Below, in pieces: positions 1 to 44,365 of a stretch of 44,365 nt of DNA (positions are counted from its first letter, which is position 1; each line of letters opens with the position of its first letter). The DNA is taken from NCBI GenBank assembly GCA_016871775.1, contig VHCI01000016.1, positions 1-44,365 of the forward strand. Reading direction: 5' to 3'. The notes under the pieces are model-generated. The model searched no databases. It had not been told where the DNA came from and saw only the letters and a list, made by a program, of their open reading frames with translations. Source of the stretch: Verrucomicrobiota bacterium (lineage in GTDB: Bacteria > Verrucomicrobiota > Verrucomicrobiia > Opitutales > Opitutaceae). Both the position numbers and the translations under genes were made by a program.

Positions 1-545
1 TCATCGGTGAGGTCATAGGCGGCGTCAGAGTAAAGGATGTTCGAGATCCCGATGGCAGTCGGCCCCGCCTTGTCCAGCAGCAGGTTAGCGCCCCGCTTCT
101 TGGCGAGCTCGGTGGCCACCTTGGCGATTTCCTCGAGCATCAGCCCACGGAACGTGTTTAAGCGCTGGCTGAGGGAGTTACGGGTATTCTGGATGAAGCT
201 CTGGACCTCGCGCTGCTTGTTTTGGATCTGCTCCAGCTTCTTCTGGGCCTCGTTTTGGGCCTTTGACTTGGCCTCCGGGGAGAGCGCGGGGCTGTTGGCC
301 TGTTCGGAGAGGTTCTTGTACTCTTCCACAAGGACATTGCCCTCTTTGTTCATCCGCTCGACTTCCTCCTGAGCCTTCTGGTCGTCCGCTTGGATCTTGG
401 CGTTCTGCTCGACCGTCTTGTAATGAGTGTCGTAGAGCTTTGCCATATCGACGACGGCGATCTTGACGGCCGGCTGGGCGGAGGCCGGGAGGGCGGCCAG
501 ACCGAGGACCGCCAGCGCGGTGAGGGACTTCAGGGATTGCTTCAT
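1..545 (-). CDS. skp: OmpH/Skp-family periplasmic chaperone (3' end outside window)
   Basis: Periplasmic chaperone that holds unfolded outer-membrane proteins on their way to the Bam complex. About 181 residues are readable before the window edge and no stop is reached in this frame. Residues 1-23 form a signal peptide (Lys near the N-terminus, hydrophobic core, ASA just before QPA). A short beta segment with IAVVDMAKLYDTH follows, then a long Lys/Glu/Gln-rich helical coiled coil (about 45-135) and the returning beta segment rich in Ala, Lys and Leu. This is the Skp tentacle layout. It lies 38 bases downstream of bamA, the usual partner order, and is probably cotranscribed with it. No Shine-Dalgarno is visible before the ATG; a TTAAGC motif lies at 560-565 on the minus strand. 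The family call is firm; the C-terminus is unknown. Confidence 0.93.
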   Translation of the reverse strand, partial: MKQSLKSLTALAVLGLAALPASAQPAVKIAVVDMAKLYDTHYKTVEQNAKIQADDQKAQEEVERMNKEGNVLVEEYKNLSEQANSPALSPEAKSKAQNEAQKKLEQIQNKQREVQSFIQNTRNSLSQRLNTFRGLMLEEIAKVATELAKKRGANLLLDKAGPTAIGISNILYSDAAYDLTD

Positions 546-583
546 GGGTTAAGGTGGGGGCTTAAAGGGAGATCCAAACACAA

Positions 584-2965
584 TCAGAACCGGGTGCCAA
601 AGGAAAAATTGAACTGGTTCCCCTTCTTGCTGAGCTCGTCGCCAGTGATGGGGATGCCGAAGTCGAGGCTGAGGGGAGCGCCGGCCACGAAGAGGCGGAG
701 CCCGAAGCCGAAGTTGTCGTGGTAGCGGGCCACGTTGAAGTCATACGCTCCCCGGTTTACGAACCCGGCATCGTAGAACAGCGCAAAGCGGATCGGACTC
801 ACGATGTCTAGGGAGTACTCCGCGCTGAAGAAACCGTAGGTTTTGCCGCCGATCGGCTCGTTGAACTGGTCCCTGGGGGCCACCTCCCGAAACTCGAAGC
901 CGCGCAGGGTCGTCGGGCCGCCGAGATACCATTTATTGTAGTAGGGGACGTCGTTGGAGTCGCCGAAGTTTTGGATGACTCCGCCGCGCGCAATCAGGCT
1001 CAGGACTTGGGTCTGGGTCTCGAAAACTGGGAAGAACTGGGAGCCCCTGAACTCGAGGCTGTAGTTATTGTTGATCTTGCTGCCGCCGAGAGGGCCGCCG
1101 GCGAAGCGCGCGTTCACCTCGACGCGATTGCCGGCCGTGGTGTTGATGATCTTGTCGCGGGTATCGCGCTCCAGCTGGAGACCGATGCTCGAGGAGGCAT
1201 TCGCACCCTCAAGCGCCCGGATGATGGCGGATGCGCTCGGTGAGATATCCTGGATGTCGAAGATCTCGTAGGTGTAGGCCAAGCGGCCATTCCAGAGCTC
1301 GAAGAGGTGCTTGCGCAGGTAGACCTCGAAGCCGGTCTGGATCTGGCTGTAGAAAGTGCTGTTGTACTCCGAGCTGGTGCGGAAGACGCTGAAGCCCAGG
1401 CCGAGTTGGCGCTGGAAGAGCCAAGGTTCCTCAAAGGAGAGCACCACCTCGCTGGAGAGGGAGCCGAGCTGCATCCGGAGGCGGAACTTCTGGCCGTCGC
1501 CCTGAAAGAAAGATCGACGGTTGAAGAGGTCGAAGTTGGCTTGGGAAACCTCGGCGAATAGTGTCGCTCGTTCTAGCGAGGAGAAGCCCGCACCGAAGGT
1601 CAGGTTGCCCGTCCGCCCCTCCTGAAGGGCGATGCGCATGTTCCGGCGGCCGGGAATGTTGGTCTCTTGGTGATTGACCGTGACGTTCTCGAAGAAACGA
1701 GTGTTCTCCAAACGGAGCTGGCTGATCTTCATCAGCACGGTGCTGAAGACGTCACCCGGGCCTAGCACTAGCTCGCGGAGGATCACCGTGCTCTTTGTCT
1801 TGGTGTTCCCCTCGATCACGATCGATTCGACGCTGAACTTCTCGCCCTCGTTCACGACGTAATCGACGTCGATCGCGCCCGTCGTGACATTCGGCTTGCG
1901 GTTCAAGCGCACCCGGGTGTCGAGGTAGCCGTCCTTGCCGTAGAAGTCGTCCAGCCGCTCCACATCCTTGTCCAGTTTGGACGGCACGAACACCACCCCG
2001 GTCTTCTGGCGCACCACCCGCTTGAGCAGGGCGGAATTGAAAAGCTTGTTCCCGGTGAAGGTGACCTCGCCGACCCGGTATTGGCGGCCCTCGTTGATCT
2101 GCACCACTAGTTCCAGCCGCTCCCCGCCGGGGTAGTTGAATTTGACCTGATCTTGAGGGATTTCGACGTCGAGAAAGCCCAGCTCCCGGTACAGGTCACG
2201 CAGCTTGTCGAGGTCATCCTCGAACTGGTCGTCCTTGAATCGACCCGAACCGGTTAGCCACGAGAACAGCCACCATTTCTTAGTCTCCATCGTGCCGCGC
2301 AACTTACGCGTGGTCACGGACTTGTTGCCCACGAACTTGATGTCCGCAATTTTGACCTTCTCGCCCTCCTTGACCTTGAAGACCACGGTGCCGAAGCCAC
2401 CCACCCGGTCGCGATCCACGGTGTAGTTGATCAAGACCTGATTGTAGCCGGCCTTTTGGTAATATTCCCGGAGCTTTTCGGCGTCTTCCTTGATCTGACG
2501 TTCGTCGAGGGCCTGGTTCGGCTTGACCTTAATCTCCTTCTCAAGCCGGGTGGACTTCACCTTCACGTTCCCCTCGAAGCGAACCGCGAGGACGCGGAAC
2601 TTGGGGGTGACCTCGACCACGAGGTTGAAGGTCTGAGCATCCACCTGCTCCTGCTTGACCTCGATGAACTCGAACAGGCCGGTGCGGTAGAGGGAGCGGA
2701 TGTCGCGGTCGAGGATGACCTCGTCGAACTCACCGCCCTCTCGGATCTGCATATTGGCTCGCACCACCTGCTCGTTCACGTTGGCGGTGCCGACGAACTT
2801 AATCGCAAGCGTGCCGACCTTGAACGCGGGGGCCGGCAACTGCCGCTGGGTCGGGGGGACGGCCAACTGGCCCACGGCTGGTGTCGGACCGCCCAAGACC
2901 CAGAGCAGCAAAGGGATAAAACCGAGAAGAAACCCGCTGAAGGGGTTACTGGTGAAAGTTTTCAA
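584..2965 (-). CDS. bamA: Outer membrane protein assembly factor BamA
   Basis: Central Omp85 component that folds beta-barrel proteins into the outer membrane. The 793 residues match the family length. They show an N-terminal hydrophobic signal segment (about 6-32), five POTRA-like repeats (about 50-430, with recurrent VRFEGN, IKFVGN, VTFTGN and IVIEGN strand motifs) and a C-terminal 16-strand barrel. The barrel contains GGPTTLRGFEFRE (the RGF lid-lock motif) and ends in FNFSFGTRF with the terminal aromatic residue typical of barrel substrates. The only plausible start giving a complete signal peptide is TTG at 2965; no ATG or GTG lies close by in frame. That start sits inside the 3' end of dnaB (20-base overlap), with a GAGGG about 12 bases upstream. 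skp follows directly downstream. Confidence 0.96.
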   Translation of the reverse strand: MKTFTSNPFSGFLLGFIPLLLWVLGGPTPAVGQLAVPPTQRQLPAPAFKVGTLAIKFVGTANVNEQVVRANMQIREGGEFDEVILDRDIRSLYRTGLFEFIEVKQEQVDAQTFNLVVEVTPKFRVLAVRFEGNVKVKSTRLEKEIKVKPNQALDERQIKEDAEKLREYYQKAGYNQVLINYTVDRDRVGGFGTVVFKVKEGEKVKIADIKFVGNKSVTTRKLRGTMETKKWWLFSWLTGSGRFKDDQFEDDLDKLRDLYRELGFLDVEIPQDQVKFNYPGGERLELVVQINEGRQYRVGEVTFTGNKLFNSALLKRVVRQKTGVVFVPSKLDKDVERLDDFYGKDGYLDTRVRLNRKPNVTTGAIDVDYVVNEGEKFSVESIVIEGNTKTKSTVILRELVLGPGDVFSTVLMKISQLRLENTRFFENVTVNHQETNIPGRRNMRIALQEGRTGNLTFGAGFSSLERATLFAEVSQANFDLFNRRSFFQGDGQKFRLRMQLGSLSSEVVLSFEEPWLFQRQLGLGFSVFRTSSEYNSTFYSQIQTGFEVYLRKHLFELWNGRLAYTYEIFDIQDISPSASAIIRALEGANASSSIGLQLERDTRDKIINTTAGNRVEVNARFAGGPLGGSKINNNYSLEFRGSQFFPVFETQTQVLSLIARGGVIQNFGDSNDVPYYNKWYLGGPTTLRGFEFREVAPRDQFNEPIGGKTYGFFSAEYSLDIVSPIRFALFYDAGFVNRGAYDFNVARYHDNFGFGLRLFVAGAPLSLDFGIPITGDELSKKGNQFNFSFGTRF

Positions 2966-4328
2966 AACGTGTGATGTCCCTCAGGAACGTAAGCTTCAGT
3001 TCACCTACCGGCCCATTTCGCTGCTTTGCAACGATTAACTCGGCCGAATCCGCCGCCACTTGGAATTTATCGTCCGCGTCCCTGGGCCGGGCGAGCATAA
3101 GCACGACGTCGGCGTCCTGTTCAATCGAGCCTGATTCACGGAGATCGGAGAGTTTGGGGGTGCGGTTGTCCTTCTCGGAGGCGCGGTTCAGCTGGGATAG
3201 TACCAGCACCGGCACCTCAAGTTCCTTCGCCAGAGCCTTTAATCCTCGAGACGCTTCGGCCACCTGCTGCTCGCGGGGCACCCGCGGGTCGGTGGGGCTG
3301 AGCAACTGGAGGTAATCCACCACGATAAACCCCAAGCCGGCCCGCGCGTGGAGACGCCTTGCCTTGGCTCGCAACTGCATGATGGACAACGCGCTGGAGT
3401 CGTCGATGAAGATGGGGGCCTTGGAAAACTCGTCCGCCGCGGCAACCAGGCGATTCTGCTCGTCGCCGTTCTTAGATAGGAGGCCGTCCCGTAGCAGCTT
3501 CATGTTCACTCGGGCGCGCGAACAAAGCATGCGCAGGGCGAGCTGCGAGGCGCCCATTTCAAGGGAAAAGACGAGGACGGGCGCAGGAGTCTGGCCGGCC
3601 TTGCGCGGCATCGCGGCGGCTTCGGCGAAATTGAGGGCTAAGGAAGTTTTGCCCATCGACGGCCGGGCCGCGAGGACGATCATATCGTTGCGCTGGAACC
3701 CCCACAAGAGTGCGTCGAGGTCCTTGAAGCCGGAGGAGAGGCCCGTGAGCTCCCCCTTTTTCATCAACATCCGGGTGATGACGTTCATCGCCTCCCGAGT
3801 GGGCTCCCGCATCTGCTTGGCGCTTTCGCTAACCCGGCTCTGGGTAACGCTGAAGAGCTTCTGTTCGACCTGATCGACGAACTCCTCGATGCCCCCGGTG
3901 AAGCCGTAGCAGTCCTCGATGGCGCCCGTGGCGGAACGGATGAGGTCGCGCAGCAGGGCCTGCTCGCGGACCTTCTCAATAAAATACTCGGCCTGGGCGG
4001 TGGTGGGAATCCGGCTGCTGACCTGGGTCAGGAACGCGTAGCCGCCGATCTGATCGAGCTGCTTGGCCGTCTTGAGCTCCTCCGCGACAATCGCGACATC
4101 GATCGGAGCCTGCCGGCTGTACAGCTCGAGCAGGCAACCAAAGATAACCCCATGCTTGGGGTCATAGAAGGAGCGGGCTTCAATCTTGGCCTCAAGGCAA
4201 CGCGCAACGATGTCCGCGCCATCGAGGAGGCAGCACGAGAGCAGATGCTCCTCGGCCTCCAAGCTGTGCGGCAGCACGCGTCCGGCGGGGGCCGGGCGGT
4301 TGGGCGGAATGTTATCGCTGTTCGGCAT
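2946..4328 (-). CDS. dnaB: Replicative DNA helicase DnaB
   Basis: Hexameric 5'-3' helicase that unwinds DNA at the replication fork. The protein has 460 residues, normal for the family. The N-terminal primase-interacting helical domain (about 20-125, starting PHSLEAEEHLLSCCLLDG) leads through a linker to a RecA-like domain. That domain has Walker A ARPSMGKTSLALNFA, Walker B as FIVVDYLQLL, and the SQLNRASEKDNRTPKLSDLRESGSIEQDAD region ending near VAKQRNGPVGE (summarised here in parts). It sits after rplI, as in many rpsF-ssb-rplI-dnaB clusters, behind a 135-base gap that could hold an internal promoter, though none is convincing. The start is ATG at 4328 without a clear Shine-Dalgarno. The stop lies 20 bases inside bamA, suggesting translational coupling of replication and envelope genes. 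Confidence 0.97.
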   Translation of the reverse strand: MPNSDNIPPNRPAPAGRVLPHSLEAEEHLLSCCLLDGADIVARCLEAKIEARSFYDPKHGVIFGCLLELYSRQAPIDVAIVAEELKTAKQLDQIGGYAFLTQVSSRIPTTAQAEYFIEKVREQALLRDLIRSATGAIEDCYGFTGGIEEFVDQVEQKLFSVTQSRVSESAKQMREPTREAMNVITRMLMKKGELTGLSSGFKDLDALLWGFQRNDMIVLAARPSMGKTSLALNFAEAAAMPRKAGQTPAPVLVFSLEMGASQLALRMLCSRARVNMKLLRDGLLSKNGDEQNRLVAAADEFSKAPIFIDDSSALSIMQLRAKARRLHARAGLGFIVVDYLQLLSPTDPRVPREQQVAEASRGLKALAKELEVPVLVLSQLNRASEKDNRTPKLSDLRESGSIEQDADVVLMLARPRDADDKFQVAADSAELIVAKQRNGPVGELKLTFLRDITRFENFHQ

Positions 4329-4463
4329 CGAACGATCAGTGCGGGAAGAAGCGGGCCCGGGGCGCCGCGGCGATCCCTCCTTGCTTACAATCCGTTTACG
4401 GCAAAGCGAAGGCCGCGTCCTCCGGTAGGGGAGCGCAGCCTTGGGTGCCGGAGCGGACGGCGA

Positions 4464-5006
4464 TTATGCTGAAGCCTCCTTGCGCTGGCGGTCGGACCGC
4501 TTCTCCGTCTTCTCGCCCGCAGGCTCGGCGGCCGGGGTGGCCGGATCGATGGGGTTTTCGGAGACGACGTCGAAGGATAGGTCCACCGAGACGTCCGCGT
4601 GCAGACGAATCTTCACGGTGTGCTGGCCCAAGGACTTCACCGGGGTGAAGAGGAGCACTTTCTTGCGATCAAGGGTGAAGCCGGCGGCGGCCAGCTTCTC
4701 CTGGACATCCTGCGCCGTGACAGCGCCGAACATCCGCCCGCCCTCACCCGTCTTGACCACAAAGGCCAGCGAAATCTTCTCGAGCCTGCGCGAGAGTTCC
4801 TGCGCACCGGAGAGTTCCGCCTGCTCGCGCTCGGCACGGCGCTTCTTGAGGGCGTCGACCTGCTTGCGGTTGGCGGTGGTCAGCGACACCGCGATCTTGC
4901 GGGGCAACAGGTAGTTGCGGGCGTAACCGGCGCGGACTTTGACTTGGTCGCCTTCGCCGCCGAGACCATCGACGGGTTTGACGAGGAGCACTTCTTTGGA
5001 GGCCAT
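4464..5006 (-). CDS. rplI: 50S ribosomal protein L9
   Basis: Large-subunit ribosomal protein bound to 23S rRNA near the L1 stalk. The N-terminal domain carries the family pattern VLLVKPVDGLGGEGDQVKV followed by RAGYARNYLLPRKIAV. A long Arg/Glu connecting helix (about 50-75) leads to the C-terminal domain (GGRMFGAVTAQDVQ). At 180 residues it exceeds the about 150 of E. coli L9 because of a hydrophilic, Pro/Glu/Lys-rich tail from about residue 152. It lies between ssb and dnaB in the minus-strand run, without the rpsR that usually precedes it. The start is ATG at 5006 and no Shine-Dalgarno is visible. Confidence 0.96.
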   Translation of the reverse strand: MASKEVLLVKPVDGLGGEGDQVKVRAGYARNYLLPRKIAVSLTTANRKQVDALKKRRAEREQAELSGAQELSRRLEKISLAFVVKTGEGGRMFGAVTAQDVQEKLAAAGFTLDRKKVLLFTPVKSLGQHTVKIRLHADVSVDLSFDVVSENPIDPATPAAEPAGEKTEKRSDRQRKEASA

Positions 5007-5064
5007 AGGCGTGGTGGGATGAGTTTGGGACTGGACTTGGTTTCGTGGCGGGGATCACCGCCGA

Positions 5065-5084
5065 CGGACCCAGTAACGGGTCCG
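5065..5084. other. Inverted repeat between ssb and rplI
   Basis: A perfect 7-base inverted repeat (CGGACCC / GGGTCCG) with a 6-base loop sits in the 104-base gap between the ssb stop and the rplI start, where rpsR would normally lie. There is no T-run after it on either strand, so a classical intrinsic terminator is unlikely. It could be an RNA hairpin that tunes processing or read-through into rplI-dnaB. Function is inference only. Confidence 0.35.
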
Positions 5085-5110
5085 CACCGATGCGCGGGGA
5101 AGGAGCACGT

Positions 5111-5578
5111 TCAGAAGGGAACGTCGTCGTCGAGGTTCTCCGTCGTCGCCGGCTTCGTGGCAGAGGCCCGCGGGGGCGGGGAAAAGCGCTCAGGGGAGGC
5201 GGCCGCCGGTCCATCGCCGGCGCCGGCAGGAGCGCCGCCAACCCGCCCGTCACCCAGGAACTGAAATTGCTCCAGCACGACCTTCATCCGGCTGCGCTTC
5301 TCCTTGGTGTTCTTGTCCTCCCACTGGTCGAGCTTAAGCCGGCCCTCGACGTAGAGCGGGCGGCCCTTGGTGCAGTACTTGGCGATCGTCTCGCCCTGTT
5401 TGCCCCACGCCTCAACGTCTACGTAGATGACTTCCTCGCGGCTCTCCCCGGACTCCATCTTGAACTGCCGGTTGATCGCGAGGGCGAACTGGCAGATCGG
5501 GGTCCCTTTGGGAGTGACGCGCAACTCGGGGTCGCGAGTCAGGTTTCCCATTAACAGGACTTTGTTCAGTGCGGGCAT
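5111..5578 (-). CDS. ssb: Single-stranded DNA-binding protein
   Basis: Coats single-stranded DNA during replication, repair and recombination and recruits partner proteins. The 155-residue protein has an OB fold over about residues 1-105 (LNKVLLMGNLTRDPELR, IYVDVEAWGKQGE, GRPLYVEGRLKLDQWED). A Gly/Ala/Pro-rich flexible linker follows, then the acidic interaction tip DDDVPF, a near-exact match to the canonical DDDIPF. The start is ATG at 5578, where homology begins; the reading frame stays open upstream but that part overlaps rpsF and is not SSB-like. It lies 16 bases downstream of rpsF in the same operon. Confidence 0.96.
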   Translation of the reverse strand: MPALNKVLLMGNLTRDPELRVTPKGTPICQFALAINRQFKMESGESREEVIYVDVEAWGKQGETIAKYCTKGRPLYVEGRLKLDQWEDKNTKEKRSRMKVVLEQFQFLGDGRVGGAPAGAGDGPAAASPERFSPPPRASATKPATTENLDDDVPF

Positions 5579-5594
5579 GGCGGTGAAGGGCGCC

Positions 5595-5891
5595 TCAGGC
5601 GTTCTGGATGAACGTGCGGTAGACGCTGCCGTTGAGGCGCAGCTTCTCGCGCAGCGCGGCCGGCGCCTCGGCGGGTCCGGAGAAGCGGATGCGCACGTAA
5701 TGGGCACCCGTGAACTTGCGGTCGGTCACGCGGACAAAGTCCTTGCGCCCGATGCTCTCGACGGAGGCGACCTCACCCTTAACCTCGGTGATGACCTTCT
5801 TAACGCCCTCGACGATCTGGTCGACGGTCTCCTCCTTGCCCCGGTTATCGAGGATGAAGGAGGCGTGGTAGCTACGGTGGGACGGGTTCAT
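5595..5891 (-). CDS. rpsF: 30S ribosomal protein S6
   Basis: Small-subunit ribosomal protein of the platform, which pairs with S18. The 98 residues cover the single S6 ferredoxin-like domain, recognised by YHASFILDNRG, the VTEVKGEVASVESIGRKDFV region and the HYVRIRFSGP strand. Its ATG overlaps the pth stop as ATGA (5888-5891), so the two are probably translationally coupled; ssb follows 16 bases downstream. The S18 partner gene rpsR is not in this cluster and must be elsewhere. Confidence 0.93.
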   Translation of the reverse strand: MNPSHRSYHASFILDNRGKEETVDQIVEGVKKVITEVKGEVASVESIGRKDFVRVTDRKFTGAHYVRIRFSGPAEAPAALREKLRLNGSVYRTFIQNA

Positions 5892-6472
5892 TTGGAATCT
5901 CGGCGGTTGAGCTGGTTCATAGCGGCCCCGGCGCCCCGGGTAAGCAGGAGATCGAGGCCTTGGAGGAAATGCGGCAAGCGCTGGGAAACGAGAGTGGATT
6001 GATCGGGAGAGAAGGTTCCGAGGACAAAGTCGGTCAGTTCCATCGCGGCGCGCTCCCGGGGGCCGATGCCTAGGCGGTAGCGGACAAAGGGTCCATCTAG
6101 ATGCTGGACGAGGCTGGCTAGCCCGTTGTGACCGGCGGAGCCGCCCCCGACTGAAACCTTGATCAGGCCAAGGTCGAGGGTGAGGTCATCGTAAACAGCG
6201 ACGATCTCCGCGGCGGGAATCTGGTAATAGCGGGACAAGGTGCCGACGGACTCGCCGCTGGCGTTCATAAACGTCTGCGGTTTGACCAGCCAGCACGCCG
6301 GGGAGCCGGGACGATCCCAACGCGCGACCTCCGCGCGAAACTGCGGCGCGGGGCGCCACTCCAGCCGCTCTCGGGCGGCTAGGGCATCGAGCACCTGCCA
6401 GCCCAGGTTGTGCCGAGTATCGCGGTATTCGCGGCCCGGATTACCTAGGCCGACGACGAGCGAGTGGAACAT
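5888..6472 (-). CDS. pth: Peptidyl-tRNA hydrolase
   Basis: Cleaves peptidyl-tRNA released from stalled ribosomes so that the tRNA can be reused. The 194-residue protein has the complete Pth pattern: VGLGNPGREYRDTRHNLGW at the N-terminus (catalytic His in the TRHN motif), VKPQTFMNASGESV, VYDDLTLDLG with the catalytic Asp, and GGGSAGHNGLASL. Start is ATG at 6472. It follows rplY by 64 bases and its stop overlaps the rpsF start (ATGA). The rplY-pth pairing is very common in bacteria and supports both calls. Confidence 0.97.
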   Translation of the reverse strand: MFHSLVVGLGNPGREYRDTRHNLGWQVLDALAARERLEWRPAPQFRAEVARWDRPGSPACWLVKPQTFMNASGESVGTLSRYYQIPAAEIVAVYDDLTLDLGLIKVSVGGGSAGHNGLASLVQHLDGPFVRYRLGIGPRERAAMELTDFVLGTFSPDQSTLVSQRLPHFLQGLDLLLTRGAGAAMNQLNRRDSK

Positions 6473-6536
6473 GACTCAAAGAACTTCGAACCGAGCGGCC
6501 GGCCCTCGGCTGGGACGGCCGCGAACCTGCGGAGAA

Positions 6537-7298
6537 TTACTTCTTGGCCGGGGCGGCGGCGGGCTTGGCCACCGTGGCGGGCGCGGCGGTTTTCGCGCCG
6601 GCGGTGGCCGGAGCGGCAGCCTTCGCGTCGCCAGCTGCGGCGGGGGCGGCGGCAGTGGCGGCCCCCTCGACGGGCGCGGCGACGGCACCCTCGGCCGGAG
6701 CGGCCGCGGCGGCCGCGGCTTGCACGACCTCGGCAACGGGCTCCACGCACGCGACGACGGGCTGGCCCTTGGAATCGAGGAAATCCACGCCCGGGAGGGC
6801 CTTCAGGCTGCCTACCTTGATTGTCTCACCGACCTTCAGCTCAGTGACGTCGACCACGATCGCCTCAGGCAGGTCTTTCGGAAGAACGCGGATCCGGAGC
6901 GCGGGGGTCGCCATCTCCAAAACGCCGCTCTGGTTTTTCACGCCGAAGGACTCGCCGTTCAAGTGCACCGGCACCCGAATCTCGAACTTCTCGTCCGCCT
7001 TCACCTCCTGCAGGTCGATGTGCAGGTACTTGTCGGTGAGCGGGTCCCGCTGGACCTCCTGCAGGAAAGAGCTGATCGGCGCGGACTGATCGCCTCGCTG
7101 GAGATCGACTAAGACGGCGCGACCGCCGACGGCCTTTAGCAAGCGCACGAACTCCGGAGCATCGATGGAAAGAGATTCGGGCTTGGTGTGCTTTCCGTAT
7201 AGCACGGCCGGGACCCGCTGGGCTTTGCGGAGACGCCGGGAGGCGCTGCGGCCGGTTTGGGCTCGGGCGGCGACGTTGAGTTTAAACTTTTGGCTCAT
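6537..7298 (-). CDS. rplY: 50S ribosomal protein L25/general stress protein Ctc
   Basis: 5S rRNA-binding protein of the CTC subtype (L25 domain plus TL5 C-terminal beta domain). The start chosen is ATG at 7298 (SQKFKLNVAARAQTG), where L25 homology begins; a GGTGG about 9-13 bases upstream is one of the few Shine-Dalgarno-like signals here. Residues 1-95 are the L25 domain (RLRKAQRVPAVLYGK), and about 96-185 the TL5 domain (PVHLNGESFGVKNQSGVLE). From about residue 188 there is a roughly 65-residue low-complexity tail of Ala, Pro, Gly and Glu ending in Lys, far beyond the usual length. It is first in the minus-strand translation/replication cluster and divergent from icd. Confidence 0.95.
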   Translation of the reverse strand: MSQKFKLNVAARAQTGRSASRRLRKAQRVPAVLYGKHTKPESLSIDAPEFVRLLKAVGGRAVLVDLQRGDQSAPISSFLQEVQRDPLTDKYLHIDLQEVKADEKFEIRVPVHLNGESFGVKNQSGVLEMATPALRIRVLPKDLPEAIVVDVTELKVGETIKVGSLKALPGVDFLDSKGQPVVACVEPVAEVVQAAAAAAAPAEGAVAAPVEGAATAAAPAAAGDAKAAAPATAGAKTAAPATVAKPAAAPAKK

Positions 7299-7504
7299 GA
7301 TTTCGTTCCACCTGTCGCCCCGACCATCGGGAGCAGGCGTAATAGAAAGGGCGAAAGGAAGAGCTGGGCGCAGACCGAACGCAATCAAATCTTTCCGTGA
7401 CCTCGATTACCGGGCCAAAACCAGCCGGCCGCGGCCCCGGTCCCGCATTTACTTTTGACCCGCCCGGGCCCTTCGGTTCCCCTTCGCCTTTTTACCGCAA
7501 AGCC

Positions 7505-9733
<2,229 letters not shown>

Positions 9734-9762
9734 GGGCTGAATCCGCTCTCCCCCGGTAGGTT

Positions 9763-10671
9763 TCACACCCGGAGTCCGGGATTGCGCTGCGCATACCCAT
9801 AAACCCATTTCTGCCAAGCGGTCATCAAACGCCGGGTGACTGGTCCAGGTGCCTCCGGCCACTCTTTGCCGTCAATTGCCGCCACGGGCACGACATCCTT
9901 GGTCGTAGAGAGTGCCATCGCCTCGGAGAAACAACCCAGCTCGGCCGGACGGATGGATCGCTCCTCGACAGCCAAGCCCGCGGCCGGAGCCACCTGCGTC
10001 AGCAGGAGCGAGCGGGTGATCCCGGCAAGTAGGCCATCCTCCAAGCGTGGGGTGATCAGCCGGGTGCCTTCGACCAGGACTAGGGAAGCGGCGGAGACCT
10101 CGGTTAGATCACCGGCCTGATTCAGGAAAAGCGCATCGTCGGCGCCACAGCGGCGGGCCTCCCCCACTCCGAGCAGATTGTTCAGGTAATTGCCGGTCTT
10201 CCACGCGGGGTTCAGGCACTCGGCGGGGTTGCGCCGCAGCGCGCGGGGAATGGCCAGCCGCAGGGCGCGGGAGACGGGCGCCGGGGCGCGTTGTACCAGC
10301 AGCGTCCAGTCCGGGCGGTCCGCGAGCCCTGGATCCAGCCCGATCGGCCCGGCCCCGCGCGTGACCTGCAGGCGGACATAGAGTTCGCCCGACTCGCCCG
10401 TGCGGCTGCGGAATGCCGCCGCGGTGCGGGCGATCTCCTCCCGGCACTGCGTGGCCGTCAACGGCAAGGCCAGATGCAAGGCGGAGGCCGAGCGCTCAAG
10501 TCGCGCCCAATGCTCCGCGAACGCAAACAGCACTCCCGCGTGGGTCCTCCAGACCTCGTACACCGCGTCGCCATAGAGGTAGCCCCGGTTCAGGGGCGAG
10601 ACCGCAGGCTCGTCGGCGGGGTGCAGGCGGCCATTACTATTGGCTTGGATATAACTCGTCCTCTTGTCCAT
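9763..10671 (-). CDS. Class IV PLP aminotransferase (BCAT / D-amino acid aminotransferase fold)
   Basis: PLP enzyme of fold type IV; candidates are branched-chain or D-amino acid aminotransferase, or aminodeoxychorismate lyase. The 302-residue frame shows VSPLNRGYLYGDAVYEVWR (residues 25-43), the family entry motif. The Schiff-base lysine is in AWKTGNYLNNLLG (Lys158), followed by the GDLTEVSAASLVLVEG segment and the GITRSLLL helix. Substrate specificity cannot be read with confidence. The start is set at ATG 10671; an in-frame ATG at 10707 would add 12 residues not expected in the family. The intrinsic terminator at 10731-10755 isolates it from the upstream small gene, so it must have its own promoter within about 60 bases. 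Confidence 0.88.
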   Translation of the reverse strand: MDKRTSYIQANSNGRLHPADEPAVSPLNRGYLYGDAVYEVWRTHAGVLFAFAEHWARLERSASALHLALPLTATQCREEIARTAAAFRSRTGESGELYVRLQVTRGAGPIGLDPGLADRPDWTLLVQRAPAPVSRALRLAIPRALRRNPAECLNPAWKTGNYLNNLLGVGEARRCGADDALFLNQAGDLTEVSAASLVLVEGTRLITPRLEDGLLAGITRSLLLTQVAPAAGLAVEERSIRPAELGCFSEAMALSTTKDVVPVAAIDGKEWPEAPGPVTRRLMTAWQKWVYGYAQRNPGLRV

Positions 10672-10730
10672 CGGCGTCTTTATAGCACCAAAGCGGACAA
10701 TGGTCATCGGACCGCTACCGTAGCTAAATG

Positions 10731-10755
10731 AAAAAGCCCCCGCTCTGGCGGGGGC
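10731..10755 (-). terminator. Intrinsic (rho-independent) terminator
   Basis: On the minus strand a perfect 8-base stem GCCCCCGC / GCGGGGGC encloses a 4-base loop (CAGA) and is followed immediately by TTTTT. This is the clearest intrinsic terminator in the window. It lies 20 bases after the stop of the small HTH gene and ahead of the aminotransferase, so it ends the small gene's transcript. Confidence 0.85.
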
Positions 10756-10775
10756 GAGACACCACGGGGTGGTAA

Positions 10776-11156
10776 TCAGGAGGAGGCCCGGGCTTTCACC
10801 AGCCCAAACGCCTTCTTAATGTTCTGGATCGTCGGTAGGGAGAGCCCTGTGGCGGCCTTGATCTTGGCGCCGCTCTGGCCCGCCTCAACGAGTTGCTTAA
10901 CTTGATTCCGAAGGTCGTCAGTCACCTTGCTCCGCTTGCGCTTTCCTTTCGGCTTCGCCCCCGCTTTGCGCCGGCCGATCTTGCCCGCCGGACGGGCGCC
11001 GCCGGCGGAGGCCTTCACCACCGCATTCGCGAACGCCTGCGCGGACTCGAAACCGAACTGGGCGGGCAGCGCCGCCAGCTCGGCTTCCATTTTCTTCTCG
11101 AGGCTGGCGAGACGATCCCTCGCAGCCTGTAACTTCTTCAGCTTTTTTGATAACAT
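10776..11156 (-). CDS. Small basic coiled-coil / helix-turn-helix protein, probable DNA-binding
   Basis: 126 residues, not recognised as a named family. Residues 1-30 are a Lys/Leu/Glu heptad-like helix (LKKLQAARDRLASLEKKMEAE), suitable for dimerisation. About 52-78 is a very basic Gly/Ala/Lys/Arg linker with a KPKGKRKR core. About 78-122 reads as a helix-turn-helix of the resolvase/transposase-like type: VTDDLRNQVKQLVEAGQSGAKIKAATGLSLPTIQNIKKAFGL (listed as its successive helices, turn at TGLS). Coiled coil plus basic linker plus compact DNA-binding tail resembles the organisation of H-NS-like nucleoid proteins, without evident homology to them. It is flanked by an AT-rich upstream region and a strong terminator, so it is a monocistronic unit. 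Coding status is well supported by that context; function is inferred. Confidence 0.75.
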   Translation of the reverse strand: MLSKKLKKLQAARDRLASLEKKMEAELAALPAQFGFESAQAFANAVVKASAGGARPAGKIGRRKAGAKPKGKRKRSKVTDDLRNQVKQLVEAGQSGAKIKAATGLSLPTIQNIKKAFGLVKARASS

Positions 11157-11166
11157 AAGATCGGGG

Positions 11167-11196
11167 TATCTATGCTGATTGAGCCGTTTATATCAA
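11167..11196 (-). promoter_or_regulatory. Candidate sigma-70-type promoter for the small HTH gene
   Basis: In an unusually AT-rich 71-base gap, the minus strand shows TTGATA (11191-11196, five of six to TTGACA), an 18-base spacer, and TAGATA (11167-11172, weak -10). Transcription would begin within a few bases of the ATG at 11156, giving a leaderless or nearly leaderless message. This is pattern matching only. Confidence 0.35.
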
Positions 11197-11227
11197 GTTT
11201 TATTTTCCTCCGAAAGAATGCTATAGC

Positions 11228-12018
11228 TCAAATTGTCATCGCATGGTAGCCGCCATCCACGATCACTTCTGCTCCGGTAACGAAGCCGCCGGCCGGTCAC
11301 TGGAGAGCAGCAGGGTGGCGCCGATCAGCTCGCGGGCCTCGCCGAAGCGCTTCATTGGGGTGTGGCCGAGGATGCTGGCTACGCGGTCCGGCGAGAGGAT
11401 CTTGCGGTTTTGCTCGGCCGGGAAAAAGCCGGGCACCAGCGTGTTCACGCGAATCCGCTGAGGGGCCCACTCGCGGGCGAGGTTCTTCGTGAGATTATGC
11501 ACGGCTGCCTTCGAGGCCGAATAGGTGAAAACCCGGGAGAGCGGGACCACGGCGCTCATCGAGCCTAGGTTGATGATGCTGCCGCCCTGCCCGCGCTCGA
11601 CCAAGTAGCGGCCGAACACCTGACAGCCCAAGAACACCCCTTTCAGGTTCACGCGCATGATGCGGTCAAACTCGTCCTCCGAGATGTCGAGGAAAGGGGT
11701 CGCCGAGTTCACCCCGGCCCCGTTGACCACAATATCAATGTGCCCGGACCGCTCGCGCACGGTCGCGAGCAGGGCCGCTAGGGAAGCCTTTTCTGAAGCC
11801 TCAGCCGCGAGGAAATATCCGCGCCCGCCAGCGGCGCGGATGCGTTCAAGACGGGGTGCGGCCTTCTCCGCCTGCCGCCCGACCAAGACGACCTCGGCGC
11901 CAGCTCCGGCGAGGCCCTCCGCCATCGCCCCGCACAATTCGCCGGTGCCGCCGATGACAACGGCCACCTTGCCGGTGAGCGAATAAAGGGAGGACAGGTA
12001 TTCCGCCGGGGTGCTCAT
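11228..12018 (-). pseudogene. SDR-family oxidoreductase with a -1 frameshift near the C-terminus
   Basis: Short-chain dehydrogenase/reductase; NAD(P)-dependent, resembling gluconate 5-dehydrogenase or D-mannonate oxidoreductase-like SDRs. From ATG 12018: Rossmann motif [13 protein letters not shown] (23-35), NNAG-equivalent [10 protein letters not shown] (97-106), catalytic Ser in NLGSMSAVV (150-158), and Tyr166/Lys170 in YSASK. The frame as given ends [13 protein letters not shown] and stops at about 11268. Shifting by one base at 11285-11298 restores the expected family ending [18 protein letters not shown], with a stop at 11228. One base is therefore missing in the run CGGCCGGCGGC; the intact gene would encode about 263 residues. 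Either a real inactivating or modifying frameshift, or a sequencing error in a GC-rich run. Starts at 12033 are also possible. Confidence 0.85.
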
Positions 12019-12124
12019 ACGAGAGAAAGCCATGAAGGCAAAGACCCCGCCCCGACCGTGGCAACGGCAAACCCGGGGCGCATCCGACTTGCCGGTTACC
12101 GCCCGCCACCGTATCCCCTCCCAG

Positions 12125-12949
12125 ATGCCGCATTTGCTTCTCGAAGACAATTGTCAGGACGTAATCGCCAAGGCGCAGCGTGGCCTCGGTATCAGTGACG
12201 CCGATCTGTCTCGCCGCGCCGAGGTGAGCCTCGAGGATCTCCAGTCGCTCCAGTCCGGCCAAGCCAAGGACGCCGTCTTGCGGCGGGTGGCACGCCATCT
12301 CGGCCTTTCTCCAGATGCCCTCGAGGCGCTGGCGCACCAGAGTTGGTATCCCAGGATCCCCGACTTCCCCACCGGGTTCGCAGCCTTCAGCACCCGGCAC
12401 GGGGAGATGCTGGTCAACAGTTACCTGATTTGGGACCCGCGGGCCCGGGTCGCGGCGGCGTTTGACACGGGCGCGGACTGCACCGCGATGCTGGACATTA
12501 TCGCGGCCGAGAGCCTGCGCCTGCGTTATGTATTCCTGACCCATACCCATCCTGACCATATCGCAGACCTGCAGCGCCTGGCTGCGACCACGGGGGCGGA
12601 AGTCTGGAGCAGCGAACTGGAGCCAGTGGCGCATTCGGGCGCGCGCGCATTCCCGGAGAACGCCCATTTCCACGTTGGCGCCCTCGCGGTGAAGACCCTG
12701 CTCACCACCGGTCATTCACCCGGCCAGACCACCTTCTATGTCACGGGCCTCAGCTGGCCCCTAGCCGTGGTCGGCGATTCGATCTTCGCGGGTTCGATGG
12801 GCGGCAGCGCCACCCATTTTAAGGACCAGCTGCGCAACAATCGCCGGAAGATCCTGTCTTTGCCCCGTGACACCGTGCTCGCCTGCGGGCACGGACCGTT
12901 GACCACCCTCGATCAGGAGAAAATCCACAACCCCTTTTTCGCCCGCTAG
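12125..12949 (+). CDS. HTH domain fused to a metallo-beta-lactamase-fold hydrolase
   Basis: 274 residues in two parts. Residues about 10-65 look like a compact Cro/C1-type helix-turn-helix ([20 protein letters not shown], then a [16 protein letters not shown] helix). Residues 85-274 are an MBL-fold, glyoxalase II-like metal hydrolase with the metal ligands intact: HTHPDH at 140-145, His197 in TTGHSPGQT, Asp218 in VVGDSIF, and His256 in ACGHGP. The catalytic fold is certain; the substrate is unknown. Start is ATG at 12125, 38 codons inside a longer open frame whose upstream part lacks homology and overlaps the divergent SDR region. It stands head-to-head with the SDR (106-base gap) and three bases ahead of the crystallin/DUF4214 gene, so the pair is probably one operon. 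A DNA-binding domain on a hydrolase suggests a metabolite-sensing regulator, which is inference. Confidence 0.85.
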
Positions 12950-12952
12950 CCG

Positions 12953-13927
12953 ATGCCACGCCGCCCCATCTTTTGGCAGCTTCCCTGCCTGCTGCTGGCC
13001 TTGCTCGCGCGGGCGGCGGCCGCGGATGCGGTCGTTTTCTTCACGGAGCCGAATTTCCAGGGGGAGGCCCTGCGGGTGGAGGCGGGGGCGCGCGTCGAGG
13101 ATCTGGCCACGCTGCGGCGCGCCAACCAGCAGCCGTGGCGCGGGGCCATCTCCTCGGTCCGGATCGAAGGTGCGGGCAGGGCCACGGTGGCCAGCGCGCC
13201 CGGGCTCCGCGGCGAGCGGCTGGAGATCGCGGCCAGCATCCCTGACCTCTACTCTCAGCCGATGGGCAGACAGACTTGGGATCGGGCCATCGCCGCGATC
13301 GAGGTACGCGGGCCAAACTACGCTCCCCCGGCCCCCACCGATCCGAACCAGGGCCCCGCGTCGCTGGTGTTCGTCCCGGCCCTTCCCCCGCCGCCCCGGC
13401 TCGTGATCGTGGAGCCGCCGCGGCCGCGAATTGACCGCCGGACCGCCGAGCGGATGGTCGAACACGCCTACCGTGAGGTCTTGGATCGACCTGCCGATTC
13501 GACCGGCCTTCGCACGTATCGGGATCGGTTGATGCACGAAGGCTGGAGCGAACGGGAGGTTATCCAACAGCTCCAACGCAGCCCGGAAGCGCGTGCCATC
13601 CAGCCGGAAGCTGCCATCCGACGGATGTACCGGGAGGTGCTGGGGCGCGCCGCGGATCCGGCCGGCCTTGCCCATTACCAGGCGAAATGGCGCGAGGGCT
13701 GGACGCAGGGGCAAATCCGGGAGGATCTACGGCGCAGCCAGGAGGGGCGCGGGCGCAACGTTCGCGAGATCATCACCCGCGCCTACCGCGAGGTGCTCGG
13801 GCGTGATCCTGACCCCGCGGGCATGGCCAATTACGAGCGCCAGATGCGGGAAAAGGGCCTCACCGAGCGGGATTTGCGCCGGGCCCTGATGAACGGCGAC
13901 GAGTACCGCCAGCGCCAGCGGCGCTGA
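12953..13927 (+). CDS. Secreted beta/gamma-crystallin-like and triple DUF4214 protein
   Basis: 324 residues. A signal peptide (1-24, Leu/Ala-rich, ending AAAADA) precedes two Greek-key crystallin-like motifs. The first is about 27-72 (VVFFTEPNFQGEALRVEAG with SSVRIEG at its end); the second is 78-120 (VASAPGLRGERLEIAA with IAAIEVRG). A Pro-rich linker (122-160) follows. Three DUF4214 repeats come next: about 168-213 (AYREVLDRPADSTGLRTY), 222-264 (MYREVLGRAADPAGLAHY) and 276-320 (AYREVLGRDPDPAGMANY). Crystallin-type domains often bind calcium, and DUF4214 units are common in bacterial surface and S-layer-associated proteins; the combination suggests a cell-surface role. It follows the MBL gene by three bases and converges on der with a seven-base gap. 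Confidence 0.88.
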   Translation: MPRRPIFWQLPCLLLALLARAAAADAVVFFTEPNFQGEALRVEAGARVEDLATLRRANQQPWRGAISSVRIEGAGRATVASAPGLRGERLEIAASIPDLYSQPMGRQTWDRAIAAIEVRGPNYAPPAPTDPNQGPASLVFVPALPPPPRLVIVEPPRPRIDRRTAERMVEHAYREVLDRPADSTGLRTYRDRLMHEGWSEREVIQQLQRSPEARAIQPEAAIRRMYREVLGRAADPAGLAHYQAKWREGWTQGQIREDLRRSQEGRGRNVREIITRAYREVLGRDPDPAGMANYERQMREKGLTERDLRRALMNGDEYRQRQRR

Positions 13928-13934
13928 GCCGGGC

Positions 13935-15431
13935 CTAGTCCTCCGCGATGACCCGTTCCTCTGCGGCGGCCCAGCGGGGACGTGGCTGACTATCGCGGCT
14001 GCTCCCGGATCCTCCGGCGTGGGCCGCGGCGCGTTCGTCGTCGCGGGTCTTGCCGACCAGATCGAAGAACACCGGGCAGCCGTGCAGGACGAATCTCTCC
14101 ACCAACCCCGCCTCGAGATAACGTCGGTACTGCTCGGAAAGCTTTTCCTCGCGGTTGCAGAAGAGCCGGATCCGGAACGGGCGGTTGCCCGTCTGCGTGG
14201 CGTAATAAATCCGGAAGCGGCGGCCGGCGATCGCGGCGGGCGGGTTCCGCTCAGCCAAGAAGGTCAGCTGTTGGTTCAGTTTCGCGGTCGGAATCCGCTT
14301 ATCCAGCGCCCGGTTCAACTTCACCGCCGCATTGAGCATCCGGTCTACCTCATATCCGCTCACCGCCGACACGAAGATCACCGGGGATCCGGGCGTGAAG
14401 AACAGTCGGTCGAAGAGGGCCTTCTCATACTTTTCCCGGTAATCGCGCTCGCTCTTGTAAGGCTCGAATCCGCCCCGAGCCTTAAACGCCTCCTTCACCA
14501 GATCCCACTTGTTGACGACAACCACGATCGGCTTGCCCTCCTTCACAGCCTCGCCGGCGATCGCCTTGTCCTGCTGGGTCACTCCCTCAAGCGCATCGAG
14601 GACCAGAAAGACCACATCCGTGCGCTTGATCGCGTCGAGCGAACGGAGGCGGGAGAAATATTCCACCGGGGACGCGAGCTTGGTCGCCGCCTTAATACCG
14701 GCGGTGTCGATCAGGCGGAAGGGATGCTGCTTTCCGTCCCGCCCGAGGAACTTGAAGGGCAGCTCGATCGAATCCCTGGTGGTGCCAGGCACATCGCTCA
14801 CGATCAGGCGCTCGCTCTGGAGCAGGCGGTTGCTCAGGGAGGACTTGCCGACGTTCGGCCGGCCGATGAAGCAGACGCAGAGGGGATCCGCCGCGGTGCG
14901 GACCGGGGCGGCCTCCGGGGCCGGGCCCAGCGCCTCGGCGATAGCGGCGCGCAACTCAGACTCGCCGCGCCCGTGTTCCGCGGAAATCCGCAGAGGTTCG
15001 CCGAAGCCAAGGCGGTACGCTTCATCAAGCGCAACCTTCTCGTCGCCGAAATCCGCCTTGTTGACCACCAGGCGGACCTCGCGCTTGGCCCGGCGCAGCT
15101 TCGCCGCGATCCGCTCATCGAGCGCCGCGATCCCGGACAGGCCATCGACGACGAAGATGATCAGCCCGGCCGTGGCGATGGCGAACTCGACCTGGCGCTC
15201 GGAGGCCCGGGTGAGGGCCGCCGGGGTATCCTCGCCCGCGTACCCCAGCCCGCCGGTGTCGAGCAGCGTGTACCCGCCCTTGGCCACCTCGGCCGAAATG
15301 ACGTCGCGGGTAACACCCGGCTGGTCGTGGACGATGGAGATGCGGCGCCCGGCGAGCCGGTTGAATAGACGACTCTTGCCGACATTGGGCCGGCCGACAA
15401 TCGCCACGATGCGGTTCCTCGGGAGGCTCAC
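13935..15431 (-). CDS. der: Ribosome assembly GTPase Der (EngA)
   Basis: Essential double-GTPase needed for 50S subunit maturation. 498 residues from GTG 15431. First G domain: GRPNVGKS (13-20), DTGG (58-61), NKAD (124-127). Second G domain: GRPNVGKS (190-197), DTAG (242-245), NKWD (307-310), with the VPGTTRDSI switch segment between. A C-terminal KH-like domain (about 370-470) is followed by a charged tail. The residue after GKS in domain 1 is Arg where Thr is usual; the metal-ligand Ser is kept. The GTG start overlaps the upstream aminotransferase stop as GTGA, so it is translationally coupled. The frame stays open about 147 codons further upstream, but that is antisense noise within the aminotransferase. 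Confidence 0.96.
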   Translation of the reverse strand: MSLPRNRIVAIVGRPNVGKSRLFNRLAGRRISIVHDQPGVTRDVISAEVAKGGYTLLDTGGLGYAGEDTPAALTRASERQVEFAIATAGLIIFVVDGLSGIAALDERIAAKLRRAKREVRLVVNKADFGDEKVALDEAYRLGFGEPLRISAEHGRGESELRAAIAEALGPAPEAAPVRTAADPLCVCFIGRPNVGKSSLSNRLLQSERLIVSDVPGTTRDSIELPFKFLGRDGKQHPFRLIDTAGIKAATKLASPVEYFSRLRSLDAIKRTDVVFLVLDALEGVTQQDKAIAGEAVKEGKPIVVVVNKWDLVKEAFKARGGFEPYKSERDYREKYEKALFDRLFFTPGSPVIFVSAVSGYEVDRMLNAAVKLNRALDKRIPTAKLNQQLTFLAERNPPAAIAGRRFRIYYATQTGNRPFRIRLFCNREEKLSEQYRRYLEAGLVERFVLHGCPVFFDLVGKTRDDERAAAHAGGSGSSRDSQPRPRWAAAEERVIAED

Positions 15432-16609
15432 TTCCGGAGCCCTTGGACGAAGCGGTCGATGCGGTCGCAGGCCTCCATCACCTGGTCGGAGGCGGTGGCG
15501 AAGCAGGCGCGGACGTGCCCGCGGCCGTTCACGCCGAAGGCAAGGCCGGGAACAACGGCGACCTTTTGCTGCTGGAGCAGGCCGACCGAAAAGTCCTGCT
15601 CGGAGAGGCCGGTGGCGGTGATGTCCGGGAAGGCGTAGAAGCTCCCGCGCGGCAGGTGGCAGCTCAGGCCGGATTCGTTGAGGCGGCGGACGATAAGGTT
15701 TCGGCGGCGGTGGTACTGCTCCCGCATCCGGACGACGTTGTCCCAGCCGTGCTTGAGGGCCTCCAAGGCGCCTTCCTGGGCGATGATGGAGGCACACATC
15801 ATCGCGTACTGGTGGACCTTCATCATCGCGTCGATCAACGGGGCCGGGCCGCAGGCGTAGCCAATACGCCACCCGGTCATCGCGAAGGCCTTGGAAAAAC
15901 CGTGGAGGAAGATCGTGCGCTCAGCCATTCCGGGGAGGCTGGCGATGCTGGTGTGGATACCCTCGAAGGTGAGTTCCGAGTAGATCTCGTCACTGAGCAC
16001 CAGCAAGTCCTTCTCGCGGCAGAAGGCGGCGATCTCCTCGAGCTGCCCGCGGGTGCAGGTGCCGCCCGTAGGGTTGCAGGGGAGATTGAGCATCAGGATC
16101 TTGGCGCCGGGCTGCCACGCGGCGCGGAGGGCGGCCGCGGTGAGGGCGAAGTTGTCTTGGGCAAAGGTCGGCACCGCGATGCCGGCCCCGTGAACCAGCG
16201 AGATGCTAGGATGGTAGCTGACATAGCAGGGCTGGTGAAACATCACCTTGTCACCCGGGTTGCAGAAGGCGCGAAAGGCGAGGTCTAGTGCCTCGCTCAC
16301 CCCTACAGTCACGATCACCTGATCCTCGGGCCGATAGGTGACCCCGAAGTGCCGCTCCACGTAGGTGGAGACCTCGCGCCGCAGCTCGATCATCCCGAGG
16401 TTGGACGTGTAGTAAGTCTTGCCCCGCTCGAGGGCGTAGATGGCAGCCTCGCGGACATGCCAGGGCGTGACAAAGTCGGGCTCCCCCACTCCGAGGGAAA
16501 TCACGTCCTGCCCCTTCATTTTTGCGACCAGTTCGAAGAAGTCGCGAATCCCGCTCTTCGGGAGGCTGGCGATGTGGCCGGCCACCCAACGTTGCGCGTC
16601 GGTGCTCAT
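15428..16609 (-). CDS. Class I/II PLP aminotransferase
   Basis: Fold-type I aminotransferase of 393 residues, similar in outline to PatA/aspartate-type and alanine-type enzymes. Motifs: SLGVGEPDFVTP (38-49), YYTSNLGMIELRREV (66-80), CNPTGGTC (178-185), SDEIYSELTFEG (206-217), the PLP lysine Lys240 in HGFSKAFAMTGWRIGY, and a C-terminal Arg-containing RACFA carboxylate-binding segment. Amino acid specificity cannot be read directly. It lies 13 bases downstream of an Lrp/AsnC regulator and its stop overlaps der (GTGA), so the regulator likely controls this transaminase and possibly der expression with it. Confidence 0.92.
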   Translation of the reverse strand: MSTDAQRWVAGHIASLPKSGIRDFFELVAKMKGQDVISLGVGEPDFVTPWHVREAAIYALERGKTYYTSNLGMIELRREVSTYVERHFGVTYRPEDQVIVTVGVSEALDLAFRAFCNPGDKVMFHQPCYVSYHPSISLVHGAGIAVPTFAQDNFALTAAALRAAWQPGAKILMLNLPCNPTGGTCTRGQLEEIAAFCREKDLLVLSDEIYSELTFEGIHTSIASLPGMAERTIFLHGFSKAFAMTGWRIGYACGPAPLIDAMMKVHQYAMMCASIIAQEGALEALKHGWDNVVRMREQYHRRRNLIVRRLNESGLSCHLPRGSFYAFPDITATGLSEQDFSVGLLQQQKVAVVPGLAFGVNGRGHVRACFATASDQVMEACDRIDRFVQGLRK

Positions 16610-16622
16610 CGGATGGGAGCGT

Positions 16623-17111
16623 TCAGGGCGCGACGTTGAGCCGCTGCGTCTGGGATTCGTCCGCCCCGAGCAGGAACCCCTGTTCCTTGTAGCAGCGGAG
16701 CATGAAATGGGTGGAGGTTGAGAGCACCCCCTCGATCGTGGAGAGCTTTTCGGAAACGAAGGAGGCTACCCGCTGGAGGGTGGCGCCCCGGACAAAGACC
16801 AGCAGGTCGTAGCCGCCCGAGACCAAGTAGCAGGACTCGATCTCGTCGAACCGAGCAATCCGCTCCGCGAGCCGGTTGAATCCACCGCCCCGCTCCGGGG
16901 TGACCTTGACCTCGATCACGGCGCGCACGGCGAGGGCGGCCCCGGCCTCGCGGGACAGGTCAAGCACCGGGCGCCAGCCGAGGAAGATCCCCTCTCGTCG
17001 CAGCTGCTCTAGGTGCTGGTGCACCTCCGCCTCGGTCAGCCCGGCCACCTGGGCCAGTTGGCCGGTGGTAAGGCTGCCGCCGTCGATCAGGAGCTTGAGC
17101 ACTGGATTCAT
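16623..17111 (-). CDS. Lrp/AsnC-family transcriptional regulator
   Basis: 162-residue amino-acid-responsive regulator. An N-terminal winged-helix region (about 1-55: [28 protein letters not shown], given as helix-turn-helix) precedes a RAM ligand-binding/oligomerisation domain (about 65-150: [33 protein letters not shown]). The helix-turn-helix begins at once and is slightly short compared with classic Lrp, but complete. It is transcribed into the aminotransferase 13 bases downstream, the usual arrangement for Lrp-type local control, and is divergent from ffh across a 109-base gap that may hold its operator. Confidence 0.9.
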
Positions 17112-17220
17112 AGAACCGGTGGTTATCGGCCATCACCCTGGCTTTGACGAGGACGAAGTTGCCCCGTGCGCGATCGCCGGATTGCAACCCGCCCAAAATC
17201 GCTCCAGCTCTCTCGCTCCC

Positions 17221-18573
17221 ATGTTCGCCTCCCTCACCGAGAAACTTACCGGCGCGCTGCGCAACCTCCGCGGCGCAGGCAAGCTGACTGAGGAAAACAT
17301 CGCCGCCGCTCTGCAGGAGGTGCGCACTGCCCTCCTTTCCGCCGACGTGCACTTCCGGGTGGTCCGGGACTTCACCGACCGCGTGCAGCTCCAGTGCGTG
17401 GGCCAGGAAGTTCTGAAGGGCGTCGCCCCGGGACAGCAGGTGGTCAAGGTGATCCACGACGAGCTTGTGCGCCTCCTCGGCGAGGGTTCCACCGGCCTCT
17501 CCGCCACCCGGCCCCTGAAGGTGCTGCTGGTCGGCCTCCACGGCTCCGGCAAGACCACTTCCACCGCCAAACTCGGCCGCCTGCTGCGGCGGCGCGGGAG
17601 CAAGCCGTTTGTCATCGGCGCCGACATCTACCGCCCCGCTGCGATCGACCAACTGGAAATCCTCGCCCGGCAGGAGGAGCTAGGCTTCTACGCCGACCGC
17701 CAGTCGCGCGACGTGCCGGCCATCGGCACGGCCGGGCTGGACGCGGCCCGCGCGGCGGGAGCGGACTGCGTCCTATTCGACACCGCGGGGCGCCTCCAGA
17801 TCGATGCGGACCTCATCGAGGAAGTCCGCCGCCTGCGGGAGCGCGTGCAGCCGGACGAGGTGCTGCTGGTGGCGGACGGCGCCCTCGGCCAAGAGGCGGT
17901 CAACGTTGCGCAGGCGTTCCACGACGCGCTGCGGTTGACGGGGCTGATCCTGACCAAGCTCGACGGAGATGCCCGGGGCGGGGCCGCGTTCTCGATCAAG
18001 GCCGTGACCGGCGTGCCGATCAAGTTCATCGGCACCGGCGAGAAGGCGGAGGACTTCGAGGCGTTCCATCCGGATCGGCTGGCATCGCGGATCCTCGGGA
18101 TGGGCGATGTGGTTTCGCTCGTCGAGAAGGCTCAGGAGAACATCGACCAGAAGGAGGCGGAGCGGATGGCCGAGAAGCTCCGGCAGGCTGATTTCAACCT
18201 CGAGGACTTCCTCGCGCAGATGCAGCAGGTAAAGAGGATGGGCTCGATGCAGAGCATTTTAGGGATGATACCGGGAATGAACGGGATGCAGCTTCCGGAG
18301 GGTGCAGACCGCCAGATGGCGCGGACCGAGGCGATCATCAAGTCGATGACCAAGCAGGAGCGCCGGAAGCCGGAGATCCTCAACGGTAGCCGCCGCAAGC
18401 GTGTCGCCGACGGCGCGGGCGTGAAGATCGTCGACGTGAACCAAGTGCTGAAGCAGTTCCAGCAGATGCAGCAGATGATGAAAATGATGAAGGGCGGCGG
18501 CGGGAAGAAGTTGATGCGCCAGATGGAAGCGATGCGCGGCCGCGGCGGCCCCGGTAATTTCGGGCGTTTCTAG
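17221..18573 (+). CDS. ffh: Signal recognition particle protein Ffh
   Basis: GTPase subunit of the signal recognition particle; with 4.5S RNA it targets nascent membrane and secreted proteins to FtsY/SecYEG. 450 residues: N domain (1-95, starting [18 protein letters not shown]), G domain with P-loop GLHGSGKT (105-112), DTAGR (187-191) and TKLD (245-248), and Met-rich M domain (about 300-450) containing [13 protein letters not shown] and [21 protein letters not shown] Gly/Lys-rich Met-containing tail ends NFGRF. Start is ATG 17221; the open frame reaches about 115 codons upstream but there it runs antisense to the Lrp gene. No Shine-Dalgarno is seen. rpsP does not follow, unlike in many bacteria. 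Confidence 0.97.
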
Positions 18574-18595
18574 CGGCGGGCGCGTTTTCCGTCGC

Positions 18596-18627
18596 CGCAC
18601 CCGCGGCTTGCCAAGGCGGCGGGTGCG
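18596..18627. terminator. Candidate stem-loop downstream of ffh
   Basis: A perfect 9-base inverted repeat (CGCACCCGC / GCGGGTGCG) with a 14-base loop lies 22 bases after the ffh stop and just before the DUF1549 gene. There is no T-run, so termination is uncertain; the stem could equally be part of the promoter region of the next gene. Confidence 0.3.
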
Positions 18628-18646
18628 ACCCTCCTTAAGCTGAGTC

Positions 18647-21112
18647 ATGCTTCGTCCCCCTCCCCTCCGTGCGCTTCTGCCGCTGGCCGCGGTCGCTTCC
18701 GCCCTGCCCGCCCCGGCCGCGCCCCACTACCTGCGCGAGGTGAAGCCCATACTCACGCAGCACTGCGTCCGGTGCCACGGCGGGGCCAAGGAGGAGGCCG
18801 GCCTCCGGCTCGACACCGCGGCGAATGTGCGCCTCGGCGGGGCCAGCGGATCCACCGTCCGCACGCCCGGCGGCCGGGAGAGCCTCCTCCTATCCGTGAT
18901 TTTGGATACCCACGCGGACATTCCGCGGATGCCCTACAAGAAGCCCCCGCTGGGCGCCGCGGAGGTCGCGGTGCTCAAGGCGTGGGTCGAGGCCGGCGCG
19001 CTCGCTCCAGACCAGGAGGAACCCGGCCGCTTCGAGCACTGGGCCTATCGACTCCCTTCGCGGCCGCCCGTCCCGGTCGTCCTCGGGGCACCTGCGCCCT
19101 GGTCGCGAAGCCCTATCGACGCGTTTATCCTCCAGCGCCTCGCCTCGGCAAAGGTGGCACCCGCTCCGGAGGCGGACCGCGTGACTTTGTTGCGCCGCGC
19201 CTCCTTGGATCTGACCGGGCTGCCGCCAACCCCGGCGGAGATGGACACCTTCCTTGCGGACCAAGCTCCCGGCGCTTGGGAACGCGCCGTCGACCGCCTG
19301 CTCGCCTCCCCGCACTACGGCGAGCGCTGGGCCCGTCCCTGGCTCGACGCGGCTCGTTACGGTGATTCGAACGGCTACAGCATCGATGCGCCTCGGCAGA
19401 TCTGGAAATTCCGCGATTGGGTGGTGTCTGCCCTGAACCGCGACCTGCCCTACGACCAGTTCATTGTCGAGCAACTGGCCGGCGACCTGTTGCCGATGGC
19501 CACGGTGGAGCAGCGGATCGCGACGGGCTTCAACCGCAACACTCAGATCAACCAGGAAGGAGGCATTGATCCGGAACAGTTCCGCATCGAGTCCGTGTTC
19601 GATCGCGTGAATACGTACGGCACCGCCTTCCTCGGACTGACGGTCTCGTGCGCCCAGTGCCACGACCACAAGTTCGACCCGATTTCCCACCGGGAGTACT
19701 ACCAGCTGTTCGCGTTCTTTAACAGTAGCGTGGATGACGGCCACGGTGGCCGCCGCTCCCGGTCCACCGGCAACCTCACCCTCGGGCCGGACGGCAAGGT
19801 CGACGAGGGACTGGAGGCGCGCGTCGCCGAGGTTCAGGAGAAGCTGGAAGCGCTGTTCACCACCCACGCCGCGGCCCTCGAATCCTGGCGGCAGGCGCTG
19901 CCCGCGGAGAAACGGGCCGCCCAGCGCCCGGCGAGCCTGCGGGCCGCCCTTGACGTTCCCTGGGGAAAACAGTCCTTCGCCCAACGCCGCAGCGTCTACC
20001 CCTTGGCCCGCCCCGCGGATGCGGAGTTCGAGGGGTTGTCCGGCCGGCTGGCCGAGTTGCAGCGCCCGGTGCCGGGCGCGACCACGACGCTCGTGATGGA
20101 GGAGTTGCCGGAGCCGCGACCAAGCCACCTGTTTTTACAGGGCGACTTCACGCGCCTCGGCGAGCGGGTGGAGCCCGGCACGCCGGCCATTTTGCCGCCC
20201 CTGCGCAGCGCCGGACCGCGGCCGAACCGGCTGGACCTCGCCCGCTGGACTGCCAACCCGAACCATCCCCTGACCGCGCGAGTGATCGTCAACCGCGTCT
20301 GGCAGCAATACTTCGGCCTCGGCCTTGTGGAGACGGAGAACGATTTCGGCTCGCAGGGCCTGCCGCCCTCGCACCCGGAACTGCTCGACTGGCTGGCGAC
20401 CGAGTTCACCGCTCGCAGCTGGAGCCTCAAGGCGCTCCATCGGCTCATCGTCTCCTCGGCCACCTACCGTCAGGCTTCGCACGCCCGCGAGGACCTCGCC
20501 CTCGTTGATCCGCTTAACCGTCTGCTGGCCCGCCAGCAGCGGCTCCGGCTCGATGCCGAGCTGGTGCGGGACACCGCCCTCACCGCCAGCGGCCTGCTTG
20601 TGCCGCGGCTCGGCGGTCCCCCGGTCTATCCTCCGCAGCCGGACGGCGTGATGAGCCTGGGCCAGGTCAAACGCGAGTGGAAGGCGAGCACAGGCGAGGA
20701 CCGTTACCGCCGCGGACTCTACACCCATTTCTGGCGCGCGACCCCGCACCCAGCGCTGGCGGTATTTGATGCCGCCGACGGCTTCAGCAGCTGCACCCGG
20801 CGGCTGCGTTCCAACACCCCGCTGCAGGCGCTGACCCTGCTTAATGACCAGCAGTTCTTCGAGCTTGCCGAGGGTCTTGCCGACCGCGTTCTCCGGGAGC
20901 GAGCCAGCTCGCCCTTGGCGGAGCAACTGGCTCACGCCTTCCGTCTGAGCACGGCCCGGCTGCCGAGCGCGCTTGAGCGCGACCGTCTCGCAGCCCTCCA
21001 CGGCCAGCGCTTGGCCGCGGAGACCGGCGAGCCCAGGGCCCGCCAGCGCGCGGCCTGGATCGCTGTGGCCCGCGTGCTCCTGAACCTAGACGAGACCATC
21101 ACCCGCGAATGA
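18647..21112 (+). CDS. PSD1 protein: cytochrome-c-like, DUF1549 and DUF1553 domains
   Basis: 821-residue exported protein of the family first described in Planctomycetes. A signal peptide (1-25) leads to a PSCyt1 heme-binding-type domain (CVRCHGG at 40-46, Met/Pro region RMPYKKPPLG). The PSCyt2/DUF1549 domain follows (about 145-350, FILQRLASAKVAPAPEADRV, SLDLTGLPPTP, and a second CAQCHDHKFDPI). The C-terminal PSD1/DUF1553 domain (about 510-780) includes LARWTANPNHPLTARVIVNR and NDFGSQGLPPSHPELLDWLA. Biochemical function is not established; such genes are almost always followed by DUF1501, as here, with an ATGA overlap. A CCTTAAGCT motif lies five bases before the ATG. Confidence 0.93.
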   Translation: MLRPPPLRALLPLAAVASALPAPAAPHYLREVKPILTQHCVRCHGGAKEEAGLRLDTAANVRLGGASGSTVRTPGGRESLLLSVILDTHADIPRMPYKKPPLGAAEVAVLKAWVEAGALAPDQEEPGRFEHWAYRLPSRPPVPVVLGAPAPWSRSPIDAFILQRLASAKVAPAPEADRVTLLRRASLDLTGLPPTPAEMDTFLADQAPGAWERAVDRLLASPHYGERWARPWLDAARYGDSNGYSIDAPRQIWKFRDWVVSALNRDLPYDQFIVEQLAGDLLPMATVEQRIATGFNRNTQINQEGGIDPEQFRIESVFDRVNTYGTAFLGLTVSCAQCHDHKFDPISHREYYQLFAFFNSSVDDGHGGRRSRSTGNLTLGPDGKVDEGLEARVAEVQEKLEALFTTHAAALESWRQALPAEKRAAQRPASLRAALDVPWGKQSFAQRRSVYPLARPADAEFEGLSGRLAELQRPVPGATTTLVMEELPEPRPSHLFLQGDFTRLGERVEPGTPAILPPLRSAGPRPNRLDLARWTANPNHPLTARVIVNRVWQQYFGLGLVETENDFGSQGLPPSHPELLDWLATEFTARSWSLKALHRLIVSSATYRQASHAREDLALVDPLNRLLARQQRLRLDAELVRDTALTASGLLVPRLGGPPVYPPQPDGVMSLGQVKREWKASTGEDRYRRGLYTHFWRATPHPALAVFDAADGFSSCTRRLRSNTPLQALTLLNDQQFFELAEGLADRVLRERASSPLAEQLAHAFRLSTARLPSALERDRLAALHGQRLAAETGEPRARQRAAWIAVARVLLNLDETITRE

Positions 21113-22566
21113 ATCCGCGCCTCCCTTCCGCGACCTCGCCAGACTTTCTCGCCGCCCGCACGCGCCGCCACTTTCTTGGCCGCTGCGCGGTCGGGCTCGG
21201 CGGCATCGCCCTCGCCTCGATGCTCAACCAGGCGCGCGGGACCTCCGCTGCGCCCTCGAGCCCCCTCGCCCCAAAGCCAACCCACTTCCCGGCGCGGGCA
21301 AAAAACATCATCTACCTCTTCATGGCCGGCGGGCCCAGCCAGCTGGAGCTCTTCGACCACAAGCCCAAGCTGGTCGAGCTGAACGGCCAGCCCATCCCGA
21401 CCTCATTCATCGAGGGTAAACGCTTCGCCTTTATGGACTCCAGCCACGGAACGCGGCTGATGGGCACGCGCCGCCAGTTCGCGCAGCACGGTCGCAGCGG
21501 GATGTGGGTCTCCGAGCTCTTCCCGCACACGGCGCGCATCGTCGATGAACTCACGATGGTGAAGTCGTGCCAGGCGACCCTCTTCAACCACGCCCCCGCG
21601 AAGCTCTTTATGAACACGGGGTCCGGCCAATTCGGCCGCCCCAGCATGGGTTCTTGGCTGAACTACGGCCTCGGCAGCGAATGCCAGGATCTCCCCGGCT
21701 TCGTGGTCCTCCAATCCGGCCCCCGCGGTCCGCGCGGCGGTGCCGTCAACTGGGGCTCCGGCTTCCTGCCCACGACCTTCCAAGGCGTACCCTTCCGCGG
21801 CACCGGGGAACCGATCCTCAACCTGACCCGGCCGACGGCGGTCACCGCGGACGGCCAGCGGGACGCGCTCGATGCGCTGCGCGACCTTAACCTGCAGCGC
21901 GCCGTCGCCACCGGCGACCCAGAGATCGCCACCCGCATCGCCGCCTACGAAATGGCGTCGAGGATGCAGTCCAGCGCTCCGGAACTCATCGACCTCAAGT
22001 CCGAGAGCGCGGCCACGATGAAGCTCTTCGGCATCGAGGACCAGCGTCCTTCCTTCGCCCGGAACTGCCTCCTCGCGCGGCGGCTCGTCGAGCGGGGCGT
22101 GCGTTTCGTGCAGCTGTACCACACCAATTGGGACAGCCACGGCGGGCCCGGGGAGAACCTGCAGGCGGACTTCGAGACGGTCTGCCGCGAGGTGGACCAA
22201 GGCCAGGCCGCCCTCGTGCAGGACCTGAAGGAACGCGGGCTCCTGAAGGACACCCTAGTCATCTGGGGTGGCGAGTTCGGCCGCACCCCGATGGGCGAGA
22301 ACCGCGACACCACCGGGCGCAACCACCACATCGATGCGTTCACGATGTGGTTCGCCGGCGGCGGGGTGAAGGCGGGCGAGGTGATCGGCGAGACCGATGA
22401 GCTTGGCTTCAATGCGGTGCGGGACCCGATGCACGTGCACGATATCCACGCCACCCTCCTGCACCTGCTTGGCCTCGATCACACCAAGCTCACCTTCCGT
22501 TTTCAGGGCCGAGACTTCCGGCTGACGGACGTCCACGGCAAAGTGAACCACAAACTCTTCGCCTGA
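21109..22566 (+). CDS. DUF1501 (sulfatase-like fold) exported protein
   Basis: 485 residues of the DUF1501 family, distantly related to alkaline phosphatase/sulfatase-fold proteins. The N-terminus has a twin-arginine-like signal (TRRHFLGRCAVGLGG at about 18-32). Conserved stretches follow: NIIYLFMAGGPSQLELFDHKP, HSKS-type HARIVDELTMVKSC region, FVQLYHTNWDSHGG, and VIWGGEFGRTPMGE, all typical of the family. Its start overlaps the PSD1 stop (ATGA), so both are made together. The pair is often near sulfatases and polysaccharide-degradation genes; a sulfatase lies 5 kb downstream. The enzymatic role of DUF1501 remains unproven. Confidence 0.92.
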   Translation: MNPRLPSATSPDFLAARTRRHFLGRCAVGLGGIALASMLNQARGTSAAPSSPLAPKPTHFPARAKNIIYLFMAGGPSQLELFDHKPKLVELNGQPIPTSFIEGKRFAFMDSSHGTRLMGTRRQFAQHGRSGMWVSELFPHTARIVDELTMVKSCQATLFNHAPAKLFMNTGSGQFGRPSMGSWLNYGLGSECQDLPGFVVLQSGPRGPRGGAVNWGSGFLPTTFQGVPFRGTGEPILNLTRPTAVTADGQRDALDALRDLNLQRAVATGDPEIATRIAAYEMASRMQSSAPELIDLKSESAATMKLFGIEDQRPSFARNCLLARRLVERGVRFVQLYHTNWDSHGGPGENLQADFETVCREVDQGQAALVQDLKERGLLKDTLVIWGGEFGRTPMGENRDTTGRNHHIDAFTMWFAGGGVKAGEVIGETDELGFNAVRDPMHVHDIHATLLHLLGLDHTKLTFRFQGRDFRLTDVHGKVNHKLFA

Positions 22567-22615
22567 CCAGGACCCGGCGCGAAGGTTGGCTCCCGCGCAC
22601 TGGGTTCGCTGGCCG

Positions 22616-23122
22616 TCAGGGCCCTCGCAGCAGCGCCGTTGGGGAGGGGTCGTGCGCGGCGACCAGCGGCTCGTGGCGGAGCGTTTCCGCGAGGTTGGCG
22701 GCCCGTTCGGCATAGCGATGCGCCCGCCCGGGAGATTGGCCCCGCAGCACCGCGTTCAGGCCGCTGTTCCAAGCGAGGGCAACGTGGTAAGGGTCCTGCG
22801 GTTTCTTCGCCTTAGCCAGTCCCCGGCAGATCCAATCGTAGTGCTGGCAGGCGACGCGGAATGCTTCCTTGCGGTCGAGTGCGTCCGCAAAAGGACGGGT
22901 TGAGTGCATCCGCCACGTCTCGGCCTTGAACTGCCAGGGACCGAGTTCGCCGCCGGGACCCGGGCGGGATAGGTTGCGGGGATTCTCGATCAAGCGGATC
23001 GCCTCGAGGGTGGCGGCGCGTTCTGGGGAGGCCTCCACGGACTCGACGACCACCGAGAGGACAAACAGGCGCAGGCCGGTCCGAAGAAGGGCGCGCGCAG
23101 AGCTGGGTGGGAGCTTGGGCAT
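22616..23122 (-). CDS. Small exported protein with lysozyme-like (transglycosylase-type) fold
   Basis: 168 residues from ATG 23122 (a start at 23161 would add 13). A hydrophobic signal-like segment (about 12-32, LLRTGLRLFVLSVVVESVEA) precedes a domain reading AIRLIENPRNLSRPGPGGELGPWQF. It matches the lysozyme/SLT pattern of a catalytic Glu followed by a Gly-rich turn and a WQF/MQ-type motif. A helix with conserved Tyr/Trp (HYDWICRGL) and ALAWNSGLNAV, resembling the AYNAG-type motif of transglycosylases, follows. Predicted peptidoglycan-acting enzyme or a catalytically uncertain relative; substrate unproven. Monocistronic, convergent with DUF1501 and divergent from the SNF2 gene. Confidence 0.65.
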   Translation of the reverse strand: MPKLPPSSARALLRTGLRLFVLSVVVESVEASPERAATLEAIRLIENPRNLSRPGPGGELGPWQFKAETWRMHSTRPFADALDRKEAFRVACQHYDWICRGLAKAKKPQDPYHVALAWNSGLNAVLRGQSPGRAHRYAERAANLAETLRHEPLVAAHDPSPTALLRGP

Positions 23123-23268
23123 ACCGCACCCTGAGACGCGCCGGTCAGCACTTGGGTTCATTTTGTGAATAAGTTTTCCTGCTGCTCAGCGGGGAACTTT
23201 TCCCACCGCACGGGTCGCCGAACGAGTAAGCTCTTGCGGCCTGCTCGGGCCCTTTGCTGGCTGGCGCG

Positions 23269-25683
23269 ATGCTCCGGATCCACCTGCCGCCCAACCTCCT
23301 CGCCGCTGCGGCACGGGACGCGGTCGCCGTCCGGGTGGAGCTTAATCTGAGCGCGGCGCCGCCGACGGAACTGCTCCCGGTGCTGGTCTTGTTGCAACGC
23401 TGGTGCGGTCCGCAGCCTCTGGGAGTGCTGCAGTTGAACCGCCGGCAACTGGGCGAATTGAGCCGGGCAGCCGCCGGGCAACAGATCTTCGTGGAGAGTG
23501 GCACCGCGGTGGCGTGGCGGCACGATGATCTCCTGCGGGAACCGGCGGCGCCCGTGGCCGCGGGGCCGACTGGGCGGAACCTGCGTCCGAGAGCGGAGCC
23601 AGAAGCCAGGCCGCTAGAGGTGGACGGGACCGAGCACTACTTAGCGCTGACCCTGCCCTCGCGGGAACATCCTCATTATTCGGAATGCATCGCTTTGGTA
23701 AAAGAGGCTGGGTTCCTGCTGGAGCCCTCAAACGGGCGTTGGTGGCTGCGAGACCGGCACCGGACGCTCTCCTTCCTTGCGCGCCATGGCGAGCGGCTCA
23801 GGGGGGCGCTGGCCGCCCGCTTCACTCCGGCCTTCACGCGGCACACCGCGCACCTCGTGCCCGCGCGGCTCGCCGCGAAGGTGGATACTACCGGGGAACA
23901 ATTCAGCGTGGAGCTGGGACTCGCCGCGGAGGGCGCCTCGGAGGCCGAACTCCGGGCCGCGCTCGCGGCCGGCCGTAGCTATCTGGAGGCCAAAGGACGG
24001 GTGATGCTGATCGATCCCGAGCTGACGGGGCGTCTCGCCCGAGCGCAACAGGCTCTCGTCGGAGATCCGCGAGTCGCGATGGCCCCCTTGACGCGCCAGC
24101 GGGTGCCGCGCAGCCGCGTGGCCGAAGTCGCAGAGTTATTGGAGGACTTTGCCCCGGGCTTCCGTCCCCCGGAGGACTGGCAGCGTCTGACCGGGGCAGT
24201 TGAACGCTTATCCGCCTTGGAGCCGGCACCCGTGCCTGCCGGCCTCAACGCCATCCTGCGGCCCTACCAGCGCTTGGGCGTGGCATGGCTGTGGCATCTG
24301 CACCGAAACGGCTTGGCCGGAATCGTCGCGGATGAAATGGGCCTCGGGAAGACCCTGCAGGCGCTCGCGTTGCTGGCGGCGGTCCACCAGCCGGCGCACG
24401 GAACGGTCGGCACTAGCTTGGTGGTGTGCCCGGCCTCGCTGTTGGAAAACTGGCGCCGAGAGGCCGCCCGCTTCACGCCCCACTTGCGCATGGAGTTGCA
24501 TCACGGCGTCGGCCGACTGACGCACGCGGCCGATCTGGCGCGGGTGGACCTCCTGATCACAAGCTACGGCACTCTCGTCCGCGACCAGGAGCTCTTCTCT
24601 GCGGTGGGATTCGCGGCCGTGGTGGCCGATGAGGCCCAGCACATCAAGAACCGGCTTTCGCAAAGCGCAGCGGCTTTGCGCGCCCTGCGGGCACGCACGC
24701 GCTTTCTCCTCACCGGCACGCCGCTGGAGAACTCCCTCGCGGACCTGCGTTCACTGCTCGAATTCCTGCTGCCCGGCTACCTGCCGCGGCTCCCCGCCGG
24801 TCTGAGCGCCGAGGAGCGGAATTGGCACGATGAACGGCTGCGCCGGCAGGCGGCACCTTACCTCCTGCGTCGGACCAAGCGGGCGGTGGCCCCTGAGCTA
24901 CCGCCGCGCCTTGAACAGGTCCTCTGGGTCAAGTTAACCGACGCGCAGGCGGCTCTGTACCGCCGCGTCGAGCAGGAAAGCGAACGGGAACTAATCGATC
25001 TTGCCGCCTCTGGTGCCGGCGAATCCCGGCTGCGCCTCGCGGCCCTCACTCAGCTGCTGCGCCTGCGGCAGATCTGCTGCGATCCGCGGCTGGTGGCCAA
25101 TCTGCCCGAGGAGTCGGGCGTGACGATTTCCGCCAAGCTTGAAGCCTTCCGCGAACTCCTCGCGGAGGCCGTGGATGACGGGCACCGGTTGCTCGTCTTT
25201 TCCCAGTTCACGCGCCTGCTGGACCTCGTTGGCCAGGAGTTGGAGTCGCAGGGCATTCCGTGGTGCCGGCTGGACGGCACGATGTCCCCGCCGCAGCGGC
25301 AAGCGGAGGTGGACCGCTTCCAGTCCGGACCGAGCGTGCCGGTGTTCCTGCTTTCCCTGAAGGCGGGCGGCACCGGCCTGAACCTGACGGGCGCGGACAC
25401 CGTGGTGCACTTGGACCCATGGTGGAACCCGGCGGCGGAGGCGCAGGCGACCGATCGTGCGCATCGCATCGGGCAGACGCGGACGGTAACCAGCTACAAG
25501 TTGATCGCGACCGGTACCGTCGAGGAGCGGGTATTGGCGCTGCAGGAGGAGAAACGAACCCTGCTCGCCGAAGTTTTCGAAGCGGGTGACGCCGCTGCCG
25601 CAAAGCTGAGCTTGGCAGACCTCCGCGGGCTGCTGGGGAGGGCGCAGCTAGAGCAGGTCGGCGGCCAGTTCAGCGAGGCGTGA
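23269..25683 (+). CDS. SNF2-family DEAD/DEAH-like helicase/ATPase
   Basis: 804-residue Swi2/Snf2-type double-stranded DNA translocase. An N-terminal region of about 325 residues without recognised motifs precedes the ATPase core. Core motifs: DEMGLGKTLQALALL (Walker A, about 353-367), VVADEAQHIKNR (DEAQ box, about 450), FLLTGTPLENSLADLRSLLEF (in two parts), LLRRTKR, HRLLVFSQFTRLLDLVG (about 640), SLKAGGTGLNLTGAD, and HRIGQTRTV near the C-terminus. Such bacterial proteins remodel DNA-protein or RNA-polymerase complexes (RapA-like), but this one's target is unknown. ATG 23269 is preferred over an in-frame TTG at 23254. The last 36 bases overlap the 3' end of the convergent phoH gene. Confidence 0.93.
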   Translation: MLRIHLPPNLLAAAARDAVAVRVELNLSAAPPTELLPVLVLLQRWCGPQPLGVLQLNRRQLGELSRAAAGQQIFVESGTAVAWRHDDLLREPAAPVAAGPTGRNLRPRAEPEARPLEVDGTEHYLALTLPSREHPHYSECIALVKEAGFLLEPSNGRWWLRDRHRTLSFLARHGERLRGALAARFTPAFTRHTAHLVPARLAAKVDTTGEQFSVELGLAAEGASEAELRAALAAGRSYLEAKGRVMLIDPELTGRLARAQQALVGDPRVAMAPLTRQRVPRSRVAEVAELLEDFAPGFRPPEDWQRLTGAVERLSALEPAPVPAGLNAILRPYQRLGVAWLWHLHRNGLAGIVADEMGLGKTLQALALLAAVHQPAHGTVGTSLVVCPASLLENWRREAARFTPHLRMELHHGVGRLTHAADLARVDLLITSYGTLVRDQELFSAVGFAAVVADEAQHIKNRLSQSAAALRALRARTRFLLTGTPLENSLADLRSLLEFLLPGYLPRLPAGLSAEERNWHDERLRRQAAPYLLRRTKRAVAPELPPRLEQVLWVKLTDAQAALYRRVEQESERELIDLAASGAGESRLRLAALTQLLRLRQICCDPRLVANLPEESGVTISAKLEAFRELLAEAVDDGHRLLVFSQFTRLLDLVGQELESQGIPWCRLDGTMSPPQRQAEVDRFQSGPSVPVFLLSLKAGGTGLNLTGADTVVHLDPWWNPAAEAQATDRAHRIGQTRTVTSYKLIATGTVEERVLALQEEKRTLLAEVFEAGDAAAAKLSLADLRGLLGRAQLEQVGGQFSEA

Positions 25684-27159
25684 GCGTTCGCCCTTGGTCA
25701 GCTTCACGTGGGCCGCGAGCGGTTGGCCCTTCATCCGGTTGTGGCAATAGACGAGGCCGTTGCTGCGGGCGTCGACGTACGGGTTATCGATCTGCGCGGG
25801 GTCGCCGATCAGCACGATCTTCGAACCCTCGCTGATGCGCGTGATGACCGTCTTCACCTCGTGGGGCGTGAGCTGTTGCGCCTCGTCGAGAATGAAGAAC
25901 CGCCGCGCGATGGAGCGACCGCGGATGAAGGCGAGGGCTTCGATCTCCACCATTCCGCTGCGCAACAACCGCTCGTATGGCTTCGCGGCCGTGCCCGGCG
26001 CGCCGGCTGGCGCCGCACTGGGAGCGGGCGCGAGCTCCTGCCGCCTGCCCTTCCGCCGCGTCACCTTTTTGGTGGCGAACTGCGGTTCCCTAGGCGGCTT
26101 CGAGGGAATGAGGACCTCGAGCGCATCGTGGTACGGCTGCAGCCACGGGCGCATCTTTTCCTCAAGGGAGCCCGGTAGGAACCCTAGGTCCTTGCCGAGG
26201 CTGATGATGGGACGCGAAATCGAGAGCCCGTCGTATCGGCAGTGGTCGTCCTGTAGCTGGTGCAGCGCGCAGGCGGTCGAAAGGAGGGTCTTGCCGGTGC
26301 CCGCCTTGCCGAAACACGTGATGAGCGAGATGGCCTCGTCGAGCAGGGCGTCCATCAGGAACTGCTGCTCGAGGTTGCGCGCGCGGATGGGGATGCCGCC
26401 GGGAGCCTTGACGCAGTCGGGCAACTTGAGGCGACGTAAGACCCCCTCGCCATAGTGCCGCGCGGGCATCGTCTTACCTTCGGGCGAGCGCAGCAGCACG
26501 TACTCGTTGAGGACCAGTGGAGCCGCGGCGGAGGACGGCAGCGCGTACGCACCCTCGGAGCAGAAGCGCTGCAACGCGTACTGATCGAGCGCCACCTCTC
26601 GATAGCTGGCCTCGTCGTCGGTCGCGGGCACCTTGTCGTTAAGATAGTCCTGGGACTCGAGCCCGACGGCGCGGGCCTTCAGCTGCACGTTCACGTCCTT
26701 TGTGACGAGGATCGTCGGGGGAGGAAAGCGTTCCTGCACAAACAGCGCGCAGGCGAGGATGCGGTTGTCCTTTTTGGTGAGGTCCGGCAAAATCGCTCGC
26801 AGGCGGCCCATCGCCGGCGACCAGTGTCCCGGGGTGAGCAGGTAGGGGTTGATGATGATGGATAGCGTGCCGCCAGTCTCGAGCTCGACGCCCTCGTGCA
26901 TCGAGCGGGTGTCGGGGAGCAGTTCCTGCAGCATCCGGTGCACGCGCCGCGCATTGCGGCCGCGCTCCGTGGACTGCTCGCCCTTGATGGCGTCGAGCTC
27001 CTCGAGGACCTCCACCGGGATCGCCAGGTTATTGTCCTGAAACTTCAAGATGCACTGGGGATCGTGGAGGAGAACATTCGTATCGAGGACGAACGTCTTC
27101 ACCTTGGCCGAGACCTTGAACCGCGAGACCGGGGCTTCCGCCCCACGCATATGTTCCAT
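25648..27159 (-). CDS. PIN domain-PhoH family ATPase
   Basis: 503-residue PhoH2-type protein: a PIN RNase domain joined to a PhoH ATPase/helicase. PIN part: KTFVLDTNVLLHDPQ (21-35), acidic Glu in EVLEEL, and the NRILACAL and LVTKDVNVQLKA motifs with conserved Asp. PhoH part: Walker A GKAGTGKT (284-291), Walker B FFILDEAQ (421-428), and TPHEVKTVITRISEGSKIVL ending GDPAQID (452-458). PhoH2 proteins are reported RNA helicase/RNases; the target here is unknown. Residues about 352-394 form a basic then Ala/Pro-rich insertion inside the ATPase domain. Start ATG 27159 or 27150; the frame stays open upstream only as antisense of the sulfatase. 36-base 3' overlap with SNF2. Confidence 0.93.
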   Translation of the reverse strand: MEHMRGAEAPVSRFKVSAKVKTFVLDTNVLLHDPQCILKFQDNNLAIPVEVLEELDAIKGEQSTERGRNARRVHRMLQELLPDTRSMHEGVELETGGTLSIIINPYLLTPGHWSPAMGRLRAILPDLTKKDNRILACALFVQERFPPPTILVTKDVNVQLKARAVGLESQDYLNDKVPATDDEASYREVALDQYALQRFCSEGAYALPSSAAAPLVLNEYVLLRSPEGKTMPARHYGEGVLRRLKLPDCVKAPGGIPIRARNLEQQFLMDALLDEAISLITCFGKAGTGKTLLSTACALHQLQDDHCRYDGLSISRPIISLGKDLGFLPGSLEEKMRPWLQPYHDALEVLIPSKPPREPQFATKKVTRRKGRRQELAPAPSAAPAGAPGTAAKPYERLLRSGMVEIEALAFIRGRSIARRFFILDEAQQLTPHEVKTVITRISEGSKIVLIGDPAQIDNPYVDARSNGLVYCHNRMKGQPLAAHVKLTKGERSRLAELAADLL

Positions 27160-27219
27160 CGGTAGGGTGTGAATTACTGGTGAATAAGTAGCCGGCAGAC
27201 CGATCCTGTCGAACTTTAT

Positions 27220-28785
27220 GTGCGGACGCCACGGAAACGCAACCTGCGCCGCGACCGCCCCTTGACCTACCGCGCCGCGCTCGGCCAACCTCAAGGCGTG
27301 CTTTCCTCGCCTGTCCCCGCTGGTGGAAGCAAACCCTCGGCGTTCCGCCTGCTCCGGTCCACGCGCGCCGTGACCGGCGTCCTGCTGCCCGTGCTGGCGC
27401 CTTTCAGCGTCCTCCACGGGGCTTCGCCGCCACCCCGCCCGCCAAACCTGATTGTGCTGCTCTGCGACAATCTCGGCTTCGGCGACACCGCCCCATTCGG
27501 CTCGACCGTCCATCGCACGCCGGAGCTCGACCGGATGGCGCGCGAGGGAATGCGGCTCACCCATCTTTACGCGGCCAGCGGCGTCTGCACGCCGTCGCGC
27601 GCGGCCCTGATGACGGGCTCGTATCCCCGCCGGGTGAACCTGCACCGCAACGCGCGGGGCGGGGCCGTGCTGCAACCGGTTGAGCCGATCGGGCTGCATC
27701 CCGCGGAAGAGACGATCGCCGAGTTGCTGCGGGCGCGCGGCTACGCGACCGCGATGATTGGCAAATGGCACCTCGGTGATCAGGCGCCGTTCCTGCCCAC
27801 CCGGCAGGGTTTCGAGTCCTACCTCGGCGTGCCCTACAGCGACGATATGACGCCGCGCGAGGGCCAGCCTTGGCCGGACCTGCCGTTGTTGCGGAACGAG
27901 GAGGTCATCGAGGCCCCAGTCGACCGCGACCACCTCACCCAGCGCGAGGCGGAGGCGGCGGTGCGCTTCATCCGGGAACACCGGGAGCGGCCGTTCTTCC
28001 TGTATGTGGCCCACGCAATGCCAGGCAGCACCCGGGCGCCGCATGCCAGCCCGGCCTTCCGCGGGCGTTCCCGCAATGGTCCCTGGGGCGACGCGGTCGA
28101 GGAGCTGGATTGGGCGGCGGGGCAGATCCTCGCCGCCCTCCGTGAGACGGACTTGGCGGAGCACACCCTCGTGCTCTGGACCTCGGACAACGGGGCCCCG
28201 CGCCGTGACCCCGAGCAGGGCAGCAACCGGCCCCTCGGCGGCTGGGGCTACACCACGAACGAGGGCGGGATGCGCGTGCCCGGGATCGTCTGGGCCCCGG
28301 GCCGCGTGCCGGCCGGGCGCGAGTGCGCGGAGCTCACCACGCTGATGGATGTCCTGCCGACCTTCGTCCGCCTTGCTGGCGGAAGGCTGCCCGCCATGGC
28401 CATCGACGGGCGCGACGTTTGGCCGCTGCTCGCGGGGGAACCCGACGCCCGCAGCCCGCACGAGGCCTTTTTCTATTACAATGGCGAGCAGTTGCAGGCC
28501 GTGCGTTCCGGCCCGTGGAAGCTGCACCTCGCACTCGCGGCGCGGGCGACGAGCACCGTCGGCAAGGCGGGCGGGCCGCGGAAGGCCCAACTGTTCGACG
28601 TGACGCGGGACCCTGGGGAGACCAAGGACCTCCACGCTCAACAGCCCGAGATCGTGGCCCAGCTTGAGCGGGCGGCCGCCGCGGCGCGCGTGGAGCTGGG
28701 GGACACCGATCGACCCGGCCTAGGCCAGCGGCCGGCCGGCTGGGTGTCAGATCCCCGTCCCCTGCGCCTACCCGCGGCGCGCTGA
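27220..28785 (+). CDS. Sulfatase (formylglycine-dependent, arylsulfatase family)
   Basis: Hydrolyses sulfate esters, probably of polysaccharides, outside the cytoplasm. From ATG 27220 it has 521 residues. Hydrophobic signal segment at about 49-68 (VTGVLLPVLAPFSVLHGA), which favours the internal GTG at 27298 (residue 27) as the true start. The catalytic Cys123 in GVCTPSRAALMTG is the CxPSR motif converted to formylglycine. Others: NLIVLLCDNLGFGDTAPFG (metal site, Asn in place of the second Asp), IGKWHLGD, and LWTSDNGAP. The C-terminal domain carries the DPGETKDL motif typical of the family. No maturase (FGE/anSME) is in this window. It precedes mutS on the same strand. Confidence 0.93.
   Translation: MRTPRKRNLRRDRPLTYRAALGQPQGVLSSPVPAGGSKPSAFRLLRSTRAVTGVLLPVLAPFSVLHGASPPPRPPNLIVLLCDNLGFGDTAPFGSTVHRTPELDRMAREGMRLTHLYAASGVCTPSRAALMTGSYPRRVNLHRNARGGAVLQPVEPIGLHPAEETIAELLRARGYATAMIGKWHLGDQAPFLPTRQGFESYLGVPYSDDMTPREGQPWPDLPLLRNEEVIEAPVDRDHLTQREAEAAVRFIREHRERPFFLYVAHAMPGSTRAPHASPAFRGRSRNGPWGDAVEELDWAAGQILAALRETDLAEHTLVLWTSDNGAPRRDPEQGSNRPLGGWGYTTNEGGMRVPGIVWAPGRVPAGRECAELTTLMDVLPTFVRLAGGRLPAMAIDGRDVWPLLAGEPDARSPHEAFFYYNGEQLQAVRSGPWKLHLALAARATSTVGKAGGPRKAQLFDVTRDPGETKDLHAQQPEIVAQLERAAAAARVELGDTDRPGLGQRPAGWVSDPRPLRLPAAR
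27262..27291 (+). promoter_or_regulatory. Candidate promoter inside the annotated 5' end of the sulfatase
   Basis: TTGACC (27262-27267, five of six to TTGACA), an 18-base spacer, and CAACCT (27286-27291) as a possible -10. It would start a transcript at about the GTG at 27298, so if real the sulfatase begins there and is leaderless. Pattern match only. Confidence 0.3.
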
Positions 28786-28853
28786 GCGGACCCCGGGTTT
28801 CCGGGTCGGGCCGGAGCTTGCCTCCGGGCCGCCGCGTCCTTCGTCTCGGCCGG

Positions 28854-31412
28854 ATGTCGGACGCGAAGCTAACGCCCATGATGCAGCAGTACTTCGAGGT
28901 GCGCCGCGGCCTGCCGAAGGACACCCTGCTGCTCTTCCGGCTGGGGGATTTCTTCGAGCTGTTCTTCGAGGACGCCGTGACGGCCTCCCGCCTGCTAGGC
29001 CTGACCCTGACCCGCCGAAACGACGTGCCGATGGCGGGCCTGCCGGCGCACGCGGCGGATGGGTACGTGACCAAGCTGCTCGCCGCCGGCCGCAAGGTGG
29101 CCCTCTGCGACCAAGCGGAGCCGGCCAAGGCGGGTAAGCTGGTGCGCCGCCAGCTTACGCGCATCCTCTCCCCGGGCACCACCTTGGCGCCCGGCCAGAT
29201 GGAGGCGGGGCGTAACCACTACCTCGCGGCCGTGGTGGCGGACCGCGCGGGCCTGCACGCGGCCTGGCTCGACCTTTCGACGGGCGAGTTCCGCGTCGCG
29301 ACCGACGCCCGGCCGGCGAACCTGCTGCCCGTGCTGACCGCCCTCGCGCCGGCCGAGCTGCTGGTGATCGAGGGGGAGCGGGAGCGCTGGGCGGCGGCGC
29401 CGGCCGAGGAGGCGGGCCTGAAGGCCCTGCACGCGTTCGCGGTCGAGCGGCTGGTCTCGGAGCTGCCCGGTTACCATTTTGACCCGCGGGCTGGCGCGCG
29501 CGCGGTGCTGGACGCACTGCGGGTGCTCAACCTCGAAGGTTTCGGCCTTGCCGCGGACCACCCCGGACTGGGGCCCGCGGGCGCGCTGGTGCAGTACGTG
29601 ACCGAGAATCTCCGGGCCCGGCCAGAGAACCTCTCCCGGCTGCAGGAGTACCGGAGCGGGCGAGCGCTGCTCCTCGATCCCGCGACTCTGCGCAATCTCG
29701 AGATCTTCAGCTCCAGCCGTGGTTCGCGGGAGGGTTCCCTGATCCAGGCCGTCAACCGCACCGCCACCGCCTCTGGCGCGCGGCTCCTGGAGCGCTGGCT
29801 GGCCGCGCCCACCCTAGATCGGCCGGAGATCCGGCGGCGCCAGACGATCGTTGGCGACCTGCTGACGCAGCCGCTGCGCCTCAGCGAGTTGCACGATCTC
29901 CTCCACGCGGTGCGCGACATCCCGCGGATCCTGGGCCGCCTCCAGAACCGTTTGCGCAATCCGCGGGAGCTGGGCGGCATCCGCGACACCCTGGAGCGCC
30001 TGCCGGGCCTGCGGACGGTGCTGGCGGCCTTCGGCCCGAAATCGCCGCTCGCCGGCGCTGCGGAAGCCCTCACGGAGCAGCCGGCGTTGCTTGACCTGCT
30101 CCGCCGCGGGCTGGCCGAGGAGCTCCCGAACGACCTCGCCGACGGCAACTTCATCCGGTCCGGGCACGATGCGGAGCTGGACCGCCTGCGCGCGTTGACT
30201 AGCGGCAACCGCGCGTGGCTTTTAGACCTCGAGCGCGCGGAGCAGGAGCGCACTGGCATCCGGAGCCTTAAAGTGCGGTTCACTCAGAACTTCGGCTATT
30301 ATATCGAGGTAACCAAGGCGAACTTGCACCTTGTGCCCGCCGACTACATCCGCCGGCAGACCACCGTGGGCGGGGAGCGGTACGTCACCGAGGCGTTGCG
30401 GTCGAAGGAGAAGGAGATCTTTCACGCCGAGGAGGGGGCACAGGCGCGGGAGCTGGAGCTGTTCTCCACCCTCGTCGCGGCCGTGCTGGATGAGGCCATT
30501 GCCCTGATGCGGGCGGCCGAAACCCTGGCGGAGCTGGACGTGCTGGCCGGCTGGGCGCTACTGGCCCGCGAATGGGACTATTGCCGGCCCGAGCTCGACG
30601 AGGGCGAGGCGCTCGAGATCACGGAGGGGCGGCATCCCGTCGTGGAACAGGTGTTGCGGGCGCCCGACGCGGCCGTGGGGCTCGGGGGCACGGCGGGCTT
30701 CGTGCCGAACGACACCGCGCTGCGGGCGGACGAAGCGCAGTTGATGCTGCTCACGGGCCCGAATATGGCGGGCAAATCGACCTACATCCGGCAGGTGGCC
30801 CTGATCACTTTGCTCGCGCAAATCGGCTGCTGGGTTCCGGCGCGACGGTGCCGGATTGGGCTGGTGGACCGGATCTTCTCCCGCGTGGGGGCGAGCGACG
30901 ACCTGGCGCGGGGCAATTCGACCTTTATGGTCGAGATGAACGAGACCGCGAACATCCTCAACAACGCGACTGAGCGCTCGCTGATCATCCTCGACGAGAT
31001 CGGCCGGGGCACCTCGACCTACGATGGCTTGGCCATCGCGTGGGCGGTGGTCGAGCACCTGCACCAAGGCCAGGAGCGGGGCCCGCGGACTCTGTTCGCG
31101 ACCCATTACCAGGAGCTGACCCAGTTGGAGCGGCACCTGCCGCGTCTGCGGAATTTCTCCGTAGCGGTGAAGGAGTGGAATGATGAGATCTTGTTCGTGC
31201 GGCGGATCGTGCCCGGTGCGGCGGATCGCAGTTACGGCATCCAGGTCGCGCGGCTCGCGGGACTGCCGCCCACCGTGATCGCCCGGGCGCGAACGATCCT
31301 CGGCCGCCTCGAGGGCGAGAACCCGGATGTCGAGTTGCCGGCCCCGGAAGCGCGCCCGCGCCGGAAGCTGCGGGTGGCGGCGGCGGACGATCCCCAGCTC
31401 AGCCTGCTGTGA
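28854..31412 (+). CDS. mutS: DNA mismatch repair protein MutS
   Basis: Mismatch-recognition ATPase that starts post-replicative repair with MutL. 852 residues, within the family range. N-terminal mismatch-reading motif LGDFFELFFEDA supplies the Phe-x-Glu (FFE), followed by MAGLPAHAADGYV. Middle connector, lever and clamp helices run to about residue 600. The C-terminal ABC ATPase has Walker A TGPNMAGKSTYIRQ (about 634), the ARRCRIGLVDRIFSRVGASDD segment, Walker B SLIILDEIGRGTSTYDGLA and the FATHYQELTQLE switch. Start is ATG 28854 (MSDAKLTPMMQQY); the open frame extends 12 codons upstream from a TTG. The stop overlaps the convergent DAHP synthase by 14 bases. mutL is not in the window. Confidence 0.97.
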   Translation: MSDAKLTPMMQQYFEVRRGLPKDTLLLFRLGDFFELFFEDAVTASRLLGLTLTRRNDVPMAGLPAHAADGYVTKLLAAGRKVALCDQAEPAKAGKLVRRQLTRILSPGTTLAPGQMEAGRNHYLAAVVADRAGLHAAWLDLSTGEFRVATDARPANLLPVLTALAPAELLVIEGERERWAAAPAEEAGLKALHAFAVERLVSELPGYHFDPRAGARAVLDALRVLNLEGFGLAADHPGLGPAGALVQYVTENLRARPENLSRLQEYRSGRALLLDPATLRNLEIFSSSRGSREGSLIQAVNRTATASGARLLERWLAAPTLDRPEIRRRQTIVGDLLTQPLRLSELHDLLHAVRDIPRILGRLQNRLRNPRELGGIRDTLERLPGLRTVLAAFGPKSPLAGAAEALTEQPALLDLLRRGLAEELPNDLADGNFIRSGHDAELDRLRALTSGNRAWLLDLERAEQERTGIRSLKVRFTQNFGYYIEVTKANLHLVPADYIRRQTTVGGERYVTEALRSKEKEIFHAEEGAQARELELFSTLVAAVLDEAIALMRAAETLAELDVLAGWALLAREWDYCRPELDEGEALEITEGRHPVVEQVLRAPDAAVGLGGTAGFVPNDTALRADEAQLMLLTGPNMAGKSTYIRQVALITLLAQIGCWVPARRCRIGLVDRIFSRVGASDDLARGNSTFMVEMNETANILNNATERSLIILDEIGRGTSTYDGLAIAWAVVEHLHQGQERGPRTLFATHYQELTQLERHLPRLRNFSVAVKEWNDEILFVRRIVPGAADRSYGIQVARLAGLPPTVIARARTILGRLEGENPDVELPAPEARPRRKLRVAAADDPQLSLL

Positions 31413-32442
31413 GCCCGCGGCGCAGCCGCCAGAGGGCGCGTGCCTGCCGGATCGTCTCGGCCAGCCCTCTGGGGGTGAGCGCCTGCTTGGGATCGTCGCC
31501 GATGCCGTGGCTGGGGCTGACGTGCGCCTCGAGGCACAGCCCGTCGGCCCCGTAGGCCACCGCGGCGAGGGCGCTGGCGGGCACGTAGGCGGCCTTCCCC
31601 ACGGAATGGGAGGGGTCGACCACCACGGGGGCCCAGGTCTTCTCCTTCAGTAGCGGCGTGATGCTCTCGTCCGGGTGATTGCGGTATCCGTCAAGCCCCG
31701 GGGCGGTGCCGCGCGGGCAGAGCAGGATGTTGGGGTTGCCGAAGGCGGCGATGTACTCGGCGGCCGAGATGAACTCGTTCACCGGGCCCATATGGATGCT
31801 GCGTTTGAGCAGGACGGCCGTCGGGCGGCCAGCCACCGCGCGGCCGATGGCGCGGAGCAGGGAGTAATTGAGGGCGTTGCGCGCACCGACCTGGAGGCAG
31901 GTCACGCCCGCCTCGAGGGCGAGGCCGATGTGGGACTCCTCCATAACCTCGGTGTCGACCGGGAGGCCCGTGCGCCGGGAGCCTTCCAACAGGATGTCCA
32001 GCGAGCGGGAATCGCCCTGGAAGGCGTACGGATTGGTGCGCGGCTTCCAAACCCCACCGCGGATCATCTGGGCGCCGGCCTCCTTCACCGCGGCGGCGCT
32101 CTCATAGAAGTAATTCGGGTTCTTCGGGTCGATGGTGCAGGGCCCGGCGATCACGAAGAGTTCCTCGCCGAGGGTCACGCCCCCGAGGCAGATGCGGTGG
32201 CTGGCGAGATCCGAGCGCTTGTCCATCAGCTTGAACGGCGACTGGATGCGATCGATGCGCTCGACGTAATCGAGGCCCTCGAGCCGGTTGATCATCAGGT
32301 CGTCCCGCTCGTCCCCTACGATCGCGTAGATCGTGCGCATGGCGCCGATGATCGGCTGGATGGTACAGCCGAATTCGGCTACGATCCCGGTGACCTCGGC
32401 GAGCTGGGCCGGCGTCAGGCGGTTGGACTTGGGCAAGATCAT
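31399..32442 (-). CDS. 3-deoxy-7-phosphoheptulonate (DAHP) synthase, type I-beta with N-terminal ferredoxin-like domain
   Basis: First enzyme of the shikimate pathway: condenses PEP and erythrose 4-phosphate. 347 residues from ATG 32442. Residues about 1-80 are a ferredoxin-like regulatory domain of the Thermotoga kind (QLAEVTGIVAEFGCTIQPI, RTIYAIVGDERD, VERIDRIQSPFKLMD). The barrel contains VIAGPCTID, GGVWKPRTNPYAFQG, VDTEVMEESH, VGARNALN, LLKRSIHMGPVNEF, PVVVDPSHSVGKAAYV and GADGLCLEAHVSP. The KRSIHMGPVNE and GARNALN stretches depart from the KRG..ATIEE and GARNMQN usual in type I-beta enzymes, so it is a divergent subgroup; no chorismate mutase domain is present. Convergent 14-base overlap with mutS. 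Confidence 0.88.
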   Translation of the reverse strand: MILPKSNRLTPAQLAEVTGIVAEFGCTIQPIIGAMRTIYAIVGDERDDLMINRLEGLDYVERIDRIQSPFKLMDKRSDLASHRICLGGVTLGEELFVIAGPCTIDPKNPNYFYESAAAVKEAGAQMIRGGVWKPRTNPYAFQGDSRSLDILLEGSRRTGLPVDTEVMEESHIGLALEAGVTCLQVGARNALNYSLLRAIGRAVAGRPTAVLLKRSIHMGPVNEFISAAEYIAAFGNPNILLCPRGTAPGLDGYRNHPDESITPLLKEKTWAPVVVDPSHSVGKAAYVPASALAAVAYGADGLCLEAHVSPSHGIGDDPKQALTPRGLAETIRQARALWRLRRGLTAG

Positions 32443-32514
32443 CCCGGGAGATTTGGGCCGCGCGGGGCCGGAGGACAAATCGGATTTTCGCGGCCGCTCC
32501 GGGGTCGGGGAAGA

Positions 32515-33273
32515 TCAGAGGGCCCGCTCGAACTCGGGCGGCACGGGCGCTCGGGCGGCAAAGGAATGGGGCGCGCCCACCCACCGGTACTCGAAGGTGG
32601 TCTCGGCGGCGTGAAGGAAGAGCCGGCGGGTACCGGCGCTGCATGCGAACTCGCGGTTCCGGGGGAAGTCGCCGTAGGTCTGGTCGCCGACGATGGGCAG
32701 GCCGCGTTGCGCGCACTGCACCCGCAATTGGTGGCTGCGGCCGGTGCGGGGCTCGAGCCGCAGGAGGGTCAGGCGGGGCTCGCCCAGGCCCCGGCGTGCG
32801 ACGCTCATCCGGCACTCGGCGGGGATGTTGCCTGACCGGGCGGAGGTGCGCAGGCGGCCTTCCCGGCGCTCTACCGCCAGCAGGTCCCGCCAGAGTTCGA
32901 GCGGGGCGCGGGGGGCGCCGAAGACGAGCGCAAAATACACCTTCCGGACCTGCTTGTGGCGGAATTGGGCCCGGATCTCGGTCGCGAGATCCTGCCGCAG
33001 GCACCCGAGCAGCACGCCCGAGGTGGCGGAGTCGATCCGGTTAAGCAGCCAGCAGCGGCGCACCAGGCCGCCTGCAGGCGACTCCCACTCGTAGGCCTCG
33101 GCCTCCAGATCGTAGCGGGCGCGGAGCGTGGAGCGTGGCTCATCCCCGGGCTCATTAGGATGGGAGAGCAGTCCGGCCGGCTTGGCGAAAGCGAGCACCC
33201 CTTGCGCATCCGCGTGGAGGAGCGTGACGCCGCGGCCTAGGGGCAGGTCGGAGGTGTCCGGCAAGCCGCTCAC
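32515..33273 (-). CDS. RluA-family pseudouridine synthase
   Basis: Converts specific uridines in rRNA or tRNA to pseudouridine; the target cannot be read. 252 residues from GTG 33273. Motifs: FAKPAGLLSHPNEPGD, the catalytic Asp81 in LNRIDSATSGVLL (usual HRLD has become NRID), KVYFALVFGAP, and RTGRSHQLRVQCAQRGLPIVGD. No S4 domain precedes the catalytic domain. The GTG start overlaps the stop of the upstream TonB-like gene as GTGA (33270-33273), so translation is coupled. The DAHP synthase gene lies 72 bases further on. Confidence 0.92.
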   Translation of the reverse strand: MSGLPDTSDLPLGRGVTLLHADAQGVLAFAKPAGLLSHPNEPGDEPRSTLRARYDLEAEAYEWESPAGGLVRRCWLLNRIDSATSGVLLGCLRQDLATEIRAQFRHKQVRKVYFALVFGAPRAPLELWRDLLAVERREGRLRTSARSGNIPAECRMSVARRGLGEPRLTLLRLEPRTGRSHQLRVQCAQRGLPIVGDQTYGDFPRNREFACSAGTRRLFLHAAETTFEYRWVGAPHSFAARAPVPPEFERAL

Positions 33274-34397
33274 TGATAATAGAACGTGAACGTCATCTGC
33301 TGCCGGTCCCCGAGCACCGCCTTCATATCGTCGGTCCAGGGGCCGTAGGGCATCCGGTCGGTGATCGCGCTCACGCAGGCGCGGGTGGCGGTGTCATTCG
33401 CGGTCGAGTTCTCCACCCCGATGTCCACGATACGGCCCTCGTCATTCATCGCGAACTTGACCGTGACGGAGCTACCGCCGACCGGATTGGCTTTCTGCTC
33501 GATGACGATCCGCTCCCATTGGATCTGCACCGAATCGATCATCCGCTGGAGGTAGGCCCCGTAGTTGCTCCAGCGCGCGTCGACGGCCGTCGGGCCGATG
33601 TTGGTGGTACCGAACTTGTTCTCTGCGAGGATCGCCGGGCGGGTCTGGATGGTCTTCACCAGTTGCGGCCGGGCCTGCGGCCGGAGCGGATCGATCGCGG
33701 GGCGCGGGGCGGGCTGGGCGGTCGTCCCCTCCCCCTCGTTGGCGCCTTCCACGCGTTCCGGCACTGGCTGAGCGCGATCCAGGCGCTTGGCGAGACTGCT
33801 ACCGTAGCCCTCGCGGTTGTCGCCCTCGACCTTTTCGCCACCGGAAAGGGGATTCTGTTCGCGCCGCGGGGCCGGGACCACTTCGGGCGAAGGAGGCGCC
33901 TCCGCCGGGAGCGGCGGGGCCGCAGTGAACTCCTGCGGCTGCGTCAGCCGTCCACTCACGATTTGGGTGGACTCGATGTCGGTGCGGCCTTCGAGCGCGG
34001 GGCGGTCGCTGCGGCCCTCGGGCGTGGGCTTCTGCTGGGCGACCTGCTGGTTCTGGGCGGCGAAGTTGTTCGTCTTGTCCGGCACGTTCTCCGGCGCCTC
34101 GGGATTGGTCTCCACGAAGCGGAATGGGGCCGCGGGCATCGGCTGGGGCTGCACCTGGACCTCCGGCTCCAACTCGATGGAGAAGTTCCGCTCCGTCGAC
34201 TCCGGGCGGGCGGTCACCGGCACGGCCTTGAAGCGAAGCACCGCGGGCCCGAGCAGCCAGAGCAGCAGGTGGATGAGGACGACCCCGGCGAGGCCGATCA
34301 GCACCGAGCGGGTATCCGGATCCCGCACGCCGCGGGCCACGGCGCGCCGCAGCACGGTCAGCGGCGGGGGCCGGAGGATGGTGTCGCTCGTCATCAT
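33270..34397 (-). CDS. TonB/TolA-like periplasm-spanning protein
   Basis: 375 residues: a short cytoplasmic basic N-terminus, one transmembrane segment at about 31-56 (VLIGLAGVVLIHLLLWLLGPAV), a long Pro/Gln/Glu/Ala-rich periplasmic spacer (about 65-270), and a C-terminal globular domain. The domain begins YGAYLQRMIDSVQIQWERIV and continues VTVKFAMNDEGRIVDIGVENSTAN, resembling the TonB/TolA C-terminal pattern. It probably transmits energy or links the inner membrane to outer-membrane parts. ExbB/ExbD or TolQ/TolR are not in the window. Encoded between maf and the RluA-like gene; two start ATGs (34397, 34394) are adjacent. Confidence 0.8.
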   Translation of the reverse strand: MMTSDTILRPPPLTVLRRAVARGVRDPDTRSVLIGLAGVVLIHLLLWLLGPAVLRFKAVPVTARPESTERNFSIELEPEVQVQPQPMPAAPFRFVETNPEAPENVPDKTNNFAAQNQQVAQQKPTPEGRSDRPALEGRTDIESTQIVSGRLTQPQEFTAAPPLPAEAPPSPEVVPAPRREQNPLSGGEKVEGDNREGYGSSLAKRLDRAQPVPERVEGANEGEGTTAQPAPRPAIDPLRPQARPQLVKTIQTRPAILAENKFGTTNIGPTAVDARWSNYGAYLQRMIDSVQIQWERIVIEQKANPVGGSSVTVKFAMNDEGRIVDIGVENSTANDTATRACVSAITDRMPYGPWTDDMKAVLGDRQQMTFTFYYQ

Positions 34398-34401
34398 CGG
34401 T

Positions 34402-35013
34402 TCACAGGGACGTGCCGGAAGGGGAAAAGTCTGGGGCGAGGCCGGCGCGGGTCAAAATCTGTTTTGTCTCCGACAGCGGCAGGCCGATAATGTTCGTCAG
34501 GGATCCCTCGTAACCCGCAATGATCAGGTCGGGGTGTTCCTGGATCGCGTAGCCGCCCGCCTTGTCGAGGGTATACACCTTGGACAAGTAGGCCTCGATC
34601 GTCGTTTGATCGAGGGCGCGGAATCGGACCGCACTATCGACCACCACATCGAGGGCTAGTCCGTCCCTGCCGCGGCGGAGCGCGAGACCGGTGTGGACCG
34701 TGTGGGTTCGTCCGCTGAGCCGCCAGAGCATCGCGCGGGCATCGGCGGCGTCGGTGGGTTTGTTTAGCACGTGGCCGTTGATGCAGATGGTGGTGTCTGC
34801 CCCGAGGACGGTCGCCGCAGGGAAGCGGGCGGCGACCCAGGCGGCCTTGAGGGCGGCATTATGTGCGACGAGGCGGCGGGGATCGGCATCGGGCGCCTCG
34901 TCCTCGGTGACGCGGGCCACGACGACCGTGAAAGGCAGGCCGAGGCGGGCCAGCAGTTCCTGCCGCCGCGGGGAGGCGGAGGCGAGGATGAGCCCGGCGG
35001 GAGCTGGTGTCAC
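34402..35013 (-). CDS. maf: Maf-like nucleoside triphosphate pyrophosphatase
   Basis: House-cleaning pyrophosphatase that hydrolyses dTTP/UTP-type or modified nucleotides. 203 residues from GTG 35013: LILASASPRRQELLARLG (8-25), the substrate-binding signature, TVLGADTTICINGHVLNKP with catalytic acidic residues, and LSGRTHTVHTGLAL plus KAGGYAIQ near the C-terminus. The GTG overlaps the upstream TolC-like stop as GTGA, so it is translationally coupled; the TonB-like gene follows four bases later. The link of Maf with envelope genes here looks like operon hitch-hiking rather than a shared pathway. Confidence 0.94.
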   Translation of the reverse strand: MTPAPAGLILASASPRRQELLARLGLPFTVVVARVTEDEAPDADPRRLVAHNAALKAAWVAARFPAATVLGADTTICINGHVLNKPTDAADARAMLWRLSGRTHTVHTGLALRRGRDGLALDVVVDSAVRFRALDQTTIEAYLSKVYTLDKAGGYAIQEHPDLIIAGYEGSLTNIIGLPLSETKQILTRAGLAPDFSPSGTSL

Positions 35014-36320
35014 AGGGCGCGTTCCGCGAGGATCGTGCGGACGTCCCCGCGGGCGCGGGCGAACTCGACGCGGCTCAGGTTGTACTGGTGCACCGCCTCG
35101 ACGAGGTTGTCCTCGGCTTGAGCGAGGCGGTTCTGGGCCTCGACGACCTCCCGGTTGTCCGCCACCCCCTGCTGGTAACGCTGCTGCGCGAGGCGGAGCT
35201 CCTCGCGGGAGAGCCCGAGGCCCTTCTCCGCGACAGACACTTGCGCGTGGCGCGAGGCAGCGTCCTGAGCCGCGAGCCGCAGTTCAGCGGAAATCTGCAG
35301 CTCAAGATGGTGCAGCCGCGCCTCCTGGGACCGGAGACGGGATTGGGCGCTGCGGCGGCTGGCGCTGAGCCGGAACCCGTCGAACACGGGCATCGCGACC
35401 CCGACCCCGAAGGCCCACTGATCCTGCTTCCCTTCATCGTCGAAGCGGGGCGAGGCCACGCCATAATTGCCGCTAAGCGTGACCGCGGGCCAGCGTTCCC
35501 GCTCGGTCGCGCGGAGGTTGAGGCGGGATTGGTCGACAGCGAGGCGGGCAGCTAGGTGCTCCGCGCGACGCTCGAAGGCGGTCCCCTCCGCGCCCAGCGC
35601 CTGCAGGGTGCCGGACGTCCGGCGAACCTCGAAACCGACCAGTTGCAGTGGCTGGCCCAAGGGCAGGTCGAGGATCCGCTGGAGCAGCAGCTGGCTCTGC
35701 AGCACGGCGGTGTCGTGCTGGAGCCTGGCCTGTTCAGAGAGTGCGAGCTGGGCCTCGGCCCGGGTAACGTCAATCTGGGTGGCCACGCCAGCGGCAAACT
35801 GGCTCCGCGCGAGCCCGAGCAGGGCCTGGGCGCGGGCGATATTGGCATCGAGCGCCTCCCGGCGCCGGAGGTTGCGCAGGTTGAGGAAGTAGCCGCCCGC
35901 GACATCCGCGAGCACCGCTTGGAGGGCGGCCGCGAGGTTGGCGCGGGCCACCTCGGCTCCCGTGCGGGAGGCCTCGGCGAGCACGCGGAGGCTTGGATTG
36001 TAGAGCGCGTAGGAACCCGTGAGGAGCGCGTCGAAGCGGTTCGCAGGCCGGCCGGAGGTGACCACGACCGTGGCGATGCTGACGCCCTGGGACCGGCGCT
36101 GCTGGAGGGAGGCCGAAAGGTTCGGGAGGTTGGCCGCGCGCTGCAGATGGGCGACCTCAAGTGCCTGCACCGCCGATTCGCGGCTGAGCAGTACCGTGAG
36201 ACTCACGCGCTCAACCGCGGTGAGCGCATCCTCTAGGGTCAGCGCCCCGCTCTCGGCGCCCGGAAGCGGAAGGCGGAGCAGGCCGAGCAGGAGGAGACCG
36301 GGGACGCGGGGGAGACGCAT
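35010..36320 (-). CDS. TolC-family outer membrane efflux channel
   Basis: 436-residue outer membrane factor that forms the exit duct for efflux pumps or type I secretion. Signal peptide about 1-22 ([17 protein letters not shown]), then two homologous OEP halves of long helices with Leu/Ala/Gln/Arg heptads. Markers: [14 protein letters not shown], the helix with [20 protein letters not shown] (about 175-195), and [22 protein letters not shown] (about 385-405), each the conserved half-repeat motif. Inner-membrane pump and adaptor are not in this window. It heads the operon TolC-maf-tonB-rluA, divergent from nadE across a 93-base gap. Confidence 0.93.
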
Positions 36321-36375
36321 GCGACGGGGCGAGCAAACGCCGCCGGAGGGGGATGCTGCAAGCCCGGGTTGCGAG

Positions 36376-36403
36376 TTGTCACGCGCGGCAAAGCCCTTAA
36401 GCT
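36376..36403 (+). promoter_or_regulatory. Candidate promoter for nadE
   Basis: TTGTCA (36376-36381, five of six to TTGACA), 16-base spacer, TAAGCT (36398-36403) as a weak -10. The ATG at 36414 lies 11 bases after it, so any transcript from here would be leaderless or nearly so. The CCTTAAGCT core (36395-36403) recurs before the PSD1 gene. Unverified pattern. Confidence 0.3.
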
Positions 36404-36413
36404 CAACCTCTCA

Positions 36414-38063
36414 ATGCGTCTTGGACTCGCGCAAATAAATCCCACCGTGGGCGATCTGGACGGCAACCGCCGGCTGATCCTGGGGGCATACCGCGCGCTA
36501 GTGGCGCAGGGGGCGGAGCTGGTGGTGTTCCCGGAACTGGCGACCTGCGGCTACCCGCCGCGGGACCTGCTCTTCCGCCGGGGCTTCGTGTCGGACGTGG
36601 CAAATTCGCTGGCCGAGATCGCGGCCGGGACCGGGGCCGTGCCGGCGCTAGTCGGCACGGTGGAGCCGAACGCCGCGGACGCGGGCCGGCCGTGCTTCAA
36701 CGCCGCCGCCTTCTGTCGTGGCGGGCGGGTCGGAGCGATGGCACGCAAGTGCCTCCTGCCGACCTACGACGTGTTTGACGAGGATCGCTATTTCGAGGCG
36801 GCGACCGGACCGCTGGTGATCACGCACGCGGGGCGGCGCATCGGCGTAACCCTCTGCGAGGATATCTGGACCAACCCGCAGCTCGGCCCTCGCCGCTACG
36901 CGGGCCCGCTTCCGCTGGACCAGTTGGACGCCACGGGCTGCGACCTGATGGTTAACCTTTCCGCCAGCCCCTGGTGCCTTGGGAAGGAGCACGTCCGGCG
37001 GCGGCTGGTGGTGGCGGACGCCGCGCGCCGGCTGGGCTGCCCCGTGGCTTACGTGAACGCGGTGGGCGGCAACGATGAGCTGATCTTTGACGGACGGAGC
37101 CTGCTGGCGGACGCGAAGGGGCAGATGGTTGTGAGCCTGGCCGCGTTCCGGGAGGAACTGCGCGTGGTCACCCTGCCGCCGCCGGGCGGGAACGCGCCGG
37201 AGGAGGCGCTGGCCCCGGCGGATGCCGCGGCCGACCTGTTTGCCGCGCTCGTCCTCGGGCTCAGGGACTACGGGCACAAGAGCGGCTTCCGCCGCGCGCT
37301 CGTGGCCCTTTCCGGGGGAATCGATTCCGCCGTGGTCGGCGTGATCGCGGCGGCGGCCTTCGGCCCGGAAAATGTGACCGGCGTCTCTCTCCCTTCAGCG
37401 ATCTCGTCCGCGCACTCCCGCACGGACGCGCAGGAGTTGGCGGCCAACCTCGGGATCCGTTGCGAGACCATCCCGATCGCGGGCATCGTGGCGGGGGGCG
37501 AGGCGGCCTTGGCGCCGGTCTTCGCGGGCCGCGCTCCTGACGTCACCGAAGAGAACCTGCAGGCCCGGACCCGCGGGGTCCTGATGATGGCCCTGTCCAA
37601 CAAGTTCGGAGCCCTGCTTCTGACCACGGGTAACAAGAGCGAGATGGCGGTGGGGTACTGCACCCTTTACGGCGATATGTGCGGCGGGCTGGCGGTCATC
37701 AGCGACGTGTACAAGACGCAGGTCTACGCCCTCGCCCGCTGGATCAATCGGGAGCGCGAGATCATCCCCCGGTCCTCCATCGAGAAGCCGCCGAGCGCCG
37801 AGCTGCGGCCGGGCCAAACCGACCAGGACTCCCTGCCGCCCTACGACACGCTCGACGCGCTGCTGGTTGGCTACGTCGAGGAGGGCCTGGCGAGGGCAGA
37901 ACTCGTGGCGCGCGGTTTCCCGGAGCCGATGGTCCGGGATGTGATCCGGAAGGTGGACGCCAGCGAGTACAAGCGGAAGCAGGCTGCCCCGGGGCTCAAG
38001 GTCACCCCTCTCGCCTTCGGCGTGGGGCGCCGGATCCCGATCGTGCAGCGCTACGCCGGCTGA
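36414..38063 (+). CDS. nadE: Glutamine-dependent NAD+ synthetase
   Basis: Last step of NAD synthesis: amidates deamido-NAD using ammonia released from glutamine. 549 residues. The N-terminal nitrilase-type glutaminase has the Glu-Lys-Cys triad Glu41 ([10 protein letters not shown]), Lys112 (ARKCLLP) and Cys148 (TLCEDIW). The C-terminal ATP-pyrophosphatase synthetase has [11 protein letters not shown] (299-309), [19 protein letters not shown] and [20 protein letters not shown]. Start is ATG 36414 ([18 protein letters not shown]), where nitrilase homology begins. hemL follows eight bases after the stop. Divergent from the TolC operon. Confidence 0.96.
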
Positions 38064-38071
38064 TTTTCCCA

Positions 38072-39349
38072 ATGACTTCGTCCGCCGATCTCTTCGCCCG
38101 CGCCCGGGAACTGATCCCGGGAGGAGTCAATTCCCCCGTGCGCGCCTTCCGTTCCGTTGGGGGCGCCCCCTTCTTCACGCGCGCGGCGCACGGCGCCCGG
38201 CTTCACACCGCGGACGGGCGCGAGCTGATCGACTTCGTCTGCACTTGGGGCCCAGCGATTCACGGGCACAACCACCCCGTGATCCGCGCCGCGTTGGCGG
38301 AAGCCCTCGAGCAGGGCACCTCGTTCGGCACCCCAAATCCACTGGAGGTCGAGATGGCGGAGCTCATCACGCGCTACGTACCCTCGATTCGGAAGGTGCG
38401 GATGTGTAACAGCGGCACCGAGGCGACGATGTCGGCGCTCCGGCTTGCCCGCGGCTTCACTGGGCGGGACAAGATCATCAAGTTCTCGGGCTGCTACCAC
38501 GGGCACTCCGACTCGCTGCTGATCAAGGCGGGGTCCGGCGCGCTGACCCACGGTCATCCGGACAGCGCGGGCGTGCCGGCGGCGTTCGCGCGGGAGACGC
38601 TGGTGCTGCCCTACAATGACCGGGCGGCGCTGGAGGCGGCGTTCGCCGCGCACCCGGGGGAGATCGCCGCGGTGATCCTCGAGCCGTGCTGCGGCAACGT
38701 GGGCTTCATCGCGCCCGAACCCGGATATCTGGCGTTCACCCGCGAGGTGACCGCGCGCCACGGGGCGCTGCTGATCTTCGATGAGGTGATGACCGGTTTC
38801 CGGCTCGCGCGCGGCGGGGTGCAGGAACTGGAGGGCATCACGCCCGACCTAACCTGCCTCGGGAAGATCATCGGCGGCGGGTTGCCGGTGGGCGCCTTTG
38901 GCGGGCGGGCGGAAGTGATGGACCATCTCGCACCCCTCGGACCGGTCTATCAGGCTGGAACGCTAAGCGGTAACCCACTGGCGATGGCCGCAGGCATTGC
39001 CAGCCTGCGGATGCTGGCGACGGATGAGCCGTACCGACGGCTCGAGCGGCTGGGCGGGCAGTTGCGCGCGGCGGTGTTGGACGCGGCGAGCGCCAAGGGT
39101 CTGCCGGTGCAGTTTCCGCAGCGCGGCTCGATGTTCAGCCTGTTCTTCAATCCGGACCCGGTGCGCGATTACGCGTCGGCCCTGCGCTCTGACGCCAAAC
39201 TCTTCGGCCGGCTGTTCCATTCCTGCCTCGAGCGCGGGGTTTATCTCGCCCCGAGCGCCTACGAGGCCGGTTTTTTGAGCACGGCCCACGAGGGTCGTGA
39301 CATCGATCAAGCCTGCGCCGCACTCAGCGATGCGATCGCCGGCCTTTGA
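38072..39349 (+). CDS. hemL: Glutamate-1-semialdehyde 2,1-aminomutase
   Basis: Makes 5-aminolevulinate for tetrapyrrole (heme) biosynthesis by the C5 route. 425 residues of class III aminotransferase type: [18 protein letters not shown] (14-31), [43 protein letters not shown] (137-150), [11 protein letters not shown] (234-244), PLP lysine Lys265 in [17 protein letters not shown], and [16 protein letters not shown]. Start ATG 38072; the frame is open much further upstream but runs inside nadE. The nearby nadE and the overlap (20 bases) with the S55-like gene suggest a three-gene + operon. Confidence 0.97.
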
Positions 39350-41060
39350 TCCCCGGCGTTGGGCCGCCCTGCTCGCCGCATCCTCGGCGCTGCTGGCGGC
39401 GCCCCCCGTGGACGCCCCGCCGTTGCCGCTTTCGGAGCTGACCCCGGGCCGGCGTGGCGAGGTTTGGACGGTCTTCCAGGGCACGGAGCCGGAGCCTTTC
39501 GCCGTAGTGGTCTCTGGGGTGATCCAAAACGGCCTCGGTCCAGGAAAGTCCCTGATTGTCTGCGAGCTGACGGATCCGCGCGTGCAACCGATGGGCGCGG
39601 TGGCGGGCATGAGCGGGAGCCCGCTGTACGTGGACGGAAAGCTCGCGGGAGCCCTCAGTTACCAGATCCAGCGCTTTGAGACGGTGCGCCACGCGGGCTT
39701 CACGCCCGTGGCCGACCTGGAGGAGGTGCGCGCCCTCCCCTCCCCGGGAATGCGGCTCAGCGGCGGATCGGGCGGCGTTTCCCCGGCGACGCCCTTGCAG
39801 CCGGCCTTCAGCCTGGCCGGGCTCTCGCCGGTCGCGGTGGCGGCCCTCGGTCCCCTGCTGGCCGAACTTGGCCTCGGCCCCGTCGTGCCCGGGGGGGTGG
39901 CCAGCCCGGCCCAGGGCGTGGTGGCGGCCGCGGAACCGCGGCTGGCTCCCGGCGGCGCGGTCGCGGTGGCGCTGGCGACGGGCGACATCACCCTCGCGGC
40001 GACCGGCACCGTCTCGCTGGTGCGCGGCCGGGAGATCGTGGCCTTCGGCCATCCCCTGCTTGCGCTGGGCGAGGTGGCGCTGCCGCTCTGCCACGCCGAA
40101 GTGCTGACCATCCTGCCCTCGCAGATGCAATCCGTGAAGGTGGCGAACGTCGGCCCCGTGATCGGCACCATCCGGCAGGACCGGCTTTCCGCGGTGGCGG
40201 GGGAACTGGGGCCGGGGCCGGCGATGATCCCGGTCGAGATCACCCGGCCAGGAGGCGCGGCACCGCTCCGCTTTGCCGCGGCGCGGCACCCCCAACTGGC
40301 GCCGCTGGTGGTGGGAGCCGGGGTGAGCCAGGCCGTCCTGGGCGCGAATGACGCGGGCTTTCTCGAGGGGTTTCGCGTGGCCAGTCACCTACGCTTTTCC
40401 GGAGGGCTCGAATGGCGCCAGACCGTGCTCCACGCGGGCGCGCAGGGCTTCGCGCAGTCGCTGGGGGAGATCGTTCAATCCCTCGCGGCGGTGCTGCAAA
40501 ATCCGCTGGGCCGCGTGTACCCGGACGCCATCCGGCTGGAGGTGGGGGCGCTCCGCGAATCGCCCGGCATCACCGTGGATCGCTTCGTGTTGTCCCGGGC
40601 CACCGCCGCGCCGGGCGCCGAGGTCACGGCGGACCTGTCGTGGCGGGATCCCCACGGCCGGGGCGGTCACCTCAGCGTGCCGCTGCCCATCGCTGCCGAT
40701 TGGTCCGGCCGGACCCTCGAGGTGGTCCTCGCCCCGGGGCGAGTGCTCGATGAACTGACCGGGAGGCCGCGAACCGTGCCCGCGGCGGAGCTCCGGAGCC
40801 TGGAAGCGTACCTGCGGTTCCTCCAGGCCGAACGCCGGAGGGACGGGCTGTTTCTGGCGGTGCTGCAGCGCGCCACGCTCCTGACGGACCAAACTCGGCC
40901 GACCGTCGAGGCCCCTGCCTCACTGGAACGCATCGCCCGCACCGCGGATGACACCCGCTACCAGCGCCGCGAGAGCTCCGTGGTACTCTGGGAGACCCAC
41001 GTGTTGCCGGAACGACTTTCCCCCGCGGTCTTTCGCCGGGCCCTCACGGTGGCGGAGTGA
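39330..41060 (+). CDS. SpoIVB/S55-like serine peptidase-fold protein, permuted
   Basis: 576 residues from ATG 39330 (a GTG at 39297 is possible). Signal-like segment about 10-24 ([14 protein letters not shown]). [13 protein letters not shown] and [19 protein letters not shown] (92-109) match the C-terminal half of the SpoIVB S55 domain including the nucleophile Ser95. The His-bearing half, [18 protein letters not shown] (His241), comes later. SpoIVB has His before Ser, so the halves are in opposite order here. A beta-rich C-terminal region of about 250 residues follows. Such proteins are annotated S55-domain in several phyla; proteolysis has not been shown here. Start overlaps hemL by 20 bases. 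Probably exported. Confidence 0.85.
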
Positions 41061-41118
41061 GCCGGGGGCTAGGGCACGGACCGACCGGATCCGCTAACCT
41101 TCGGCCGCGGCGCCCTTC

Positions 41119-41143
41119 CCTTCCCGGCGAATACCCGGGAAGG
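41119..41143. terminator. Candidate bidirectional hairpin between convergent genes
   Basis: A perfect 9-base inverted repeat (CCTTCCCGG / CCGGGAAGG) with a 7-base loop is centred in the 120-base gap between the convergent S55-like and giant Ig-protein genes. No T-run follows on either strand, so it is a weak intrinsic terminator candidate, though position and symmetry fit a shared end. Confidence 0.4.
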
Positions 41144-41180
41144 AAGCGAGCGGGACGGGATGCGCCCCGGAGGCCGTAGG

Positions 41181-42037
41181 TCAGGGATCGACGTCGTAGA
41201 CCTCGACGATGCCCACGCCGGTCCCACCGCCCACGCCGGCCAGTTGGACCGTGTAGGCCCCGGGGGGAAGCATCACGATCATCGCCGCGTCACGGCTGCC
41301 GGCCGGGAACGGGAAGGCGCCGGCGGCGGAGGCCGCGCTGGCGATGATAGGCGCCTCTTCCCCGCTGCCCCAGTTGTCGTTCGTGCGCAGCACCTGGCCC
41401 GTGGACTGGGCGGAGAGCGTCAGGATCGGGTCGGCCAGCACCCCGGGGACCCCGAGGTTGGCGAGGGTCGGACCGGCACCGCGGATCAACATCCGGCGGG
41501 AGACCTGCCCCGTGACCACGAAGCCGGCGATGAGCGAATTGGCCCCGGTGCCGACCGCCCCGCGGGTGGAGACATTGATGGCCTTGGGGGCGGCTGGACC
41601 GCCCTGCGTGACATCGTAGACCTCGATCAGGACCAGGCCGGCGTTGTTGGTGGAGCCGGGACCGATCTGGGCCTGCACGGTGTAGGGGCCGGCGGGTAAG
41701 GTGGCGAGGATCGCGGCATCCCGGGAATTGGGCTGCAGCGCGAAGGCGGCGGCACGATTGGTCGCCTGCTGGATCGCCTGCACCTGCGCGGCACCGGCGG
41801 CCTGCGTGCCCCAGTCGTCGTTCGTCAGCACGGGGTTCTGGTTCGTCCCAACGTAGAGGGCGAGCGCCGGATTGTTCAGGGTGTTCGCGAGGTTGAAGGG
41901 CGCGCTGGAGAGCGTCGGGCCGACCACCCGGATCAGCATCTGACGGGTCTGGCCGGCCGGGGCGTTTACCACAAAGCCGCCGATCAGCACGTTCGCACCC
42001 GCCGAGGTCTGGCCGCGGGTCGAGATGTTCGCGAGCC
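41181..42037 (-). repeat. Two tandem homologous C-terminal protein modules
   Basis: Modules about 140 residues long share ordered landmarks: STRG, GANxLI(A/G)GFVV, RxMLIR, GPTLxx, TNDxWG, FxLxPxSRDAAIxxxLPxGxYTVQ, and IEVYDV(D/T). The first is coded at 41602-42037 and the second at 41181-41580. They are protein-level duplicates; the DNA copies are diverged. Confidence 0.75.
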
Positions 42038-44365
42038 GCGTGGTGACATTGGAGAGCGTGAGCGTCGCGGGATCGGAGGTGGCGACCCCCGCGGCGGAGG
42101 TGATGACCGCGGTGTAGGTGCCGACGCGGCTGGTATCCACGTTGGTGAGGCTGAGCACCGGGCTGGTGGCCCCGGGGATGGGGGCGCCATTGAGCAGCCA
42201 CTGGTAGACCAAGGGCGGCGCACCCTGCGCCTCGACCGCGAAGATCGCCCCGGAGCGCGGCGCGACCACCAGCGACTGCGGGTGCCGGGTGATCGTCACG
42301 TAGCGGTAGCCGTAGAGCTCGTCCTTGAGCACGGCCTCGACGATCGACTTCGTGTCGGGAAGACGCAGCAGGGCGTCCACGCGGGCGGTGATCTCCTCGT
42401 AGGTCACCGTAACCGGCGGGCGGGCGAGCTGGTAGAAGATCGCGGCAGCGCGAGCGCGGTTCCAGAGGGCGGTGTTGGCGGCGTTCGTGTTGACCACGAA
42501 CTCAGCGATCGCCTGATTAACTCCGATCACGTTGTAGCCCCGGCCGATATTTGTGCTCAGCACGTTATTGCTCATGAACCGGACGAGATCGGTCTCGCGG
42601 TTGGTCGAGGGGCTGGACGCGGCGTTGGCCCACAGGCGGTCGAGGAAGGTGCGCGCCGGGATGGCGCTCGCCGGGTTGTTAAGCAGGGCGGTCGTGGGCA
42701 CCGCGCCGTACTTGGCGAAGTAATCGTTCGCGAAGAGCACCCCGCCCACGGCGTTGCTCAGGCTGCCCCGGGCGATCGCGAGGAAGTTGGTGTAGTCCTG
42801 GGGCGTCGGCCAGCGCCCCATCAGCACCTGGTAGGTGGCGAGGAACTGGACCGGCGCGAGGAAACCGGGCTGATCGAGTAGGGAGGCGACGAAGTCGGCG
42901 CGGCTGAGCGCGCCGGAACCAAGCCGCTCGTCGAGATCGTCGAACACCAACGGGTTGATGTTGGTCGTGTTCGCGATGTCCTGATAGGTCTGCAGGATGA
43001 AGGCCGCGTTCTCGAGGACCGGATTGTTGCGGCGGACGTTGAGCTCGATCGTCGGGGAGACCGTGGTGATGCCGGAGCTGTCGGTGGCGAGCGCCCACAG
43101 CAGGTACTTGCCCTCGGCGGCCGGGGTCCAATTCGAGAGGAAGAGGGAGCCGGCGTTGGTCGAGGAGGTGATGGGCAGCGCGTTGGCGAAGTACTGCACG
43201 TTTGTCACCGTGCCATCCGTGTCCCGCGCGTTGGCGCGGAGCTGTACCTGACGGTTAAAGGCGGGGTTGGTCGTCGAGGGCGTGATCGTGATCGAGGGGG
43301 CGATGCTGGCGGCGGCGGTCACGTTGATGGAGCCCGTGGCCGAGGGGACGACGTTGCCCGAGCTGTCGCGGGCGAGAGCCACGATCTCGGTCGCCCCGGG
43401 CTGAAGCCCCGCGAACGAGGCCTGCAGGCGCCAGGTATTGCCCTGCGGATCCCGGCGCGCCTGACCGATGCTGAAGCGGTTGAGGAAGAACTCGACGGCA
43501 ACGACGGCGCCGTCGGGATCCTGCGCGGTGGCCGCGAAGTCCGCGGAGGAGGCGGTCTGGGCCGAGGTCGGGTAGCCGAGGACCCCGGGCGAGCGGGTGA
43601 GACTGATCGTCGGGGCCAGGCCCACGACATCGCTGACGACCACCCGGCGGGAGGTCGTGCTCGTGCCCGAGACGTTGCCGACAGAGGCCTGGGTCGTGAT
43701 CGTGTAGGTATCGGGATTGGTGGGGGTCCAGATCGCACGGTAGCTGGTGGTGGTGCCGACACGGGTGCCGTTGATGACCTGGCGGGCGCCGCCGACCGCG
43801 GTGGCGATGAACTGGAGGGTCGGGACCTGGGTCGTCACGGCATTGACGGCGGTGCCCTCGAGGAACACGGGGGAACCGACGGTCGTCGCGGTGCTGTTGT
43901 CCTCGGGCCGGGTGATGGCGGTGGTGGGGGCGGTGACGGCCGTGACGTTGATGACGATGGAGGGGGTGGAAACGGCGGTGTTGCCAGTCTCGTCCGTGGC
44001 GACCGCGTACAGATTGAACCGTCCCGCGGTGTTGGCGGTGTAGGTCAGGAGCTGGCCCTGCTGCGGATTCGGGAAATTCCCCACGAGGCTGCCGTTGGCG
44101 TAGAGCTGGACGGTGCTCACGTTGCCATCCGGGTCGTTGAGGTTCGCCTGCATGAAGAACTGGGTGCCAGCGGTGATGTTCGTCGGGGTCAACGCCTGGA
44201 CCTGAATGGTCGGCGGGGCGCTGGTGGCCGGGAAGATGGTCAGGTTGACCGTGGGCGAGACCGTCTGGTTGTTGTTGCTGTCGCGGGCGATGGCGTAGAG
44301 CCGCACCGGGTAGGTGACCGCGCCGGTGTTCTCGTTGATGGTCGGCGTGATCGTGCTGAAGTCGA
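41181..44365 (-). CDS. Giant secreted Ig-repeat/DUF4214 protein (5' end outside window)
   Basis: At least 1061 residues; the frame is open to the window edge (44365), so the N-terminus and any signal peptide lie beyond it. Order from the N-terminal side: about four or five Ig-like/bacterial Big-type repeats of roughly 95 residues with the pattern VQLYANGSLVG and ATDETGN or ARDSSGN. A DUF4214-like all-helical region follows (about 42.3-43.0 kb, with ALSRADFVASLLDQPGF). An I-set Ig domain comes next (VTITRHPQSLVVAPRSG, PPLVYQWLLNGAP). Two related C-terminal modules of about 140 residues (41602-42037 and 41181-41580) end it. Likely a cell-surface or adhesive protein; no catalytic motif is seen. 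Confidence 0.88.
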   Translation of the reverse strand, partial: DFSTITPTINENTGAVTYPVRLYAIARDSNNNQTVSPTVNLTIFPATSAPPTIQVQALTPTNITAGTQFFMQANLNDPDGNVSTVQLYANGSLVGNFPNPQQGQLLTYTANTAGRFNLYAVATDETGNTAVSTPSIVINVTAVTAPTTAITRPEDNSTATTVGSPVFLEGTAVNAVTTQVPTLQFIATAVGGARQVINGTRVGTTTSYRAIWTPTNPDTYTITTQASVGNVSGTSTTSRRVVVSDVVGLAPTISLTRSPGVLGYPTSAQTASSADFAATAQDPDGAVVAVEFFLNRFSIGQARRDPQGNTWRLQASFAGLQPGATEIVALARDSSGNVVPSATGSINVTAAASIAPSITITPSTTNPAFNRQVQLRANARDTDGTVTNVQYFANALPITSSTNAGSLFLSNWTPAAEGKYLLWALATDSSGITTVSPTIELNVRRNNPVLENAAFILQTYQDIANTTNINPLVFDDLDERLGSGALSRADFVASLLDQPGFLAPVQFLATYQVLMGRWPTPQDYTNFLAIARGSLSNAVGGVLFANDYFAKYGAVPTTALLNNPASAIPARTFLDRLWANAASSPSTNRETDLVRFMSNNVLSTNIGRGYNVIGVNQAIAEFVVNTNAANTALWNRARAAAIFYQLARPPVTVTYEEITARVDALLRLPDTKSIVEAVLKDELYGYRYVTITRHPQSLVVAPRSGAIFAVEAQGAPPLVYQWLLNGAPIPGATSPVLSLTNVDTSRVGTYTAVITSAAGVATSDPATLTLSNVTTRLANISTRGQTSAGANVLIGGFVVNAPAGQTRQMLIRVVGPTLSSAPFNLANTLNNPALALYVGTNQNPVLTNDDWGTQAAGAAQVQAIQQATNRAAAFALQPNSRDAAILATLPAGPYTVQAQIGPGSTNNAGLVLIEVYDVTQGGPAAPKAINVSTRGAVGTGANSLIAGFVVTGQVSRRMLIRGAGPTLANLGVPGVLADPILTLSAQSTGQVLRTNDNWGSGEEAPIIASAASAAGAFPFPAGSRDAAMIVMLPPGAYTVQLAGVGGGTGVGIVEVYDVDP

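Follow-up and report, generated by a model that had tools for sequence, protein, structure and literature searches.

Introduction

Among the closest described systems are the silencers H-NS, MvaT, Lsr2 and Rok, which are argued to have a common domain organisation without sequence homology, and this common organisation has been suggested as a route to finding new members (PMC6936261). According to the part of that source available here, the N-terminal domain is mainly negative in H-NS, MvaT and Lsr2 and less pronouncedly so in Rok, and H-NS, Lsr2 and Rok have plasmid-borne relatives (PMC6936261). Here we analyse a small gene in a 44,365-nucleotide stretch of an Opitutaceae genome, which we call the window. 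An earlier sequence-only reading had suggested that this gene encodes a stand-alone protein of the nucleoid-associated or silencing type, with a dimerisation helix, a basic linker and a helix-turn-helix (HTH) tail. Among the titles and opening lines of abstracts on silencers, H-NS and nucleoid proteins in Verrucomicrobiota or Opitutaceae, a coverage that most subscription papers and bioRxiv preprints fall outside, we found no account of such a protein. The DNA-associated proteins of Waddlia, as far as the available text of their description goes, are unrelated (PMC6426960).

Results

Relation to H-NS, Lsr2, MvaT and Rok

No protein in 16 genomes of the family, the window's own included, scored over the cut-off for the H-NS domain (PF00816), in a search whose E. 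coli control was positive and which in some genomes scored 150 candidates of a larger number; elsewhere there were two sub-threshold matches (E 0.003 and 0.0096). The Lsr2 domain (PF11774) likewise had no match over the cut-off in the same number of family genomes and one sub-threshold match elsewhere (E 0.005), with a control search that gave a signal in 3 of 14 named genomes and exceeded the cut-off in 1. With no match over the cut-off in any of the 16 genomes, neither of these two families visibly occupies the nucleoid or silencer role there.

The window's protein itself gave no PF00816 hit in a Pfam scan, and an hhalign comparison (A1 against E. coli H-NS) gave 1.7%. No MvaT name appeared among its Pfam hits. 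The lack of homology to H-NS and Lsr2 that had been read from the letters therefore held up, and we place the protein in neither family: PF00816 and the 1.7% alignment argue against the first and PF11774 against the second. We do not assign it to Rok either, since its C-terminal HTH is modelled without strands, whereas the C-terminal domain of Rok, in the part of the source available, is a winged helix (PMC6212790).

A real gene under purifying selection

The gene lies at 10776–11156 on the minus strand and is complete, running from an ATG start to a stop codon at 10776–10778 and encoding 126 amino acids. Its homologs and a dN/dS of 0.09–0.19 in all 15 pairs formed by the window's copy and five close relatives establish its coding status: the gene is real and the 126-residue protein is under purifying selection. 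The linker described below has the highest dN in 14 of these 15 pairwise comparisons.

The gene had been described as sitting in an AT-rich setting, and this is true of its promoter and 5′ end but not of its body. The ten 100-bp segments of lowest GC (10-bp steps; 35–46% GC) all begin at 11091–11181, a stretch that comprises the promoter and the 5′ end of the gene, whereas the gene as a whole is 62.5% GC against 67.4% for the window. Neither Pfam nor NCBIfam models matched the protein over their cut-offs, Rfam gave no match around the gene, and PHROGs gave weak matches only (best 0.013). Codon adaptation is unremarkable in eight genomes (rank 0.38–0.96, with 6 of 8 at or below 0.62); as a test of high expression this comparison is powerless, because ORFs of the ribosomal region are equally unremarkable. 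Elsewhere in the window, the ORF at 6537–7299, which we take to encode a bL25-like ribosomal protein, carries a long Ala/Pro/Lys-rich C-terminal tail.

Promoter, candidate operator and terminator

A −35-like box, TTGATA (11191–11196, minus strand), stands 40 nt before the ATG and is recognised by its conservation across homologs; a weak −10-like element, ATAGAT (11168–11173, minus strand), would follow at a spacer of 17, with TAGATA at a spacer of 18 as an alternative. Among 44 homologs, 36 have the element TTG[CA]T at −40 to −35 from the ATG, against a mean of 0.85 and a maximum of 5 in 500 rounds of dinucleotide shuffling. Of 356 further ORFs of 150 aa or more in the fetched regions, with the first ATG taken as the start, 5 have it at this place. 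The commonest forms are CTTGCTATAG-like and CTTGATATA-like. The box was seen first and counted afterwards, such that −42 to −37 gave 27 of 44 and the frame of −40 to −35, picked after the positions had been seen, gave the higher number; the 44 homologs are moreover related, so the counts are not independent.

The 44 homologs comprise L001 and L004–L032 (30 loci, each from a different one of the 40 matching genomes described below), L036 and 13 others, namely 12 family genomes of the phylum-wide sample and G043. The set leaves out L033–L035, which by length and match are on the same contigs as L004, L005 and L007, as well as four more family genomes of the phylum-wide sample (G166, G217, G255 and G308) and, apart from G043, the ten of the 40 matching genomes that had no listed locus. 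Second copies and the distant hits from the rest of the order and phylum are likewise excluded.

Consensus promoter scans do not list the TTGATA-based promoter, so the predicted promoter rests on conservation; the sole hit of these scans near the gene, on the plus strand at 11147–11176, we take as chance. Across homologs the best −10 at spacers of 16–19 nt is weak, with 2–5 of 6 matches to TATAAT. The suggestion that the gene has its own promoter is supported by the conserved −35-like element. In the 36 homologs with the box, the best −10 ends 4–11 nt before the ATG, and Shine-Dalgarno-like words at −20 to −4 occur in 4 of 44 homologs. For both reasons the mRNA is probably leaderless or nearly leaderless, with a leader of a few nucleotides at most. 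Among ten copies outside the conserved locus (L148, L165–L169 and L171–L174), L173 and L174 have the box and the other eight lack it; it is present in L170 and L175, where the SDR neighbour discussed below is kept.

Further upstream, the palindrome CTATAG (11221–11226, minus strand) is a candidate operator box. Upstream of −44, TATAG/CTATA boxes number 24 against 5.7 expected (sd 2.4, maximum 16, 300 rounds) over the 44 related homologs, an excess that kinship inflates, and we regard these boxes as a candidate operator. Over 19 genomes, 16 with the gene and 3 without it, the exact 9-mer CTTG[CA]TATA has 104 sites (0–12 per genome) against 193 for its reversed control and is not clearly commoner in gene-bearing genomes; we therefore see no regulon signal. 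The site stands before this gene itself in 11 of the 16 gene-bearing genomes, and a search with the promoter 10-mer and 9-mer found few sites, with 2–5 per genome in three gene-lacking genomes.

Downstream of the stop codon lies a predicted intrinsic terminator (10731–10755, minus strand), the hairpin of which (10736–10755) has eight pairs, all G–C, and a 4-nt loop, and is followed directly by TTTTT. With a predicted fold of −19.2 kcal/mol and a z of −4.46, it confirms the strong terminator noted earlier. That it is also the best in the window is right as to G–C pairs, of which it has the most among 31 terminator-like rows (32 listed, one repeated), but one other row is longer, with nine pairs, four of them G–C. 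The counts of terminator-like rows are near shuffle level (14 against 15.5, 14 against 10.3 and 4 against 3.0). Terminator-like stems are present in 33 of 44 homologs.

Predicted architecture of the protein

An AlphaFold2 monomer model based on an alignment of 31 members (mean pLDDT 76.5) bears out the layout of a dimerisation helix, a basic linker and an HTH tail within 126 residues. The N-terminal helix, residues 2–33 (11058–11153; this and the following segments are on the minus strand), has conserved Leu/Ile positions and regularly spaced leucines and is presumed to be a dimerising coiled coil. A second short helix, residues 39–51 (11004–11042), follows a conserved LPxx[YF]G[FY] turn and leads into the basic linker, residues 52–75 (10932–11003), a stretch of 24 residues rich in K, R, G and P. 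The HTH, residues 76–122 (10791–10931), is predicted to consist of helices 80–91, 96–103 and 107–116, with a GcrA/Tc3/Hin-like fold. The HTH blocks, whose absence would have counted against the sequence-only reading, are modelled at a pLDDT of 88–89, and the linker blocks at 53–54. Invariant in the 31 aligned members are L27, L30, P31, G35, A45 and A49 in the N-terminal part, and R75, T79, V86, G93, G96, I99, S106, K114, G118, L119 and V120 from the end of the linker through the HTH.

The window's protein has a pI of 11.2 and a net charge of +4 in its N-terminal part, +12 in the linker and +5 in the C-terminal part. The family is basic throughout, with a pI of 9.9–11.4 among the 31 members; the linker and the C-terminal part are basic and the N-terminal part is near neutral, at −4 to +4; these charges by part are for all 31, except that the linker of L012 was not located. 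The AT-hook core GR[PK] is found in 29 of 44 linkers, against a shuffled mean of 9.9 and a maximum of 20 in 1000 rounds. The strict core is absent from the window's own linker, which has GRRK, and from 14 other homologs, and GRPK is found in three of the five closest relatives of the window's protein. Since the window's linker has GRRK, yet most linkers of the family carry the core, the family tends towards an AT-hook, but only weakly so in the window's own branch. One homolog (L175:3748–4188) has tandem GRPP repeats, an AT-hook-like array, in its linker. Another relative (L176:4075–4482) has two tandem HTH units separated by an Ala/Lys/Pro-rich linker.

Distribution and genomic neighbourhood

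The window's own genome (3.78 Mb, 96% complete) has a single copy of the gene; its two other matches (E 0.46 and 0.67) are at noise level. A search of 57 genomes, the window's own among them, found a match at E ≤ 0.01 in 40, comprising 36 of 37 genomes of the same family and 4 of 20 from other families of the order; all 27 genomes of the genus matched, one of them (G016) only distantly (7.1e-8, 30% identity). In a phylum-wide sample of 288 genomes, with at most 15 candidates scored per genome, 33 matched. The family accounts for 20 of these, out of 25 sampled; another 8 belong to the rest of the order (1.1e-9 to 4.3e-4) and the remaining 5 to the rest of the phylum (2.1e-4 to 6.7e-4). Named records of homologs are MAGs of Opitutaceae, Opitutae or Verrucomicrobia. 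The family counts dispose of the concern, raised earlier, that the protein might be absent from all relatives.

Five family genomes (99–100% complete) are without the gene; four belong to one genus and the fifth to a different one. When all of their candidates were rescored, weak partial matches only were found (best E 0.00197), so the absence looks real, and the family can therefore do without the 126-residue protein. The class-IV aminotransferase of these five genomes is distant, at 32–34% identity.

The surroundings of the gene were compared in 28 family regions (L077–L104), one per genome, which are those fetched and are fewer than all matching genomes; the neighbours are named from Pfam. 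An SDR gene is found upstream in 16 of the 28, in the same orientation and no farther than about 800 bp away; in 18, a class-IV aminotransferase gene follows downstream, again in the same orientation. One or both of these neighbours are kept in 24 regions, which supports vertical inheritance at one place, and neither is nearby in 4. Six regions outside the family were compared as well, and all lack this arrangement; in three of the six (L105, L107 and L109) the window's protein alone gave no match at the threshold used. In the window, the SDR ORF is at 11263–12150 on the minus strand, and bases 11228–11262 match the ...DGGYHAMTI and stop that end the SDR of several relatives before the gene. 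Because these bases do not share the reading frame of the SDR ORF, its 3′ end is frameshifted, through an assembly error or in reality.

Further copies occur beside mobile DNA. The plasmid collection holds one matching record, a mobilizable plasmid of Opitutaceae bacterium TAV5 (CP007054.1; lineage Verrucomicrobiota, Opitutales, Opitutaceae), the copy on which (L148:6001–6408, OPIT5_00405) is labelled 'mucin', probably a low-complexity misannotation. The phage collection gave no matching record. In genomes that hold another copy too, extra copies adjoin genes for a conjugation-coupling protein (L165), CoiA and a STAND NTPase (L166), a phage integrase (L167), an IS110 transposase (L168) and a restriction methylase (L169).

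The conserved neighbours bring in the main rival to a nucleoid or silencer role, that of a local, site-specific regulator of few targets, for instance the SDR gene, the class-IV aminotransferase gene and itself, for which the linker would only add affinity. GcrA and Hin, among the fold relatives of the HTH, read specific DNA sites, and the TATAG boxes enriched upstream of the gene's own promoter, counted for this gene, would suit such a regulator as well as the retained neighbours do. However, the regions that keep neither neighbour and the further copies elsewhere count against it, no effector domain is predicted, the gene is set apart from its neighbours by its own terminator and promoter, and it is present in most sampled family genomes. 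We consider a purely local regulator unlikely, although it deserves to be kept in view.

What the parts resemble

Among the 25 listed of 55 matched families, HTH_23 matches 29 of the 31 members at E ≤ 1 (best 3.3e-07) and HTH_7 matches 19; the window's own protein matches HTH_23 (0.13) and, weakly, HTH_7, both under the Pfam cut-off. The fold of the HTH is nearest to GcrA DNA-binding domains among the matches listed (PDB 5yiu, 5yiv and 7ye1). Superposition on 5yiu covers residues 72–119 with a Z of 6.8 and an rmsd of 1.6 over 48 residues, a score of limited weight given that Z below 8 is common for small helical folds. Tc3, Tn3-type resolvase, Hin, IstA and paired domains come close behind.

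A Foldseek search of the whole model against the PDB and a viral library returned nothing at E ≤ 0.001, and the model of the N-terminal part alone had no match, which says little for a model of two helices. Structures of H-NS, MvaT, Lsr2 and Rok are absent among the 50 structural matches listed, which excludes nothing. The similarity to PDB 8vd6 (CAP REPEAT; E 3e-26 with the profile and 4.3e-08 with the single protein) is significant by E-value but consists only of five repeats of a 30-residue HTH-like stretch, and names no functional relative. A serine recombinase or resolvase was also rejected: the Pfam scan gave weak HTH_7 only and no catalytic domain, and the 126 residues are filled by helices, linker and HTH. 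On the viral contig IMGVR_UViG_3300045996_002259 (L117:1871–4543), an 890-aa ParB-like protein (ParB_N, HTH_ParB) bears the family HTH near its C-terminus, with 40% identity in the best segment (6e-14).

The GcrA domains and this viral ParB-like protein are what would favour a chromosome-maintenance or cell-cycle DNA-binding protein that marks particular sites, either GcrA-like or an accessory of partition or condensation. We find this explanation quite improbable, as the GcrA match falls in the range common for small folds, the model has no domain after the HTH, and the 9-mer of the gene's own promoter is rare genome-wide. That the gene is a domesticated fragment of a mobile-element protein (a resolvase, a transposase or a phage HTH) that does little for the cell in its own right, as the likeness of its HTH to Hin, Tn3 resolvase, Tc3 and IstA and the mobile-element genes next to some copies might suggest, is very unlikely in the face of purifying selection, a place and promoter conserved across genera, and a Pfam scan without a catalytic domain.

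Discussion

The 126-residue protein probably binds DNA. We propose, with confidence about evenly balanced, that it is a dimeric or oligomeric, basic, lineage-specific DNA-binding protein of the nucleoid-associated or silencer type, with a chromosomal architectural or global regulatory role, and that it is probably autoregulated. This nucleoid or silencer reading is based on the putative pairing helix, the basic linker, the HTH, the presence of the gene in most family genomes and once in its own, its own promoter and terminator, and the satellite copies near mobile DNA. The fit that the sequence-only reading saw in the architecture is thus strengthened by AT-hook cores in most linkers, by the distribution, and by copies on a plasmid and next to mobile elements, while the role itself is one that we infer. 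Counting against it are an N-terminal part that is near neutral and not acidic as in H-NS, MvaT and Lsr2, the five family genomes without the gene, the strict AT-hook core missing from the window's linker, the lack of a regulon signal, and the eight off-locus copies without the promoter box.

In the mechanism that we propose for a nucleoid-associated or silencing protein, the N-terminal helix would pair protomers, and the helix that follows the LPxxYGF turn might add a second contact between them. The K/R/G/P linker, with its AT-hook core in most homologs, could then bind DNA electrostatically and, judging from the motif, in the minor groove of A/T stretches, such that the protein would prefer A/T-rich DNA. 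The GcrA/Hin-like HTH, whose fold is predicted, would read a preferred site in the major groove. TATAG-type boxes around the conserved promoter are candidate sites of feedback by the protein on its own gene; transcription is expected to begin at this probably leaderless or nearly leaderless promoter and to end at the gene's own terminator.

A bolder version, which is speculative and which we think doubtful as a whole, is that the GC-rich Opitutaceae have evolved a xenogeneic silencer of their own, a coiled-coil/AT-hook/HTH hybrid under a self-controlled leaderless promoter, with paralogs on plasmids and islands that act in stealth or anti-silencing. If true, such a hybrid would join minor-groove A/T sensing to major-groove reading, and would add to H-NS, MvaT, Lsr2 and Rok a silencer type of independent origin. 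Should the protein work as proposed, a large environmental phylum would gain a candidate for a chromatin or silencing protein, and the question of how GC-rich Verrucomicrobiota keep A/T-rich foreign DNA in check would become testable.

Comparison with known systems

Several known proteins share one part of this architecture. The DNA-binding domain of GcrA has the three-helix HTH fold also predicted for the window's protein. GcrA carries a further C-terminal domain, whereas in our model the HTH is the last domain, preceded by a long helix and a basic linker, and the GcrA family model had no match to the window's protein in the Pfam scan. The serine recombinases of the Hin and Tn3 types are alike in HTH sequence (HTH_7 and HTH_23) and fold across members, but the window's protein has an N-terminal helix and linker in place of their catalytic domain. 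HMGA and myxococcal CarD are AT-hook architectural proteins, and the GR[PK] cores in the basic linker of most homologs resemble this type; the window's protein differs in having no strict core, and the linker of the family is joined to an HTH and a long helix.

The likeness to H-NS, MvaT, Lsr2 and Rok concerns the whole layout: a putative N-terminal oligomerisation part, a flexible linker and a C-terminal DNA-binding domain, as modelled, in a protein of small size. The linker is basic in the window's family as it is in H-NS, MvaT and Lsr2, going by the available part of the source (PMC6936261), and a further copy on a plasmid is another trait in common with the H-NS, Lsr2 and Rok families. The differences lie at the two ends, where the N-terminal part is not mainly negative and the C-terminal domain is predicted to be an HTH made of helices alone, unlike an AT-hook-like loop or a winged helix. 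The protein may work like the H-NS, Lsr2 and Rok families, yet by its domains it is a member of none of them. If the proposal is right, evolution would have converged once more on such a protein from domains of separate origin.
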